A DNA stretch of 64,000 bases. Origin: Pseudomonadota bacterium. Lineage in GTDB: Bacteria > Pseudomonadota > Alphaproteobacteria > Rhodobacterales > Rhodobacteraceae. The stretch lies in contig JAIUPC010000006.1 of the NCBI GenBank assembly GCA_020161655.1, positions 186,001 to 250,000 of the forward strand. Reading direction: 5' to 3'. Shown piece by piece: positions 1 to 64,000 of this stretch; positions within the stretch are counted from its first letter, which is position 1; each line of letters opens with the position of its first letter. The notes beneath the pieces are model-generated. The model saw nothing but the letters and a program-made list of their open reading frames with translations. It was not told the origin of the DNA and searched no databases. The translations under genes and the position numbers were made by a program.

Positions 1-2901
1 GCCGTGGGCCCCGATGCGAAAGCGGCGGCGCGCAAGGTCCTCTGGACGCTCAACCGGCTTGAGACGAACTACCAGTGGTATTCGCTTTACGGCAACTGGA
101 ACTGGGAGGTGACGACAACCCGCGCCGAGGTTGCCTCGGGCGATCTCACGCTGACCGCCGAGGGGCCGCAGACCGTGGCGGCACCGGTCGACTGGGGCAA
201 CTACGAGCTTGTCGTGGAAGCGGCGGATGGCGCCTATACCGCCAGCGCAGTCTCTTTCTACGCCGGCTGGTATGCGCCCGCCGATACGGCGAAAACGCCT
301 GACACGCTGGACCTGACGCTCGACAAACCCGCCTACAGGCCGGGAGAGACGGCGAAGGTCCGGATCGAGCCACGCGCCGATGGCATCGCCCTCATCTCCG
401 TCCTGTCGAACCGGCTCATCGACATGAAGGCCGTGCCGGTCAAGGCGGGTGAGAACCTCATTGACCTGCCCGTCACCGACGACTGGGGCGCAGGCGCCTA
501 TGTCACGGCCTCCGTGATCCGGCCCTTGTCGGCTGACGCCGGCCGCACCCCCGTCCGCGCCATGGGCCTGTCTTACGCGCCGGTCGATCCCGGCTCGCGG
601 AAACTGACCGCGACGCTTGAGGTTCCAGCCGAGGCCGAACCGCGCGGGCCGCTGCCGGTCGCGCTGAAGGTCGAGGGCGCGGCGGAGGGCGATACCGTCT
701 ATGCCACCATCGCCGCCGTCGATCTTGGCATCCTGAACCTGACCGGCTTCACCGCGCCCGACCCGGAAGCGCATTACTTCGGCCAGAGGAAGCTTGGCGT
801 CGGCATCCGCGACATCTATGGCCGCCTGATCGACGGCAGCAATGGAACCCCCGGCTCCGTCCGCTCCGGCGGTGATGCGGGCACCGGCCTCAAGATGCAG
901 GCGCCGCCGCCGACCGAGGAACTGGTGGCCTATTTCTCCGGCCCGCTGACCGTCGGTGCGGATGGCTACGCCCGCACCGATTTCGCCCTGCCCTCGTTCA
1001 ACGGCACCGTCAGGGTGATGGCCGTGGCCTGGTCGAAAACCGCCATCGGCCAGGCCGAGGCGGATGTGCTGGTGCGCGATCCCGTGGTCGTCACCGCCTC
1101 CGTCCCGCGCTTTCTGTCGCCCGGCGATCAAAGCCGGCTTCTGTTGGAGATCGTCCATGCCTCCGGCCCCGCCGGTCGCAACGGCCTTGATGTGACCGCC
1201 GAAGGTCTGACGCTTGGCACCGCGCCCTCGGGCGTCGATCTGGCCGAAAAGGGCAAGGCCGTGATCTCCGTCCCGATCACCGCCGCGAGCGAGGAGGGCC
1301 TTGCCGCCGTCCGCGTCGCCCTGACCACGCCGGCGGGCAAGCAACTGGTGAAGACGCTGACCCTGCCGGTCGAAACCCATGACCCGGAAATTGCGCGCCA
1401 GAGCCGGTTCGAGCTTGCGTCAGGCGCCACCTTCACGCTTGACCGCAACGCCTTCGCCGGCCTCGTTCCCGGCACCGGTCGCGCCACGCTGGCCGCAGGC
1501 CCGCTCGCCCGCTTCGACGCGCCCGGCCTTCTGGCCACGCTTGACGCCTATCCCTACGGCTGCACCGAACAGCTCACCTCCAAGGCGCTGCCGCTTCTCT
1601 ATTTCGAGGATGTGTCTTCCGCCCTCGGCGTCAGCCTCGACGGCGATGTGAGGAAAAGGGTCGAGGAAAGCTTGTCGGAGATCCTGCTCAACCAGTCCGC
1701 CAACGGTTCCTTCGGCCTCTGGTACCCGGATTCCGGCGACCTTTGGCTCGACGCCTTCGTCACCGATTTCCTGAGCCGCGCCCGCGCCAAGGGCTATGCC
1801 GTGCCTGATGCCGCCTTCAGGAACGCGCTCGACAATCTCAGGAACCAGGTGAACTACGCGCCCGATTTCGAAGCCGAGGGCGGGCCCTATGCCTATGCGC
1901 TGATGGTCCTCGCCCGCGAAGGCGCCGCCGCTGTCGGCGACCTGCGCTACTATGCCGACGTCAAGGCCGCGGCCTTCGACACGCCCATCGCGGCGGCCCA
2001 GTTGGGCGCGGCGCTCGCCTCCTACGGCGATCAGCGCCGGGCCGACGCGATGTTCGCGCAAGCCGCGCGGCTCGTCGCCGAGGGCCCGAGCGCCGCCGAG
2101 GATCAGGTCTGGCGCGCCGATTATGGCACCCGACTTCGCGATGCGACGGCCCTTCTGGCGCTTGCGTCGGAAGCCGGGTCGACGGCCATCGACGCCGCCG
2201 GCCTTTCGGATGCCGTCGCCTCCGGCCTCATCGGCAAGCCGCTGTCGACGCAGGAAGCGACCTGGGCGCTGCTCGCCACCCATGCGCTCATCGACCGGCC
2301 CGATGCGGGCGGCTTCACCGTCAACGGCGCGCCCTCCGACCGCCCGGTGATCGCGCTGACGGAAAGCGAGGCGGCCACGCCGCAGGCGATCACCAACGCC
2401 ACCGGCAAGGCCGCCACGGTCACGCTCACGACCTTCGGCGTCCCGGCGGAACCCGAACCCGCCGGCGGGCGCGGCTACACCATCACCCGCAGCTACTACA
2501 CGATGGAGGGTGAACCGGCAGACATCGCATCGGTCAAGCAAGGCACCCGCCTTGTCTCGGTGGTCGAGGTCAGCCCGCATGGATCGGGCGAAGCGCGGCT
2601 GATGGTCAACGATCCCCTGCCCGCGGGGTTCGAGATCGACAATCCTTCCCTCATCCGCGCCGGCGACATCGCCGCCCTCTCCTGGCTCGACACCGCCGAG
2701 GAAACCCGGATGACGGAGTTCCGTCAGGACCGCTTCCTCGCGGCCCTCGACTGGACCAGCGACCAGCCCTTCCGCCTCGCCTATATCCTCCGCGCCATAT
2801 CGCCCGGCCGGTTCCACCATCCCGCCGCGACGGTGGAGGACATGTACCGCCCAGATTACCGCGCCCGGACCGACGCGGGCGAGGCCGCGGTGACGGAGTA
2901 A
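1..2901 (+). CDS. Alpha-2-macroglobulin family protein (YfhM type), 5' end cut off by window
   Basis: C-terminal 966 codons of a bacterial alpha-2-macroglobulin, a large periplasmic protein thought to trap foreign proteases through a reactive thioester. The reading frame is open from the first base, and the family usually has about 1,600 to 1,800 residues, so the N-terminal part lies upstream. The thioester signature GCTEQ is intact, with its cysteine codon at 1561. It is followed by an alpha-helical thioester domain and a C-terminal receptor-like beta domain. The stop lies two bases before pbpC, the classical partner gene: the two are thought to act together, one trapping proteases and the other repairing the wall. 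No other family fits well. Confidence 0.93.
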   Translation, partial: AVGPDAKAAARKVLWTLNRLETNYQWYSLYGNWNWEVTTTRAEVASGDLTLTAEGPQTVAAPVDWGNYELVVEAADGAYTASAVSFYAGWYAPADTAKTPDTLDLTLDKPAYRPGETAKVRIEPRADGIALISVLSNRLIDMKAVPVKAGENLIDLPVTDDWGAGAYVTASVIRPLSADAGRTPVRAMGLSYAPVDPGSRKLTATLEVPAEAEPRGPLPVALKVEGAAEGDTVYATIAAVDLGILNLTGFTAPDPEAHYFGQRKLGVGIRDIYGRLIDGSNGTPGSVRSGGDAGTGLKMQAPPPTEELVAYFSGPLTVGADGYARTDFALPSFNGTVRVMAVAWSKTAIGQAEADVLVRDPVVVTASVPRFLSPGDQSRLLLEIVHASGPAGRNGLDVTAEGLTLGTAPSGVDLAEKGKAVISVPITAASEEGLAAVRVALTTPAGKQLVKTLTLPVETHDPEIARQSRFELASGATFTLDRNAFAGLVPGTGRATLAAGPLARFDAPGLLATLDAYPYGCTEQLTSKALPLLYFEDVSSALGVSLDGDVRKRVEESLSEILLNQSANGSFGLWYPDSGDLWLDAFVTDFLSRARAKGYAVPDAAFRNALDNLRNQVNYAPDFEAEGGPYAYALMVLAREGAAAVGDLRYYADVKAAAFDTPIAAAQLGAALASYGDQRRADAMFAQAARLVAEGPSAAEDQVWRADYGTRLRDATALLALASEAGSTAIDAAGLSDAVASGLIGKPLSTQEATWALLATHALIDRPDAGGFTVNGAPSDRPVIALTESEAATPQAITNATGKAATVTLTTFGVPAEPEPAGGRGYTITRSYYTMEGEPADIASVKQGTRLVSVVEVSPHGSGEARLMVNDPLPAGFEIDNPSLIRAGDIAALSWLDTAEETRMTEFRQDRFLAALDWTSDQPFRLAYILRAISPGRFHHPAATVEDMYRPDYRARTDAGEAAVTE

Positions 2902-2903
2902 TC

Positions 2904-4979
2904 ATGGAAAGGGTTACGGCAAGCAGGGACAGTCGGCGCGGAGGCTCCGGCTGGCGCTTGCCTGTGGTGCTTGCCGTTCTTCTCTTCGCCGGTGCTTTCG
3001 CCCGCGACCGGCTCGACGACTGGATCGCCGCCACCGACCTGCCGCCCCTGACCGTCGCCACCGGGACCGAGGTTGTCGCCCGCGACGGCACGCTTCTGCG
3101 CGCCTTCACCGTCGCTGATGGCCGCTGGCGGCTCGACCCCGGCCCGGTCGATCCCCTCTTCACCGAGATGCTCATGGCCTATGAGGATCGCCGCTTCGAA
3201 GACCACCAAGGCGTCGACCTTCGCGCACTTGTCCGCGCAGGGGCGCAGTCGCTTGCCGCAGGCCGCGTGGTCTCGGGTGGATCGACCCTGACCATGCAGG
3301 TCGCACGGCTGCTGGAAGACAGCGGCACCGGGCGGCTCTCCGGCAAGATCCGCCAGATCCGTGTCGCGCTGGCGCTGCAGCGGCGGCTTTCCAAGCCCGA
3401 GATCCTCGACCTCTACCTCCGCATCGCCCCCTATGGCGGCAATCTCGAAGGCATCCGCGCCGCAAGCCTCGCCTGGCTCGGCAAGGAACCGCGCCGCCTG
3501 ACCCCGGCCGAGGCCGCCTTCCTCGTCGCCCTGCCGCAATCGCCCGAATCGCGCCGCCCCGACCGCTTCCCCGAAGCGGCCGAAGCCGCCCGCGACCGCG
3601 TCCTTGCCGTGATGACCGCGCGCGGCACCCTGACCGCGGACCGCGCCGATGCCGCACGGCGCGAGGCGATCCCGAAAGCGCGCCGCGATTTCCCCGCACT
3701 TGCGCCCCATCTCGCCGCCCGACTCCGCGCCGAAGACCCGCTGTCACCCCGGATCGCGACCACGATCGACGCCCGCCTGCAGCGCGCCCTCGAAGCGCTG
3801 GCCGCCCGCGCCGTCGCCTCGCAGGGCGACCGCCTCTCGCTCGCCCTCGTCGTCGCCGATCACCGCACCGGCGAAATCCTCGCCTCGGTCGGTTCGCCGG
3901 ACTGGACCGATGACCGCCGCGCCGGCTTCATCGACATGACCCGGGCGCTGAGATCCCCCGGTTCGACGCTGAAACCCTTCGTCTACGCCCTCGCCTTCGA
4001 CGACGGCCTCGCCCATCCCGAAACCCTGATCGAGGATCGCCCGGTCGCCTTCGGCACCTATGGGCCGCAGAACTTCGACCGCCAGTTCCGCGGCACCATC
4101 CCGGTCCGCCAGGCGCTGCAGCTCTCGCTCAACATCCCCGTCGTCAGCCTGACCGAGGCGATCGGCCCCGCGCGCCTCGTCTCGACCCTGCGCCGCGCCG
4201 GCGCCGAGCCGGTGGTGCCGGGCGACAAGCCGGGCCTTGCCGTGGCGCTCGGCGGGCTCGGGCTCAGCCTCACCGACCTCGTGCAAAGCTATGCGGGCCT
4301 CGCCCGCCTCGGCGATCCCGTCCGGCTTTCACCCCTCGCCGGCCCGCCGCAGCCCGCCGGCCAGCGCCTTTTCTCACCCGTGGCCGCCTGGCTCACTGCC
4401 GACATCCTCGCCGAACTGCCGCCGCCGCCGAACGCCCCTGCCGGGCGCATCGCCTACAAGACCGGCACCAGCTACGGCTACCGAGATGCATGGGCCCTGG
4501 GCTTTGACGGTGCCCATGTCGCCGGCGTCTGGATGGGCCGGGCAGATGGCGCATCGGTGCCCGGCGCCTTCGGTGGCGACCTCGCGGCGCCACTCCTTTT
4601 CGAGGCGTTCCAGCGCCTGAAACCCGCAGCCGATCCGCTGCCGCCACCGCCGCCTGCGACCCTGATCCTGCCCAATGCGCGCCTACCGCAGCCCCTGCAG
4701 CACTTCCGCCCGCGCGGCTTCACCAGCGAAAAACTCGCAGAGGGACCCGAGGTCGCCTTCCCGCCCGACGGCGCCCGGATCGAATCCTCCGGCCCGCTGC
4801 CGCTCAAGGTCCGGGGCGGCACCCCGCCCTTCACCTGGCTCGCCAATGGCCAGCCCGTGATCCTCGCCGGCCGCGCCCGCGAGGCGACGATCCCCACCTC
4901 CGGCACCGGCTACTTCAGCCTCTCGGTCATCGACGCCAAGGGGCAAAGTGCGACTACGACCGTCACACTCACCCCTTGA
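2904..4979 (+). CDS. pbpC: Penicillin-binding protein 1C (bifunctional glycosyltransferase/transpeptidase)
   Basis: A 691-residue class A penicillin-binding protein that polymerises and cross-links peptidoglycan in the periplasm. One N-terminal membrane segment lies at about residues 18-34. The GT51 domain shows the catalytic YEDRRFEDH motif (Glu near 94) and GGSTLTMQ. The transpeptidase has STLK (catalytic Ser near 354), an SLN motif near 408 and KTGT near 519. The last 90 residues match the C-terminal domain typical of PBP1C. The ATG lies two bases after the alpha-2-macroglobulin stop, so the genes are almost certainly co-transcribed. The 3' end runs into a GC-rich hairpin repeat that may terminate both this gene and the convergent thiolase. 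Confidence 0.95.
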   Translation: MERVTASRDSRRGGSGWRLPVVLAVLLFAGAFARDRLDDWIAATDLPPLTVATGTEVVARDGTLLRAFTVADGRWRLDPGPVDPLFTEMLMAYEDRRFEDHQGVDLRALVRAGAQSLAAGRVVSGGSTLTMQVARLLEDSGTGRLSGKIRQIRVALALQRRLSKPEILDLYLRIAPYGGNLEGIRAASLAWLGKEPRRLTPAEAAFLVALPQSPESRRPDRFPEAAEAARDRVLAVMTARGTLTADRADAARREAIPKARRDFPALAPHLAARLRAEDPLSPRIATTIDARLQRALEALAARAVASQGDRLSLALVVADHRTGEILASVGSPDWTDDRRAGFIDMTRALRSPGSTLKPFVYALAFDDGLAHPETLIEDRPVAFGTYGPQNFDRQFRGTIPVRQALQLSLNIPVVSLTEAIGPARLVSTLRRAGAEPVVPGDKPGLAVALGGLGLSLTDLVQSYAGLARLGDPVRLSPLAGPPQPAGQRLFSPVAAWLTADILAELPPPPNAPAGRIAYKTGTSYGYRDAWALGFDGAHVAGVWMGRADGASVPGAFGGDLAAPLLFEAFQRLKPAADPLPPPPPATLILPNARLPQPLQHFRPRGFTSEKLAEGPEVAFPPDGARIESSGPLPLKVRGGTPPFTWLANGQPVILAGRAREATIPTSGTGYFSLSVIDAKGQSATTTVTLTP

Positions 4980-4980
4980 G

Positions 4981-5050
4981 CTTCTTCGTTGCTGAAATAC
5001 CCCCCGCGGAGCGCCCGGCGAGCGGGGGCTCGATGCCCCCCGAGCCGGTC
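4981..5050 (-). repeat. Intergenic repeat copy A with GC-rich hairpin, probable bidirectional terminator
   Basis: Read on the minus strand, a GC-rich part with GGGGGC/GCCCCC arms ends in a core GTATTTCAGCAACGAAGAAG at 4981-5000. Its GC-rich half is nearly identical to copy B near 30.3 kb. It fills the whole gap between the convergent stops of pbpC and the thiolase, which suggests a terminator role. Confidence 0.6.
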
Positions 5051-5054
5051 CCCC

Positions 5055-6236
5055 TCAGAGCCGCTCGATCGCGATTGCGATGCCCTGGCCTCCGCCGATG
5101 CACATGGTGACAAGGCCGATCCGCCCGCCAATGCGCTCCAGCTCGTATAACGCCTTCACGGTTATCAGCGCGCCGGTCGCGCCGACCGGATGGCCAAGGG
5201 CGATGGCGCCGCCACTGGGGTTCACCTTCGCCGGATCGAAACCCAGTTCCTGCGACACGGCCAGCGCCTGCGCCGCGAAAGCTTCGTTAGATTCGATCAC
5301 GTCGAAATCCATGACCTTGAGCCCGGTGCGCTTCATCAGCGCCTGAACCGCCGGAACCGGGCCGATGCCCATGACCTCCGGCCGCACGCCGGCATGGGCA
5401 TAGCCAAGGATGCGGGCGCGGGGCTTCAGCCCGGCCTTTTCCGCCGCCGAGGCCCGCGCCAGCACCAGCGCCGCCGCGCCGTCATTGATGCCCGAGGCAT
5501 TGCCCGCCGTCACGGCGCCGTCCTTCTGGAAGACCGTCTTCAGACCCGCGAGCGCCTCGGCGCTCGTTGCCTTCGGGTGTTCGTCGGTGTCGAAGACGAC
5601 CGGCCCCTTGCGCGAGGAAATCTCGACCGCAACGATCTGGTCCTTGAACCGCCCCTCGGCGATGGCTTTCGCCGCCCGCGCCTGGCTTTCCAGCGCGAAT
5701 GCATCCTGCGCCGCGCGGGTGATGCCATGTTCCTTCGCCACGTTCTCAGCCGTGACACCCATATGGCCGGTGCCAAAGGGGCAGGTCAGCGCGCCGGTCA
5801 TCATGTCGACGGCCCTGGTATCCCCCATCTTCTGGCCGAAGCGCGCGGCGGGAAGCGCGTAGGGCGACTTGCTCATGCTCTCTGCCCCGCCGGCGAGCGC
5901 GAAATCGGCATCACCGAGCATCAGCGACTGAACCGCCGAAACGATGGCCTGCACGCCCGAGCCGCAAAGCCGGTTCACGTTCATCGCCGGGGTGCCGTCC
6001 GGGATGCCGGCCTGCATCGCCGCGATGCGGCTCAGGTACATGTCGCGCGGTTCGGTGTTGATGACATGGCCGAAGACGACATGGCCGATCTGCGACGGAT
6101 CGACCCCGGCCCGCTCCATCGCCGCCTTGGCGGCCACGGTCGCGGTGTCGATCGGCGCCATGCCGGACAGGCTGCCGCCGAATGTGCCGATTGCGGTGCG
6201 CGCACCCGACAGGATCACGATATCGTCGCTCATCAT
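5055..6236 (-). CDS. Acetyl-CoA C-acetyltransferase (thiolase II)
   Basis: A 393-residue thiolase that condenses two acetyl-CoA to acetoacetyl-CoA, or cleaves acetoacetyl-CoA in the reverse direction. The nucleophile is in NRLCGSG near residue 90. NEAFAAQ, the GGAIALGHPVGATGA histidine motif and CIGGGQG with the second cysteine follow in the expected order. Length is normal for PhaA/AtoB. A good ribosome site (GGAGG) stands 4 bases before the first of two ATG codons, so the start could also be three bases later. No phaB or phaC lies nearby, so assignment to PHA synthesis rather than fatty or keto acid degradation is open. A second thiolase occurs at 54.4-55.6 kb. Confidence 0.93.
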   Translation of the reverse strand: MMSDDIVILSGARTAIGTFGGSLSGMAPIDTATVAAKAAMERAGVDPSQIGHVVFGHVINTEPRDMYLSRIAAMQAGIPDGTPAMNVNRLCGSGVQAIVSAVQSLMLGDADFALAGGAESMSKSPYALPAARFGQKMGDTRAVDMMTGALTCPFGTGHMGVTAENVAKEHGITRAAQDAFALESQARAAKAIAEGRFKDQIVAVEISSRKGPVVFDTDEHPKATSAEALAGLKTVFQKDGAVTAGNASGINDGAAALVLARASAAEKAGLKPRARILGYAHAGVRPEVMGIGPVPAVQALMKRTGLKVMDFDVIESNEAFAAQALAVSQELGFDPAKVNPSGGAIALGHPVGATGALITVKALYELERIGGRIGLVTMCIGGGQGIAIAIERL

Positions 6237-6262
6237 CGAACCTCCGTTGAATCGAAAAAAGG

Positions 6263-7114
6263 TTAGTCGGCGCGCGTGACCGTTACCACAACGATCTCCG
6301 GCGGCTGCAAAAGACGCAGCGGCAAACCGGAGTAGCCGATGCCGCCGGAGACGATCAGGTGCCGCCCCTCCTCACGCTTGTGGCCCCAGGCATAACGGCT
6401 GCCATGGGCGGAGGGGGTCATGGGCCGCCATCCAAGGAGGTTCGCCTGCCCGCCGTGGGTATGGCCGCTGATCTGCAGGAAGGCGCGGGCATCGCCACGG
6501 GCGAAGTAATCCGGCTCATGCGCCATCAGGATCGCCGGGGCACCGGGCGGCACGGTGTCGAACGCCGTTTCAGGGTCGTGAAAACCCGGTTGGCGCAGAT
6601 GTTTACGCGCCGCCTGACTGTCCAGCCCGACCAGCCAGAAACGCCCGCCGCCGTGGCTGATCTCCAGCGCCCGGTTCGGCAGGTGATGGATGCCGCTCCC
6701 CTCCAGCGCTTCGGCGACCGAATTGCGGGCAAACCCGCTCTGCCGCGACAGGCGGCAATCCCACCAGTCATGGTTGCCAAGAACGGCGGCAACGCCGAGC
6801 GGCGCGGAAAGCTGCTTCAGCCGGTCGATGATGCGGGCGGCAGGCTCCTGGACCCCCGGCAGCTTGCGGTCCATCAGGAAATCGCCGGGCAGCAGGATAA
6901 GGTCTGCGCCCAGCGCATTGACCGCCTTCACGATCCCCTCGACGCGGGAAAGCGGCGTCCAGGGCCGGCAGACATGAAGATCGGCCACCACGGCGATCTT
7001 CAGCTCGGGCAGGGTCCAGGCCGGATGCGCGACATGATAGGTGACGAGGCGCGGGAAGCTGAGCATTGTCGCGGGCGCGAAGAACCGTCTGAGGCTTGGC
7101 GCCCGCTCTTTCAT
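6263..7114 (-). CDS. Metallophosphoesterase (YaeI-like)
   Basis: A 283-residue calcineurin-like phosphoesterase. The metal-binding series is complete: ADLHV near residue 46, GD in LLPGDF, GNHDWWD, and a late GHTHGGQ. The latter four-residue pattern and the overall size resemble YaeI-type phosphodiesterases, but no substrate can be deduced. It begins inside the stop of the upstream phosphatase gene (four-base ATGA overlap at 7111-7114), so translation of the two is probably coupled. The stop lies 26 bases ahead of the thiolase start on the same strand, so all three may form one transcript. Confidence 0.85.
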   Translation of the reverse strand: MKERAPSLRRFFAPATMLSFPRLVTYHVAHPAWTLPELKIAVVADLHVCRPWTPLSRVEGIVKAVNALGADLILLPGDFLMDRKLPGVQEPAARIIDRLKQLSAPLGVAAVLGNHDWWDCRLSRQSGFARNSVAEALEGSGIHHLPNRALEISHGGGRFWLVGLDSQAARKHLRQPGFHDPETAFDTVPPGAPAILMAHEPDYFARGDARAFLQISGHTHGGQANLLGWRPMTPSAHGSRYAWGHKREEGRHLIVSGGIGYSGLPLRLLQPPEIVVVTVTRAD

Positions 7115-7848
7115 GCCGGAACCACCGGCACGCGTCCCGCTGGCGTCAACTGCCAGACCGCGCCATCCTCGATCACCACCGCGCTCAGCGCGCGGCCATA
7201 ACCGGCGCCGGTGTCGATGTTCAGCCGGTTGCCATAATGAGTTACAGTGTCGACCGGCGTGTGACCGTGGACGATCAGCGCGCCGTGGTCGCTGGGGTCG
7301 TCGAGAAACCCCTGCCTGATCCAGAGGAGGTCATTCTCCGTCTGATCCTCAAGCGCCGCGCCGGGGCGGATGCCGGCATGGACAAGGGCAACTCCCGGAG
7401 CCCGGTACATGACCGGGAGAGAGCGGATGAAGGCCCGGTGCGCCTCCGGTACACTCCTGATGGCATCGTCATGGAGGTCAAAGAGCATCCGCTCGCCCGC
7501 GCCAGGGACATCGTAGGAGGCGAGCGTCGTATCGCCGCCAAGCCGGGGATGGGTCCAGTAAAGATCGGCGCGCAGCCCCGGATCGTGATAGTCGGGATCG
7601 CTCATGAAGCCTTCGAACATGCGGTCGTGATTGCCCTTCAGCACCACCCAGGGCTCCCCCGCCGCGATTCCGTCGATCAGATAGGCGATCACACCCCGGC
7701 TGTCCGGCCCACGATCCACGAGGTCGCCGACATGGACAACCTCACCCCCGGTGTCGCCCGCCGCCGCCCGATCCGCCGCGATCAGCGCATGAACCTCGCG
7801 CAGCTTTTCAAGCTGGCCGTGAATGTCGCCGATTGCGTAAACCCGCAT
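7111..7848 (-). CDS. Serine/threonine-phosphatase-like metallophosphoesterase
   Basis: A 245-residue protein of the PPP/ApaH-like phosphoesterase group. It opens with GDIHGQ near residue 7, continues with GDLVDRGPDS and KGNHD, and has the late HGHTP histidine motif, so the two-metal active site is complete. Members of this group hydrolyse phosphoproteins or dinucleoside polyphosphates; the sequence does not decide which. It overlaps the next phosphoesterase gene by four bases. Upstream lies a gap of about 130 bases shared with the divergent DUF488 gene, which probably holds both promoters. Confidence 0.85.
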   Translation of the reverse strand: MRVYAIGDIHGQLEKLREVHALIAADRAAAGDTGGEVVHVGDLVDRGPDSRGVIAYLIDGIAAGEPWVVLKGNHDRMFEGFMSDPDYHDPGLRADLYWTHPRLGGDTTLASYDVPGAGERMLFDLHDDAIRSVPEAHRAFIRSLPVMYRAPGVALVHAGIRPGAALEDQTENDLLWIRQGFLDDPSDHGALIVHGHTPVDTVTHYGNRLNIDTGAGYGRALSAVVIEDGAVWQLTPAGRVPVVPA

Positions 7849-7981
7849 GCTCTGCCCGTACCTCGTTTCGCGGCGAGCCTAGCCAATGCCGGTTTCTGCC
7901 GCAATGCGGCATCGACCGGGTTTGGACTTGGGCGGGGGATCGGATTACCTTCGACAGTGCTGAGGCAGGCAAGGATCGCGG

Positions 7982-8518
7982 ATGAGGCTGCCCTTCTACA
8001 CCATCGGCCATTCCAACCGCATCCTTGGCGATTTCATCGACATGCTGACCGGGCCGGGCGTCAGAAACCTCGCCGACATAAGGGCTTTCCCGATGACCCG
8101 CGCCAATCCGCAGTTCAACGGCGAGGGGCTTGACGCCGCCCTGGCCGAACGGCAGATCGGCTATGAGCATATCGCCGACCTTGGCGGCCTCAGGAAACGG
8201 GTGCGCGAGGTTCCGGCGGAGGTCAACGGCCTCTGGCAGAACCGGAGCTTTCACAACTACGCCGACTACGCCCTGACCCCGCCGTTCCACGCCGGCCTCG
8301 CCCATCTTCTGGCCGAGGGGCAGAGGCGAGCCACGGCCATCATGTGCGCCGAGGCGGTCTGGTGGCGCTGCCACCGCCGCATCGTCGCCGACTGGCTGAT
8401 CGCGCGGGGCGAGACAGTCTTGCACATCATGGAAGCCGGGCGCCTTCACCCGGCAACCCTGACCCCCGGCGCGGTCGTCGGCCCTGACGGCACTGTCACC
8501 TACCCCGCCCCTTCATGA
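7982..8518 (+). CDS. DUF488 family protein
   Basis: A 178-residue DUF488 protein. It shows the family opening TIGHSNR near residue 7 and the cysteine/tryptophan block MCAEAVWWRCHRRIVADWL near residues 120-138. The function of the family is unknown; proposals include nucleic-acid or sulfur-related roles, and I do not choose one. The ATG follows an AAGGAT ribosome site. Its stop overlaps the stop of the convergent DMSP lyase gene by six bases, so no separate terminator fits between the two genes. Confidence 0.85.
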   Translation: MRLPFYTIGHSNRILGDFIDMLTGPGVRNLADIRAFPMTRANPQFNGEGLDAALAERQIGYEHIADLGGLRKRVREVPAEVNGLWQNRSFHNYADYALTPPFHAGLAHLLAEGQRRATAIMCAEAVWWRCHRRIVADWLIARGETVLHIMEAGRLHPATLTPGAVVGPDGTVTYPAPS

Positions 8519-9118
8519 TCCTTCCGGGTCATCGAGAAAGGCATAGGATGCGGTGTTGATGTCGCCGCTCCAGCGGTAGAGGGCGACGAAGCCCTCAGGC
8601 CCCGCGCGAAAGGCATGCGGCATCAGGCTTAGGTGATGGATCATGTCACCAGCGGATCGGATTCTTATGTCGTCGCCCGCAGTCCAGAGCGCCTCACCGG
8701 CGAGCATCACATAGGTCTCATCCGCATCGTGATTGTGGAGCGGATAGTAGCGCCCGGCCCGGACGAACAGCAGCCCAAGTCGCAGGTCCGGCGCATGGAT
8801 CGGCCCGTCCGGCCCCATGATCTCGGCGACCGCACACATTTCCTTGATCCATGCCGGCGTCTCGTCCGAGACCGGATTGCCGCCCCAGGGCACATGGTCG
8901 TTCGCCGCGAGAATTGCGGCGGCGGCGGGATGCGCGGATGTGCCAAGCGTGTGGCGGATCAACGCGTCATGGGGATGAGCGGGGCGCCGATGGAACGGCT
9001 GAAGCACGGGGGCCGACAAAAGCTCCCGCGCCGTCCGTTGCGCCTCTGCGCGTTCTTCGGCGCGGTAGATCTCTGCCAGTTCCTCCAGCATTCGCCTGAC
9101 ATCGACCGGATGCAACAT
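8513..9118 (-). CDS. dddQ: Dimethylsulfoniopropionate lyase, DddQ-type cupin
   Basis: A 201-residue cupin that likely cleaves DMSP to dimethyl sulfide and acrylate. The key block is H130-x3-E134-x-Y136, with H168 38 residues after H130. This reproduces the spacing of the metal ligands and catalytic tyrosine described for DddQ (His125, Glu129, Tyr131, His163), and a tyrosine at 125 matches Tyr120. The overall length also fits DddQ. No acrylate or DMSP demethylation genes lie nearby. Family membership is well supported by the residue pattern, but activity is not shown by sequence alone, because some cupins of this type have weak or other activities. The gene stands alone, ahead of the serA terminator. 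Confidence 0.75.
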   Translation of the reverse strand: MLHPVDVRRMLEELAEIYRAEERAEAQRTARELLSAPVLQPFHRRPAHPHDALIRHTLGTSAHPAAAAILAANDHVPWGGNPVSDETPAWIKEMCAVAEIMGPDGPIHAPDLRLGLLFVRAGRYYPLHNHDADETYVMLAGEALWTAGDDIRIRSAGDMIHHLSLMPHAFRAGPEGFVALYRWSGDINTASYAFLDDPEGS

Positions 9119-9165
9119 TCCCCCAACTGGCTGACCCCAAGGGCAGAATGTGGCGAGCCCCTGAA

Positions 9166-9200
9166 AACCGCACAGCCGGGCGCGACGCCCGGCTGTCGGT
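9166..9200 (-). terminator. Rho-independent terminator of serC-serA, possibly bidirectional
   Basis: An 11-base-pair perfect stem (ACAGCCGGGCG at 9172-9182 with its complement at 9186-9196, loop of three) lies about 35 bases past the serA stop. On the minus strand it is followed by GCGGTTTTC. Confidence 0.85.
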
Positions 9201-9229
9201 TTCAGATTGATGAGCGGCGCGGCCGTTGC

Positions 9230-10825
9230 TCAGGCCACGTCAAAGACCAGCGGCTTGACCTGGTTGAACTTGCCCGTCGCCTCAAGCTTGCGGATGACCT
9301 CGGGGGCGATCGCCTCATCCAGGTAAAGAAGCGCAATCGCATCCCGGCCGACGCCCGACCGGCCCAAGGTAAAGTTGGCGATGTTCACGCCCGCCTCGCC
9401 CATGGTGTTGCCGAGCGTGCCGATGATGCCGGGAATGTCGTCATTGGTGGTGTAGAGCATATGCGCCCCGATCTCGGCGTCGATATTGATGCCCTTGATC
9501 TGGATGAAGCGTGGTTTGCCATCGGAAAACACCGTCCCGGCGATGGACCTTTCGCGCTTGTCCGTGACCACGGTCAGCTTCATGTAGCCATCGAAGACGC
9601 CGCTTTTCTCCTGCTGCGTGGTCGAGATCTGGATGCCGCGTTCCTTGGCCACTATGGGCGCAGAGACGAGGTTCACATCCGGGTTCGTGGCCTTCATGAT
9701 CCCGGCGATGGCGCCGCAGTTCAGCGCCTGAAGGTTCATCTTGGCAACTGTCCCGTCGTAAAGGATGTTGATCGCCTTGATCGGCTCATCCGTCATCTGG
9801 CCGGCGAAGGCGCCAAGATGCTGGGCCAGCTTCAGCCACGGCCCCATGACGGCAGCTTCCTCGGCGGTGACCGAGGGCATGTTGAGCGCGTTCTGCACCG
9901 CCCCGGTCAGGAGGTAGTCCGCCATCTGTTCGGCCACCTGCAGCGCCACGTTCTCCTGCGCCTCGGTGGTGGAGGCGCCAAGATGCGGGGTGACGACGAC
10001 ATTCGGCAGATGGAAGAGGGGCGAGGCGGTGGCGGGTTCGACCTCGAAGACGTCGAAGGCGGCGCCCGCGACATGGCCTTCCTTCAGCGCCTCGGCCAGC
10101 GCTGCCTCATCAACGAGACCGCCACGGGCGCAGTTGATGATGCGCACGCCCTTCTTCGCCTTGGCGATGTTTTCCTTCGACAGGATGTTGCGGGTCTTGT
10201 CGGTCAGTGGCACGTGGAGCGTGATGAAATCGGCGCGGTGGAGAAGCTCGTCGAGATCGACCTTCGTCACGCCCATCTGCTTGGCGCGTTCCTCGCTCAG
10301 GAAGGGATCATAGGCCACGACCTTCATGTGCAGGCCCAGCGCCCGGTCGCAGACGATGCCGCCGATATTGCCGGCGCCGATGACGCCGAGGGTCTTGTTG
10401 AAAAGCTCGACCCCCATGAAGCGGTTCTTTTCCCACTTGCCGTCATGGGTGGAGACCGAAGCTTCGGGCAGTTGCCGGGCCACGGCGAACATCATCGCGA
10501 TGGCATGTTCGGCGGTGGTGACCGAATTGCCGAAGGGCGTGTTCATCACGATCACGCCCTTTTTCGACGCCGCCGGAATGTCGACATTGTCGACACCAAT
10601 CCCGGCGCGGCCGATGACGCGGAGGTTCGGCGCGGCGGCGAGGATCTTTTCGGTGACCTTGGTGGCCGAGCGGATGGCGAGGCCGTCATACTGGCCGATT
10701 ACCTCTAGGAGCTTGTCCTTGTCCTTGCCGAGATCGGGCAGGTAGTCGACCTCGACCCCGCGGTCGCGGAAGATCTGGACGGCGGTTTCGGAAAGGGCGT
10801 CGGAGACGAGAACTTTGGGGGCCAT
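9230..10825 (-). CDS. serA: D-3-phosphoglycerate dehydrogenase
   Basis: A 531-residue SerA of the long type, which catalyses the first step of serine biosynthesis. The N-terminal substrate and Rossmann domains include GRAGIGVDNVD near residue 75, the dinucleotide site GAGNIGG near 151, and the catalytic region with the late HLGAST histidine motif. An intervening domain and a C-terminal ACT domain complete the long form, which is usually the serine-sensitive regulatory part. It is downstream of serC with a 63-base gap that contains a perfect 28-base palindrome. An AAGGA ribosome site precedes the ATG. It ends at a strong terminator. Confidence 0.97.
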   Translation of the reverse strand: MAPKVLVSDALSETAVQIFRDRGVEVDYLPDLGKDKDKLLEVIGQYDGLAIRSATKVTEKILAAAPNLRVIGRAGIGVDNVDIPAASKKGVIVMNTPFGNSVTTAEHAIAMMFAVARQLPEASVSTHDGKWEKNRFMGVELFNKTLGVIGAGNIGGIVCDRALGLHMKVVAYDPFLSEERAKQMGVTKVDLDELLHRADFITLHVPLTDKTRNILSKENIAKAKKGVRIINCARGGLVDEAALAEALKEGHVAGAAFDVFEVEPATASPLFHLPNVVVTPHLGASTTEAQENVALQVAEQMADYLLTGAVQNALNMPSVTAEEAAVMGPWLKLAQHLGAFAGQMTDEPIKAINILYDGTVAKMNLQALNCGAIAGIMKATNPDVNLVSAPIVAKERGIQISTTQQEKSGVFDGYMKLTVVTDKRERSIAGTVFSDGKPRFIQIKGINIDAEIGAHMLYTTNDDIPGIIGTLGNTMGEAGVNIANFTLGRSGVGRDAIALLYLDEAIAPEVIRKLEATGKFNQVKPLVFDVA

Positions 10826-10852
10826 TGGGGGAATCCTTGGGGGGAATGGGGG

Positions 10853-10880
10853 GTAGGATGGGCAATATTGCCCATCCTAC
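10853..10880. repeat. Perfect 28-bp palindrome between serC and serA
   Basis: GTAGGATGGGCAAT is followed directly by its exact complement, giving 14 uninterrupted base pairs. In the serC-serA transcript it would fold into a strong hairpin without a U tract, so it looks more like an RNA-processing or stability element, or a mobile palindromic repeat, than a terminator. Confidence 0.85.
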
Positions 10881-10888
10881 GAAACGGA

Positions 10889-12043
10889 TCAGGCCGCCTT
10901 GGCCTGCGCCTCGATCTCGGCCTCGAAGGCCCATTCGATCCAGGGCATCAGCGCGGCAACATCGGCCGTCTCGACCGTCGATCCGCACCAAATGCGCAGG
11001 CCCGGAGGCGCATCGCGGTAGGACCCGGCATCGAGCGCCACGCCCTGCGTTTCCAACCGCTTCGCCACCGCCTTGGCAAATGATGCACCATCCTTGATGC
11101 GCGGATCGGTGAACTTCAGGCAGACGCTCGTCGTCGAAGCCGTGGCAGGATCGGCGGCGAGGTTGGCGATCCAGTCCTTGTCGGCGATGAAGTCGGCAAT
11201 CGCCTTGGCATTCGCCTCGGCCCGGGCGACCAGCGCCTTCAGACCGCCCAGCCCCTCGGCCCATTTCAGCGCCACAAGGTAATCCTCGACGCAAAGCATC
11301 GACGGCGTGTTGATCGTCTCGCCCTCGAAGATGCCCTCAATGAGCTTGCCCTTGGAGGTCAGCCGGAAAATCTTCGGCAGCGGCCAGGCTGGCACATAGC
11401 TTTCCAGCCGCTCGACAGCGCGTGGGGACAGGATCAGGACGCCATGCGCGCCCTCGCCGCCGAGAACCTTCTGCCAGGAGAAGGTGACGACATCGAGCTT
11501 GTCCCACGGCAGCTCCATCGCGAAGGCGGCGCTGGTCGCATCACAGATAGTCAGCCCCTTGCGGTCCGCCGGGATCGCATCGCCATTCGGCAGCCGGACT
11601 CCTGAAGTGGTGCCGTTCCAGGTGAAGACCACGTCGCGGTCGAAATCGACGGTGGCGAAATCGACGATCTCGCCATAGGCGGCGATCTGTACCTTTGCGT
11701 CCAGTTTCAACTGTTTGACGACATCCGTCACCCAGCCCTCGCCGAACGACTCCCAGGCCAGCATCTCAGCCGGGCGGTCGCCGAGAAGCGACCAGAGCGC
11801 CATTTCGACGGCGCCGGTGTCTGAGGCCGGCACGATGCCGACGCGGTAGCTCGCCGGCACGCCGAGAATCTCGCGGGTGAGGTTGATCGCCTCTTTCAGC
11901 TTGGCCTTGCCGATGGCGGCACGATGCGACCGGCCAAGCGGTGCATCTGCAAGCATGTCAAGGGAGAAGCCGGGGATCTTCGTGCAGGGGCCCGAAGAGA
12001 AGCGCGGATTTGCCGGCCGCGCGGCCGGAGTCGTCGTCACCAT
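10889..12043 (-). CDS. serC: Phosphoserine aminotransferase
   Basis: A 384-residue class V aminotransferase that converts 3-phosphohydroxypyruvate to phosphoserine. Diagnostic segments are the N-terminal [14 protein letters not shown], the SHR motif, and the lysine block [16 protein letters not shown], where the lysine binds pyridoxal phosphate. This is the alphaproteobacterial form, distinct from the E. coli type. I chose the ATG at 12043 because the frame can be extended upstream only with low-quality sequence, and because this ATG stands directly after a hairpin that presents AAGGA in its loop. It forms an operon with serA; the two enzymes catalyse consecutive steps. Confidence 0.95.
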
Positions 12044-12044
12044 T

Positions 12045-12085
12045 TCTGGTATCCTTCCAGATATACGCCCCTCGTTGGGGAGGGG
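12045..12085 (-). promoter_or_regulatory. serC leader RNA: two hairpins, the second holding the ribosome site (serC RNA motif candidate)
   Basis: On the minus strand CCCCTC/GAGGGG (12080-12085 with 12068-12073) forms a first hairpin. TCTGG/CCAGA (12057-12061 with 12045-12049) forms a second, whose seven-base loop AAGGATA contains the Shine-Dalgarno sequence, one base before the ATG. A conserved serC RNA motif upstream of serC is known in Alphaproteobacteria; placing this leader in that family is my inference. Confidence 0.6.
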
Positions 12086-12198
12086 TGTCCCACTCGGGGG
12101 GATAATCCGGCGCGATGGCTGGCACAAGCGGGAAAAGAGTCGGGAAGCGTCGCTTCGGCACCGAAATGCGACCGTCGTGTTCACTATCGGAAACCTCG

Positions 12199-13062
12199 TC
12201 AGCCGGCTTGGGCGGCGACGACCCCGGCAAGGAAAGTGACGACGGCGCGGGTGCGGGCAAGGCCGCGCTGGTCGCGATGCCCGATGATCCAGACTTCCCG
12301 TGCTGGAAGATCGGACCCATGCCCGTGCTCGGCAAGCCGCGCGTCCGCCGCCGCGATGGCACGCGGCAGAAGCGTCAGGCCGATCCCGGCTGCTGCGGCC
12401 TCGAGCGCAGTCTCGGCATCGCTGACCCTGAGCGGCGCGCGGTGGTCGCCTGCCCGGATACGCGCCTCAAGCCAGCGGGCCTGCGGCAGGTGGCTCCAGT
12501 CCTCGCCATAGGTGATGAAGGCGCCATCGGGGCGTTGTCCGGCGGCGCCGAAAATTCCGTAGGCGACCTTCCCGAGCGCGCGGGTCCAAAGCCCTTCCCC
12601 GCCGCCCGAAGGCCGGGCGAAGCGCAGCGCGAGATCGGCGTCACGGCGCGTGATGTTGAGATTGCGGGGTGCGGCAACCAGTTCAATGCTCAGTCCCGGA
12701 TTGGCCGCAAGAAATCCCGGCAGGCGCGGCACGATCAGGCGATTGGCCAGGATCGGCACGGCTGTCAGGCGCACAGTGCCAAGCACCGGCCCGCTGCCCC
12801 GCCCCGTCGCATCGCCGATGCCCAGAACCTCGCCTTCGATCCGTTCGGCATGTTCCGCCACGGTCCGGCCCACAGGCGTCAGTCGCAGCGTGCCATCCTC
12901 ATCGCGGCTGATGAGTGCCGCACTGAGACGGTCCTGCAAGGCGCGAAGCCTGCGCGCGACCGTGGTCGCATCCACCCCGAGATGCCGAGCCGCGCCGGAA
13001 AAGCTGGCCGTCCGCGCCACGGCGAGAAGGAAGCGGAGCTGGTCCCAGTCAAGGTGCTGCAT
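12199..13062 (-). CDS. LysR family transcriptional regulator
   Basis: A 287-residue LysR-type regulator. The N-terminal winged helix-turn-helix is clear ([20 protein letters not shown] followed by [10 protein letters not shown], residues 6-45), and the effector-binding domain occupies the rest. I prefer the ATG at 13062, which gives the standard family start just ahead of the helix-turn-helix; an in-frame ATG 42 bases upstream would run into the divergent promoter region. It is divergent from a YciI-like gene with 79 bases between them, containing two inverted repeats, so it probably controls that gene or itself. The effector is unknown. Confidence 0.9.
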
Positions 13063-13098
13063 TTCTGCAGAGTGCCGCTGCAACAGATCGCATTCAAC

Positions 13099-13112
13099 CG
13101 GCAATTTTGCCG
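13099..13112. promoter_or_regulatory. Inverted repeat in LysR/YciI divergent region
   Basis: CGGCAA-TT-TTGCCG lies midway between the divergent LysR and YciI starts. A second, shorter repeat (TGCA-N9-TGCA) sits at 13066-13082. Either could be the regulator's binding site; this is inference from position and symmetry. Confidence 0.35.
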
Positions 13113-13141
13113 TGCGAGACTGTCGGCGAAAGGAGGCCCCG

Positions 13142-13444
13142 ATGCGCTACATCGTCCTGTTCGAAGACACCCCCGACGCCGACCCCGGCCTGCGCACGAA
13201 AAACATGCCTGCCCATCTCGACTTGCTTGAAAGCGCCGCGCCACAGGTTCTGTCCGCCGGCCCCTTGCGCGACGGCGATAGCCAGCCAGCGGGCGGTCTC
13301 TGGATCGTCGAGGCAGACAGCGTAGGGGACGTCGAGGACCTCGTGCGCCGCGACCCGCTTTTCGCCACCGGGCTGCGGAAATCATGGACGATCCGCGCAT
13401 GGACGCGGGTTTTCGACAACGGTCAGCGCCTGCCGCTGGCCTGA
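13142..13444 (+). CDS. YciI-like protein
   Basis: A 100-residue protein of the YciI-like ferredoxin-fold family. It begins MRYIVLFED and contains the central HLDLLES segment and SAGPLRDGD, both typical of the family. YciI relatives are small enzymes or stand-alone domains with a conserved His and Asp; the substrate here is unknown. The start is fixed by an excellent ribosome site (AAGGAGG) six bases ahead of the ATG. It is divergent from the LysR regulator, which suggests control by it. Confidence 0.85.
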   Translation: MRYIVLFEDTPDADPGLRTKNMPAHLDLLESAAPQVLSAGPLRDGDSQPAGGLWIVEADSVGDVEDLVRRDPLFATGLRKSWTIRAWTRVFDNGQRLPLA

Positions 13445-13521
13445 GCGGCGGATCGCGCTGGCCTCACGCGCAGCTTCCGACTAGAGCGTGACCGAACGCC
13501 CAGAATCTGCGGACAGCCCCC

Positions 13522-14397
13522 ATGTTCATCGCCACGCTTCTCGCCAGTCCCGCCCGCGCCGATCTTGACCGGGCGGCTGTCGAGGCCTTGCGCGATGCCT
13601 GGGCCGGCAGCGATGTGCGCTGGCTCAACCCCGGCATCGCGGCGGAGTTTCCCCTGCCGCTTCTTCCCGACAACCGTTGGGAGGTCTGGGAAGGCTATCA
13701 GGAGATGGGCTTCGATCTTGTGGTGCAGCCCTCCGAAGGGCGGCGGAAGAAGATGCTGCTCGCGGACATGGATTCGACCATGATCCGGCAGGAATGCATT
13801 GATGAGCTTGCCGACATGGCCGGTGTCGGGCCGCGTGTGGCGGCGATCACGGCGCGGGCGATGAATGGCGAACTTGACTTCGAGGGCGCATTGATCGAAC
13901 GGGTTGGCCTGCTCAAGGGCCTGCCGGAAAGCGTTATCGGCGATGTGCTGGAAAAGCGGATCACCTTCACGCCGGGCGGGCGCGAGCTGATCGCGACGAT
14001 GAAGGCCAATGGCGGCTATGCGGCGCTCGTGTCAGGCGGGTTCACCGCCTTCACCGAGGCAGTCGCCGCCGCACTCGGCTTTGACGAACACCGCGCCAAC
14101 ACACTTCTGGCCGAGGATGGCCAGTTGACAGGCGATGTCGCCCGCCCGATCCTCGGGCGTGAGGCGAAGATAGCCGCGCTGAAGGAAATCAGCGCCCGGC
14201 TTGATCTGGCCCATGCCGAGGTGATGGCGGTCGGCGACGGGGCGAATGACCTCGGGATGCTGGGCCTCGCCGGTGCCGGCGTCGCGCTTCACGCCAAGCC
14301 TGTGGTCGCCGCCCAATGCGACATCCGCATCAACCACGGCGACCTGACCGCGCTTCTCTATATCCAGGGCTATGCGGTCGAGGATTTCGCGGCGTGA
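13522..14397 (+). CDS. serB: Phosphoserine phosphatase
   Basis: A 291-residue HAD-family phosphatase, the last enzyme of serine biosynthesis. After an N-terminal regulatory part of about 80 residues it shows the nucleophile motif DMDSTMI near residue 84 and ECIDELADMAG. The later SGGFTAFT supplies the conserved serine, and GDGANDLGML supplies the acidic Mg ligands. Having serB within 1.5 kb of serC-serA puts all three pathway genes in one small region, though serB is on the opposite strand and must have its own promoter. Its stop overlaps the GTG start of the next gene. Confidence 0.96.
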   Translation: MFIATLLASPARADLDRAAVEALRDAWAGSDVRWLNPGIAAEFPLPLLPDNRWEVWEGYQEMGFDLVVQPSEGRRKKMLLADMDSTMIRQECIDELADMAGVGPRVAAITARAMNGELDFEGALIERVGLLKGLPESVIGDVLEKRITFTPGGRELIATMKANGGYAALVSGGFTAFTEAVAAALGFDEHRANTLLAEDGQLTGDVARPILGREAKIAALKEISARLDLAHAEVMAVGDGANDLGMLGLAGAGVALHAKPVVAAQCDIRINHGDLTALLYIQGYAVEDFAA

Positions 14398-15164
14398 CCG
14401 ACCTTATCATTGCCCTTCCCTATGAGACGATCGCCCTGCTGATCGGCGCGGCCCTTTTCGCGGGCTTCGTCGATGCGATCGCCGGGGGCGGCGGCCTCAT
14501 CACCATTCCGGCGCTGCTGCTGGCCGGCATCCCGCCGGTTGAGGCGCTGGCCACCAACAAGGTGCAGGGCACGTTCGGCGCGGGAACGGCGGCCCTCGCC
14601 TATGCGCGGCGCGGCCATGTCGACCTCCGGCAACAGGTGCGACCGGCGCTGATTGCCTTCGCCGCCGGTTTCGCAGGGTCGCAGCTTGTTCCTTTCATCC
14701 CGACCGAGGCGCTGCGGCTGATCCTGCCCGGAGTGATGATCGCGGTGGCACTTTTCTTCGCATTGAAGCCCGGCCTTTCCGATGCCGACCGCCACCAGCG
14801 CATCGGCCCTTTGGCGTTTATGCTGACCGCCGTGCCGCTGATCGCGTTTTACGACGGCCTTGTCGGCCCCGGCACCGGGTCGTTCTTCATGATTTCCTTC
14901 GTCATGCTCGCCGGCCACGGCATCCTGAAAGCGACGGCGCATACGAAGTTCCTGAACTTCTCGTCGAATGTCGGCTCTCTGACCGCCTTCGCCATCGCCG
15001 GATCGCCGCTCTGGGCGCTTGGCCTTGCCATGGGCGCGGCGCAGATCCTTGGCGCGCAGATTGGCAGCCATATGGCGATGCGGATCGGCGCGCGGCTCAT
15101 CAAGCCCTTGCTGGTCGTCACCTCGACCGCAATGGCGCTGCGGCTGATCTGGCAGATGCTCTGA
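14394..15164 (+). CDS. TSUP family membrane transporter
   Basis: A 256-residue integral membrane protein of the TSUP (TauE/SafE) family, commonly exporters or importers of sulfonates, sulfite or other organic anions. Hydrophobic segments alternate over the full length, and the family motifs GGGGLITIPALL and ATNKVQGTFG lie in the first 60 residues. The GTG start at 14394 overlaps the serB stop (GTGA), which implies translational coupling. An ATG further upstream would sit inside serB in another frame and add non-membrane sequence. The co-transcription with serB is notable, but the substrate cannot be read from the sequence. Confidence 0.88.
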   Translation: MTDLIIALPYETIALLIGAALFAGFVDAIAGGGGLITIPALLLAGIPPVEALATNKVQGTFGAGTAALAYARRGHVDLRQQVRPALIAFAAGFAGSQLVPFIPTEALRLILPGVMIAVALFFALKPGLSDADRHQRIGPLAFMLTAVPLIAFYDGLVGPGTGSFFMISFVMLAGHGILKATAHTKFLNFSSNVGSLTAFAIAGSPLWALGLAMGAAQILGAQIGSHMAMRIGARLIKPLLVVTSTAMALRLIWQML

Positions 15165-15165
15165 A

Positions 15166-15209
15166 GCCTGTCCCGCAAAAGTGGGAACCGGTTTTGCCGA
15201 TTGACAGGC
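15166..15209. repeat. Alphaproteobacterial REP-like element
   Basis: A stem-loop element with outer arms GCCTGTC/GACAGGC (15166-15172 and 15203-15209) and inner arms GCAAAA/TTTTGC around AGTGGGAACCGG. The inner part resembles a short palindromic repeat very common between genes in rhizobia and relatives. It lies between convergent stops and may also help to end transcription. Confidence 0.6.
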
Positions 15210-15229
15210 GAGAAACCGGCTCTTGACAC

Positions 15230-16207
15230 TCAGGCGAAGCCGGGCGCGAGGCGGGTTGCGCCCGCGACGATGCCGCGCCGGCTTCGGATCGGGTCGGTCA
15301 GGTACTGCCCGACGACCGGATGCCCGGCCTCAAGCGCCCCGAGACGCACCAGAAGCGACGTGATCGCCGCTTCCGAAGCGCGGGTCCCGCCGTCGAGGAT
15401 CTTCAGCGCGATGCCGCGCTTCTGCTCCGGCAGGATGGCGACGAAAACCGCCTCGGCCCCGGTCTTGACCGCGACCTTGCCGCCCATCGCGCGCATCAGG
15501 TTGGTGCAGGCCCGCCCCTCGCCCGCGACAAGCTCGGGATAGGCCGTCATCGCCCGCCAGAGCCGCGAGGCCGCCCGGTCGCGGGCGCTGCCATCGGGAT
15601 TGGCAACGGCAAAGCCCGCCATCGCCCGGGCCAGCCCGTGGACGGAAGTGGCGAAGTTCGGCGCCGAACAGCCGTCGATGCCGTAGCCGGGCGAAGCCTC
15701 GCCCGTCGCTTCCTCGAAAGCCTGACGCACGGCCTTTTGCACGGCATGGTCAGGCTCCACATATTCCGGCCCGGCGCCAAGGTGCCTGGTCAGCGTCAAA
15801 AAGCCCGCGTGCTTGCCGGAACAGTTGTTGTGAAGCTGGCAGGGAGCGGTGTCGGAGCAGGTCAGTTCCTTCCGCGCCGGCGGATCGTCGGGCATCTGCG
15901 GGCCGCAGCGCAGGTCAGGCTCGGCAAGGCCGATGCCACCCAGCCAGTCCGAAACCGCATCGGTATGGATATGCGCGCCGTTGTGGCTGGCGCAGGCCAG
16001 CGCCAGTTGCGCCTCGGTCAGGCCAAAGCGTTCCGCCGCGCCGCTGTCCAGAAGCGGCAGCGCCTGAAGCATCTTGCAGGACGACCGCGGAAAGATCACC
16101 GCCTTCGGGTCGCCCCAGGCCTCCACGATCTCGCCCTTCTCATCACAGATCACCGCATGACCGGCATGGACGCTTTCCAGCATCCCGCCGCGCCAGAGTT
16201 CAATCAT
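15230..16207 (-). CDS. Asparaginase, Rhizobium (type II, AnsA-like) family
   Basis: A 325-residue protein of the asparaginase family first described in Rhizobium etli, unrelated to the E. coli enzymes; it should hydrolyse asparagine to aspartate and ammonia. Visible conserved blocks are FPRSSCKMLQALPL near residue 38, ASHNGAHIHTD near 70, and CSGKHAGFL near 125, which carry the active-site serines and lysines. I chose ATG 16207; a GTG two codons earlier is also possible. Longer in-frame extensions are unlike the family. It is convergent with the TSUP gene and divergent from the IalB-like gene. Confidence 0.88.
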   Translation of the reverse strand: MIELWRGGMLESVHAGHAVICDEKGEIVEAWGDPKAVIFPRSSCKMLQALPLLDSGAAERFGLTEAQLALACASHNGAHIHTDAVSDWLGGIGLAEPDLRCGPQMPDDPPARKELTCSDTAPCQLHNNCSGKHAGFLTLTRHLGAGPEYVEPDHAVQKAVRQAFEEATGEASPGYGIDGCSAPNFATSVHGLARAMAGFAVANPDGSARDRAASRLWRAMTAYPELVAGEGRACTNLMRAMGGKVAVKTGAEAVFVAILPEQKRGIALKILDGGTRASEAAITSLLVRLGALEAGHPVVGQYLTDPIRSRRGIVAGATRLAPGFA

Positions 16208-16388
16208 CGGTACAGCAGCCAAGGCACCCTCACTGTTGCGCGATTTTCCGCCGCCGGGGCTTTTCCCTGCCCGCGAATTCGCGTTATGACACCGATAGCG
16301 AGTGAACAGGCGTCCCGCCACCGAAAATGCCGTGTAAAGGCAGGCGGGCGGGATGCTTCAGGCGAGACGGTCAAAGGGAGCAGCTCAT

Positions 16389-16913
16389 ATGGCATCAGCA
16401 ATTCTGCGCGCAGTCGGCGCCACGGTTCTGACGATGGGCATGGCCTCTGGCGCCGTCGCGCAGGTTTCGACCAACCGGGTGGCGGCGGAAACCGACTGGA
16501 GCGTCTTCGTCGAGGAAAGCCCGAAGGAATGCTGGGGCGTCTCGGCGCCGAAGGAGACCGTCAATACCAAGGACGGCCAGGCAACCTCGGTCCGGCGTGG
16601 CGACATTCTGCTTTTCGTGACCTACCGCCCCGGCGGTCAGGGCGAAGTGTCCTTCACCGGCGGCTATCCCTTTGCCGGCGGCTCGACCGTGGGCCTCGAC
16701 ATCGGCGGCACCAAGTTCGATCTTTTCAGCGATGGCGAATGGGCCTGGGCCGGATCGAAGGATGATGACGCGAAGATCATCGCCGCGATGAAGGCAGGGG
16801 CGAGCGCGGTCCTGACCGCACGGTCGGCGCGTGGCACCCAGACGGCCGATACCTTCTCGCTCAACGGCATTTCGGCGGCGCTCGACGAAGCCGCGAAGCG
16901 CTGCGCAGGCTGA
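16389..16913 (+). CDS. Exported invasion-associated locus B (IalB) family protein
   Basis: A 174-residue secreted or periplasmic protein. It has a cleavable signal peptide ending near AVAQV (about residue 24). The mature part carries the family pattern: a tryptophan and paired cysteines (CWGVSAP near residue 48 and the final C of AAKRCAG), and the FVTYRPG segment. The family is named after a Bartonella invasion protein, but in free-living Rhodobacteraceae its role is unknown. The ATG at 16389 follows a GGGAG ribosome site, and an earlier ATG in frame would break the signal peptide. It is convergent with rmuC. Confidence 0.85.
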   Translation: MASAILRAVGATVLTMGMASGAVAQVSTNRVAAETDWSVFVEESPKECWGVSAPKETVNTKDGQATSVRRGDILLFVTYRPGGQGEVSFTGGYPFAGGSTVGLDIGGTKFDLFSDGEWAWAGSKDDDAKIIAAMKAGASAVLTARSARGTQTADTFSLNGISAALDEAAKRCAG

Positions 16914-16920
16914 TCCCCGC

Positions 16921-18090
16921 TCAGGGCTTGGTCAGCGGCACCACGCGTGGGCGCTCGTCCTCGGGCGCCAGTTCCTCGAAATCGAAGTTGTCGAGCCGGG
17001 CGGCGCGTTTGCCCGCCCGTTCGGCCGCTGTGGTGATCCCGTCAAGATCGGCCCGTGCCTGATGGAAATGCGTCGACAGCTTGTCGACACGCTCTACCAC
17101 CAGTTCCACATCGCGGTGGAGCTGGCGCAGGGTCGAGCGGATCGCCCCCGCCTGTTCCCGCATCCGCGCGTCCTTGAGGACCGCGCGCATGGTGTTGAGC
17201 GTCGCCATGCAGGTGGTGGGCGAGACGATCCACACCCGCGCATCGAAGCCCTCGCGGACAAGCTCGGGGAAATTCGCGTGCAACTCGGCATAGACCGCCT
17301 CGGACGGCAGGAACATCAGCGCCCCGTCCGCCGTCTCTCCATCAAGGATGTAGCGCTCGGCGATGGCCTTGATATGGCTTCGGACCGCAATCCGAAGCAT
17401 CCGCTGCGCCTCAATCGCCTGCGACTGGTTCTCGGCGCGGCGCAGCGCCTCATAGGCTTCCAGCGGGAATTTCGAATCGATGACGATGGGGCCGGGCGGG
17501 TTCGGCAGGTGGACAAGGCAATCGGCCCGCCGCCCGTTCGACAGCGTCGCCTGCATGGTGAAGGCATCGGGCGGCAAGGCCTTCCGCACGATGTCGTTGA
17601 GCTGAATCTCCCCGAAGGCGCCACGCGTCTGTTTGTTCGAGAGAATGTCCTGCAAGCTCAGCACATCGCCCGAGAGCTTTTCGATATTCGACTGCGCCTT
17701 GTCGATGGTCTCTAGCCGCTGCTGGAGGTCGCCGAGCGACCGCGCAGTTCGCGTGGCCGTGCCTTGCAGGCTTTCGGTCATGCCCCGCGACACTTCCGCA
17801 AGCCTTTGCTCCATCAGATGCAGCACGCGGGCCTGCGACGCCGCCTGCGCCTCTGACACATGGGTCAGGCCGCCGGACAATTGCTGTTGGCCGTCCGACA
17901 GCATCTGCACCCGGTTGCCAAGCTGGCTGAGGTGATAGGCCAAGGGTTCCGTCGTGCGGGCAGACCGCGAGGCCGCGCGCAGGGTGACGATCAGGAGGAT
18001 GAAGAGAAGAAGCACAAGCGCCGCCGCCCCGAGGGCCGCAAGCACGCGGGGCTCGTCCAAGGCATAGGTCTGGTCGTAGATGGTGATCAT
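16921..18090 (-). CDS. rmuC: DNA recombination protein RmuC
   Basis: A 389-residue RmuC protein, a putative nuclease linked to limiting DNA rearrangement. One membrane segment sits at residues 14-37, followed by a long coiled-coil region to about residue 150. The conserved nuclease-like core contains [21 protein letters not shown] and [12 protein letters not shown]. The start is fixed by a four-base ATGA overlap with the mutL stop, so the two DNA-maintenance genes are translationally coupled, which supports the assignment of this start over in-frame codons upstream. Confidence 0.92.
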
Positions 18091-19916
18091 GTCCGCCCGA
18101 AAAGCCGTTCGATATCGGAGAGCTTCAGTTCCACATAGGTGGGCCGGCCGTGATTGCACTGGCCGGAAAGCGGCGTCGCCTCCATCTCGCGCAGAAGGGC
18201 GTTCATCTCCTCGGGCCGCATCTGCCGGCCGGAACGGACCGAGCCGTGGCAGGCCATGCGCGACAGGACCGCGTCGATCCGTGATTGCAGACGCTGGCTG
18301 GCACCAAGGTCGTGCAGCTCATCCAGAATGTCACGGATCAGGGCGGCGGCGTTGACCTCGCCCAGAAGCGCCGGCGTCTCGCGCACGGCGATGGCACCGC
18401 CGCCGAAGGGTTCGACGGTCAGGCCGATGGCGGCAAGTGCTGCGGCATGTTCGAGGAGGAGCGCCGCATCGCCCGGCGACAGCTCGACAATCTCCGGGAT
18501 CAAGAGCGCCTGCGCGGCGATGCCGTTTGCGTCCCGCTGGCGCTTCAACCTCTCATAGACCAGCCGTTCATGCGCGGCATGCTGGTCAACGATGACGATG
18601 CCGGTTTGGGTCTGAGCGATGATGTAGTTCTCATGCACCTGCGCGCGGGCGGCGCCAAGCGGGTGATCTCTGTCCGGTTCGACGGCCTCGGGCGCCGGCT
18701 GGAACCTTGCGCTGGCTTCGGCGAAGTCCGGGGCAAGCGGCGTCTGGGCGGCATAGGCCATGCGGAGCGCGGATTGCGACGGGCGGTCCATCTGGTAGAT
18801 GCGCGGCGGCTGCGCCTCTGTCCGCATCGCGCCCAGCGTCGCCCCGGCCACGGTCGATGAAGCGCGATGCCCGGCCTCGGCCAACGCGTGACGCAACGCC
18901 GAAACGATGAGGCCGCGCGCCACTCCCGGCTCCCGGAACCGCACCTCGGCCTTGGCCGGGTGGACGTTCACATCCACCCTTTCGGGGTCGCAGATGAGGT
19001 TGAGGACGGCGGCCGGATGCCGGTCACGCGACAGCACATCGGCATAGGCGGCCCGGAGCGCGCCGAGGAGCAGCTTGTCGCGCACTGGCCGGCCGTTGAC
19101 GAAGAGGAACTGCTCCACCGCCGCGCCGCGCGAATAGGTCGGCAGGGCGGCGTAGCCAGTGAGGCGCAGCCCCTCGCGTTCGGCGTCGATGGCGAGCGCG
19201 TTTTCGGCAAACTCGCGACCGAGGAGCGTGGCGAGCCGCCGCGACAGCGCGGGGAAAAGGTCGCCCTGTTGAGGGTCGGCGCGCAGCAAGATACGGCCTT
19301 CGCCGCCATCCGACACATCGCGCAAGCTGAAGCCGACGAAGGGCTCGGCCATCGCCAGCCTTGCCACCGCGTCACGGATCGCCTGCGCCTCGGCCCGGTC
19401 AGAGCGCAGGAACTTCAGCCGCGCCGGGGTGGCGTAGAAGAGGTCGCGCAACTCGACCACCGTGCCACGGCTGAGCGCGGCGGGGCGGACCGGTTCCATC
19501 CGACCGCCCGAAACGGCGATCTCGGCGGCGGCCTCGCCCTGCACCCGCGAGGTGATCTTCAGCCGCCCGACGGCACCGAGCGAGGGCAGCGCCTCGCCGC
19601 GGAACCCGAAGCTCTGGATATTGAGCAGGTCCGATCCGTCGATCTTCGATGTGGCGTGGCGGGCCAGCGCCATGGGCAGGTCCGCCGCCGTCATGCCGCA
19701 GCCGTCGTCGGTGACGCGGATCAGGGTCTTGCCGCCATCGGCATAGGCGACCTCGATCCGCCGCGCCCCGGCGTCGAGCGCGTTTTCCACCAGCTCCTTC
19801 ACCGCAGAAGCCGGGCGTTCGACAACCTCGCCCGCCGCGATGCGGTTGACGGCAGCCTCATCAAGCTGCCGGATCACTGGCCGCTCGGGCAGTATCTTGG
19901 GGCTTTCGGCGTTCAT
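18087..19916 (-). CDS. mutL: DNA mismatch repair protein MutL
   Basis: A 609-residue MutL, the mismatch-repair coordinator. The GHKL ATPase motifs are all present: ENALDAGA near residue 45, DDGCGM near 70, [13 protein letters not shown] near 105. The C-terminal half has [12 protein letters not shown], which fits the DQHA(x)2E(x)4E endonuclease motif, plus the late CNHGRPT block. This indicates a nicking-competent MutL of the kind used in bacteria without MutH. Its stop overlaps the rmuC start. The gap to the upstream peptidase gene is 44 bases, so it may be read together with that operon. Confidence 0.97.
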
Positions 19917-19960
19917 GCTACCAGAGTTAGCATGGCTTCGGAGATTCGGCTATGGCCGGC

Positions 19961-21274
19961 TCAGTTCGTCGTCGCCAGCCCGACAGGCTTGCCAACCACG
20001 ACGAACCGCAAGGCATCGGGCGTCATCAGCCGCTGGGCCACCCGCTTCACATCCTCCAGCGTCACCGCCTCGACATAGCCGTTGCGGTCGTTCACATAGG
20101 ATGCGGGCAGACCCTCGGCCATCATGCCGACGAGGATGCCGGCGATGCGGCCATTGCCGTCGAAGCGCAGGGGAAAGGACCCGGTAAGGTAGGTCTTCGC
20201 CGCCTCAAGCTCCTTATCCGTGACACCGTTCGCGGCGACATCCGCCCAGACCTTGCGGGTCACGGCAATCGCCTCGGCGACCTTTTCGTTTGCCGACGAA
20301 AACGAGCCCTGCCAGGTCTCGGCCAGGTTCATCGGCACCAGATAGCTGCCGATGCCATAGGTGAGCCCGCGCTTTTCCCGGACCTCATCCATCAGCCGCG
20401 CCGAAAAACCGTCGCCGCCAAGGATGTGGTTCAGCACGTAAGCCGCGAAGAAATCCGGGTCGTCGCGCTTGATGCCGGCCTGCCCGAAACTGACGACCGA
20501 TTGCGGGCTGTCGAAATCAGTGACGGTGACGCCGCCGGTCAGGCCAAGCGTGGCATGGGGCGGCATCGCGGCGCCCTTTGCCGGCAGGCTGCCGAGAAGA
20601 TCGTCGATCAGCTTGCCAAGGGTGGCGGCGTCGATGTCGCCGACCGCAGCCACAGAGATATGCTCGCGCGACATGGTCGCTGCCTTGGCGGCGATCATGT
20701 CATCGCGGGTCAGGGCGGCGAGGCTGTCGAGCGTGCCGTATTTCGACGACCCATAGGGATGGTCGCCGAAGGCGAGTTGGTCGAAGCTTTGCCCGGCGAT
20801 GGCGCTCGGGTCGGTCTCATCCTGACGGATGATCGATTCGATCTGCGCCCGCACCCGGTCGATTGCGTCTTGGTCAAAACGCGGCTCGGTCAGCGCGGAT
20901 TTCAGGAGCGCCACCACCTGATCGCGGTTTTCCGTAAGCATCTGGGCCGAAACCGTGACGGCATCGTCAGTTGCATCGAAGGAAAGATCGGCCGCCAGAC
21001 CTTCGCGCGCCGTGGCGAAATCCTGCGAGGACATCTTGCCCGCGCCTTCCTCAAGGAGCGAGGTCATGAGGAGCGTGGCGCCGCGCTTGCCGGGCGCATC
21101 AAGGCTCGTCCCGCCCTCGAAGCGGATTTCAAGCGCGGTGAAGGGCAGCGAATGCTCCTCGACCAGCCAGGCGCGGATACCGCCGGGCGAGGTCAGTTCC
21201 TGTATCTGCACGGCGGCCTGTGCGGGAAAGGCCGCGGCAACGGCAAAGGCGGCGGCGAAAATCGCGCGGATCAT
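19961..21274 (-). CDS. M16-family peptidase-like protein, apparently non-catalytic
   Basis: A 437-residue exported protein with an N-terminal signal peptide (cleaved near AQAAV, residue 21) and two M16 (insulinase-like) domains. The zinc-binding HxxEH motif is replaced by the degenerate TSLLEEG in the first domain, so it probably cannot cleave alone. In many bacteria a second M16 subunit pairs with a catalytic one, as in mitochondrial processing peptidase. It starts inside the stop of the catalytic partner (ATGA at 21271-21274), the best evidence for a heterodimer. An upstream in-frame ATG was rejected because it would remove the signal peptide from the N-terminus. Confidence 0.88.
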   Translation of the reverse strand: MIRAIFAAAFAVAAAFPAQAAVQIQELTSPGGIRAWLVEEHSLPFTALEIRFEGGTSLDAPGKRGATLLMTSLLEEGAGKMSSQDFATAREGLAADLSFDATDDAVTVSAQMLTENRDQVVALLKSALTEPRFDQDAIDRVRAQIESIIRQDETDPSAIAGQSFDQLAFGDHPYGSSKYGTLDSLAALTRDDMIAAKAATMSREHISVAAVGDIDAATLGKLIDDLLGSLPAKGAAMPPHATLGLTGGVTVTDFDSPQSVVSFGQAGIKRDDPDFFAAYVLNHILGGDGFSARLMDEVREKRGLTYGIGSYLVPMNLAETWQGSFSSANEKVAEAIAVTRKVWADVAANGVTDKELEAAKTYLTGSFPLRFDGNGRIAGILVGMMAEGLPASYVNDRNGYVEAVTLEDVKRVAQRLMTPDALRFVVVGKPVGLATTN

Positions 21275-22620
21275 TGCATCAGCTCCGTCGTGTTGTCGGT
21301 GGCGCCTTCCGGCATCATCCAGCCGGTCACCGCACGGCGGCGGTCCAGCACCTCGGCCGCGGCGGCGAGCACGTCTTCCTGCGTCACCGCATCCAGCACC
21401 GCCGGCCATTCCTGCACATCGGCGATGGTCAGGCCGGTCGTCAGCGCCTCGCCATAGCGGCGGGCGAGGCTTGCGACGCTGTCCTCGGCATAGATGTTCT
21501 CGGCCCGGATCTGGGTCTTGATCCGCGCGAATTGCTCGGCGGGGATGCCGTTCTTCATCACATCGGCCAGAACCGCGTCCATCGCCTTTTCGGCATCTGC
21601 AAGGCTGACACCAGGGGCCGGGGCCACGGCAAGATCAAAGGTCGTGTCGTCATAGGAGGTGCCGTCGTAACCCGCGTAGGCGTACAGCGCGATCTTCTGG
21701 TCGAATTGCAGCGCCTTCGACAGGATCGAGGTCTGCGAACTGCCACCCAGTGCCGCCGCGAGGATGGTCAGCGCCGCCGCCTTCTTCTGGTCGCTGGCAT
21801 CGCGTTCCGGGGCAATGTAGCTCCGCGTCACGTAAGGCTGTGCGACGCGCGGATCCTTGAAGCTCATCCGCCGTTCGGAAAGCTGGGCGGGTTCCTGCGG
21901 ACGCTTGCGTTCGCCGATACCGTCGCTGGGCGCGAGGGGGCCGTAATAGGTTTCGGCCAGCGCCTTCACCTTGTCCGGCATCACATCGCCCGCGATGACC
22001 AGCACGGCATCGTTCGGCGCGTAATAGGTGCGGTACCAGTCGAGCGCGTCCTGCCGGGTCAGCCCCTCCATCTCGTGCCGCCAGCCGATGATCGGCGTGC
22101 CATAGGGATGGTTCAGGAACTGCGCGGCGCGGCGCTGTTCGCTGAAGATCGCGCCGGGGTCGCTGTCGGTGCGCTGGTTGCGTTCCTCGATGATGACCTG
22201 AAGCTCGGTCTTCCAGTCGTCTTCCGAAAGCTTGAGGTTGCGCATCCGGTCGGCTTCCATCTTCATCACCATCTCAAGCCGGTCGGCGGCGATGCGCTGG
22301 AAGTAGCCGGTGTAATCCGATGAGGTGAAGGCATTGTCGGAGCCGCCATTCGCCTCGACGATCTTGGAGAAATCGCCCGGGGCAACCGTGTCGGTGCCCT
22401 TGAACATCAGGTGTTCGAGAAAATGCGCGATGCCCGACACGCCCGGCTTTTCATCGGCGGAACCGGCCTTGTACCAGACCATCTGCGTGACGACCGGTGC
22501 ACGGTGATCCTCGATCACCACGACCTTGAGGCCGTTCTTCAGATCGAATGACGTGACCTCGCCCGCCGTTGCGGACGCCGCGCAAAGGGCCAGCGCGAAA
22601 GGCCAAAATGCTCGAAACAT
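21271..22620 (-). CDS. M16-family zinc peptidase (pitrilysin/processing-peptidase type)
   Basis: A 449-residue secreted zinc metallopeptidase. A signal peptide (about residues 1-20, ending ATAGE) is followed by the M16 domain with an intact HFLEHLMFKG motif near residue 68, in which the two histidines and glutamate bind and activate zinc. The downstream glutamate ligand lies in the family's FTSSDYTGYF region and beyond. It is co-transcribed and overlaps with a degenerate M16 subunit. The substrate is unknown. An ATG five codons earlier at 22635 is possible. It follows the DUF3035 lipoprotein gene in the operon. Confidence 0.92.
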   Translation of the reverse strand: MFRAFWPFALALCAASATAGEVTSFDLKNGLKVVVIEDHRAPVVTQMVWYKAGSADEKPGVSGIAHFLEHLMFKGTDTVAPGDFSKIVEANGGSDNAFTSSDYTGYFQRIAADRLEMVMKMEADRMRNLKLSEDDWKTELQVIIEERNQRTDSDPGAIFSEQRRAAQFLNHPYGTPIIGWRHEMEGLTRQDALDWYRTYYAPNDAVLVIAGDVMPDKVKALAETYYGPLAPSDGIGERKRPQEPAQLSERRMSFKDPRVAQPYVTRSYIAPERDASDQKKAAALTILAAALGGSSQTSILSKALQFDQKIALYAYAGYDGTSYDDTTFDLAVAPAPGVSLADAEKAMDAVLADVMKNGIPAEQFARIKTQIRAENIYAEDSVASLARRYGEALTTGLTIADVQEWPAVLDAVTQEDVLAAAAEVLDRRRAVTGWMMPEGATDNTTELMQ

Positions 22621-22704
22621 GCCGGTCTCCCTCAAGATGCGGACAGAGGTAGCGGCTGGCCCGGCCCGGTCAAGCCATAGACCGACCGAGTGCCGAAGAG
22701 GTGA

Positions 22705-23259
22705 TTACTTCCGCTTCGCCGCCACGCTTTCGGGCGGCGCACCGACGTTGCGAACGCCGCGCGCACGCCAGTATTCAAGCTCGGCATACTGGTCGAGCGA
22801 CATGGGAGCATAGGCCCTGTAATAGACATTGGTGTTGAAGATGCGCTGCAAAAGCCGCCCGTCGTTCTTGCGCCGCCAGTCCAGATCCTCGGCGGCGAGC
22901 GTCTGGCGGATGCCAGCGCTACGTCCGTAGCGCCCGGTGTAGTTGAGGAGACCGGCGTTCGAGGCCGACGGCGTTTCCTGGCCAAGGGAGGCAGGATTGC
23001 CGCCAAGGGCCGCCACCGCATCGGCCTGCGGCGTCGGGTCGGTGATGTTCGCGCCACCCGGCGTCGGCTGCGGCAGTTCGGTCAGATTCTCCGGCATCTG
23101 CAAGGCTTTGGTCGGCAGCACGCTGAATTCATCAGGGCCGCGCGTCTGCGAGCGCAGGTTCATCAGTTGGGGATCCCTGTCGGACCCGCCGCAGCCCGAG
23201 AGAGACAGCATGAGTGCCGCGCCAAGCGCAAACCTGCCCAGAGTCAGCATCGGCTGCAT
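22705..23259 (-). CDS. DUF3035 lipoprotein
   Basis: A 184-residue predicted lipoprotein. The signal peptide ends with the lipobox LSGC near residue 23. The mature part carries the DUF3035 features: a proline-rich linker (PTPGGANITDPTPQ) and the LPTKALQMPENLTELPQP segment close to the lipid anchor. Function is unknown. The gene sits between lspA, whose product matures lipoproteins, and the M16 pair, an arrangement I recall as frequent in Rhodobacteraceae. It may place the peptidase partners in the envelope context; this is inference. Confidence 0.85.
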   Translation of the reverse strand: MQPMLTLGRFALGAALMLSLSGCGGSDRDPQLMNLRSQTRGPDEFSVLPTKALQMPENLTELPQPTPGGANITDPTPQADAVAALGGNPASLGQETPSASNAGLLNYTGRYGRSAGIRQTLAAEDLDWRRKNDGRLLQRIFNTNVYYRAYAPMSLDQYAELEYWRARGVRNVGAPPESVAAKRK

Positions 23260-23311
23260 CCGTTTCTCCCTTGCCTGCCTCTCGCCGTCTTAGCCCAACT
23301 CATCGGCCTCG

Positions 23312-23782
23312 TCACGTGGTCTTCTCCCGCCCGGTGAAGAACACGAGGCCAATGGCGCCGGCAAAGATCGCGATGTCGGCGACGTTGAAGGAATAGGGAT
23401 TGCTGATCCCCGGAACCGACATGTTGAGGAAATCCGCAACAGCGCCGTAGATGATCCGGTCAAGCACATTGCCCATGGCGCCGCCGATCAGCAGGCCGGC
23501 CGAGATCTTCACCGTCCGGCTGTGCGGCTCGCGCCGGACCCAATGCCAGACCCAGACCGAGATGGCGATGGCGAGCGCGATCAGCGCCAAGCGCGCGATG
23601 TCGGAGGAATTCGCCATCAGGCCAAAGTTGATGCCCTCATTCCAGGCCATGCGGAAGGTGATCCAGGGCGGCAGCACAAGGATTTCCTGCCGCCCGTAAA
23701 GATCGAGCATCTGCACCACGACGAATTTCGCGACCTGGTCGAGCACGAAGGTCACTGCGGCGGAAAGGACGACGAGACGCAT
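23312..23782 (-). CDS. lspA: Lipoprotein signal peptidase II
   Basis: A 156-residue membrane aspartic protease that removes signal peptides from lipoproteins. The motifs are complete: DQVAKFVV near residue 15, NEGINFGL near 48, GNVLDRI near 104 and NVADIAIF near 133, the last two carrying the catalytic aspartates. Four membrane spans fit the family. The ATG at 23782 lies seven bases after the purH stop; a longer in-frame start would overlap purH and add about 26 polar residues. It is followed by the DUF3035 lipoprotein gene. Confidence 0.95.
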
Positions 23783-23789
23783 CTTCACC

Positions 23790-25406
23790 TCAGTGCCGGA
23801 AATGCCGCTGGCCGGTGAAGACCATGGCGAGGCCGGCTTCGTCGGCAGCCGCGATGACATCGGCGTCGCGCATGGAGCCGCCGGGCTGGATGACGGCAGT
23901 GGCGCCGGCCTCGGCGGCAGTCAGAAGGCCGTCGGGGAAGGGGAAGAAGGCGTCCGAGGCGACGACCGATCCGCGCACCGTCGGCTCAGCCAGGCCCAGC
24001 GCCTCGGCCATGTCGGCGGACTTGCGGGCGGCAATGCGGGTGGAATCGACGCGGCTCATCTGCCCCGCGCCCACGCCCACGGTGGCGCCGTTCTTGACGT
24101 AGACGATGGCATTCGACTTCACGTGCTTTGCGACTTTCCAGGCAAAAAGCATGTCGGCAAGCTCCGCCTCGGTCGGGGCGCGCTTCGTCACGACCTTGAG
24201 ATCGGCGGGAAGGATGATGCCGTTGTCGCGGTCCTGCACCAGAAAGCCCCCGGCCACCTGCCGGAAGGCAAGACCCGGCGATTTCGGATCGGGCAGGCCC
24301 TCGGTGGTCAGCAGGCGGAGATTCTTCTTCGCCGCAAAGACCGCCTTCGCCGCCTCATCCGCGCCGGGGGCAATGACGACCTCGGTGAATATCTGGCAGA
24401 TTTCCTCGGCCGTCGCCGCATCCAGCGTCCGGTTCAGCGCGACGATGCCGCCGAAGGCCGAGGTGCGGTCGCAGTCATAGGCCGCCCGGTAGGCATCAAG
24501 GAGCGTCCGGCCCTTGGCCACGCCGCAGGGATTGGCGTGCTTGATGATGGCGCAGGCCGGGCCTTCCGCCGGATCGAACTCGGCCACCAGTTCGAAAGCG
24601 GCATCGGTGTCGTTGATGTTGTTGTAGCTGAGTTCCTTGCCCTGCCATTGCGTCGCCGTCGAGACGCCGGGACGGACGGAGCCGTCGCGGTAGAAGGCCG
24701 CCGACTGGTGCGGGTTTTCGCCGTAGCGCAGGGTCTGGGCCAGCGTGCCGGCAAAGGCCCGGCGGCGCGGCGCGGCTTCGCCGATGGCGCCGGCCATCCA
24801 GCCCGACACCGCCGCATCATAGGCCGCCGTCAGGGCATAGGCGCGCTGGGCGAGGGTCTGGCGGAAGGCAAAGCGGGTCTGGCCGTCGTTGGCGTCAAGC
24901 TCCTCAAGCACCGCCGCATAATCCTCGACATCCGTGACGACCGAGACATAGGCGTGGTTCTTGGCGGCAGCGCGGATCATCGCCGGGCCGCCGATGTCGA
25001 TGTTCTCGACGCAGGTGGCATAGTCGGCGCCCTTCGCCACAGTCGCCTCGAAGGGGTAGAGGTTGACGACCAGAAGGTCGATCGGCGCGATCCCGTGTTC
25101 GGCCATCGCGGCGGCGTGTTCCGCGTTGTCACGAAGCGCCAGAAGCCCGCCATGGACCATCGGATGCAGCGTCTTGACGCGACCGTCCATCATCTCCGGA
25201 AAGCCCGTCAGGTCGGCCACGTCGCGCACCGCAAGCCCGGCCTGCCGCAGCATCCCCGATGTGCCGCCGGTCGACAGAAGCTCCACCCCCCGCGCGGCAA
25301 GGGCGCGGGCGAAATCGACCAAACCCGTCTTGTCAGAGACGGAGATCAGCGCGCGCCGCATGGGTGCGAGGTCGGAATGCTGGTTCTGCGGTGCGGTGAC
25401 GGTCAC
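23790..25406 (-). CDS. purH: Bifunctional AICAR transformylase/IMP cyclohydrolase
   Basis: A 538-residue PurH that carries out the last two steps of purine synthesis. The N-terminal IMP cyclohydrolase domain begins with [15 protein letters not shown] and contains SGMLRQAG. The transformylase domain shows [10 protein letters not shown] near residue 270 and the C-terminal [12 protein letters not shown] block. The start is the GTG at 25406, preceded by a strong GAGGAG ribosome site, giving the usual family length; upstream in-frame codons would overlap the heparinase-like gene. It belongs to the rsmB-to-M16 operon. Confidence 0.95.
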
Positions 25407-25431
25407 GTCAGGCTCCTCGTCGGTCGGTGCG

Positions 25432-27174
25432 TCAGGGCTCGGACGGCTCGCCCTTGGGCTCAGTGTCGCGAATGGCCGCTGGGGTATCCTGAGCCTTGGC
25501 CAAGGTCCAGCCCAACTGACAGGCATAATCGAGGACGACCGACGAAAGGACGATCTGTTTCGTCCCGCGCGGCTTCAGCCGACCGCTTTCAAGGTAGACC
25601 GAGGGTTCAAGCTTCAACTCGCCCACCCCGTCATGGCGAAACACCCAGATCTCGCCGCTCTTCAGCGCCATCGAGATGGCAGTGCCGCCGAGGTCGATGG
25701 TGGCATCGACATCGGGATGGAGGTGAAAGCGCAGATCGAAACCCACGCCCTTGTGGCGGGTCCGCTCCATGATCGTCTCGAACCGGCGCCGGTCGGCCAC
25801 GGTCATGGCGCCAAGCGTGTCCTCGCCCCCGAGCGTCCTGCCGTCGATGGAGAGGCTGAGCTGGCGCACATGCGTCAGCCCGTGGGTCGGCACATAGCCA
25901 TTGTGCCCGGCCAGAAGCCGGTGGCCGGAACTGTCATCCTCGGGCTGTGCCCAGACCTGATCAGGGCCATCCGTCAGCTGCCCGCGCATCCCGAACGGCC
26001 CTTCGGAGCCAAGGCGCGAAGAAGAAAAGCCCTGGATGCAGAGCGTCGAATGCGAGGGCGTGGCGCGGCCCGCCCGGCGCCAGTCCGGGCCGAAGCTCAT
26101 CCCCGAGCCGCAGTTGACGATCAGCGGCCGGCGACCCGAGGTGACCTCCATCGCCAGTGTCGAGGCATGGGCGTTCTCCGAGGCGCGCCCCGAGGGCGGT
26201 GCGGCGGCATCGACGATCACCGTCGTCCTGCCGGCGGCAAGCCGGGCATAGCCCATCGCCAGACCATGCGCCGTCAAGGCCCGCCCGCCAGCATCGGCGA
26301 GCGACTGGTCAAGCCGCCCTTCCAGCCCCCTGCCGCCGCCATGGTACCGCGCCAGCCCGCCATCGGCATGGCGCAAGGCCCTCAGCGTCGGCGCCATCCG
26401 GTCAATGGCGGCGACATGATCGGGATGCGGCGCGCGGCCCGCCTCGCCCAGCGCCGCCGCTGCCCAGGTGAGAAGCGTGAAGACTTCGAGCAATTCCTCC
26501 GGGTTCCGCGTCGGCACCCCGCCCTCGGCATCGATCTCCCGCGCGCATTCGCGGCCGAGCGCGTCTCCGGCAAGGCCCACGTGCCGCTCCATCCCCGTCA
26601 GGGCCAGACCGGCATAGATCAGGCCGGTCAGCGCCTCGAATCGCGGCAGGCCTGGGGCGGCGGTCTTCCAGCGCCGGGAAAGAAAGATCGTCTGCCGACC
26701 GAGGCAGCGGAAATAGGCATCGGAATCGGCTCGCGAGCGGCCATTCAGAAGAAGGATCGCGTGGTTGATCCAGCGGATCAGCCGCCGCCCGGTCAGGTCG
26801 GGCGTCCAGCCCGGCCCCGCCCCGCGCCCGTAGCGCCCGATCCAGTCGAAGACCCAGTCCTGCGCCCGTTTCCGCGCCGGCAGGTCGGCAACGGCGGCGA
26901 GATCGTCCAGCCAGGCCGAGCCATGGATCGCCTCCTCGAAGCGCGGATCGGGGACCGGCAGATCCCAGATCGAACGATCCTTCGCCTCGATCAGATAGCC
27001 CGCGAAGAGGAAGTTGCCGGCGATAAGCTGCCGTCCCCTCGCAAAGGTGCCGATGGTCTTCGGCTCTGGCTGGCTGACAAAGCCGGTCGCGGGGATGGCA
27101 AGCGCGGCAAGTCGCGCGTGAAGGCGATCGAAACCTCCGACCTTCGCACCCGTCTGCTTTTCGGATCGCGCCAC
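25432..27174 (-). CDS. Heparinase II/III family protein
   Basis: A 580-residue protein of the heparinase II/III-like family, with an N-terminal alpha-helical toroid and a C-terminal beta-sandwich. The C-terminal half has characteristic segments such as [14 protein letters not shown] near residue 358 and [14 protein letters not shown] near 385, with histidines expected in the lyase site. It has no obvious signal peptide. In Rhodobacteraceae it lies between rsmB and purH; the substrate is unlikely to be heparin and is unknown. Its stop is 25 bases before the purH start. Confidence 0.85.
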
Positions 27175-27279
27175 GCCCCACGGCCCTTGTCTTTGCCCCG
27201 GACTTTGCGCCCGGGATTCTGCCCGCCGGCACCTTAGCCCCGACCCCCGCCCCTGTCACGGCGGAATGGCTGCAAGGTT

Positions 27280-28554
27280 TCAGGACCGGCGGAGTGCCGC
27301 GATGTAGAACCCGTCAAGCCCGCCAAGCTCGGGCCAGTCGTCGGGCCGGAGCCTCAGCGCACCTTCGGGCGTGATCCAGTGTGGCGCGATTCCCGGCAAG
27401 TCCGGCGCGGGCCGCTCCACCGCAAGGCCGGGATGCCGCTCCAGCGCCGCCGCGACCTGCCGCTCGCCCTCCTCGGGCAGAAGCGAACAGGTGGCAAAGA
27501 CCAGCCGCCCGCCTGGGCGTAGATGGCCAAGCGCCCGGTCGATCAGTTCCGCCTGAAGCCGTGCCAGATCGCGGACCCCGGCACCGTCGCGAACGTAAGG
27601 CAGGTCGGGATGGCGCCGGATCGTCCCCGTCGCTGAACAGGGCGCATCGAGAAGCACCGCATCGAAGTCGCGCGGCCCGTCCCAGGTCAGGGCATCCGCC
27701 ACAACGACCTCCGCCTCAAGCCGACAACGGGCGAGGTTCTCGCGCAGCCGCTCCAGCCGGACATCGGAGACATCGAGCGCGGTGACGCTCGCCCCCGCCG
27801 CCGCAAGCTGCATGGTCTTGCCGCCCGGCGCCGCGCAAAGGTCAAGGACCCTTTCCCCCGCCCGTGCTGCCAAGACCTTCGCCGCCAGCGCCGCCGCCGC
27901 GTCCTGCACCCACCAGTCGCCCGCCTCATAGCCCGGCAACTCGCTGACCTGCGCGCCCGAAGGCAACCGAACCGATCCCGTCGGCAGCGCCACGCCGCCC
28001 AGCCGCAGGGACAGGGCCTCGGCATCGCCATCCTTCGGCGTCAGGTCTATCGCGGCACCCTTCGCATGCGCCGCCTCCATCGCCTGCGCCGCCTTCTTGC
28101 CATAGGCCGACATCAGCCGGCCCCTGAGCCAGCCCGGCAGTTCCGGCGCCGGAAGCCCCACCCAGCGCTCAGGCGGCGTCTCCGCAGCCCGGCGCAGGAC
28201 GGCATTCACAAGGCCGGTCAGCCCCTCGGCACCCAGCGCCCGCGTCTCCTGCACCGCATCGTCGACAACGCCATGCGCCGGCGCGCCCTCGGCCAGCATT
28301 TCGGTCACCGCCACGCGAAGAAGGCTCTGCACCGCAGGCTGCGGCGCCTTGCGCATCAAGGGCCTGAGTACACCGTCTGCTTTGGAAAGGTTCCTCAGCG
28401 TCGCAAGGGCCAGCCGCTGCGCCCGCGCCCGGTCCGGCGGCGCAAGCCCCGCCAGCGCGCCACGCTGCATCTGGTCGGAAAGCGATGCCCGCCCCTCCGT
28501 CACGCCCTCGACAAGCCGCGCCGCCGCGCCCCGCGCCGTCAGTTCCGCCGCCAT
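27280..28554 (-). CDS. rsmB: 16S rRNA (cytosine-967 C5) methyltransferase-like protein
   Basis: A 424-residue RsmB/NOL1/NOP2-type RNA m5C methyltransferase. An N-terminal NusB-like domain covers about residues 1-130. The SAM-binding motif DLCAAPGGKTMQL lies near residue 245, DAPCSATGT supplies one cysteine near 305, and FATCSLLPEEGE supplies the catalytic cysteine near 355. The target C967 is inferred from homology; the frame includes a start with little upstream room, as a divergent SDHAF4 gene begins 70 bases away. It heads the minus-strand operon that runs down to the M16 pair. Confidence 0.88.
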   Translation of the reverse strand: MAAELTARGAAARLVEGVTEGRASLSDQMQRGALAGLAPPDRARAQRLALATLRNLSKADGVLRPLMRKAPQPAVQSLLRVAVTEMLAEGAPAHGVVDDAVQETRALGAEGLTGLVNAVLRRAAETPPERWVGLPAPELPGWLRGRLMSAYGKKAAQAMEAAHAKGAAIDLTPKDGDAEALSLRLGGVALPTGSVRLPSGAQVSELPGYEAGDWWVQDAAAALAAKVLAARAGERVLDLCAAPGGKTMQLAAAGASVTALDVSDVRLERLRENLARCRLEAEVVVADALTWDGPRDFDAVLLDAPCSATGTIRRHPDLPYVRDGAGVRDLARLQAELIDRALGHLRPGGRLVFATCSLLPEEGERQVAAALERHPGLAVERPAPDLPGIAPHWITPEGALRLRPDDWPELGGLDGFYIAALRRS

Positions 28555-28623
28555 TGTCCCACCGATTGCCGTTGCGATCCCTGCCGCCTATATCATGCCA
28601 CGACCCCGGACAAGGAGCGCGCC

Positions 28624-28800
28624 ATGACCGACCCCGCCGAGCAAGCCCTGCCCGAAGCAGCAAAACGCGCCCTCGCCGAAGCGGCGGAACGGCGCAAGGC
28701 CGGCACCCCGGACCTCCCGCCCGAGCTTGGCGGTCGCGACGGACCGGAACCGGTGCGCTTCGGCGACTGGGAAAAGAAGGGCATCGCCGTCGATTTCTGA
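28624..28800 (+). CDS. DUF1674 protein, SDHAF4-like succinate dehydrogenase assembly factor
   Basis: A 58-residue protein of the DUF1674/SDHAF4 family. The diagnostic C-terminus PELGGRDGPEPVRFGDWEKK is present and the protein ends with the terminal DF. In mitochondria SDHAF4 helps insert flavinylated SdhA into the succinate dehydrogenase complex; a like role in alphaproteobacteria is inferred. The ATG at 28624 follows an AAGGAG ribosome site. It is divergent from rsmB and convergent with the MFS gene, with only seven bases between the latter two stops. Confidence 0.88.
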   Translation: MTDPAEQALPEAAKRALAEAAERRKAGTPDLPPELGGRDGPEPVRFGDWEKKGIAVDF

Positions 28801-28807
28801 CGAAGGC

Positions 28808-30229
28808 TCAGCGCCCGGCCCGCATGAAGCCGCCCAGCCCCCAAAAGCCTACGGCCGCCAGCAGCAGGCATGACAGGAACACGGCCCGCGCGACGAACCC
28901 CGCCTCAGCCGCCGTTTCCATCGCGAGAAATCCCGAGGCATTGGCGACGATCCCGAGATAGGCCGCGCCCAGCGCATAGCCAAGCCGGCTCACGGTCGGG
29001 ATCGCCCCGGCCAGCCGCGCCGCATCCTCTGGCCGCGCCAGCGCCGTCGCGCGGCGGATGACGAAGGTCCAGGCGATGCCGAAGCCGCCGCCCTCCAGAA
29101 AGGCCGCGACGGCGATCAGCCAGACCGGCCCGTTCGGCACCGCATAAAGAAAGATCAGGATGCTCAGTGTCGCCATCGCCATGCCCGAGGCGACCATCAC
29201 CCCGTCAAGCCGCGCCGGCGCGCCGCTGACGCCCACGGCCAGAACCGTCCAGCCGATGGAGGAACAGGCGATGATATAGCCGACGGTCAGCGCCGGCGTG
29301 CCGTGGATCGCGGTGATGAGGATCGGGCCGAAAGCGGTAATGGCAATCGTCGCCATCGAAAAGGCGAGGATCATCAGCAGCGTCGCCCCGGCAATGCCGC
29401 GCGGATCGACGGCATCGACGGGCAAAAGCCGGTCGTCGCCCGCTCGCCGGTCATAGCGGAGAAACAGCGCAAGGCAGCAAAGCCCGGCGCCAACGAACAA
29501 GGTGGTCCGAAGCGGCTGAACGCTGATCCCGCCCGAGGCGACCATGAGGATCGCCGCAGACAAAAGCGCGAGCCGGGCGAGCGGAAACCGCCGCGCCTCG
29601 GTCACGGCACCCAAAGGTTTGCCGCTCGCGACGGCGGTGATCCAGAGGCAAAGCGCCAGCGCCTGCGCCGCAAAGAACCAGAACCCGCCGCGCCAGCTTC
29701 CATGTTCGACGAAGAACCCGCCGATCAGCGGGCCGAGAAAGGCCGACACGCCCCAGAGCGCCGACAGCGCCGCCATGGCGCGGGCGATGTAACGGCGCGG
29801 AAAGACCGCATTGATCGCGACAAAGGCCATGGAGACGAGACCACCACCACCAAGCCCCTGCATGACCCGGCCCAGCAGCACCTCCGGCATCGCCGGGGCC
29901 AGCGCGCTCACCGTGCAGCCCAGCGCGAAAAGCGCCGCCGCCGCCGCCATCGGCCACCTCAGCCCGCGCCGCATCACCATAAGCGCGCTCGCCGCCCCGG
30001 CGACAATGGAGCCGATCTCGTAAAGCGCGAAGGTCCAGCCGACAAAGGCCTGCCCGCCGATCTCGCCCACCATCGCCGGAAGCATCGTCGCGACGACAAG
30101 GCTGTCGGCGGCATGTAGCCAGACAGCAAGGCAGACGAGCAGCAATTGCGCCCGGTCAACATTGCCGAAGAACTCGTGCCAGGAAACAAACTCAGCCCCT
30201 GCCCGCTGCCCGGTCCCAGACAAACTCAC
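28808..30229 (-). CDS. MFS transporter
   Basis: A 473-residue major facilitator with about 14 hydrophobic segments; the motif A-like block and paired helices near residues 60-160 are clear. It lies in the broad drug:proton antiporter/multidrug group, but the substrate is not readable. The start is uncertain: an ATG at 30283 would give 18 more residues, but those are translated from the intergenic repeat (they read GGIWTTKK), so I prefer the GTG at 30229 (30232 is equivalent). It is convergent with the SDHAF4-like gene and ahead of dapB on the same strand. Confidence 0.85.
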   Translation of the reverse strand: MSLSGTGQRAGAEFVSWHEFFGNVDRAQLLLVCLAVWLHAADSLVVATMLPAMVGEIGGQAFVGWTFALYEIGSIVAGAASALMVMRRGLRWPMAAAAALFALGCTVSALAPAMPEVLLGRVMQGLGGGGLVSMAFVAINAVFPRRYIARAMAALSALWGVSAFLGPLIGGFFVEHGSWRGGFWFFAAQALALCLWITAVASGKPLGAVTEARRFPLARLALLSAAILMVASGGISVQPLRTTLFVGAGLCCLALFLRYDRRAGDDRLLPVDAVDPRGIAGATLLMILAFSMATIAITAFGPILITAIHGTPALTVGYIIACSSIGWTVLAVGVSGAPARLDGVMVASGMAMATLSILIFLYAVPNGPVWLIAVAAFLEGGGFGIAWTFVIRRATALARPEDAARLAGAIPTVSRLGYALGAAYLGIVANASGFLAMETAAEAGFVARAVFLSCLLLAAVGFWGLGGFMRAGR

Positions 30230-30238
30230 CACCCCCGG

Positions 30239-30330
30239 CTTCTTCGTTGTCCAAATACCCCCGCCGGAGGCAGGCCGAGCCATCGGCGCGGCCCCGGCGA
30301 GCGGGGGCTCGATGCCCCCCCGAGCCGGCC
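30239..30330 (-). repeat. Intergenic repeat copy B
   Basis: On the minus strand GC-rich hairpin arms (GGGGGC/GCCCCC near 30304-30320) are followed by the core GGGTATTTGGACAACGAAG at 30242-30260. Its GC-rich part is almost the same as in copy A. It lies in the gap between dapB and the MFS gene and spoils the apparent MFS N-terminus. Confidence 0.65.
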
Positions 30331-30334
30331 CCTG

Positions 30335-31153
30335 CTAAAGGCCAAGCACATCCATCATGTCATATTCGCCGGGCTTCCTGTCCTGCCCCCAAAGCGCCGC
30401 CCTCAACGCCCCGCGCGCAAAGATCGCGCGGTCGGTCGCGATATGGCTGAGGACGATCCTTTCGCCCTCGCCCGCGAAGATCACCTCATGCTCGCCAACG
30501 ATGTCGCCGCCCCGGACCGAGGCAAAGCCGATATCGCCGCGCTTCCGCGCCCCGGCGATGCCGTCGCGCCCGGCATCGCGCACATCCGCCAGATTGACAC
30601 CCCTTCCCGCCGCCGCCGCCTCGCCCAGCATCAGCGCGGTGCCCGAAGGCGCATCGACCTTCATCCGGTGATGCGCCTCGACGATCTCGATATCCCAGTC
30701 GGCATCCAGCGCCTCGGCCACCTTGCGGGTGAGCCGGGTCAGGAGGTTGACGCCCAGGCTCATGTTGCCGGCGCGAATGATGACGGCATGGCGCGCGGCG
30801 GCCTTGATTTTCGCCAGATGCTCCGGCTCAAGCCCGGTGGTGCCGATGACATGCACGGCGCGGGCCTGTGCCGCGAGGGCCGCGAATTCCACCGTGGCGG
30901 CGGGTGCCGTGAAGTCGATCACCGCCTGCGCCTTCGCAAAGGCCCCCAAAGGATCGTCGCTGACGATCACGCCATTGGCAGCTCCACCCATCGCTTCCCC
31001 GAGATCGCGACCGATCCAGCCGTTCCCCGGCCGCTCCACCGCACCGACAAGCCGCGCACGGCCCGAGGCTTCGATCAGCCGCGCCAGCATCTGGCCCATC
31101 CGCCCCGACGCGCCGGTCACCACGATGCCGGGCAGGTCATGTTCAGGCTGCAT
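30335..31153 (-). CDS. dapB: 4-hydroxy-tetrahydrodipicolinate reductase
   Basis: A 272-residue DapB in lysine and diaminopimelate biosynthesis. The nucleotide motif GASGRMGQ lies near residue 15. The substrate and catalytic region includes [15 protein letters not shown] near 160, with the paired histidines and lysine of the active site, and [13 protein letters not shown] near 215. I chose the ATG at 31153, which gives the normal length; an in-frame ATG further out overlaps the rbfA start on the other strand. It is divergent from rbfA and is followed by repeat copy B. Confidence 0.96.
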
Positions 31154-31252
31154 GCCGAAGCTCCTATCAGGGATCAGGCATCGTTTAGCCGGTCGCGCAG
31201 CTCTTGGCAAAGCCCCGTTGCGGGGCGGGCGCGCATGGCCTACATCGTGCGC

Positions 31253-31684
31253 ATGGCACATAACCGCACCAGCACCGGCAAAGGCCCGTCACAGCGCCAG
31301 CTTCGCGTCGGCGAAGCGATCCGCCGCGCCATGTCCGAGGCGCTGAGCCGGGGCGAGATCCACAATGACGACCTTGCGCGCATGTCGATCACCGTGGGCG
31401 AGGTCAAGGTCTCCGCCGACCTGCGCGTGGCCACAGCCTATGTGCTGCCCCTCGGCGGCGGCGAGGCGGCAGAGGCGCTGAAGGCGCTCAACCGCTCCCG
31501 TGGCGAAATCCGTCACGTCATCGCCCGCGACGTCTCGCTCAAATTCGCGCCCGAGCTGCGCTTCATGATCGACGAAACCTTCGAGCGCATGGACAACATG
31601 CGCCGGCTCTTCGCCGATGAACGCGTGCAGCGCGACATCGCCGCAACCAGCGCGGACAGCCCGGACGATGAAGATCTGGCCTGA
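31253..31684 (+). CDS. rbfA: 30S ribosome-binding factor A
   Basis: A 143-residue RbfA, needed for late 16S rRNA processing and cold adaptation. The family opening [17 protein letters not shown] is followed by the KH-type fold, with VTVGEVKVS-like and [12 protein letters not shown] segments, and [17 protein letters not shown] near residue 95. The ATG at 31253 gives the usual family N-terminus; one 18 bases earlier would add six residues. The tail is overlapped by the next gene by 17 bases. It is in a small cluster with a phosphodiester-glycosidase gene and truB, an old neighbourhood of ribosome assembly genes. Confidence 0.94.
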
Positions 31685-32408
31685 GGTTCTCGCGTTGCTG
31701 CTCGCCGCCCTGCCCCTGCCGGCAGCGGCGGAAGGCTGCCGCGCGATACCTTTCGAAGGCACCACCTATTCCATCTGCGAAGCGAAGGCAGGCGACGACC
31801 TGCGGCTCTTCCTCAATGGTTCCGATGGCCGGCCTCTGGCCGGCTTCGACAGCGTCGATGCCGCGCTTGCCGGCGAAGGGCGGAAGCTTGCCTTCGCGAT
31901 GAACGCCGGCATGTACCACCCCGACCGCAGCCCGGTCGGGCTATACATCGAATACGGGACCATCGGGCACGACATCGTAACTTCGGACGGGCCGGGCAAT
32001 TTCGGGCTTTTGCCGAACGGGGTCTTCTGCATCGAGGCCGGACGCTTCAGGGTGATCGAATCGCGCCGCTATGCCAAGGCCCCGCCCGATTGCCGTTTCG
32101 CCACCCAGTCAGGCCCGATGCTGGTGATCGACGGAAAGCTCCATCCGAACTTCCTGCCCGCCTCGGACTCGCTCCATTACCGCAACGGCGTCGGCGTCAG
32201 CGCCGACGGGCAGACCGCCTGGTTCGTACTGTCTGACGCCCGCGTGAACTTCGACAGCTTCGCCCGCTTCTTCCGCGACGAGTTGAAGGTGCCGGAGGCG
32301 CTTTACTTCGACGGCAACATCTCGCGCCTCTACGCGCCCGAACTTGGCCGCAACGACTTTGGCCTGCCGATGGGGCCGATGGTCGGGCTGGCGGTCCCTG
32401 CGGATTGA
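31668..32408 (+). CDS. Phosphodiester glycosidase (NAGPA-like) family exported protein
   Basis: A 246-residue protein of the phosphodiester glycosidase domain family (NAGPA-like, formerly DUF2233). A signal peptide covers about residues 1-21, and the domain shows AFAMNAGMYHPD near 77, GLLPNGVFC near 115, SGPMLVIDGKLH near 150 and LYFDGNISRLY near 218, typical of the family. Related proteins hydrolyse phosphodiester-linked sugars, but the bacterial substrate is unknown. The ATG at 31668 overlaps rbfA by 17 bases, which suggests coupling between translation of a ribosome factor and an exported protein. Confidence 0.88.
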   Translation: MKIWPEVLALLLAALPLPAAAEGCRAIPFEGTTYSICEAKAGDDLRLFLNGSDGRPLAGFDSVDAALAGEGRKLAFAMNAGMYHPDRSPVGLYIEYGTIGHDIVTSDGPGNFGLLPNGVFCIEAGRFRVIESRRYAKAPPDCRFATQSGPMLVIDGKLHPNFLPASDSLHYRNGVGVSADGQTAWFVLSDARVNFDSFARFFRDELKVPEALYFDGNISRLYAPELGRNDFGLPMGPMVGLAVPAD

Positions 32409-32463
32409 CGCGCCGGGCCGGTTTCGCTAAGCCGCGCCCCTTCGGATCGGAAAGGCGAAGGTC

Positions 32464-33366
32464 ATGGGACGCAAGAACGGCCGCGACATCTCGGGCTGGC
32501 TCATCGTGGACAAACCGGCGGGCGTGACCTCGACCGCCGTGGTCAACAAGGTGCGCTGGGCCTTCGGCGCGAAGAAGGCCGGCCATGCCGGCACGCTCGA
32601 CCCCGAGGCGACGGGCGTCCTGGCCGTCGCCCTGGGCGAAGCGACGAAGACCGTGCCCTTCATCACCGATGCGCTGAAATGCTACCGCTTCACGGTTCGC
32701 TTGGGCATCGCCACCAATACCGACGATGCCGAGGGCGAGGTGATCGCGACATCCGATCTGCGCCCCTCTGACGATGATATCCGGGCCGGACTCGCCGCCT
32801 TCCGGGGCGAGATCATGCAGGTGCCGCCGCAGTTTTCCGCCGTGAAGGTCGAAGGCGAACGCGCCTATGCGCTGGCCCGTGCCGGCGAGGCGATGGATCT
32901 TGCCGCCCGCCCGCTCTGGGTGGAAAGCCTTGAAATGACCGGGCGGCCCGATGCCGACACGGTCGCGCTTGAGATGGTCTGCGGCAAGGGCGGCTATGTC
33001 CGCTCCATCGCCCGCGATCTAGGCGCGGCGCTTGGTTGCCATGGCCATGTCCTCTGGCTCCGCCGCGAATGGTCGGGGCCGTTCGTCGCGTCGGAAGGCG
33101 TCAGCCTTGCGACGGTCGACGAACTGGCCAAGTCCGAAGCGCTTGATGCGTTGCTGCTGCCGTTGGAGGTCGGGCTGGCCGATCTACCGGAACTGAAGGC
33201 GACACCCGAGGGGGCGGTGCGGCTGAAGAACGGCAATCCGGGCATGGTCATCGCATCGAGCGTCGACTGGGGCGACGAAGCCTGGGCGAGCTATCAGGGC
33301 CGCGCGGTGGCGGTTGGAATCTACAAGTCGGGGGAACTTCACCCGAGCCGGGTGTTCAACTTCTGA
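32464..33366 (+). CDS. truB: tRNA pseudouridine-55 synthase
   Basis: A 300-residue TruB that makes pseudouridine 55 in tRNA. The catalytic aspartate is in [14 protein letters not shown] near residue 45, and [15 protein letters not shown] and the [15 protein letters not shown] motif follow. A C-terminal PUA-like part is present to the end. It follows rbfA and the glycosidase in the same direction. rpsO and pnp, which usually come next, lie about 12 kb away on the other strand here. The stop is followed directly by hairpin repeat copy C. Confidence 0.96.
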
Positions 33367-33371
33367 GGTCG

Positions 33372-33426
33372 GAGCCGGGGGTTTTGCACCCCCGGACCCC
33401 CGCAGGGTATTTGGACAGCGAAGAAG
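33372..33426 (+). repeat. Intergenic repeat copy C, likely truB terminator
   Basis: CCGGGGGT/ACCCCCGG (33375-33382 with 33388-33395) forms an eight-base-pair stem six bases after the truB stop. It is followed by the 22-base core at 33405-33426 (begins GGGTATTTGGACAGCG). It occupies the whole gap before the convergent flavoprotein stop and is shared in structure with copy D. Confidence 0.7.
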
Positions 33427-33427
33427 C

Positions 33428-35413
33428 TCAGAGGTTGAGGCCCATCTTTCGGCCTTCATGGAAGGCGTAGGGCGCCTGCCTCGGCGCGGCGGCGTCGCCG
33501 ATGAGATGCGTTTCTATACCGGCCAGATCCGCGGACAGAGGGTCGAAGGCGCGGTTGGTGGTGGACATGATGAGCGCGCTGGCAGGATAGCGTGTCTCTT
33601 CCCCGGTCAGGAGGTTCCTGAGCGTGGCGCCGTCGCCCTGCCATTCGGCGATGAGATGTTCGGTCAGGAAGCTTACACCGAGTTTCGCAAGGCGCGGCCT
33701 GAGGCCGATGTCCGCAGACGTGCGGGCCAGTTCCTTGCCGATGAAGGTCTCGGGCGTGACGATCGTCACCTTCAGGCCGCGCTCCGCCATGGCCCAGGCG
33801 GTGCCGAGGCCGCGCCAGTGGCCACCTTCGTCATAGAGGATGACCTCGGGGCCAAGCTTCGCCTCGCGCCGCATCACCTCCTCAGGCGACCAGACACTGC
33901 CCAGGTCGATGCCCGGAAGGCGGTCGTGGCCGGGGAGCCAGCGCTGGAAGCCTTCCTCGTCCGGGAGCGAGCCGGTGGCGAGGACGACGGCATCGGGGTT
34001 CAGGGCGCGGATATCGTCCGCTTCGGCATAGCTGTTGAGATGCAGGCGGACCTGAAGCTTTGAAAGCTGGCGTTCGTACCAGTCGAGAAGGTCGAGGACC
34101 TGCCCTCGACGGGGCTGTTCGCCGGCCAGCCGGAACTGGCCGCCGATCCGGGCTTGCGCTTCGAAAAGATCGACGCGGTGGCCGCGCTCTGCGGCGACGC
34201 GGGCGGCTTCAAGCCCCGCCGGGCCGGCGCCGACGACGACGATATGGCGAGGCTTGGCAGCTGGCGTGAAGCGGTCGCCGCCCCATTCGAACTCGCGCCC
34301 CGCCGAGGGGTTGATGAGGCAGGAGATCCAGTAGTCGCGGCTTCTCCGCCCCCAGCACATCTGGTTGCAGGAGATGCAGCCCCGCACATCCTCGGCCCGG
34401 CCTTCGATGGTCTTCCGCGCCAGATGCGGATCGGCGATCTGCCCGCGCACGATCGACACCATGTCGGCCTGACCGGAGGCGATGATCGCTTCGGCATTCT
34501 CGGGGGTCCTGACATGCGCCTCGGACGTGACTTTGGCGTGAGTCAGAGCCGCTTTCAGGTCCTCGGTGAAGGGAGCCGTCAGCTTTTCACCGTAAAGGAA
34601 GGTCGGCATCAGCCGTTCGAAATCCATGTAGCCGCCATGGCCGCAGGTGACGTAGTCGACATGGCCGGTTGCATCGTGGAGCGCCACGGTTTCGATCAGC
34701 GCCTCGCCTTGCAGAAGCACGGGATGCGCGTCGGAGGTGGAGATGGCGAGGCCGATGATGAAATCCTCGCCGCAGGCGCGGCGGATGCCTTCGATGATCC
34801 GGCGCGACAGGCGGGTGCGGTTTTCCAGGTAACCGCCCCATTCGTCCGTCCTGCGGTTCGACCAGGGCGTCCAGAACTGATCGAGCAGCGAGTGATAGGC
34901 CGCCCAGACCTCCACCCCCTGAAAGCCGGCTTTCTGGCAGCGGATCGCGGCGGCGATATGGGCAGCGATCAGCTCCTCGATCTCGGCCCCGGTCATGGCG
35001 TGCGAGCCGTCGCTGTCATGGTAGGACGGCCCGCCCGACGGCCCCCAATGGGGCTGGAAGCTCAGGTCGGAATCGCCATGCGCGCCGATGTGGTAAAGCT
35101 GCTGGAGGATGACGGCGCCGGCTTCCTTGACCGGTTCAGTCACCTTGCGGAAATGCGGGATCACATCATCGGTGGAATGGAGGAAGTTGCCACGGGTGAG
35201 GACGCCGGTGCGGTGGACCGGCATCGGCTCGGCAACGATCATGCCGGCGCCGCCAAGGGCGCGTTCCAAGAGGTAGCCGGCAAAGCGCGGACCGGGGAGG
35301 CCCACGTCGGACATATTGGCGGTATGGGCGCCGAAGACGATGCGGTTCCTGAGCGCCTGGCCGCGGAGCGTGATCGGGGAGAGGACGTGGGGGTGCGTCT
35401 CAGTACCAGGCAT
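33428..35413 (-). CDS. Trimethylamine-dehydrogenase/DgcA-like FMN-4Fe4S-FAD oxidoreductase
   Basis: A 661-residue protein of the old yellow enzyme type with iron-sulfur and FAD domains, as in trimethylamine dehydrogenase and DgcA demethylases of glycine betaine breakdown. The N-terminal barrel (residues 1-350) binds FMN. Its cluster motif C-x2-C-x3-C-x11-C is exact at about residue 348 (CISCNQMC then C). An FAD dinucleotide motif VVGAGPAGLEAARVAAE lies near 394 and a second Rossmann region follows. It starts inside the MttB-like gene stop with 14 bases of overlap, so they act in one pathway for a methylated amine; the exact substrate is unknown. Confidence 0.87.
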   Translation of the reverse strand: MPGTETHPHVLSPITLRGQALRNRIVFGAHTANMSDVGLPGPRFAGYLLERALGGAGMIVAEPMPVHRTGVLTRGNFLHSTDDVIPHFRKVTEPVKEAGAVILQQLYHIGAHGDSDLSFQPHWGPSGGPSYHDSDGSHAMTGAEIEELIAAHIAAAIRCQKAGFQGVEVWAAYHSLLDQFWTPWSNRRTDEWGGYLENRTRLSRRIIEGIRRACGEDFIIGLAISTSDAHPVLLQGEALIETVALHDATGHVDYVTCGHGGYMDFERLMPTFLYGEKLTAPFTEDLKAALTHAKVTSEAHVRTPENAEAIIASGQADMVSIVRGQIADPHLARKTIEGRAEDVRGCISCNQMCWGRRSRDYWISCLINPSAGREFEWGGDRFTPAAKPRHIVVVGAGPAGLEAARVAAERGHRVDLFEAQARIGGQFRLAGEQPRRGQVLDLLDWYERQLSKLQVRLHLNSYAEADDIRALNPDAVVLATGSLPDEEGFQRWLPGHDRLPGIDLGSVWSPEEVMRREAKLGPEVILYDEGGHWRGLGTAWAMAERGLKVTIVTPETFIGKELARTSADIGLRPRLAKLGVSFLTEHLIAEWQGDGATLRNLLTGEETRYPASALIMSTTNRAFDPLSADLAGIETHLIGDAAAPRQAPYAFHEGRKMGLNL

Positions 35414-36944
35414 CCGCCATACCCGCCTTCTTCTTCGCCACGAACTCCTTCAGCGCCTCGTCGATGCCCTCATCAAGCGGCGGCGCCGCATATTCCCTGA
35501 GCTTCAGCTTCCAGAGACGGTTGGCGCGGGTCGCGGCGTCGTCGCCCCCCGCCGCCTCCCATTTCTCGAAAGGTTCGTTGTCGGCGGTTTCCGAATCCCA
35601 GAAGGCGGTTTCATAGTTGGCCATGGTGTGGGAGCAGCCGAAGAAGTGGTTGCCCGGCCCGACCTCGGCGAAGGCATCGACGGCTAGCTGGTTGTCGTCG
35701 ATCGTCACCCCGTCGAGATAGGTATGAAGCGCGCCGCAGAGGTCGGCGTCGAGCATGAATTTCTCGTAGGACATCGACAGAAGCCCGTCGAGGAAGCCCG
35801 CCGAATGCAGGATGAAGTTGGCGCCGCAGTGGATGGCGGCGAGCATCGACATGGTGCCTTCCGTCATCGCCTGCGCGTCGGGCAGCTTCGATGTGGTGAA
35901 GTTGCCCGAACATCGGAGCGGCAGGTTCAGCCTCCGGGCCAGCTGGCCGATGACCATGGAGCCGATGGCGGGTTCCGGCGTGCCGAAGGTGGGTGAGCCG
36001 GAGCGTAGCGACATGGAGGAGAGGAAGTTGCCGAAGATGACCGGCGCCCCCTTCCTTTCCAGCTGCGTCAGGGCGCAGCCGGCCATGGTTTCGGCGAGCG
36101 ACTGGGCGATGGCGCCCGCGTTCGTCACCGGCCCCATGGCGCCGCCGAGGATGAAGGGCACCACCACCGCCGCCTGGTTGGCGCGGGCATAGGCGCGAAG
36201 CGATTTCGTCATCGTGCCGTCCCAGACCAGCGGCGAGTTGACGTTGACGTTGCCGAGGATGACGCAGTTTTCATCGACGAAACCGCGCCCGAAGGCGATC
36301 CGCGCCATGTCGATGCTGTCCTCGCTCCGCTCCTCGGCGGTCACGGAGCCCATGAAGCAGCGGTCGGAGAGCGTGAGATGGGCGTAGACCATGTCGAGAT
36401 GGCGCTTGTTCACCGGCACGTCGGTCGGTTCGCAGATCGTGCCGCCGGAATGGTGGAACCAGGGCGAGGACTGCGCGAGCCTGATGAAATTCTCGAAATC
36501 CTGAAGCGTGCCGAAGCGGCGGCCTCGGTCGAGGTCCATCACGAAGGGGGAGCCATAGGCCGGGGCGAAGACGACGTTGCGGCCACCGATCCTGACCGAA
36601 TTGGCCGGGTTTCGGGCGTGTTGGGTGAACTCGGGCGGGGCGGAGCGCAGGATTTCGCGCAGCATGCCCGGCTCGAAGCGGACGAGAAGCCCGTCGACCT
36701 TCGCGCCGGCGCGCCTCCAGTGATCGAGCGCCTCGGGGTCGTCGCGGAACTCGATCCCGGTTTCGGCGAGGATGCGGTCGGCGGCCTTCTCGATCCGTTG
36801 CAGGTTTTCTTCCGACAGGATGTCATAGGTCGGGATATTCCGGACGATATAGGGGCGTCCGGGGCCGGTTGCCTTGTGCGACCTTTCGCGGCGCCGCGCC
36901 TCTCGTCCACCGTGGCGGGTACGAATCTCGCTTGCTTCGGACAT
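35400..36944 (-). CDS. MttB-like corrinoid-dependent methyltransferase (non-pyrrolysine)
   Basis: A 514-residue member of the MttB superfamily, which moves methyl groups from quaternary or tertiary amines such as trimethylamine or glycine betaine to a corrinoid protein. The frame is continuous, with no in-frame amber codon, so it belongs to the non-pyrrolysine class like MtgB and relatives. Conserved blocks include GTMTKSLRAYARANQAAVVV near residue 240 and ILGGAMGPVTNAGAIAQSLAE. No corrinoid protein or reactivase gene lies close. It overlaps the downstream flavoprotein gene by 14 bases. The first 35 residues are basic and uncommonly long. Confidence 0.85.
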   Translation of the reverse strand: MSEASEIRTRHGGREARRRERSHKATGPGRPYIVRNIPTYDILSEENLQRIEKAADRILAETGIEFRDDPEALDHWRRAGAKVDGLLVRFEPGMLREILRSAPPEFTQHARNPANSVRIGGRNVVFAPAYGSPFVMDLDRGRRFGTLQDFENFIRLAQSSPWFHHSGGTICEPTDVPVNKRHLDMVYAHLTLSDRCFMGSVTAEERSEDSIDMARIAFGRGFVDENCVILGNVNVNSPLVWDGTMTKSLRAYARANQAAVVVPFILGGAMGPVTNAGAIAQSLAETMAGCALTQLERKGAPVIFGNFLSSMSLRSGSPTFGTPEPAIGSMVIGQLARRLNLPLRCSGNFTTSKLPDAQAMTEGTMSMLAAIHCGANFILHSAGFLDGLLSMSYEKFMLDADLCGALHTYLDGVTIDDNQLAVDAFAEVGPGNHFFGCSHTMANYETAFWDSETADNEPFEKWEAAGGDDAATRANRLWKLKLREYAAPPLDEGIDEALKEFVAKKKAGMADAWY

Positions 36945-37078
36945 CGCGCACTTGCCTCCCTGGGACTACGCCATGGCTCGATTTTAGGGGGCATCCGGCG
37001 ATGGGGGATAGTATCGCGGGCGACATTACGGGCATCCGAATTGTCGCTTTTCGCGGGTGGAGGGTCGCAGACGTGGAC

Positions 37079-37813
37079 TCAGAGCCAGCCGGTCGCCAGC
37101 GCCTCAACCCAGTCATCGGCGCACTTCGCACGGGCGAGTGCGATGGCCGGGCCGGTGTCATAGGGCACGAGGTGGAGCGCGGCGGACCAGCGCCCGCCGA
37201 TGCGGTCGAGCGTGGCGTAGCTTGCCGCCGGGCTGCCGGAAAAGACACGGCGGGTGCCGCGCGGCGGATCGTCGACATAGCCGGGCGAGCCGATGGAACC
37301 GGGGTTCACGATCAGCCGCCCGTCCGGCAGGTTCAGCATCCTTGCGACATGGGTATGGCCACAGAGCATGACCTTTTGCGCAACGCCGGCGGCCTTGGCT
37401 TCAATTACCGCAAGCTCGGCGCGGCGGGCGATGCCATCGTCGGTATAGGCGTCGATCCAGTAGCCGGTATCGTTCAGTGGCGTGGCATGGCAGAGGAAAA
37501 GCTCGTCCAGCACCGCCGTGGCCGGCAGCGTGGCAAGCCAGTCGCGCATCTCTGCCGTCACCTCCAGCGCCGACATCCGGTCCCAGCTATCCATCGCGGC
37601 AGGGTCGAGCAGCGCGCGGTCATGGTTGCCGCGCACCGTCGCCGTCACGCCCGCGCCAGACAGCACCTCATGCGTGCGCTGGATGTCGAGCGGCCCCGAA
37701 AAGCAATCGCCAAGGTTGACGATGGCATCAGGGCTCCGCCGCCTCACATCCGCAAGGACCGCCAGAAGCGCATCGGCATTGCCGTGGATGTCCGACAGGA
37801 CCGCAACGCGCAT
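37079..37813 (-). CDS. Metallophosphoesterase (YfcE/MJ0936-like)
   Basis: A 244-residue calcineurin-like phosphoesterase. The motifs run SDIHGNADAL near residue 7, LGDCFSG near 36, RGNHDRALL near 61, and the late GHTHVARM near 150. It resembles YfcE and archaeal MJ0936-type phosphodiesterases with possible nuclease or phosphodiesterase activity; the substrate is unknown. It sits between the aldehyde dehydrogenase and MttB-like genes in the same direction, with six bases to the former. This is the third metallophosphoesterase in the window. Confidence 0.85.
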   Translation of the reverse strand: MRVAVLSDIHGNADALLAVLADVRRRSPDAIVNLGDCFSGPLDIQRTHEVLSGAGVTATVRGNHDRALLDPAAMDSWDRMSALEVTAEMRDWLATLPATAVLDELFLCHATPLNDTGYWIDAYTDDGIARRAELAVIEAKAAGVAQKVMLCGHTHVARMLNLPDGRLIVNPGSIGSPGYVDDPPRGTRRVFSGSPAASYATLDRIGGRWSAALHLVPYDTGPAIALARAKCADDWVEALATGWL

Positions 37814-37819
37814 CGCCGC

Positions 37820-39271
37820 CTATTCCGCTGCCAGCGCAGAATCCCAGCCGGAGATGGCCTTGACCTCAAGGAATTCCTCGATGCCCCAGTGGCCACCCTC
37901 GCGCGCCCGGCCTGAGGCTTTGACGCCGCCGAAGGGCGAGCCTGCGCCGCGCGACTTGCCGTTCATCTCGACCATGCCGGACTTGAGGCTCAGGGCAAGG
38001 CGGTTGCGGCGCGGGCCGTCCTGGGTCTGGACGTAGTTCGTGAGGCCATAGGGCGTGTCATTGGCAATCCTCACAGCCTCTTCCTCATCCTCGAAGGGGA
38101 TGATCGCGAGGACCGGGCCGAAGATCTCTTCCTTCTCGATGGTCATGCCGGGGATCACGTCGGCGAAAACCGTCGGGCGGACGAAATAGCCCTTGTTCAT
38201 CCCCTCGGGCAGGCCAAGGCCACCGGCGACCAGCCGCGCGCCTTCGTCGATGCCCTTCTGGATGAAGCCCTGGATCTGGTCCCACTGGCGCTTGTTCACC
38301 ACCGGGCCGATGTGGCGGCCATGTTCCGATGCCGGTGCGACCTTGACGCCCTTCGCGACCTCGGCGGCAATCTCCACCGCCTGATCGTAGTAGCTCCGCT
38401 CCACCAGCATCCGGCTTGGCGCGTTGCAGCTTTGGCCGGAGTTGTTCATCAGGTGCAGAACGCCGCGCTTCACCGCGTTTTCATCGGCATCGGCGAAGAT
38501 CAGGTTGGCACCCTTGCCACCCAGTTCAAGCGTCACCCTTTTCAGCGTCTCTGCCGCCGCTTTCGAGATGGCGCGCCCGGCGCGGGTCGAGCCGGTGAAG
38601 GAAATCATCTCCACATCCGGATGTTCGGAAAGCCGCGCGCCGACGCCCATGCCGTCACCGTTGACGAGGTTGAAGACACCCGGCGGCACGCCCGCGTCAT
38701 GGCAGAACTCGGCGAAGATCATCGCATTGAGCGGGCTTTCCTCGGAGGGTTTCAGCACGCAAGTGCAGCCCGCCAGCAGCGCCGGAATGACCTTCAGCGC
38801 GATCTGGTTCATCGGCCAGTTCCACGGCGTGATGAGGCCGACGACACCGATGGGTTCCAGCGCGATGCGGTCGTTCGGGGCGTGGGGGCCAAGGGGGCGG
38901 ACCCATTCGATGTCGTCGAAGGCGGTCAGGAAGTTCTTCAGGTGCCAGGGCAGGCAGGGCGCCTGGCTGTCGCGCGACATGTCGATGGGGGCGCCCATTT
39001 CGAGGGAGATCGCGGCGGCAAGCTCATCCTTCCGGCGTTCGTATTCGGCAAGGATGCGCTCCACCACGGCCCTGCGCTCCGCCGGCGGGGTTGCGGCCCA
39101 GGCCGGGAACGCCGCCTTGGCCGCCGCGACCGCATGGTCGGCATCGGTGGCGGTGCCGAGCGAGATGATGGCGCAAGCCTCTTCGGTCGAAGGGTCGATG
39201 ACCGGGTGATCCTTGGCCTGAACCGGCGCAACCCAGCGCCCGCCGATGTAGAAATCCCGCTTCTCGATCAT
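37820..39271 (-). CDS. NAD(P)-dependent aldehyde dehydrogenase
   Basis: A 483-residue aldehyde dehydrogenase. The cofactor region includes GLITPWNWPMNQ near residue 140, SFTGSTRAGRA near 218, the catalytic glutamate in TLELGGKGAN near 246, and the nucleophile in NSGQSCNAPSR near 280. Specificity is unclear; it could follow the methylated-amine genes by oxidising an aldehyde product, but formaldehyde use is not proven by the sequence. Upstream is an 18-base palindrome that looks like an operator. The 186-base gap to the divergent peroxiredoxin holds the promoters for both. Confidence 0.94.
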   Translation of the reverse strand: MIEKRDFYIGGRWVAPVQAKDHPVIDPSTEEACAIISLGTATDADHAVAAAKAAFPAWAATPPAERRAVVERILAEYERRKDELAAAISLEMGAPIDMSRDSQAPCLPWHLKNFLTAFDDIEWVRPLGPHAPNDRIALEPIGVVGLITPWNWPMNQIALKVIPALLAGCTCVLKPSEESPLNAMIFAEFCHDAGVPPGVFNLVNGDGMGVGARLSEHPDVEMISFTGSTRAGRAISKAAAETLKRVTLELGGKGANLIFADADENAVKRGVLHLMNNSGQSCNAPSRMLVERSYYDQAVEIAAEVAKGVKVAPASEHGRHIGPVVNKRQWDQIQGFIQKGIDEGARLVAGGLGLPEGMNKGYFVRPTVFADVIPGMTIEKEEIFGPVLAIIPFEDEEEAVRIANDTPYGLTNYVQTQDGPRRNRLALSLKSGMVEMNGKSRGAGSPFGGVKASGRAREGGHWGIEEFLEVKAISGWDSALAAE

Positions 39272-39337
39272 CGCATCTCTCCTTCTTTTCGCGCGCGAGA
39301 CTGCCAGCGCCGGTGAGTCGCGGCAAGGGGGCGGGCG

Positions 39338-39355
39338 ATAATTTGATCAAATTAT
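39338..39355. promoter_or_regulatory. Perfect 18-bp palindrome, operator candidate
   Basis: ATAATTTGATCAAATTAT is an exact palindrome, AT-rich in a GC-rich region. It is 67 bases ahead of the aldehyde dehydrogenase start and 103 bases ahead of the peroxiredoxin start. The regulator is not identified, and none is encoded next to it. Confidence 0.55.
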
Positions 39356-39457
39356 TTCCTGGCCGATTCTTCGGGCGAACCGTCGTTTCGGGCTGGAATG
39401 CGCCGCGCACGCGCCTATGCTCGCGCCGTTCTACTATACCAGGAAGAGGAGACCCCC

Positions 39458-40111
39458 ATGGGCCTGCGCATCAATGACACCGTGCCCGATTTCACCGCTG
39501 AGTCCGATCAGGGCGAAATCCGGTTTCATGAGTGGATCGGTGACAACTGGGCAATCCTGTTTTCGCATCCGAAGGACTTTACCCCGGTCTGCACCACTGA
39601 ATTCGGCGCCGTGGCGCTGCTTGCCGACGAATGGGCGCGGCGGAAGACCAAGGTGATCGGCATTTCCGTCGACGGGACCGAGGAGCACAAACGCTGGAAG
39701 GCCGACATCGAGGCTGCCGCCAAGACAAAGGCCGGCTTCCCGATCATCGCCGACAAGGGGCTGGCGGTGTCCAAGGCCTTCGACATGCTGCCCGCCGAAG
39801 CCTATCTGCCGGAAAACCCGACGCCGAATGACAGCCAGACGGTGCGGTCGGTCTTCATCATCGGGCCGGACAAGAAGCTGAAACTGTCGATGACCTACCC
39901 GATGAACGTCGGCCGCAACTTCGCCGAGGTGCTGCGCGCGCTCGACGGGTTGCAGACCGCGGGCGCCAACGGCGTGGCGATGCCCGCGAACTGGGAGGTT
40001 GGCCAGGACGTGATCGTGCCGCTTGCCGTCAGCGATGCCGATGCGGAGAAGAAGTACGGCAAGGTCAACAAGGTCCTGCCCTATCTGCGCTACGTCAAGC
40101 TGCCGGACTGA
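39458..40111 (+). CDS. 1-Cys peroxiredoxin (Prx6 type)
   Basis: A 217-residue peroxiredoxin of the 1-Cys (Prx6) type that reduces peroxides. The peroxidatic cysteine lies in HPKDFTPVCTTEFG near residue 48, with the family's TTE pattern, and the long C-terminal dimerisation part is present to residue 217. The start is set by an AGGAAGAGGAG ribosome site. It is followed by a strong terminator and, past that, by the DUF1127/sRNA locus, which in Rhodobacter relatives responds to oxidative stress. Confidence 0.95.
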   Translation: MGLRINDTVPDFTAESDQGEIRFHEWIGDNWAILFSHPKDFTPVCTTEFGAVALLADEWARRKTKVIGISVDGTEEHKRWKADIEAAAKTKAGFPIIADKGLAVSKAFDMLPAEAYLPENPTPNDSQTVRSVFIIGPDKKLKLSMTYPMNVGRNFAEVLRALDGLQTAGANGVAMPANWEVGQDVIVPLAVSDADAEKKYGKVNKVLPYLRYVKLPD

Positions 40112-40136
40112 AACCCGCGCCAGACCTGATCTATCG

Positions 40137-40170
40137 ACCCCGCGCCCCCAAAGGCGCGGGGTTTTCATTT
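40137..40170 (+). terminator. Rho-independent terminator of the peroxiredoxin gene
   Basis: CCCCGCGCC (40138-40146) pairs with GGCGCGGGG (40153-40161) across a six-base loop. A T tract (TTTTCATTTTT) follows at 40062 plus 100, that is from 40162. Confidence 0.9.
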
Positions 40171-40232
40171 TTGGCGCAGGTCGCGCCACAAGCCATGCGT
40201 CCAACGCATAGCGCCTTTGGCGAGACGGTGGA

Positions 40233-40260
40233 TTGTGCAGGTGCAGCATGACGGCCATCT
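40233..40260 (+). promoter_or_regulatory. Candidate heat-shock-type (RpoH) promoter of the DUF1127 locus
   Basis: TTGTGC (40233-40238) and CCATCT (40255-40260) are separated by 16 bases. CCATNT resembles the -10 element of RpoH promoters, and the related R. sphaeroides locus is known to depend on RpoHI/RpoHII. The match is weak in the -35 element, so the call is tentative. Confidence 0.35.
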
Positions 40261-40316
40261 TAGCGTCAACGGCACGGAAAAGATGAATGTGTGCCGGAAC
40301 GAAAGAGGAAATGAAC

Positions 40317-40532
40317 ATGGCTTATGTAGCTTCTCACAGCGCCGCGCGCCCCTCCATCCGGGAGTATGTTGCGAACCTGGTCGCCTCGGTGAAAGAGGCA
40401 AACGCCCGCCGCGCCGTTTACGTCAAGACGCTGAACGAACTCCGCTCGCTGAGCGATCGCGATCTCGCCGACCTCGGCATCGCCCGTCTGCAGATCGAAG
40501 ACATCGCGCTTCAGGCGGCCTACGCGAAGTAA
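40317..40532 (+). CDS. DUF1127 small protein (CcaF1-like)
   Basis: A 71-residue DUF1127 protein. The domain lies in the C-terminal half, with LNELRSLSDRDLADLGIARL near residues 41-60, the usual arginine-rich helical motif. In Rhodobacter sphaeroides a DUF1127 protein, CcaF1, binds RNA and aids sRNA maturation; DUF1127 proteins in other alphaproteobacteria control phosphate signalling. The ATG at 40317 has a good AGAGGA site at proper distance; an ATG six bases earlier is too close. Immediately downstream is an RNA with CCTCCTCCC loops, as at the CcaF1-CcsR locus, so they probably form one transcript. Confidence 0.88.
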   Translation: MAYVASHSAARPSIREYVANLVASVKEANARRAVYVKTLNELRSLSDRDLADLGIARLQIEDIALQAAYAK

Positions 40533-40539
40533 TCGCAGG

Positions 40540-40647
40540 TTTTCTCCGGCCCGACCCTCCCTCGGTGTCGGAAAAAGGCGGGACGCCTCCTCCCTCGTCC
40601 CGCCAAAGACAAGGCCCGCAGCATCAGCTGCGGGCCTTTTTGTTTTC
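40540..40647 (+). ncRNA. CcsR/cuckoo-family sRNA candidate in DUF1127 3' UTR
   Basis: Starting just after the DUF1127 stop, two hairpins expose C-rich loops. The first has stem CCGAC/GTCGG (40551-40555, 40567-40571) with loop CCTCCCTCGGT. The second has stem GGCGGGAC/GTCCCGCC (40577-40584, 40597-40604) with loop GCCTCCTCCCTC, including the nonamer CCTCCTCCC at 40586-40594. A terminator ends it, for a length of about 100 bases. CcsR RNAs of R. sphaeroides (the cuckoo family) have the same anti-Shine-Dalgarno motif and the same DUF1127 neighbour. Only one copy is seen here, where R. sphaeroides has four. Confidence 0.78.
40611..40647 (+). terminator. Strong terminator of DUF1127-sRNA transcript
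   Basis: AAGGCCCGCAGC (40611-40622) and its exact complement (40627-40638) flank a four-base loop. TTTTTGTTTT follows. Confidence 0.95.
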
Positions 40648-40669
40648 GCGGCCATCCGCTCAGGCAGGC

Positions 40670-43600
40670 CTAATGCGGCGCTTCCGTCTGGTCGTCCGCG
40701 CCCGGCTGAACCGTTGTGCTGCCATCCTTCTTGCCAAATCGCCGCGTCCATTCGCGCATCTGTTCGAACACGATGAAGAGAAGCGGGATGACGAAGATGC
40801 CGAGAACTGCGGAACCGATCATCCCGAAAAAGACCGGAATGCCGACCGCGTACATGCTGTCCGCCCCTGGGCCTGACGCGAGGATCAAGGGCACCAGACC
40901 GGCGATGAAGGCGAATGAGGTCATCATCACCGGGCGGAACCGCTGCTGCGACCCGATGCTGGCCGCTTCGGTGATCGAGTGCCCCTCGGCAAGCCTTTCC
41001 AGCGCAAACTCCACGATCAGGATGGCGTTCTTGGCCGCCAATGCAATCAGGACCACGATGCCGATCTGCGCATAGATGTCGATCGAGGCGCCCACGGCCC
41101 AGATCCCGAAGATCGCCACCAGAATGCCCGCCGAAACCGACAGGAGCACGCCGATAGGGACGTTCCAGCTCTCATAGAGGGCGACGAGGAAAAGATAGGC
41201 GAAAAGGAGCGCAAAGCCGAGAACGATGCCGGTCTGGCCGGCGGACTCCTTCAGTTCCAGCCCCTGACCGGTCCATTCGTAGGCAAATCCGGCGGGAAGG
41301 GTCTGGTTCGCGATCTCTTCCATCTTGGCGATGGCCTCGCCGTCGCCCACGCCCTGCGCCGCGGAGCCGTTGATCGAAACCGCGCGGTAGTTGTTGTAGC
41401 GCACGATGGAACGTGGCGCGGCCTCGATCCTCGCCGTGGCGATGGCTGACAAGGGCACCATCTCGCCCTGGTTGTTGCGGATCTGGGTGCCATAGATGGA
41501 TTCGATGCTCATCCGGGTTTCGCCCTCGCCCAGAACCCAGACGGTGAAGCCTTTGCCGAAAAGGGTGATGTCGGCGACGTAGATGCCGCCGAGCGCGCCC
41601 TGCAGCGAGGTGAAGACATCCGGCAAGGCCAAGCCGAGCGTGTAAAGCTTGTCGCGGTCGATATCGAGCCGCACCTGCGGGGTGCTCGCGTCAAAAGTGG
41701 AATAGACCGCGCCAAGATCCGCCTCCTGATTGGCCTGAACGACGATGCCGCGCATGGCGGCCGCCATTTCCTCGGGCGGCTGGCCGGCGAGCGCCTCGAC
41801 CATCATCTCAAAACCGCCCGTGGCGCCGGACCCCGGCAACGACGGCGGGTTGACCGCGATGAAGGTGGCATCGCCGATCTGCTGAAGCTGCTGCGTCAGC
41901 CGCTGCGCGATCGCCGTCGAATGGTTCTGGGAATCGAGCCGTTCGGAAAAGTCCTTCAGCCGAACGAAAGCGATACCGGCGTTCGAGGCGACCCCCAGAT
42001 CGAGAAGGTTGAAGCCGCTGACCGTCACGATGGAATCGACCGCAGGTTCCTGCTTGATGATCTCGGCCCCGCGCTCCATCACCTCGAAGGACCGGCTGAG
42101 CGATGCGCCCGGCGGCATGTTCATCACCGCGATGACGTAGCCCAGATCCTCGGCAGGAAGGAAGCCCGACGGCGTGACCGAGGCAATGCGCTGGGTCGCA
42201 AAGCCGAAACCCAGGACGAGAACGATGGAAAGCACTGCGAGCCGCGCAAGGCGCTTCACGATGGCGCCGTAGCCGCGCCCGACGGCGTCGATGCCGCCCG
42301 AAATCCGCCGCATGAAGCCGACCGGATGGCCCGGCTTCAGAAGGATGCTGCAAAGCGCCGGCGACAGAGTCAGCGCGTTGATGGCCGAGATGACCATGGC
42401 GGCGGAGATCGTGATCGCGAACTGGCGGAAGAGGACGCCGCTTGTCCCCGGCAGGAAGGCGACCGGGACAAAGACCGAAAGGAGCACCAGCGTGATGGCG
42501 ATGATCGGACCGGTGATTTCGGCCATTGCCTTCCGCGTCGCCTCGGCGGGGGAAAGGTGTGGTTCCTCCTCCATCACCTTCTCGACGTTCTCGACCACAA
42601 CGATGGCGTCGTCGACGACGATTCCGATGGCCAGTACCATCGCCAGCAGCGAGATCGTATTGGCCGAATAGCCCATCGCCAGCAGCACGGCGAATGTGCC
42701 GATCACCGAGACCGGAACCGCGATCAGCGGGATCAGCGAAGGCCGCGCCCGGCCAAGGAAGACGAAGACGACGATGCCGACGAGGACAAAAGCCTCGATC
42801 AGGGTATCCACTACCTTCTCGATCATCGCCTCGACAAACTCGGCGGTGTTGTAGATGAACTTGTAGTTTACGCCCTCAGGATAGCGGTCGCTGAGTTGCT
42901 CAAGCCTGTGGGTGACGGCCTCGGCCACCGCGACGGCATTGGCGCCCGGCGACAGGTAGACCGCTATCGGGGCGGTCGGATTGCCGTCGAGGCGACCGAT
43001 CACGTCATAGTTCGCCGCGCCAAGCTCGACCCGCGCCACATCCTTCATCCGGATGAACGACCCGTCAGGCATGCTGCGGACGATGATCTCCTCGAATTCC
43101 TTGGCGGTGGTCAGCTTGCCCTTGGTGGTGATCGTCATCTGCAGTTCGGACCCGATATCCGGCGTCGGCTGGGCGCCGATGCGGCCGATGGCGGCCTGCA
43201 GGTGCTGTGTCCTCAGCGCAGCCACCAGATCACCGGTCGTCAGATTGAGGTCGGCCAGCTTCTGCGGGTCGATCCAGATGCGCATCGCATAGTCGCGCGT
43301 GCCGAAGTTGAAGACATCGCCGACGCCGTTGATGCGCTTCAGTTCGTCAATGATGTTGATCGTGACGAAGTTGGACAGGAAGGTCTGATCGTGTTCGGGA
43401 TTGTCCGAATAGAAGGCGAAGACCTGAAGGATGTCCGTCGAGGATTTCTTGATCTGCAGGCCCTGCTCGCGCACCGTCTGCGGCAGCCTGGGCTCAGCGA
43501 GCTTGACGCGGTTCTGGATGTTGACCGTGGCGATATCGGGATCGACGCCGAGTTCAAACACCACCGAAAGGCTGTACTGCCCGGCGTTGTTGGAGTTGGA

Positions 43601-43840
43601 GCGCATGTAGCGCATCCCCTCGACGCCGTTGATGGCGCTCTCGATCGGCACCGCGATGGATTCCTCCACCGTCAGCGCATCGGCGCCGCTGTAGCTGGCC
43701 GAGACCTGCACCGTTGGCGGCGCGATCTGCGGATACTGCGAAACCGGGATCACCTGCATCGCGATAAGGCCGGCGATGGTGATGACGATCGAGATCACAA
43801 AAGCCAGTCGGGGCCGGCGGATAAAGACGTCCGAGATCAT
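40670..43840 (-). CDS. RND multidrug efflux transporter, inner-membrane pump (AcrB/HAE1 type)
   Basis: A 1,056-residue RND pump of the hydrophobe/amphiphile efflux family. Twelve membrane spans and two large periplasmic loops fit the length. The proton-relay aspartates are in [15 protein letters not shown] near residue 405, and the matching lysine lies in [11 protein letters not shown] near 945. The N-terminus [14 protein letters not shown] is typical. It follows its adaptor gene with 11 bases between them. No outer-membrane TolC-type channel or regulator gene adjoins, so the pump likely shares a channel encoded elsewhere. Confidence 0.96.
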
Positions 43841-43851
43841 GGTGGCGCGCC

Positions 43852-45003
43852 TTATTGAGTGTTCTGGGCTTCGGACGGGGCAACTTTCATGCCAGGCCGC
43901 ACCTTCTGGATGCCGCCGACGATCACCATTTCGCCTTCGGTCAGGCCCTTTGTCACGGCCATGAACGTTCCCTGTTCCCGACCGGTCTCGATCCGCGCCT
44001 GATTGACCGTGCCATCCTCGGCCACGGTCAGAACATAGGCGCCCTGCTGGTCGAGAAGGAGCGCCTGCTGCGGAATCGCAAGCTGCTGCACCGGGGTCTT
44101 GCCGACGATCCTGACGCTGACGATCTGCCGGCCAACGAGCACGCCGTCGGGATTGGCGAAGGTCGCCCGGGCGAGAAGAGAGTCCGTTGATGTCGTGGCC
44201 TGGATATCGGCGAAGGCGAGCTTGCCGTCCTCGGCATATTCGCTGCCGTCCGAGAGCTTCAGCCTGATGATCACATCATCGGCCGTCGCGTGCCGCTTCT
44301 GGACCTGCAGCATCTGCGCTTGCGGCACCGGGAAGGAGACATAGATCGGGTCGGTCTGCACGACCGTGGCAAGAGGGCCGGAGGACGGGCTGATCAGCGC
44401 CCCGATGGAGACGTCTGAACGACCGATCCGCCCGGCAATCGGCGACTTGATCCTGGTGTAGTCGAGGTTCAGCGTGGCGGCATCAAGCTGCGACTGCGCC
44501 ACTTCGACCTGCGCCGCGGCGACGTCGAGATTGGCGCTGGCCGTATCGAGGCTCGCCTGCGATTGTACGTCGCGTTCGGTCAGCACCTTCTGGCGCTCAT
44601 AGGTCTGCAGCGCGAGCTTTCGCTGCGCTTCAGCCACCGCGACGGCGGCGCGCGCCTGATCGACCGAGTTGCTGTAGGTGTCATCCTCAAGCTCGAAGAG
44701 AAGATCGCCGACCGCGACTGCGCCGCCCTCCTGAAAGTGCTTGGTTTTCAGATAGCCCGCGACCTTGGCCTGAAGGGCAACGGATTCAATGGCTTCGACG
44801 CGGCCGGTGAAAGTCTCGCTCTCTTCCAGATCCTGCTGGGCCACGCGCACGACCGACACCGGCATCGCCGGCGCTTCGGGCGCGGCTTCTTGCGCTTGGA
44901 CCTCGGGGGCGAAAATTACCGCAGCCGAGGAAATCAGTGCGGCAAGGGCCAGTGAGCGGATCGCTGAAAAATCGGCAGCCTGCCTGCGTTCGTGAAAAAC
45001 CAT
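43852..45003 (-). CDS. RND efflux periplasmic adaptor (membrane fusion protein)
   Basis: A 383-residue membrane fusion protein linking the pump to the outer-membrane channel. A signal sequence ends near EVQAQE (residue 38). The lipoyl and hairpin regions lie at residues 60-190, with [13 protein letters not shown] and the mirrored block [17 protein letters not shown], and the beta-barrel follows to the end. An in-frame GAGGGCGAA element precedes the ATG. The gene starts ahead of the pump in the same operon. A 221-base gap before the pnp terminator may hold the promoter. Confidence 0.93.
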
Positions 45004-45170
45004 TTCGCCCTCGCCAAGCTTGGGTTGAAGTCAAAGCAATCAGTATTGGCGGTATATGAGCACCGCACCCGCAAAGCGCCAACCGAAACTTCGCGTCAGG
45101 CCGAAAGATTCTGCCTGCCGACGGGACGTCATTCCGCCGGCGCGGACGCAAGGAACCCGCAGGCTGAAAC

Positions 45171-45202
45171 GAGAAAGGCCCCGGCATCGCTGCCGGGGCC
45201 TT
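45171..45202 (-). terminator. pnp terminator
   Basis: AAGGCCCCGGCA (45175-45186) and its complement (45191-45202) form a 12-base-pair stem with a four-base loop, 23 bases past the pnp stop. On the minus strand TCTCGTTTC follows. Confidence 0.88.
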
Positions 45203-45224
45203 CCATACTCGGTGAAAGGGAAGC

Positions 45225-47378
45225 TCAGCCTTCGGCCGGCTCTTCCTTTTCTTTCTTCTCGGGGACGATCTCGGCCCCGGTTTCCTGATCGACCATCTTC
45301 ATGCCAAGGCGGACCTTGCCACGGTCGTCGAAGCCCAGAAGCTTGACCTTCACGTCCTGGCCTTCCTTCAGGATCTCGTTCGGATGGGTCAGGCGCTTGT
45401 TGGCGATCTGGGACACATGCACCAGACCGTCGCGCTTGCCGAAGAAGTTCACGAAGGCGCCGAAATCGACGAGCTTCACCACCTTGCCGGTGTAGATCTT
45501 GCCCTCTTCCGGCTCTGCCACGATCGAATAGATCATGTCATAGGCCTTCTTGATGGCTTCGGCATTGGCCGAGGCGATCTTGATGACGCCGTCGTCGTTG
45601 ATGTCGACCTTGGCGCCCGAGGTTTCCACGATCTCGCGGATGACCTTGCCGCCCGAACCGATCACTTCACGGATCTTGTCGGTCGGAATGGTCATCGTCT
45701 CGATCCGGGGCGCATGGGCGGAAAACTCCGACCGGCCTTCGGTCAGCGCCTTCGACATTTCGTCCAGGATATGCATCCGGCCGTCTTTCGCCTGCGCCAG
45801 AGCCTGCTCCATGATCGCCGGCGTGATGCCCGCAACCTTGATGTCCATCTGAAGCGAGGTGATGCCGTTCGCGGTCCCTGCGACCTTGAAGTCCATGTCG
45901 CCGAGGTGATCCTCGTCGCCAAGGATGTCGGTCAGGACCGCCCATTTGCCGTCATCTTCCAGGATCAGGCCCATGGCGACGCCGGCAACCGGAGCTTTCA
46001 GCGGCACGCCCGCATCCATCATCGAAAGCGACGAACCGCAGACCGTGGCCATCGAGGAAGAGCCGTTCGACTCGGTGATCTCCGACACCAGACGGATGGT
46101 GTAGGGGAAGTCGGTCGGTGCCGGCAGAACCGCCTGCAGCGCGCGCCAGGCAAGCTTGCCATGGCCGATCTCGCGCCGGCCGGGGGGGCCGAAGCGACCA
46201 ACCTCGCCGACCGAATAGGGCGGGAAGTTGTAGTGGAGAAGAAAGTTCGAACGGAAGTTGCCGTGCAGCGCGTCGATGATCTGCTCATCCTCGCCGGTGC
46301 CGAGCGTGGTGATGACCAGGCCTTGGGTCTCGCCGCGGGTGAAGAGCGCCGAACCGTGCGTACGCGGCAGGATGCCGACTTCCGACACGATCGGGCGCAC
46401 CGTCTTGGTATCACGACCGTCGATGCGGATGCCGTTCGAAACGACATCGCCGCGCAGGATCGAGGATTCCAGCTTCTTGATCGCCGAACCGAGGTTGGCG
46501 TCGGCCTTGTCCTCATCCGACAGCGACGCGACGATGGCGGCGGCAGCGGCAGAGATGGCGTTGGTCCGGTCCTGCTTGTCCTTGATCGCGAAGGCGGCGC
46601 GCATCTCGGCTTCGCCGGCGGCCTTCACCTTGGCGTAAAGCGCGGAATAGTCCGGCGGCGCGAAGTCGAAGGGCTCTTTCGCGGCAACCTCGGCGAAGTC
46701 GATGATGAGGTCGATCACCGGCTGCATCTGCTCATGGCCGAACTTCACGGCGCCGAGCATCTCGGCTTCCGAAAGCTCATAGGCTTCGGATTCCACCATC
46801 ATGACCGCGTCCTTGGTGCCGGCGATGACGAGGTCGAGCCGCTGCTCGGGGTTCATGCGAAGCTGATCCATGTCGGCGACATCGGGGTTCAGCACATATT
46901 CGCCATTGGCAAAACCGACGCGCGCCGCACCGATCGGGCCCATGAACGGGACGCCGGAAATCGTCAGCGCGGCCGAGGCGGCGATCATCGCCACGACGTC
47001 CGGGTCATTGACGAGGTCATGGCTCAGCACGGTGCAGATGATCAGCACTTCATGCTTGAAGCCTTCGACGAAGAGCGGACGGATCGGACGGTCGATCAGG
47101 CGCGAGGTCAGCGTCTCTTTCTCGGACGGACGGCCTTCGCGCTTGAAGAAGCCGCCCGGGATCTTGCCGGCGGCATAGGTCTTTTCCTGGTAATGCACGG
47201 TCAGCGGGAAGAAGTCCTGGCCCGGCTTCGGCGCCTTGGCAAAGGTCACGTTGGCCATGACGCTGGTCTCGCCCAGCGTGGCAATGACCGAACCGTCAGC
47301 CTGGCGGGCGACTTTCCCCGTTTCCAGCGTGAGCGTTTCATGGCCCCACTGGATCGATTTCTTGGTTACGTTGAACAT
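45225..47378 (-). CDS. pnp: Polynucleotide phosphorylase
   Basis: A 717-residue PNPase, the 3'-to-5' phosphorolytic exoribonuclease of the RNA degradosome. Two RNase PH domains are separated by an alpha-helical linker, the second with [20 protein letters not shown] near residue 437. A KH domain with the [10 protein letters not shown] loop lies near 565 and an S1 domain to the end. The C-terminal tail is acidic and lysine-rich. rpsO normally precedes it directly; here 1.5 kb of plus-strand genes intervene. A folded leader lies just ahead of its ribosome site. Confidence 0.98.
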
Positions 47379-47393
47379 CTATCGTTTCCTCTC

Positions 47394-47425
47394 GGGAGCA
47401 CCCACGGGCGTATCCCGTGTCTCCC
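47394..47425 (-). promoter_or_regulatory. pnp leader hairpin
   Basis: In the 5' leader, GGGAG pairs with CTCCC (47421-47425 with 47394-47398) and encloses CACGGG/CCCGTG (47414-47419 with 47403-47408). It stands 15 bases before the ATG. In E. coli, pnp autoregulation uses RNase III cleavage of a leader stem; a like role here is inference. Confidence 0.45.
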
Positions 47426-47550
47426 ATCTGAAATGGCGGCCCCATTGCCGCCGCCCCCAATCCTTCGCATGCGCCCGGGGGCATGGGCTCACGTCACAGA
47501 TGGACGGGGGCCATACAGGAAAAGGGGGCGGTTGGGAAGTGAATATGGAG

Positions 47551-47578
47551 TTGACAAACTTTGCCATAAACCTAGCAT
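47551..47578 (+). promoter_or_regulatory. Sigma-70 promoter of parDE
   Basis: TTGACA (47551-47556) and TAGCAT (47573-47578) stand 16 bases apart. The likely start site coincides with the ATG at 47585, so the mRNA may be leaderless or nearly so. Confidence 0.6.
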
Positions 47579-47584
47579 CCCGGC

Positions 47585-47827
47585 ATGGCCACGATGAACA
47601 TCTCTCTCCCCGACCAGATGAAGTCCTTCGCCGAGGAACAGGCGAAAGACGGGCGGTTCAGCAATGTCAGCGACTATGTCCGCGACCTCATCCGCCGCGA
47701 TCAGACAAGGCAAGGGGCGTTGGCCGAGGTGCAGGCGCTGATCGACGAGGGGATGGCGAGCGGCCCGGCAAGGGCCTTCGACATGGCGGAGTTCGTCGCG
47801 CGGCAGAAGGGCCGGGCCAAGGATTGA
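47585..47827 (+). CDS. ParD-like antitoxin
   Basis: An 80-residue antitoxin of the ParD/CopG type. The N-terminal ribbon-helix-helix is clear (MNISLPDQMKSFAEEQ then SNVSDYVRDLIRRDQ), and it would both bind its own promoter and neutralise the toxin through its C-terminal tail. It overlaps the toxin gene by four bases (TTGA). No ribosome site precedes the ATG, in line with a leaderless message. It sits with the toxin between rpsO and pnp on the opposite strand. Confidence 0.88.
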   Translation: MATMNISLPDQMKSFAEEQAKDGRFSNVSDYVRDLIRRDQTRQGALAEVQALIDEGMASGPARAFDMAEFVARQKGRAKD

Positions 47828-48120
47828 CGCGCCGCCTGACGTTTCGTCCAACGGCAGAGGCCGATCTGGCGGATATCTGGGAACATTCGGCGGCACGATG
47901 GTCGGTGGCACAGGCCGAACGCTACCTGACCGGCCTAGACGATGCGCTGGCGCTCCTCTGCGCCCATCCAGAGATCGCGCGCCTCCACGACTTCCACCCG
48001 CCCGCGCGGCTCTTTCCCTATCGCTCGCATCTGGTGGTCTTTACCGAGAACGAGGCGACGCTTGAGGTGATCCGCGTCATGCACATGCGGTCGAACTGGC
48101 GGGTGTTGCTGATGGAGTAG
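47824..48120 (+). CDS. ParE-like toxin (RelE/ParE superfamily)
   Basis: A 98-residue toxin of the ParE type, which in studied cases blocks DNA gyrase. The start is a TTG that overlaps the antitoxin stop, giving the N-terminus TRRLTFRPTAEADLADIWEH. The family pattern follows, with PEIARLHDFHP and a C-terminal strand FPYRSHLVVF then VIRVMH. An ATG in frame appears only far upstream and would run through the antitoxin gene. It ends 70 bases before the PIN gene. Confidence 0.85.
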   Translation: MTRRLTFRPTAEADLADIWEHSAARWSVAQAERYLTGLDDALALLCAHPEIARLHDFHPPARLFPYRSHLVVFTENEATLEVIRVMHMRSNWRVLLME

Positions 48121-48189
48121 GGGCTTGCCCGCGAACCCCGCTAGAAGCAAAAACTACTGGATTTCATAGCAAAGAGGGATCGTGCGTCT

Positions 48190-48768
48190 ATGCTGAGGTT
48201 CACGTTTGACACCAATTGCATAATTGATCTCGATGTGGGAACGCCGCCGGCGCAGTTTGTCCGCTCGATCATTGCAGCTCATCGAAACGGCCAGGCAGAT
48301 GCGGCTTTTGTGGCGGTTAGCGCTTCGGAGCGGCAAAAGGGCGACTTCTACCTTCCTACCTATAAAACCTTCGTGCAGCGCCTCGCGTCGCTTGGCGTGC
48401 AAGACATACCGCAAATCCTAGGCATGGCCTATTGGGGCCTCAGCTACTGGGACCGCGCGCTCCACCCGAGCCCTGAAGCCACAGAGCGTGAGAGGCAAAT
48501 TCACAAGTTCCTGTTCCCAAGTTTGAGTTTTGACTTTGCCGACTTTGCCGACAGCAACAACATAGCAGCGGGTGACGTCCTTTCGCCAAAAGCCAAGAAG
48601 TGGCGAAACGCTTGGTGCGACCGACAGATGCTTTGGGCGCATGACTTCCACGCGCGGGACGTGTTTGTTACGAACGACCGCAATTTTCTAAAGCTCGCGG
48701 GCAGCGTTAGTTTCGAAAACCTACGTGTTCATACCCCAGAAGAAGCAGTGGTTCTGCTCCGCCCCTAG
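48190..48768 (+). CDS. PIN-domain protein, no recognised partner
   Basis: A 192-residue protein with a PIN-like nuclease pattern: FDTNCIIDL (Asp7), SASER (Glu47), CDRQML (Asp144) and VTNDRNF (Asp163), the order of the four acidic residues of PIN ribonucleases. It is longer than ordinary VapC toxins (about 130 residues), with an insert at about residues 55-130. I see no antitoxin ahead of it; the parDE pair ends 70 bases upstream. Its base composition is clearly lower in GC than its neighbours, which suggests recent transfer. Function is unknown; tRNA or mRNA cleavage is the usual activity of PIN toxins. Confidence 0.72.
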   Translation: MLRFTFDTNCIIDLDVGTPPAQFVRSIIAAHRNGQADAAFVAVSASERQKGDFYLPTYKTFVQRLASLGVQDIPQILGMAYWGLSYWDRALHPSPEATERERQIHKFLFPSLSFDFADFADSNNIAAGDVLSPKAKKWRNAWCDRQMLWAHDFHARDVFVTNDRNFLKLAGSVSFENLRVHTPEEAVVLLRP

Positions 48769-48812
48769 GGTTACAGCGCCACCGGCTTTGAGTTCCAAGG
48801 CAGACCTTCAAT

Positions 48813-48844
48813 CCAAAACGCCCGCACCTTTCGGTACGGGCGTT
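48813..48844 (-). terminator. rpsO terminator
   Basis: A 12-base-pair stem (48817-48828 with 48833-48844, one G-U pair) capped by GAAA on the minus strand lies 24 bases past the rpsO stop and is followed by TTTTGG. rpsO therefore probably ends here rather than reading into pnp. Confidence 0.88.
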
Positions 48845-48867
48845 CCAATCCGTTGCTCTGACCGCGA

Positions 48868-49137
48868 TCAGCGGCGCAGGCCGAGCTTGGCGATCAGCAC
48901 GTTGTAGCGCGCTTCGTCGGTCTTCTTGAGGTAGTCGAGAAGCTTGCGGCGCTGGGCGACCATCATCAGGAGACCACGACGGGAGTGGTTGTCCTTCTTG
49001 TGGCTCTTGAAGTGCTCGGTCAGCGTGGCGATGCGGGACGAGAGGATCGCGACCTGAACTTCGGGCGAACCGGTGTCGCCTTCCTTGGTCGCATATTCCT
49101 TCATCACGCGGGCTTTATCTTCAGCCGTGATCGACAT
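48868..49137 (-). CDS. rpsO: 30S ribosomal protein S15
   Basis: An 89-residue S15, which binds the 16S rRNA central domain. It matches the family over its whole length: [20 protein letters not shown] at the start, [19 protein letters not shown] in the middle and LIAKLGLRR at the end. An AAGGAG ribosome site precedes the ATG. It ends at its own terminator. The usual partner pnp is 1.5 kb downstream, separated by the plus-strand toxin-antitoxin and PIN genes. Confidence 0.98.
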
Positions 49138-49262
49138 CGGGGTCTCCTTTTCAAAAAGGGGTTATGGCGCAAGCCGGGATGTCGTCCAGCAGGGCCCGTG
49201 GAGTCTCCGCAATCTGGCGGATGCGGGCGTATAGGGGGAATCCTGCCCGAAGGGAAGCGGAA

Positions 49263-50210
49263 TCAATGGACCGGGCCCGGGTCTGGCCTGACGAGGATGT
49301 CTGAGGGGTCGATCTGCGCGGCACCAAAGACCTGCGCCACTGCGAAGCCGTCGATCAGGATGCGCTGCGCGCCGCCTTCGGTTTCGGGCGGCTCGACCGT
49401 GATGGCCGGGTCTGGGTGGATGGCGGGATCGTAGAGGAGCAGCAGTTGATCCTCCGCCGGATCGTAGTCGCCGATGGTGGCCGGCCCGGCATCGTCACCT
49501 GCATGGCCGGCGATGGCGAAGAGGTCGGCACCGGTGCCGCCCGTCGCCCAGTCGCCCGCGCCGGCACTCAGCGTATCGTCGCCCTCGCCACCGTTGAGGT
49601 AATCCCGTTCCTGCGCCTCGCCGGGTGCTTCCCTGCCGTCGAGCCTGTCCCTGCCGTCGCCACCCATCAGCGTGTCCTTGCCGGCCCCGCCCCTCAGGCT
49701 GTCATCGCCGAGCCCGCCCTGCAGCGCGTCATCCTCCGCGCCGCCGTCGAGCGTATCCTCACCGCCGCCGCCGATCAGGCTGTCGTCGCCCGCGCCGCCC
49801 GTCAGGCTGTCGTCGCCTTCCTGCCCGGCAAGGCTGTCATCGCCGGCACCGCCGGCAAGCGTATCGGCCCCGTTGCCACCCATCAGGCTGTCATCACCTG
49901 TCCCGCCATCGAGGCTGTCATCGCCCTCGCCGCCAAGAAGCTGGTCATCGCCGCCCTCGCCTTTCAGCGTGTCATGCCCGGCATAACCGTTGACCTGATC
50001 GTCGCCGTCACCGGCAAGGATCAGGTCGTCGGCGGGCTGGCCCTCAGAATCCCCCGGAATGATGTCATCCCCGGACGTGCCCTCGATCGGCGTCGTGGTT
50101 TCCCCTTCCCCGCCGTCGTCATCATCCTCATTCTCCGACCGCATCAGGCCGGTGAAATCCACGCTCATCGCGGCACCAAGAAGGCCCAGAAGCCCGGCAA
50201 ACATCAGCAT
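49263..50210 (-). CDS. RTX-like calcium-binding repeat protein
   Basis: A 315-residue protein built from glycine-rich nonapeptide repeats of the GGxGxDxLx kind, as in hemolysin-type proteins, at about residues 68-235. A short hydrophobic N-terminus (residues 1-15) and an acidic stretch ([12 protein letters not shown]) precede them; a C-terminal region of about 80 residues could hold the secretion signal. Such proteins bind calcium outside the cell and usually leave by a type I system, but no type I genes are nearby. The N-terminus may act as an anchor or signal. Function is unknown. Confidence 0.78.
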
Positions 50211-50331
50211 GGCAGCCCTCCCCTTCTCCGCGCCGCAAGCGGGATCATCCCGCCCTCCGGTGTGCAGGAAGGCCGTTAAGGCAGAGGTAATGCGGGCGCG
50301 ATGCTTCGAATTGTCGGCAGATTCCCTGCGC

Positions 50332-50835
50332 TCAGAGCCAGGGCAGCGGCTCGACCCGATTGGCGACGCAAAGCGGGTTGCGCGGATGAAACTCGCGCGT
50401 CAGCCCAAGGTGCCAGAGCGGGATGGACTTCGCCGCCAGAGCCCCGCGCATGGCGGCTCCTTGGCCAAGATGGGCGCCATGCACGCCCCAGCCGCAGACC
50501 ACCGTCGCGGCCCGGCTGGCGACCTCAAGAACCGTATCGGCATTGGCCGCGCCGAAGGGATCGGCGGCGGCGCGCAGGTCCTCCGGCCGGGTGGCGCGGA
50601 AGGCGAAGAGGTTGAGGACATCGAAGCCGCCAAACCCGCCGCGCCGCGCCCGGCCCTCGCAGCGGGCCACGGTTGGGTCGTTCCGAAGCTCCGACGCGGT
50701 CGAGGGATTGAGCATTATGAAGGCGATCCGGGGGCCGCCGCCCCAGTCGCGCGACAGCCGGTAGCGGTAGGCCCCGCAATCCGAATAAAGCGCTTCGGAC
50801 CGCGTATCCCCGCTGTCGTGGCGCTTCAGGATCAC
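50332..50835 (-). CDS. DUF1643 protein
   Basis: A 167-residue DUF1643 protein of unknown function. The diagnostic segments are [13 protein letters not shown] near residue 38, [13 protein letters not shown] near 53, [11 protein letters not shown] near 72, and [10 protein letters not shown] near 113. The GTG start overlaps the stop of the pseudouridine synthase gene by four bases (GTGA), which argues for translational coupling. Its 5' part is ordinary in base composition. Confidence 0.88.
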
Positions 50836-51488
50836 CGGAACGGCACCGGCGCGGTGTAGGTCACGCCATGGCCAGTCTCAGGGTGGTTCACGCGCAGACT
50901 TTCGGCATGAAGCATCAGCCGGGGAAAATCCCGCGCGGCGCCTTCGGCATAAAGCGGATCGCCAAGGATCGGATGGCCGAGCACCAGCATGTGGACGCGA
51001 AGCTGATGGCTCCGCCCCGTCAGCGGTGAAAGCCGGACGCGCGTGGTACCGTCCGGATCGTGGCCCAGCACCTTCCAGTCGGTCTGCGCCGGACGGCCGT
51101 TTTCGTGGTCGACATGCTGGCGCGGCCGGTTCGGCCAGTCGGCGCAGAGCGGCAGGTCCACCGTCCCGGTCTTCGGCTCCAGATGACCCCAGAGCCGGGC
51201 GCGGTAGGCCTTCTTGGTCTTCCGCAATTCGAACTGCATCGACAGCTCGCGCTGGGCATGGGCGGTCAGGGCAAAGACGATGACGCCCGAGGTGTCGCGG
51301 TCGAGCCGGTGGACGAGAAGAACCTCCGGATAGACACTTTTCAGGCGGGAAATCAGGCAATCGGCCAGATGTTCGCCCTTGCCCGGCACGGTCAGCAGGC
51401 CGGCGGGCTTGTCGACGACGACCAGCGCATGATCGGCATGGATCAGGCGCAGGGGTTCCTGGGGCGGGTTGTAGGTGTCTTCGGTCAT
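50832..51488 (-). CDS. RluA-family pseudouridine synthase
   Basis: A 218-residue pseudouridine synthase of the RluA group, acting on rRNA or tRNA. The catalytic aspartate is in LVHRLDRDTSGVIVF near residue 66, preceded by the IHADHALVVVDKPAGLLT start of the fold. The short length resembles RluA itself (23S U746 and tRNA U32) more than RluC or RluD, but the target is not certain. I chose ATG 51488, six codons after an in-frame ATG at 51506. Its stop overlaps the DUF1643 start. Confidence 0.9.
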   Translation of the reverse strand: MTEDTYNPPQEPLRLIHADHALVVVDKPAGLLTVPGKGEHLADCLISRLKSVYPEVLLVHRLDRDTSGVIVFALTAHAQRELSMQFELRKTKKAYRARLWGHLEPKTGTVDLPLCADWPNRPRQHVDHENGRPAQTDWKVLGHDPDGTTRVRLSPLTGRSHQLRVHMLVLGHPILGDPLYAEGAARDFPRLMLHAESLRVNHPETGHGVTYTAPVPFR

Positions 51489-51530
51489 GGCGCGCCGGAA
51501 TAGCACGCCGATGCGGCGGGTGCAGCCCCC

Positions 51531-52424
51531 TCAGACCACGCTATGACCTTCCGCCCTGAGGCGCCGCGAAATCTCGGCGATATGGGCGGGGGTGGTTTCG
51601 CAGCAGCCGCCGATGATCGTCGCGCCCATGCCGACCCAGCGCAGCGCGAAATCGGCGTAAAGCGCGGGGGTCATTTCAGGGCGGGCCGCCAGCGCATCCA
51701 CGGTTGGGTTGTCCTTCAGGAACTCCTTGGTGATCTGCTGGAACCCGTTGGCATAGGCGCCGAAGGGCAGGCCTAAGCCCTTGAAGACCTGAAGCGCCGC
51801 CGCCATCGCCTCGGGCGCGGAACAGTTGGCGAGGATCGCGCCGGCGCCTTTCGCGACGATGGGCGCGAGGTCGGCGACCGGCTCCCCTGACCGGAGCCGG
51901 GAGCCATCCTCGTCATCCACGGTGACGGAAAGCCAGACCGGCTTGCCGGCCGTCAGCGCGCCCTCAAGCACCGCCCTTGCATGGGCGAGCGAGGCGACCG
52001 TCTCGGCCAGGAAAAGATCGACGACGGGGGCGAGCAGCCCGGCGATTTCGGCATATTTGGACACGGACTCCGCGTGCGGTGGATGGGTTTCCGGCCGGTA
52101 GGAGGCGACAAGCGGACCCAGTGATCCGGCAATGCGCCCCGACCCATGCGCAGCACGGGCCGAAGCCGCCTCGGCCAGCGCCTGCGTGTGGAGGGCGGCA
52201 AAGCGGTCGTCGATGCCGAACTTCAGAAGCCGGTCATGGTGGACGGCATAGGTGTTCGTCGTGGCGACCGTGGCGCCGGCGGCAAAGTAATCGGCATGGA
52301 CATCTCGGACCAATCCGGGATGGTCGATCATCACCTGCGTGGACCAGAGCGGCGTCGGCGGCTCGCCCGACCGCGCCACCAGCTCCTGCCCCATGCCACC
52401 ATCCAGAAGAACGATCTCAGCCAT
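51531..52424 (-). CDS. Homocysteine S-methyltransferase family protein
   Basis: A 297-residue protein of the zinc-dependent homocysteine methyltransferase family. The zinc cysteines are all visible: ANCSAP near residue 200 and the GGCCETTP pair near 277. DGGMGQEL near residue 8 is the usual opening of the barrel. The methyl donor could be S-methylmethionine, betaine or another; the sequence does not decide it. It is in the same direction as, and three bases ahead of, a LysE-type exporter gene, but the two gene functions are not obviously linked. Confidence 0.9.
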   Translation of the reverse strand: MAEIVLLDGGMGQELVARSGEPPTPLWSTQVMIDHPGLVRDVHADYFAAGATVATTNTYAVHHDRLLKFGIDDRFAALHTQALAEAASARAAHGSGRIAGSLGPLVASYRPETHPPHAESVSKYAEIAGLLAPVVDLFLAETVASLAHARAVLEGALTAGKPVWLSVTVDDEDGSRLRSGEPVADLAPIVAKGAGAILANCSAPEAMAAALQVFKGLGLPFGAYANGFQQITKEFLKDNPTVDALAARPEMTPALYADFALRWVGMGATIIGGCCETTPAHIAEISRRLRAEGHSVV

Positions 52425-52427
52425 TGC

Positions 52428-53051
52428 TCACTCCCATACCAGGCGGGCGGCGAGGCCCGCGAACATGACGCCGGCCACCTTGTTCAGGACCGACATGCGC
52501 CGGACGAGGCGCTGGCCAAGCGCTCCGGCCAGCGCGCCATAGCCCATCGTGACCAGCGTCCCGGTGACGGTGAAGACCGCGCCCAGCAGCACGATCTGCT
52601 GCCAGACCGGCCCCCAGGCCGGGTTGGTGAACTGCGGCAGGAAGGCGAGGATGAAGAGAATCACCTTGGGATTGAGCGCATTGGCGAGGAACCCGCGCCG
52701 GATCGCCGACATCGTGGAAAGCGCGCCATTGCCCCCTGCGGTTGCCGGGCCGCTCCGCCAGGAGGCGACGGCGAGCCAGAGAAGGTAGGCCGCACCGATC
52801 CAGCGGATCGCCGTCAGCGCAGCGGGATGTGCGGCGATCAGCGCGGATAGGCCCAAGGCCGCCAGCGAGACATGAAGCGCACCGCCAAGGCCGACGCCAA
52901 GGCCCGCCGCCATCCCGGCCTTCGGCCCGCCCCTGAGGCCCGAGGCGGTGGCGAACATCACATCAGCCCCCGGCGTGAGGTTGAGCGCCAGCCCCGCCAC
53001 CGTGAAGGCGGCAAGCTGGGTCGCCGGATAGGTCTGAAGCAGGTCCCACAT
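52428..53051 (-). CDS. LysE/RhtB family translocator
   Basis: A 207-residue membrane exporter of the LysE/RhtB group, usually for amino acids such as homoserine, threonine or lysine. Six hydrophobic spans are visible, and the N-terminal motif NLTPGADVMFATASGLRGG near residues 23-42 is typical. The ATG at 53051 is preferred over an ATG seven codons earlier because it brings the first helix close to the start. It is three bases downstream of the homocysteine methyltransferase gene in the reading direction, in a region of reverse-strand genes. Confidence 0.88.
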   Translation of the reverse strand: MWDLLQTYPATQLAAFTVAGLALNLTPGADVMFATASGLRGGPKAGMAAGLGVGLGGALHVSLAALGLSALIAAHPAALTAIRWIGAAYLLWLAVASWRSGPATAGGNGALSTMSAIRRGFLANALNPKVILFILAFLPQFTNPAWGPVWQQIVLLGAVFTVTGTLVTMGYGALAGALGQRLVRRMSVLNKVAGVMFAGLAARLVWE

Positions 53052-53111
53052 GTCACGCCCTCCGCGCTGCAAGGGCTGACGGAAAGCCGTGCCATGGTCA
53101 AGGGGGGTCGC

Positions 53112-53888
53112 CTAGCCGCGCCCCACCTGCGGCAGGCCATCGTCGATCCCGTAGTAATCGCCCTTGGAGGCCACGAAGATATGGCTCGTCAACCGCCCGC
53201 CTGTCGGGCCGGTGACGCTGCCCGCCTCGACCGAGAATTCGCCGGCGGAGGAGCGAAACCAGAGGCTTGACCCGCATTGAGTGCAGAACCCGCGCTGGCC
53301 ACCGCCCGGAGTCTCAGAGACGCCCAGAGAGTCTCGGCGGCGCCAGTCGATTGTCGTTTCATCGGCGTCGAAGGAAGCGGAGTAATGGCCGGAAAGCTTG
53401 CGGCACTGGCGGCAATGGCAGGCGGTGATCTCGCCCGCCGGGCCGGGAAGGTCGAAGGCAGTGCCGCCGCAGAGGCAGGAGCAGGAAAGCCGCGCGGGCT
53501 TGGCGGCAGGGCGCGGCGGCGGGCCTTCGGGGCGATAATAGTCGCCGGCGCTTTCGGTGAAGATATGGCTGTCGGTGACTAGGCCAGTCGGCCCATCGAG
53601 CGCCCCGGCGGCGATGGCGATCCGCTCCTCGCCCTCGGGCTTCCAGAAAAGGCTCGCGCCGCAGGTCCCGCAGAACCCACGCGCTGCCTCGGCGGAGGAT
53701 CGGTACCAGCGCAGGGTTTCGTCCCGCGTCAGACGGAACCGGTCAAGCGGCACCGAGGTTGCCGACCAGTAATGGCCGGAGGTCTTGCGGCATTGCGTGC
53801 AATGGCAGGCGATGACCTCGCGGAGCGGCGCCTCCGCCTCGAAGGCGACGCCACCGCAAAGGCAGCTTCCGGCGTGAACCGCCGCCAT
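53112..53888 (-). CDS. Tandem GFA-domain protein
   Basis: A 258-residue protein with two complete glutathione-dependent formaldehyde-activating (GFA)-like zinc domains in a row. The first holds C9-x-C11, ACHC near 28-30, C33 and CGTC near 73-76. The second repeats this with C138-x-C140, ACHC near 157-159, C162 and CTQC near 202-205. Most GFA proteins have one domain of about 120-150 residues. The link to formaldehyde is historical and often not valid, so I do not assign a reaction. The start overlaps the stop of the upstream sulfoxide reductase by one base (TGATG), so they are coupled. Confidence 0.87.
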   Translation of the reverse strand: MAAVHAGSCLCGGVAFEAEAPLREVIACHCTQCRKTSGHYWSATSVPLDRFRLTRDETLRWYRSSAEAARGFCGTCGASLFWKPEGEERIAIAAGALDGPTGLVTDSHIFTESAGDYYRPEGPPPRPAAKPARLSCSCLCGGTAFDLPGPAGEITACHCRQCRKLSGHYSASFDADETTIDWRRRDSLGVSETPGGGQRGFCTQCGSSLWFRSSAGEFSVEAGSVTGPTGGRLTSHIFVASKGDYYGIDDGLPQVGRG

Positions 53889-54343
53889 CAGCCGCGCCCG
53901 AAGACCGAGGCGAGGATCTCGGCCAAGGCGGCGCCGTCCGTTTCCGTGAAGGCGTCGGGCTGGTCGCTGTCGATGTCGAAGACGCCGACCAGCCGCCCGC
54001 CCGGCCCGAAGACCGGCAGCACGATCTCGGACCGTGTCGAGGAGGCGCAGGCGATATGGCCGGGGAAGGCATCGACATCGGGCACGATCTGGATCTCGCC
54101 GCTGCGGGCCGCTGCCCCGCAGACGCCGCGCGAAAAGGGGATGACGAGGCAGCCATGACCGCCCTGATAGGGGCCGATCTTCAGCATCTCCGGCCCGGTC
54201 ACGCGGTAAAAGCCGGTCCAGTCGAAGCGGTCGTCGGCATGGTGGACCTCGCAGGCGACGGTGGCCATCAGCGCAACCTCGTCGGTCTCGCCTTCGGTGA
54301 GGCTGGCGATCGTGGCGGCGAGGCTGGGATAGTCGACGGACAT
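53888..54343 (-). CDS. msrC: Free methionine-(R)-sulfoxide reductase, GAF type (fRMsr)
   Basis: A 151-residue GAF-domain protein matching free methionine-R-sulfoxide reductase. All three functional cysteines are present: HGCLVIPFSRGVCG supplies two, ten residues apart, and GHIACAS gives the third, as Cys84, Cys94 and Cys118 in the E. coli enzyme. The DWTGFYR opening and DVDAFPGHIA block also agree. It repairs oxidised free methionine. An ATG in frame upstream is inside repeat copy D and is rejected. It is coupled to the GFA gene. Confidence 0.9.
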   Translation of the reverse strand: MSVDYPSLAATIASLTEGETDEVALMATVACEVHHADDRFDWTGFYRVTGPEMLKIGPYQGGHGCLVIPFSRGVCGAAARSGEIQIVPDVDAFPGHIACASSTRSEIVLPVFGPGGRLVGVFDIDSDQPDAFTETDGAALAEILASVFGRG

Positions 54344-54363
54344 GGCGGTTCCTTTGGCAAGCG

Positions 54364-54415
54364 CCGGGGGTTTCACACCCCCGGACCCCCGTTGGGTATT
54401 TGGACAACAGAGAAG
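54364..54415 (+). repeat. Intergenic repeat copy D
   Basis: CCGGGGGT/ACCCCCGG (54364-54371 with 54377-54384) forms a stem like that of copy C, followed by the core at 54394-54415 (begins GGGTATTTGGACAACAG). It lies between the thiolase stop and the fRMsr start and creates a false N-terminal extension of the latter. Confidence 0.7.
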
Positions 54416-55597
54416 TCAGGTTCGTTCGATGGCTATCGCCGTGCCTTCACCGCCGCCGATGCAGATGGCGGCGATGCCACGTTTCAGCCCGCGCATTTCG
54501 AGCGCGTTAAGTAGCGTCACCATGATCCGCGCGCCCGAAGCGCCGATCGGATGGCCGAGCGCGCAGGCGCCGCCATTCACGTTCACGATGTCATGGGGGA
54601 TGCCAAGCTCGTGCATGAAGGCCATCGGCACAACGGCGAAGGCCTCGTTCACCTCCCAGAGGTCGACGTCGGAGGTCTTCCAGCCGAGGCGGTCGAGGAG
54701 TTTCTTCGCGGCGGGAACCGGGGCGGTCGGGAAATCCGCCGGGGCCTGGGCGTGGCTGACATGGCCAAGGAGTCGGGCGCGGGTCTTGAGGCCGGCGGCA
54801 CCGGCGGCGCGGGCCGATGCGAGGAGGAGCGCCGCCGCGCCGTCGGAGATGGAGGAGGAATTCGCCGCCGTCACCGTGCCGTCCTTGCGGAAGGCGGGTT
54901 TCAGCGTCGGGATCTTCTCGGGCCGGGCGCTTGCCGGCTGTTCGTCGGCGGCGATGGTGGTCTGGCCCTGCCGGGTCGTGACCGTCACCGGGGCAATCTC
55001 GCTGGCGAAGGCGCCGGAGGCCTGTGCTGCAAGTGCGCGCGACAGCGAGGCCAGCGCATAATCATCCTGCGCGGCGCGGGTGAACTGGAAAGCCGATGCG
55101 CAATCCTCGGCGAAGGTGCCCATCAGCCGGCCCTTGTCATAGGCATCCTCAAGCCCGTCGAGGAACATGTGGTCGATGACCTGACCATGGCCAAGCCGCG
55201 CACCGCCGCGCATCTTCGGCAGGAGATAGGGCGCGTTGGTCATGCTCTCCATCCCGCCCGCGACCATGATCCCCGTGTGCCCGAGCGCGATCTGGTCATG
55301 CGCGATCATCGCCGCCTTCATGCCCGAGCCGCACATCTTGTTGAGCGTCGTCGCCGGGACGTCCTGGCCGAGGCCCGCAAGGAAGCCCGCCTGCCGCGCC
55401 GGGGCCTGGCCCTGACCTGCCGGCAGGACGCAGCCCATCAGAAGCTCGGCGACCTGATCCGGCCGGGCGCCGGCATCGGCAAGGGCGGCGGCGATGGCCG
55501 CGCCGCCAAGCTCAGGCGCCGCCAGCCCGGCGAAAGCGCCCTGAAATCCGCCCATCGCCGTGCGCGCCGCGCCACAGATGACCACATCCTCGGCCAT
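54416..55597 (-). CDS. Acetyl-CoA acetyltransferase family thiolase
   Basis: A 393-residue thiolase, a second and divergent paralogue of the one near 5 kb. NKMCGSGMKA supplies the nucleophile near residue 89, NEAFAVV the catalytic asparagine/glutamate site near 320, GGACALGHPIGASG the histidine, and CIGGGEG the second cysteine. The start at 55597 follows a GGAGGG ribosome site. It is divergent from the STAS gene; an inverted repeat TTCGGT-N8-ACCGAA at 55615-55634 lies in the 86-base gap. Metabolic role is not decided between beta-oxidation and condensation. Confidence 0.92.
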   Translation of the reverse strand: MAEDVVICGAARTAMGGFQGAFAGLAAPELGGAAIAAALADAGARPDQVAELLMGCVLPAGQGQAPARQAGFLAGLGQDVPATTLNKMCGSGMKAAMIAHDQIALGHTGIMVAGGMESMTNAPYLLPKMRGGARLGHGQVIDHMFLDGLEDAYDKGRLMGTFAEDCASAFQFTRAAQDDYALASLSRALAAQASGAFASEIAPVTVTTRQGQTTIAADEQPASARPEKIPTLKPAFRKDGTVTAANSSSISDGAAALLLASARAAGAAGLKTRARLLGHVSHAQAPADFPTAPVPAAKKLLDRLGWKTSDVDLWEVNEAFAVVPMAFMHELGIPHDIVNVNGGACALGHPIGASGARIMVTLLNALEMRGLKRGIAAICIGGGEGTAIAIERT

Positions 55598-55683
55598 GAT
55601 ACCCTCCATCCTTGTTCGGTTGAGGCATACCGAAAAGTAAGGATTGCCGTCTAGCGTTTCCGGGCAACGAGGGGACCACCGGC

Positions 55684-56022
55684 ATGAAACTGAGCGCACG
55701 GGAAGCGGATGGGGCGATGGTCGTCCGGGTCGAGGAAAGCCGGATCGACGCGGCGGTGGCGATCCAGTTCAAGGACGCGATGCGGGAAATGACGCAAGCC
55801 GCGCGGGGCCGCGTGGTGCTTGATCTGGCGCGGGTCGGCTTCATCGACAGTTCCGGCCTTGGCGCCATCGTCTCGGTCCTGAAGTTCCTCGCCCCCGACC
55901 GGCGGCTTGAACTCGCGGCCCTCGGCCCGAATGTGGAAAGGGTGTTCCGGCTGACCCGCATGAACGAGGTCTTCCGCATCCTGCCCGAAAGCCCCGGAGC
56001 ACTCGCCAAAGATGATGGCTGA
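55684..56022 (+). CDS. STAS-domain anti-sigma factor antagonist
   Basis: A 112-residue STAS protein of the SpoIIAA/RsbV type. The phosphorylation motif IDSSGLGAIV is intact near residues 54-63 with a serine at 56/57, the site that a kinase would modify to switch partners. It is followed with 11 bases of overlap by an anti-sigma kinase gene, so the two form a partner-switching pair. No PP2C phosphatase, the usual third member, is in the vicinity. The controlled process is unknown. Confidence 0.9.
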   Translation: MKLSAREADGAMVVRVEESRIDAAVAIQFKDAMREMTQAARGRVVLDLARVGFIDSSGLGAIVSVLKFLAPDRRLELAALGPNVERVFRLTRMNEVFRILPESPGALAKDDG

Positions 56023-56476
56023 CCGGCGGAACTCCATGCCCGCGCCGACCGACACGGGCACAAGGCTCGACCTCAGGTTCGAGGCGGAACCCTTTGCCGT
56101 GCGCCGCGCACTTTGCCGCACCGTCGCCACCTTCGCGGGCCGGATCGGCGAGGCGGCGGCGGGCGCGCTGGAACTCGCGCTGGCGGAGGTGCTGAACAAT
56201 ATCGTCATTCATGCCTATGGCGGCGACGGCGGCAGCATCTCGCTCAGCATCGAATTCAGAGCCGACGCCCTCCATTGCCGGATCTGCGATGCCGGCAGGG
56301 CGATCCCCGGCGGCGCACCGCCATCCGTCGGGCCGGACACCGACCCTGCCGGGCAGCCGGCCCTGCGCGAGGGGGGCTGGGGGTGGCAGATCCTGCGAAA
56401 GCTCGCAGAGGATCTGACCTATGAACGCGCCGGAGGGGAGAATCGCCTGACCTTCCGCATCGCGACGATGGGTTGA
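56012..56476 (+). CDS. RsbW-like anti-sigma serine kinase/ATP-binding protein
   Basis: A 154-residue GHKL ATPase of the RsbW/SpoIIAB type. The N-box ELALAEVLNNIVIHAYGG lies near residues 54-71, the G1 box CDAGRAIPGG near 92-101 and the G2-like GGWGWQILRKL near 121-131. It should bind a sigma factor or other target and phosphorylate the STAS partner encoded just ahead. A start one codon later (ATG 56015) is possible. No sigma factor gene is adjacent, so the target may be distant or non-sigma. Confidence 0.88.
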   Translation: MMADRRNSMPAPTDTGTRLDLRFEAEPFAVRRALCRTVATFAGRIGEAAAGALELALAEVLNNIVIHAYGGDGGSISLSIEFRADALHCRICDAGRAIPGGAPPSVGPDTDPAGQPALREGGWGWQILRKLAEDLTYERAGGENRLTFRIATMG

Positions 56477-56612
56477 GGCTGGAAACCGGCACCGCAAACA
56501 CCACGCTGGCGGCGGAAGCGCATCGCCGTAGGGTGAGGTCGCACCGGAAGGTCCAATGACGCGCGGCAAACCGCCACAACGCGGGTATTCTCAAGTTTTG
56601 GCCGCGGCACCG

Positions 56613-56638
56613 GGAACCAATCATGCTAGCGTCGCGTT
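56613..56638 (+). promoter_or_regulatory. EcfG-like promoter of the glycine-zipper lipoprotein
   Basis: GGAAC (56613-56617) and CGTT (56635-56638) are spaced by 17 bases, an exact match to the EcfG general-stress promoter consensus of alphaproteobacteria. The predicted start is about 30 bases ahead of the lipoprotein ATG. Many Rhodobacterales are thought to lack EcfG, so this may be another ECF sigma or chance. Confidence 0.45.
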
Positions 56639-56675
56639 TGAGGGCAAGCGACCCTCTCGATACCTGGAGAATTCG

Positions 56676-56945
56676 ATGAACAAACTGATCCTTGCGCTGC
56701 CGCTGATGCTTTCCCTCGCCGCCTGCCAGACGGCCGGCACCGGCGCCAACAGCGGCCTGACCACCGGCGCGCTGACCGGTGCTGCCGTTGGCGCCATCGC
56801 GGCGGATGATGGCGACCGTCTTGAAGGCGCGATGCTTGGCGGCGTAGCCGGCGGTGCCGTTGGCGCCATCGTCGACGCCAACAACAACCGCATGTGCACC
56901 TATCGCTATTCGGATGGCCGCACGTATCAGGCCGCCTGCCCGTAA
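56676..56945 (+). CDS. Glycine-zipper lipoprotein
   Basis: An 89-residue predicted outer-membrane or periplasmic lipoprotein. A signal sequence ends in the lipobox LAAC (cysteine near residue 17). The middle part has alternating glycine and alanine (TTGALTGAAVGAIAADD, then LGGVAGGAVGAIVDAN), a glycine-zipper membrane motif as in the 17 kDa antigen and OmpA-like lipoproteins. A cysteine-rich end (MCTYRYSDGRTYQAACP) follows. It has an EcfG-like promoter and its own terminator. Envelope stress is a plausible role. Confidence 0.85.
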   Translation: MNKLILALPLMLSLAACQTAGTGANSGLTTGALTGAAVGAIAADDGDRLEGAMLGGVAGGAVGAIVDANNNRMCTYRYSDGRTYQAACP

Positions 56946-56972
56946 GGTCGGGCTGCAAGACCTGTGACTGAA

Positions 56973-57003
56973 CTCGTGCGCGTCAGGCGCGCACGAGCTT
57001 TTC
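56973..57003 (+). terminator. Terminator of the lipoprotein gene, overlapping the ilvE stop
   Basis: CTCGTGCGCG (56973-56982) pairs with CGCGCACGAG (56988-56997), five-base loop, followed by CTTTTC. The last codons of ilvE lie within the hairpin. Confidence 0.75.
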
Positions 57004-57852
57004 ATATTCGCTGGAAACGCGGCGGGTCAGGTCGCCGACCTCGAAGTTGTAGGTGCCGATCTGGCCCACCGGCGTGACCTCGGCCGCGGTGCCGGTCAGC
57101 CAGCACTGCTCGAACCCTTCAAGCTCTTCCGGCATGATGTGGCGTTCGTGGACCTTGATCTGCATGTCCTTCAGCATACCGATGACCGTCTGCCGCGTCA
57201 GGCCGTTCAGGAAGCAGTCCGCCTTCGGCGTATGCACCTCGCCGTCCTTGACGAAGAAGATGTTGGCGCCGGTCGCCTCGGCGACATAGCCGCGATAGTC
57301 GAACATCATCGCATCCGAACAACCCTTGGCCTCGGCGGCGTGCTTGGACATGGTGCAGATCATGTAAAGCCCGGCGGCCTTCGCCTCTGACGGGATGGTT
57401 TCCGGCGAGGGGCGCTTCCATTTGGAGATGTCGAGCCTGGCGCCCTTCATCTTGGCATCGCCGTAGTAGTTGCCCCATTCCCAGCCGGCGACGGCCATCC
57501 TGACCGGATTGCGCCGCGCCGAAACGCCCATGTCCTCGCCCGCGCCGCGCCATGCCACCGCGCGGACATAGGCGTTGGTCCAGCCATTGGCCTTCAGCAT
57601 CGCTTCCTTGGCCGCGTCGATCTCTTCGGGCGTATAGGGGATCTCCATGTCCAGAAGCTCGCCCGAGCGGATCAGGCGCTTCGAATGCTCATGGCCCTTG
57701 AAGATCTTGCCGTCATAGCACCGCTCGCCCTCGAAGACCGACGAGGCATAGTGCAGCGCATGTGTCAGGATATGCACCTTCGCATCGCGCCAGTCGACGA
57801 GCTTGCCGTCCATCCAGATCTTGCCGTCACGATCATCATAGGCACCAGCCAT
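56983..57852 (-). CDS. ilvE: Branched-chain amino acid aminotransferase
   Basis: A 289-residue class IV aminotransferase for leucine, isoleucine and valine. The opening AGAYDDRDGKIWMDGKLVDW and HVLTHALHYASSVFEGERCY-like block near residues 27-45 are typical. The pyridoxal region, with YRGYVAEATGANIFFV near 185, and the late LTGTAAEVTPVGQIG follow. A promoter region of about 160 bases separates it from the divergent petP-like gene. It ends inside the hairpin that terminates the lipoprotein gene on the other strand. Confidence 0.95.
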   Translation of the reverse strand: MAGAYDDRDGKIWMDGKLVDWRDAKVHILTHALHYASSVFEGERCYDGKIFKGHEHSKRLIRSGELLDMEIPYTPEEIDAAKEAMLKANGWTNAYVRAVAWRGAGEDMGVSARRNPVRMAVAGWEWGNYYGDAKMKGARLDISKWKRPSPETIPSEAKAAGLYMICTMSKHAAEAKGCSDAMMFDYRGYVAEATGANIFFVKDGEVHTPKADCFLNGLTRQTVIGMLKDMQIKVHERHIMPEELEGFEQCWLTGTAAEVTPVGQIGTYNFEVGDLTRRVSSEYEKLVRA

Positions 57853-57953
57853 TTTCGGTCCTCCAGAGCAAAGCCGTTTGCAAATGTTGCGCCGAATAGG
57901 TCCGTTTCGGACATATAGTTGCGCGAAATCGCGGACTGGCTAACAATTGATTC

Positions 57954-57982
57954 TTGGAAAGTCAACAAGGCTGACATAAAAT
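57954..57982 (+). promoter_or_regulatory. Sigma-70 promoter of petP-like gene
   Basis: TTGGAA (57954-57959) and TAAAAT (57977-57982) are 17 bases apart. A start site near 57989 supports an ATG at 58012 and excludes earlier in-frame starts. An inverted repeat GTCCG-TTT-CGGAC at 57900-57912 lies further upstream. Confidence 0.6.
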
Positions 57983-58011
57983 CCGGAAAGACCAGCAAAG
58001 CGAGCGACAGA

Positions 58012-58521
58012 ATGGAAGTTGGGAGGACAGAGACGGGCGGCGGCGAGAGCCTCCTGTTTCTCACCGATGAGCAACTCCGGAAAGGGATCGAGGCGATGTA
58101 CTTCGCCTATCGCGCCTTCACGGCCGACCCGGACCGCATTCTTGAAACCCATGAATACGGACGGGCGCATCACCGGGCGATCCATTTCATCAACCGCCAG
58201 TCGGGGCTGACGGTGAACATGCTTCTCATCATGCTGGGCGTGACCAAGCAGTCCTTGAACCGCGTGCTCAGGACGCTGGTCGAGGATGGGCTCGTCGAGG
58301 CGCGGATCGGGCGGCGCGACAAGCGCGAGCGCAATCTCTACCTGACCGAGAAGGGCGCAGCGCTGGAGCGCGAGCTTTCCGATGCCCAGCGGGCGCGGAT
58401 GCGGGCGGCGTACCGCGCCGCCGGCCCCGCTGCCGTCGCCGGCTTCCGCCAGGTGCTCGAGGCGATGATGGACCCGGAAATCAGGCGGCATTACCAGGCC
58501 ATGAAGGACGGCGCGGCATGA
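58012..58521 (+). CDS. petP: MarR-family regulator (PetP-like)
   Basis: A 169-residue MarR-type winged-helix regulator. The recognition region LTVNMLLIMLGVTKQSLNRV is followed by the wing ARIGRRDKRERNLYLTEKG at residues 105-124. It precedes an OmpR-type regulator with a four-base overlap (ATGA), as in the petP-petR pair of Rhodobacter capsulatus, where the genes are needed for cytochrome bc1. Here petABC is not adjacent and ilvE is divergent. Naming follows synteny and similarity by recognition. The start is supported by a promoter at 57954-57982. Confidence 0.8.
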   Translation: MEVGRTETGGGESLLFLTDEQLRKGIEAMYFAYRAFTADPDRILETHEYGRAHHRAIHFINRQSGLTVNMLLIMLGVTKQSLNRVLRTLVEDGLVEARIGRRDKRERNLYLTEKGAALERELSDAQRARMRAAYRAAGPAAVAGFRQVLEAMMDPEIRRHYQAMKDGAA

Positions 58522-59234
58522 CGGCACAGGCGGAGATTCACCTGCTGATCGTCGATGATGACGAACGGATCAGGATGCTTTTGCAGAAGTACCTGATCCG
58601 CAACGGCTTCTGGGTGACGGCGGCGCGCGACGGCGGCCATGCGCGGCGGCTTCTTGCCGGGCTCGACTTCGATCTCATCGTTCTGGACGTGATGATGCCG
58701 GGCGAGGATGGCGTCTCGCTCACGCGCGACCTCAGGCGCAGCATGGCGACGCCGATCCTTCTTTTGACCGCCAGGGGCGAGGCGGACGACCGCATCGCCG
58801 GGCTTGAGGCGGGGGCTGATGACTACCTGACGAAGCCCTTCGAGCCAAAGGAACTGCTTCTCAGGATCAACGCGATCCTGCGCCGCACCCCGCCGCAGAC
58901 CGAAACCCGGCTGCCGCGCGTGTTGCAGATGGGGCCGGTGCGCTACGATGTCGACCGGGGCGAGATGTGGCGCGGCGACGACCTCATCCGCCTGACCGCG
59001 ACCGAGGCGGCGCTGATGCGCATCTTCGCCACCCGCCCGGGCGAGGCGGTGAGCCGGACCCAGCTTGTCGAGGATCTGGGCCGCAGCGGTGGCCGGGGCG
59101 AGACGGCGCAGGCGCAGGAACGCGCCGTCGATGTCCAGATCACCCGGCTTCGCCGCAAGGTGGAAAGCGATCCGAAACAGCCGCGCTATCTCCAGACCGT
59201 CCGGGGCGCGGGCTACATGTTGCAGCCGGAATGA
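58518..59234 (+). CDS. petR: OmpR-family response regulator (PetR-like), orphan
   Basis: A 238-residue response regulator. The receiver has the acidic pair VDDDER near residue 12, the phospho-acceptor in IVLDVMMPGEDG (Asp57), and a lysine in LTKPFEP near 105. The C-terminal OmpR winged helix has the VDVQITRLRRKVESDP block near residue 200. No histidine kinase gene is nearby, so the phosphate source is unknown. It is coupled to the PetP-like gene, and the pair resembles the PetP-PetR locus of Rhodobacter capsulatus. The downstream gap holds repeat copy E. Confidence 0.85.
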   Translation: MTAQAEIHLLIVDDDERIRMLLQKYLIRNGFWVTAARDGGHARRLLAGLDFDLIVLDVMMPGEDGVSLTRDLRRSMATPILLLTARGEADDRIAGLEAGADDYLTKPFEPKELLLRINAILRRTPPQTETRLPRVLQMGPVRYDVDRGEMWRGDDLIRLTATEAALMRIFATRPGEAVSRTQLVEDLGRSGGRGETAQAQERAVDVQITRLRRKVESDPKQPRYLQTVRGAGYMLQPE

Positions 59235-59254
59235 TCCCCCACTGGCGGATCATG

Positions 59255-59287
59255 CCTTCGGCGAAGGTATTTCAGGCAAGATGAAAG
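59255..59287 (+). repeat. Intergenic repeat copy E (diverged core)
   Basis: A CCTTC-GGC-GAAGG hairpin (59255-59267) runs into a core GGTATTTCAGGCAAGATG at 59266-59283 that resembles the cores of copies A to D. It lies between petR and the HDAC-like gene. Confidence 0.45.
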
Positions 59288-59294
59288 CAGTGCT

Positions 59295-60227
59295 TTGACA
59301 ACCCTACTCTTTACCCATGAAAGCGGCCTTGCCCATGTCTCGCCCCTCGGCCATCCCGAGCGGGCGGAGCGGCTGGAGGCGATCACGGCGGCGCTCGCGG
59401 GACCCGGTTTCGCGGCCCTCGCCCGGCGCGCGGCGCCACTGGCCGATGAGGCCGAGGTGCTGCGCTGTCACGCGCCTGAGCATCTGGCCGGCATCAAGGC
59501 GGCGCGGCCAGAGCGGGGCTGGTCCCAGATTGACGCCGATACCTACATGTCGCCGGGATCGTGGGAGGCCGCCCTTCGCGCCATCGGCGGGGCGGAGGCG
59601 GCGGTCGATGCCGTCCTTTCGGGCGAAGCGGCGAATGCCTTCGTCGCGATGCGGCCCCCCGGCCATCATGCCGAAAGGGACCGGGCGATGGGGTTCTGCC
59701 TATTCGGAACCGTGTCTGTTGCGGCCAGATACGCGCTGGATCACCACGGCCTTGCCCGCGTCGCCGTCCTCGATTTCGACGTCCATCACGGCAACGGCAC
59801 CCAGGATCTTCTCTGGGACGAGCCGCGGGCGGTCTTCGTTTCTTCCCAGCAGATCCCGCTCTATCCCGGCTCCGGCCATGCCGATGAGACGGGGGCGCAT
59901 GGCCAGATCGTCAACCTGCCGCTCCGTCCCGGGTCGGGCGGGGCGGAGATGCGGGCGGCATGGCGGCCCGCGCTGGCCCGTGTCGCCGACTTCGCCCCCG
60001 ACCTGATCCTGATCTCCGCCGGCTTCGATGCCCATCGCGACGACCCATTGGGAGGCCTCAACTGGACGGAAGACGATTTCGCCTGGATCACCGGCGCCAT
60101 CTGCGATCTGGCGGCGAAGACCTGCGGCGGGCGGGTGGTATCCTGCCTTGAGGGTGGCTATGATCTTGATGCACTCGCCGCCTCGGTCGCGGCACATGTC
60201 ACTGTCCTGATGGAGCGCGGCCAATGA
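59295..60227 (+). CDS. Histone deacetylase family protein (AcuC/APAH-like)
   Basis: A 310-residue zinc deacetylase fold protein. The active-site segments are RPPGHHAERDRAMGFCLF near residue 125 and DFDVHHGNGTQ near 160, with the metal aspartates and histidine, and a late GGYDLDALA. Bacterial members act on acetylpolyamines or acetylated proteins; the substrate is not decided. The start is a TTG at 59295, giving the family N-terminus TTLLFTHESGLAHVSPLG; there is no ATG in frame nearby. Its stop overlaps the xseB start (ATGA), at the head of an isoprenoid operon. Confidence 0.9.
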   Translation: MTTLLFTHESGLAHVSPLGHPERAERLEAITAALAGPGFAALARRAAPLADEAEVLRCHAPEHLAGIKAARPERGWSQIDADTYMSPGSWEAALRAIGGAEAAVDAVLSGEAANAFVAMRPPGHHAERDRAMGFCLFGTVSVAARYALDHHGLARVAVLDFDVHHGNGTQDLLWDEPRAVFVSSQQIPLYPGSGHADETGAHGQIVNLPLRPGSGGAEMRAAWRPALARVADFAPDLILISAGFDAHRDDPLGGLNWTEDDFAWITGAICDLAAKTCGGRVVSCLEGGYDLDALAASVAAHVTVLMERGQ

Positions 60228-60460
60228 GCGATATTTCCGCCCTTAGCTTCGAAGAAGCGATGAAAGAGCTTGAGGGCGTCGTGCGCGACCTCGAATCCGG
60301 CAATGTCGAACTGGAGAAATCCATTTCGCTTTACGAACAGGGCGCGAGACTGAAGGCGCATTGCGAGAAGAAGCTGAAGGAGGCCGAGGAGAAGGTCGCC
60401 CGCATCACGCTCGGCCCAGATGGCCAGCCGAATGGCACAACCCCGGTCGAAGGCCTCTAG
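60224..60460 (+). CDS. xseB: Exodeoxyribonuclease VII small subunit
   Basis: A 78-residue XseB with the full family pattern: LSFEEAMKELEGVVRDLESG near residues 6-25, then VELEKSISLYEQGARLKAHC, followed by a short variable tail. It joins XseA in single-strand DNA degradation. Its start overlaps the HDAC-like gene, and its stop (TAG) is directly followed by the GTG of ispA. The xseB-ispA-dxs order is a widely shared operon. Confidence 0.95.
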   Translation: MSDISALSFEEAMKELEGVVRDLESGNVELEKSISLYEQGARLKAHCEKKLKEAEEKVARITLGPDGQPNGTTPVEGL

Positions 60461-61321
60461 GTGTTCGAGGAACGGCTGAGAAGGGTGCAGTCGAAGGTGC
60501 AGGAGGCGCTCGATGATGCGCTTGCCTTCCACGCCGAACTGCCGGTCATCCATGCCATGCGCTACGCCCTGCAGGGCGGCAAGCGCCTCCGCGCCCTTCT
60601 GGTGATCGAAAGCGCGCGGCTCCACGGCATCCATGAACCCGATGTCATGCCCGCCGCCGCCGCGGTCGAGGCGCTGCATGCCTATTCGCTGATCCATGAC
60701 GACCTGCCGGCAATGGATGACGATGCCTTGCGCCGCGGCCAGCCCACCGTCCATGTGAAATGGGACGATGCCACGGCGATCCTTGCCGGGGACGCGCTTC
60801 AGACCTTCGCCTTCGAGCTTTGCTGCGACCCGATCCTCGGCGCGCGCCGGATCGAACTGGTGGCGGCGCTGGCGAAAGCCTCGGGCGCCGAGGGCATGGT
60901 CCTGGGCCAGGCGCTCGACATCGCCGCCGAGACCGCGCCCCAGCCGCTGACCCTGGAGGAGATCACCAGACTTCAGGCTGCCAAGACCGGCGCGCTCATC
61001 ACCTTCGCGGCGACCTCGGGGGCGATCCTTGCCGGTGCCGACACAAGGCCGCTGACCGCCTATGCCAAGGCGCTCGGCCTTGCCTTCCAGATCGCCGACG
61101 ACATCCTTGATGTGGCGGGCGATCCGAAGAAGGCCGGCAAGAAGCTTGGCAAGGATGCCGCCGCCGGCAAGGCCACCTTCGTCTCGCTCCTCGGGCTGGA
61201 GGCTGCGAAAAAGCGGGCTGCGGCATTGATACAGGAAGCAGAGGCGGCGCTTTTGCCCTATGGTGACCGCGCCAACACCTTGAGGGACGCCGCGCGTTTC
61301 GTTATCTCGCGCGAGATGTAA
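60461..61321 (+). CDS. ispA: Farnesyl diphosphate synthase
   Basis: A 286-residue short-chain prenyl diphosphate synthase, adding isopentenyl diphosphate to make geranyl and farnesyl diphosphate. The first aspartate-rich motif is in [19 protein letters not shown] near residue 80, and the second is [10 protein letters not shown] near 217. The GTG start follows the xseB stop with no gap, a tight coupling. With dxs next, this is an isoprenoid block supplying quinones and, in phototrophs, carotenoids. Confidence 0.95.
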
Positions 61322-61337
61322 ACGGCAAGGGCCGGTG

Positions 61338-63254
61338 ATGAACGAGAGACCCCTTACCCCGACGCTCGACCGCGTGACGGTTCCGTCCGACCTCAAGGCC
61401 CTGTCGAACCGGGAGCTGCGCCAGCTCGCCGATGAGCTTCGGGCCGAGACGATCAGCGCGGTTTCCGTCACCGGCGGCCATCTTGGCGCCGGGCTTGGCG
61501 TGGTCGAACTGACCGTGGCGCTCCATGCCGTCTTCAACGCGCCGCATGACAAGATCATCTGGGATGTCGGCCATCAGTGCTATCCGCACAAGATCCTGAC
61601 CGGCCGCCGCGACCGGATCAGGACGCTTCGGATGAAGGACGGGCTTTCGGGCTTCACCAAGCGCTCGGAAAGCCCCTTCGACCCCTTCGGCGCCGCCCAT
61701 TCCTCCACCTCGATCTCCGCCGCCCTCGGTTTCGCCGTGGCGCGCGACCTTGGCGGTGACGCCGGCGATGCCGTGGCCGTCATCGGCGACGGCGCGATGA
61801 GCGCCGGCATGGCCTATGAGGCGATGAACAACGCCGGCCACCTGAAAAAGCGGCTCTTCGTCGTCCTGAATGACAATGAGATGTCGATCGCCCCGCCGGT
61901 CGGCGCCATGTCGGCCTATCTATCCCGGCTTTACGCCGGCGCGCCCTATCAGGAGCTGAAGGCCGCCGCCAAGGGCGCGATCAGCCTCCTGCCGGAGCCT
62001 TTCCAGGAAGGCGCCCGCCGCGCCAAGGAAATGCTGAAGGGCATGACCATCGGCGGCACGCTTTTCGAGGAACTGGGCTTTTCCTATGTCGGCCCCATTG
62101 ACGGCCATGACATGGAGCAGTTGCTGAGCGTCCTTCGCACGGTCCATGACCGCGCCGATGGCCCGGTCCTCATCCATGTTCTGACGAAGAAGGGCAAGGG
62201 CTTCGCCCCCGCCGAACGCGCCTCGGACAAGGGTCACGCCACCGGCAAGTTCGACCCGGTCACGGGCGAACAGAAGAAGGCCCCCTCGAACGCGCCCGCC
62301 TATACCAAGGTCTTCGCGCAAAGCCTGATCCGGGAGGCGGAGGCCGACGACAGGATCGTCGCCATCACTGCCGCCATGCCCGATGGAACAGGGTTGAACC
62401 TTTTCGCCGAGCGATTCCCGAAGCGCTGCTTCGATGTGGGCATCGCCGAACAGCACGCCGTGACCTTCTCTGCCGGTCTCGCGGCATCAGGGCTAAAGCC
62501 CTTCTGCGCGCTCTATTCGACCTTCCTCCAGCGCGGCTACGATCAGGTCGTGCATGACGTGGCGATCCAGCGTCTGCCGGTCCGCTTCGCCATCGACCGC
62601 GCCGGGTTGGTGGGGGCGGATGGCGCCACCCATGCCGGCGCCTTCGACGTGGCCTATCTCGCCAACCTGCCCGGCATGGTGGTGATGGCTGCGGCGGATG
62701 AGGCGGAACTGGTCCACATGGTCTCCACCGCCGCCGCGATCGACGACCGGCCTTCCGCCTTCCGCTTCCCGCGCGGCGAGGGCGTCGGGGTGGAGATGCC
62801 GGAACGCGGGCGCCCGCTTGAGATCGGCAAGGGCCGCGTGATTGCCGAAGGCGGCCGCGTCGCGATCCTCTCCTTCGGCACGCGGCTTTCCGAGGTCCTG
62901 AAGGCGCGCGAAGCCCTCAGCCAGCGCGGCCTTGCGCCGACCGTCGCCGATGCCCGCTTCGCCAAGCCCCTGGACCGCGAGTTGATCCTTCAGCTAGCCC
63001 GCCACCATGAGGCGCTCATTACCGTCGAGGAAGGCGCCATCGGCGGCTTCGGCAGCCATGTCGCGCAGTTGCTGGCCGAGGAGGGCGTCTTCGACCATGG
63101 GCTGAAGTTCCGCTCCATGGTCCTGCCCGACATCTTCATCGACCAGGCGAGCCCGGAAGACATGTACGCCGTCGCCGGCATGAACGCGCCAGAGATCGAG
63201 GCGAAGGTGCTTGAGGTGCTGGGCGTGCCATCGGTCGCGAGCAAGCGCGCCTGA
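61338..63254 (+). CDS. dxs: 1-deoxy-D-xylulose-5-phosphate synthase
   Basis: A 638-residue DXS, the first enzyme of the non-mevalonate isoprenoid pathway. The thiamine site is [18 protein letters not shown] near residue 153 with NDNEMSI near 180. HVLTKKGKG near 285 and the transketolase-like second half with [16 protein letters not shown] near 370 follow. The ATG at 61338 is chosen; a GTG just before it in frame is also possible. It comes 16 bases after the ispA stop, as the last gene in the operon. Confidence 0.97.
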
Positions 63255-63357
63255 GGCAATCCTTCGGCAGCGGGCGAAACTGCTTCGCCTTGTCGCTCAC
63301 TGGCCAAGCCCCGCCCGGGCGTCCTACCCTTCCGGCAACCTTCGGAAGGACAAGACC

Positions 63358-64000
63358 ATGTTCCGCCTGATCCTCGCACTTTTCCTGCTTGCGACGCCCG
63401 CTGCCGCCCAGGAGGCACCCTCCCCGGCCGAGATCGCCGCCTATACCGGCCTCCACCGCGCCGCCTATGACGGCAATGTCGCCGCGATCCGCCAGTTGAT
63501 CACCGAGGGCGCCGATGTGAACGTCCGTGACCGCCGCCGCCGCACGCCCACCATCGTCGCGGCATTCCGGTCGAAGGACGCGGCGCTGAAGGCGCTGGCC
63601 GAAGGCGGTGCCGACATGAATGCGCAGGATGAGGTCGGCTATGACGTCGTCACCATCGCCGCCGTCGCCGGAGACGCCGATTTGATGTCGCTGGCGCTCG
63701 ACCTCGGCAACCGGCCCGACCTCATCCACACCAACTGGGACGGCACCGCGCTGATCGCCGCTTCCGAACTTGGCCATGTGGAGGTCGTGCGGCGTCTCGT
63801 GGCCGCAGGCTCGCCGCTCGACCACATCAACAACCTCGGCTGGACCGCGCTGCTTGAGGCGGTGATCCTCGGCGACGGCGGCCCGGCGCATCAGGAGACG
63901 GTCCGCGTCCTCGTCGATGGCGGCGCCGACCGGACCATCGCCGACCGCGACGGGCTGACGCCGATGGATCACGCCAAGGCGCGCGGTTTCGGCGAAATCG
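63358..64000 (+). CDS. Exported ankyrin-repeat protein, 3' end cut off by window
   Basis: The first 214 residues of an exported protein with ankyrin repeats. A signal peptide covers about residues 1-18 (ends AAAQE). At least five ankyrin units are visible: LHRAAYDGNVAAIRQLITEG, TPTIVAAFRSKDAALKALAE, YDVVTIAAVAGDADLMSLAL, TALIAASELGHVEVVRRLVA and the WTALLEAVILGDG to VLVDGGADRT unit. The ATG has an AAGGA site. The frame runs open to the window edge. Ankyrin proteins mediate protein contacts; the partner is unknown. Confidence 0.88.
   Translation, partial: MFRLILALFLLATPAAAQEAPSPAEIAAYTGLHRAAYDGNVAAIRQLITEGADVNVRDRRRRTPTIVAAFRSKDAALKALAEGGADMNAQDEVGYDVVTIAAVAGDADLMSLALDLGNRPDLIHTNWDGTALIAASELGHVEVVRRLVAAGSPLDHINNLGWTALLEAVILGDGGPAHQETVRVLVDGGADRTIADRDGLTPMDHAKARGFGEI

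Follow-up and report, generated by a model that had tools for sequence, protein, structure and literature searches.

A probable second, one-RNA DUF1127-cuckoo operon in a Rhodobacteraceae genome that also carries a several-RNA cluster

The cuckoo RNA family was reportedly set out by Reinkensmeier and Giegerich in 2015. Its members are described as having two to four hairpins, with variable stems and a conserved loop motif (PMC4504443), and two named branches of the family come closest to the locus considered here. The first is the ccaF1-CcsR1-4 operon of R. sphaeroides (CIN1, RF02791), in which a short DUF1127 gene precedes four RNAs; its transcripts are described as arising from an RpoHI/RpoHII promoter and being processed by RNase E (PMC10253847). 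The second comprises the ar14 RNAs (RF02344), including NfeR1 of Sinorhizobium meliloti, for which three hairpins, each with CCUCCUCCC, are described (PMC10746234); silencing through these anti-Shine-Dalgarno motifs is stated for NfeR1 (PMC7143759, PMC10746234). In the window (the whole stretch of 64,000 nucleotides that was analysed) we identified a locus that shares features with both branches and is probably a second DUF1127-cuckoo operon, with one RNA, in a genome that also carries the several-RNA version.

Layout of the locus and kinship of its RNA

The locus lies on the forward (+) strand, as do all features below unless stated otherwise. Its gene (40317-40532) encodes a small DUF1127 protein of 71 aa, a CcaF1-like paralogue by its Pfam match (PF06568, 36.8 bits against a cut-off of 23.3) and its place in our protein tree. 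A likely Shine-Dalgarno sequence, AGAGGA, stands at 40304-40309, and an alternative in-frame ATG at 40287 would lengthen the protein to 81 aa. The hairpins begin 12 nt past the stop codon: hairpin 1 (40545-40572), hairpin 2 (40577-40604; 9-bp stem; z = -4.3 for 40575-40610) and an intrinsic terminator (40611-40646; stem 40611-40638 and a T-rich tail). A terminator scan from the stop codon to the hairpins found none between them, and the gene and the hairpins share the one terminator. This order of DUF1127 reading frame, two hairpins and terminator, which an earlier note on this DNA had proposed, was confirmed, all of it falling within 106 nt of the end of the gene. The short DUF1127 gene thus stands directly 5' of cuckoo-type hairpins, as in the CIN1 locus.

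The earlier note had also described anti-Shine-Dalgarno loops in the plural. This holds for hairpin 2, whose loop CCTCCTCCCT includes the full motif CCTCCTCCC (40586-40594); the loop of hairpin 1 reads CCCTCCC and contains only the shortened motif CCTCCC, so that the plural claims too much. The motif by itself is not rare: in the window CCTCCTCCC occurs once where 1.23 are expected, and across the genome there are three matches to CCTCCTCCCTC and four to a reversed control pattern. Its placement in hairpins is unusual, since among dinucleotide-shuffled versions of 40533-40650 neither a loop with the full motif nor a pair of CCTCCY loops arose (0/3,000 each). As a whole the region folds better than its shuffles (z = -6.4, n = 200); hairpin 1 alone (40540-40580) reaches z = -1.5, with 18 of the 200 shuffles equally good, and is weak evidence on its own.

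At gathering thresholds, Rfam lists no family for the locus. At E-value thresholds the best model is ar14, which matches end to end (model positions 1-123, E 6e-8) a candidate small RNA of about 105 nt (40539-40642) with the ar14 architecture of two hairpins and a terminator; the score of 49.0 bits falls short of the gathering cut-off (58.8). With the CcsR1 model it is 25.8 bits (cut-off 65.3), and further families also stay under their own cut-offs, for example BjrC68 with 29.8 of 39. Among the copies of the RNA, that of Gemmobacter caeruleus reaches 64.6 bits with ar14, above the cut-off, followed by those of the same-genus genome G011 (51.4), locus L132 (44.1) and the same-genus genome G003 (43.5). 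Since the window RNA scores 49.0 and the syntenic Gemmobacter caeruleus copy 64.6, the former lies just outside ar14 in the formal sense and the latter inside it. The stems have also changed in pairs: hairpin 2 of Gemmobacter caeruleus keeps all nine stem pairs of the window, three of them with both bases replaced and one turned into G-U.

Together, the end-to-end match, the Gemmobacter caeruleus score and the paired changes support the assignment of the window RNA to the cuckoo (CcsR/ar14) kind, with a build like that of ar14. The earlier proposal of a cuckoo/CcsR-type RNA with a DUF1127 partner is thereby borne out. That note had counted as refuting a score under the family cut-off together with loss of the loop motif in close relatives; the scores are indeed under the cut-offs, but the hairpin-2 motif is retained in G011, G003 and Gemmobacter caeruleus. 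As in the cuckoo family, the window RNA has variable stems, here in two hairpins, but only one loop bears the whole motif. As in ar14 and NfeR1, two anti-Shine-Dalgarno hairpins are followed by a terminator hairpin. It differs from these RNAs in that its terminator loop is without the motif and its hairpin-1 motif is shortened, so that one full motif is left among three hairpins, against three in an ar14 RNA; moreover, a DUF1127 gene lies directly upstream, and the host is of the Rhodobacteraceae type rather than Rhizobiales. A separate ar14 match at C11:121429 (26.8 bits) was rejected: it is without CCTCCTCCC and by eye resembles a terminator behind an ammonium-transporter-like gene. Elsewhere in the window, on the reverse (-) strand at 12044-12095, there is a serC leader RNA (RF00517; 70.6 bits, cut-off 35).

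Promoter and peroxiredoxin neighbour

RpoH-type promoters have TTG at -35 and a -10 element like CCATNT. Upstream of the window gene we place a putative core promoter, TTGTGC-N17-CATCTT (40233-40261), where TTGTGCAGGTGCAGCAT holds a TGCA-N6-GCAT box at -35 and where the -10, read with its preceding C, is CCATCTT; several related loci have CTATTTT-like -10 elements. A scan of the window promoter region for the sigma-70 consensus found no promoter. The TTG at -35 may be a further likeness to the ccaF1-CcsR1-4 operon, for which RpoHI and RpoHII are named (PMC10253847). An upstream box, ATGCGTCCAACGCAT (TGCG-N6-GCAT; 40195-40209), stands 40 bp before the -35 box.

This arrangement was compared across 120 DUF1127 loci, a sample restricted to DUF1127 loci and chosen by similarity to the window protein (L044 and L045, which have no DUF1127 match, and L036, at the same place as L129, were left out). 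Motif or near-motif hairpins occur within 800 nt downstream in 82 of the 120, three of the 82 being duplicates. The core, with up to two changes, is found at 79/82 of these cuckoo loci, and 77 of the 79 have TG-N8-GCAT 39-40 bp upstream, with four matches at other distances (20 to 120 bp). The longer promoter is commoner at loci with hairpins than at those without, at up to three changes (63/82 against 5/38) as at up to six (80/82 against 10/38). The pattern TTGTGCANNYGCAGCA, which was derived from the examined DUF1127 loci, many of them from the same genomes, matches in 304 of the 394 family-sample genomes against 28 for a reversed control, as counted from the listing; in the window's genome it has exactly two occurrences, before the window gene and before the cluster gene. 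A two-box promoter thus appears to precede DUF1127-cuckoo loci generally, and its conservation points to a common regulator.

The nature of such a regulator may be suggested by the boxes. In the NfeR1 promoter of S. meliloti, the LsrB box TGCA-N6-GCAT is described at -72 to -60 (PMC10746234). The upstream box of the window is one base off this sequence and, with a transcription start near 40268, would begin at about -72. LsrB itself is not favoured: no LysR gene was seen behind trxB when the reading frames in about 1.4 kb of flanking sequence were judged by eye, which leaves only the resemblance of the boxes. VtlR, whose box is given as GCAT-N3-TG-N3-T (PMC7486931), was also considered, and no box of this form was seen by eye in 40190-40265.

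Upstream of the promoter lies a 1-Cys peroxiredoxin gene (39458-40111; PF00578 and PF10417), which the earlier note had taken as the context of the RNA. The gene does adjoin the locus, but it is probably a separate transcription unit, because a terminator-like stem (40136-40163) lies behind it and before the DUF1127 promoter. The linkage is rare. Among the best 30 peroxiredoxin homologues (327 genomes having a match), only two, those of the window and G003, lie within 1.5 kb of a DUF1127 gene. From the DUF1127 side, linkage is found in one of 80 named loci (Gemmobacter caeruleus) and three of 30 family loci (window, G003 and genome G381). With G011, where a match of only 68 residues near the end of the peroxiredoxin sits at a contig end, linkage is seen in five cases. 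A single origin is not supported, because identity to the window peroxiredoxin is 62% in Gemmobacter caeruleus and G381, against 73-81% in the 29 other homologues examined. On the DUF1127 tree the five peroxiredoxin-linked rows need four changes (shuffled mean 4.9; 28 of 500 shuffles as low), with G381 falling elsewhere, so that they do not form one group. The rarity of linkage and the intervening terminator disfavour the peroxiredoxin as an operon partner.

Predicted action of the RNA

By analogy with its relatives, the locus would be transcribed from just downstream of 40261 through the DUF1127 gene to about 40640, as one transcript, and its expression may be induced by stress. Cleavage by RNase E after the stop codon, as in ccaF1-CcsR, would then set free a stable RNA some 105 nt long. 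The loop of hairpin 2, and more weakly that of hairpin 1, could pair with the Shine-Dalgarno sequences of mRNAs in trans and block their translation, and the small DUF1127 protein may tune both the processing and the turnover of RNA. The function of DUF1127 proteins is described as debated, with RNA binding proposed for CcaF1 and protein binding for others (PMC12501420). Pairing to the start regions of seven hand-picked nearby genes gave no convincing target, the best being an mttB-like gene (-17.0 kcal/mol); the peroxiredoxin was dismissed as a target, since loop 2 pairs with its start region at -12.4 kcal/mol and it is not among the best of the seven.

Several findings count against the operon reading, namely scores below both the ar14 and the CcsR1 cut-offs, the shortened motif of hairpin 1 and the weak fold of that hairpin, the terminator loop without motif, the poor outcome of the target search, and two members of the window's DUF1127 group that have no such RNA (L140 and L154, below). 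The hairpins could instead be no more than a 3' UTR that protects the transcript from 3' exonucleases and offers the DUF1127 protein an autoregulatory binding site, with no free RNA. Their start so soon after the stop codon and their use of the gene's own terminator suit this explanation, as does the report that CcaF1 binds RNA and helps to process its own transcript (PMC10253847). We nevertheless consider it unlikely: a stability element has no need of a CCTCCTCCC loop that is kept while the stems vary, and the related ar14 RNA NfeR1 is described as having its own promoter and acting in trans (PMC10746234).

Less probable still is that the locus is a decaying copy, with anti-Shine-Dalgarno loops being lost and little function remaining. 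Of the 22 genomes in the genus, only three (the window's own, G011 at 95% and G003 at 72% identity) give a full-length DNA match, although diverged copies may be missed. The hairpin-1 loop motif is full in Gemmobacter caeruleus and shortened in all three same-genus copies, and the peroxiredoxin-linked copy of G381 has CTCCTCCC in one loop, a degenerate second loop and no Rfam match listed at E 0.01 (locus L147). Against decay, the DUF1127 protein of G011 is 98.6% identical to that of the window, and G003, at 72% DNA identity, retains the hairpin-2 motif and the promoter and still forms hairpin 1 despite changed bases. Two hairpins and a terminator fold in the window, G011, G003 and Gemmobacter caeruleus alike. 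A second, one-RNA DUF1127-cuckoo operon remains our preferred reading.

Relation to the several-RNA cluster

The genome contains seven DUF1127 matches, one of them under the family cut-off, and CTCCTCCC lies within 600 nt downstream of two: the window gene and a gene at C18:95801-95896. Downstream of the latter lie four CcsR1 matches (31.5-43.5 bits) together with eight motif hairpins. In this CcsR1 search 150 of 4443 candidates were scored, and the window copy, which scores 25.8 bits by cmscan, is absent from the matches. The earlier statement that only one RNA appears therefore holds at the window locus but not for the genome. With 43.5 bits or less, the cluster also stays under the CcsR1 cut-off of 65.3; across the family, CcsR1 finds a match at E 1e-5 in 288 of 388 genomes and exceeds the cut-off in 17 of 388.

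The cluster is a nearer counterpart of ccaF1-CcsR1-4 than is the window locus. The latter resembles that operon in its short DUF1127 gene, motif hairpins and terminator, but has one RNA rather than four, a terminator hairpin without the motif, a CcsR1 score far under the cut-off and a DUF1127 protein of another group than that of its own genome's cluster. The groups come from a tree of 107 DUF1127 proteins (of 113 extracted, repeats removed; 71 columns), in which 47 of 104 inner branches are open and the bootstrap is not settled. The window protein groups with those of G011, G003, Gemmobacter caeruleus, L132, L140 and L154 (92/95), and the cluster protein with those of its own genus (97/97). 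These separate groups imply that the window gene is neither the ancestor nor a fresh copy of the cluster gene. We read the locus, on this phylogenetic evidence, as an old lineage of paralogues accompanied by a small RNA; its gain by transfer is possible.

The earlier suggestion that the window locus preserves an ancestral single-copy state, from which the multi-copy locus arose, is hardly credible: small loci do exist (two or fewer motif hairpins in 13 of the 82 by script count), but the multi-RNA cluster is present alongside in this genome, the two genes fall in different DUF1127 groups, 69 of the 82 loci have more than two hairpins, and CcsR1 matches are spread through the family as given above.

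Within the window's DUF1127 group, L132 carries a single motif hairpin and lacks the peroxiredoxin. L140 and L154 are without motif hairpins and without the core promoter, so that the DUF1127 protein can exist without the RNA; their upstream regions still hold TGCATGGCGGG and GTTAGCGC. A further DUF1127 gene beside the operon-borne one may have a parallel in R. sphaeroides, where RSP_0557, a 70-aa DUF1127 gene next to ccaF1, is described as RpoHI/RpoHII-dependent (PMC10673084). The DUF1127, cuckoo and CcsR literature, as far as its accessible portions go and the original 2015 and 2021 papers aside, appears not to mention any genome with a second DUF1127-cuckoo locus of the single-RNA type.

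Tentatively, and with more doubt than confidence, we suggest that a second, old DUF1127-cuckoo lineage has been maintained in Rhodobacteraceae alongside the cluster, under a common two-box promoter, and that its dedicated protein-RNA pair, with one full anti-Shine-Dalgarno loop, could act at a lower dose and under separate tuning, either with the cluster or in competition with it, the boxes being read by a LysR-type regulator. A regulator other than LsrB is proposed because that protein is said to be unique to Rhizobiales (PMC11975290). The locus would unite two named cuckoo branches, its RNA being shaped like ar14 and the DUF1127 gene in front of it being of the CcsR type. As the genome has both a several-RNA and a one-RNA locus under like promoters, simple deletions could tell the effect of RNA dosage from that of the protein partner.

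Among the other loci examined, L043 of the same-genus genome G013 has an exact 400-nt stretch in common with L069 (Defluviimonas sp. SB22). The largest arrays, of 16 motif hairpins within 800 nt of one DUF1127 gene by script count, are those of Wenxinia marina and two Limimaricola species (L061, L064, L088). In genome G071, which has a CcsR1 match of 106 bits, seven CcsR1 matches stand in one cluster behind a DUF1127 gene (L260, 714-1464), where R. sphaeroides has four named RNAs.
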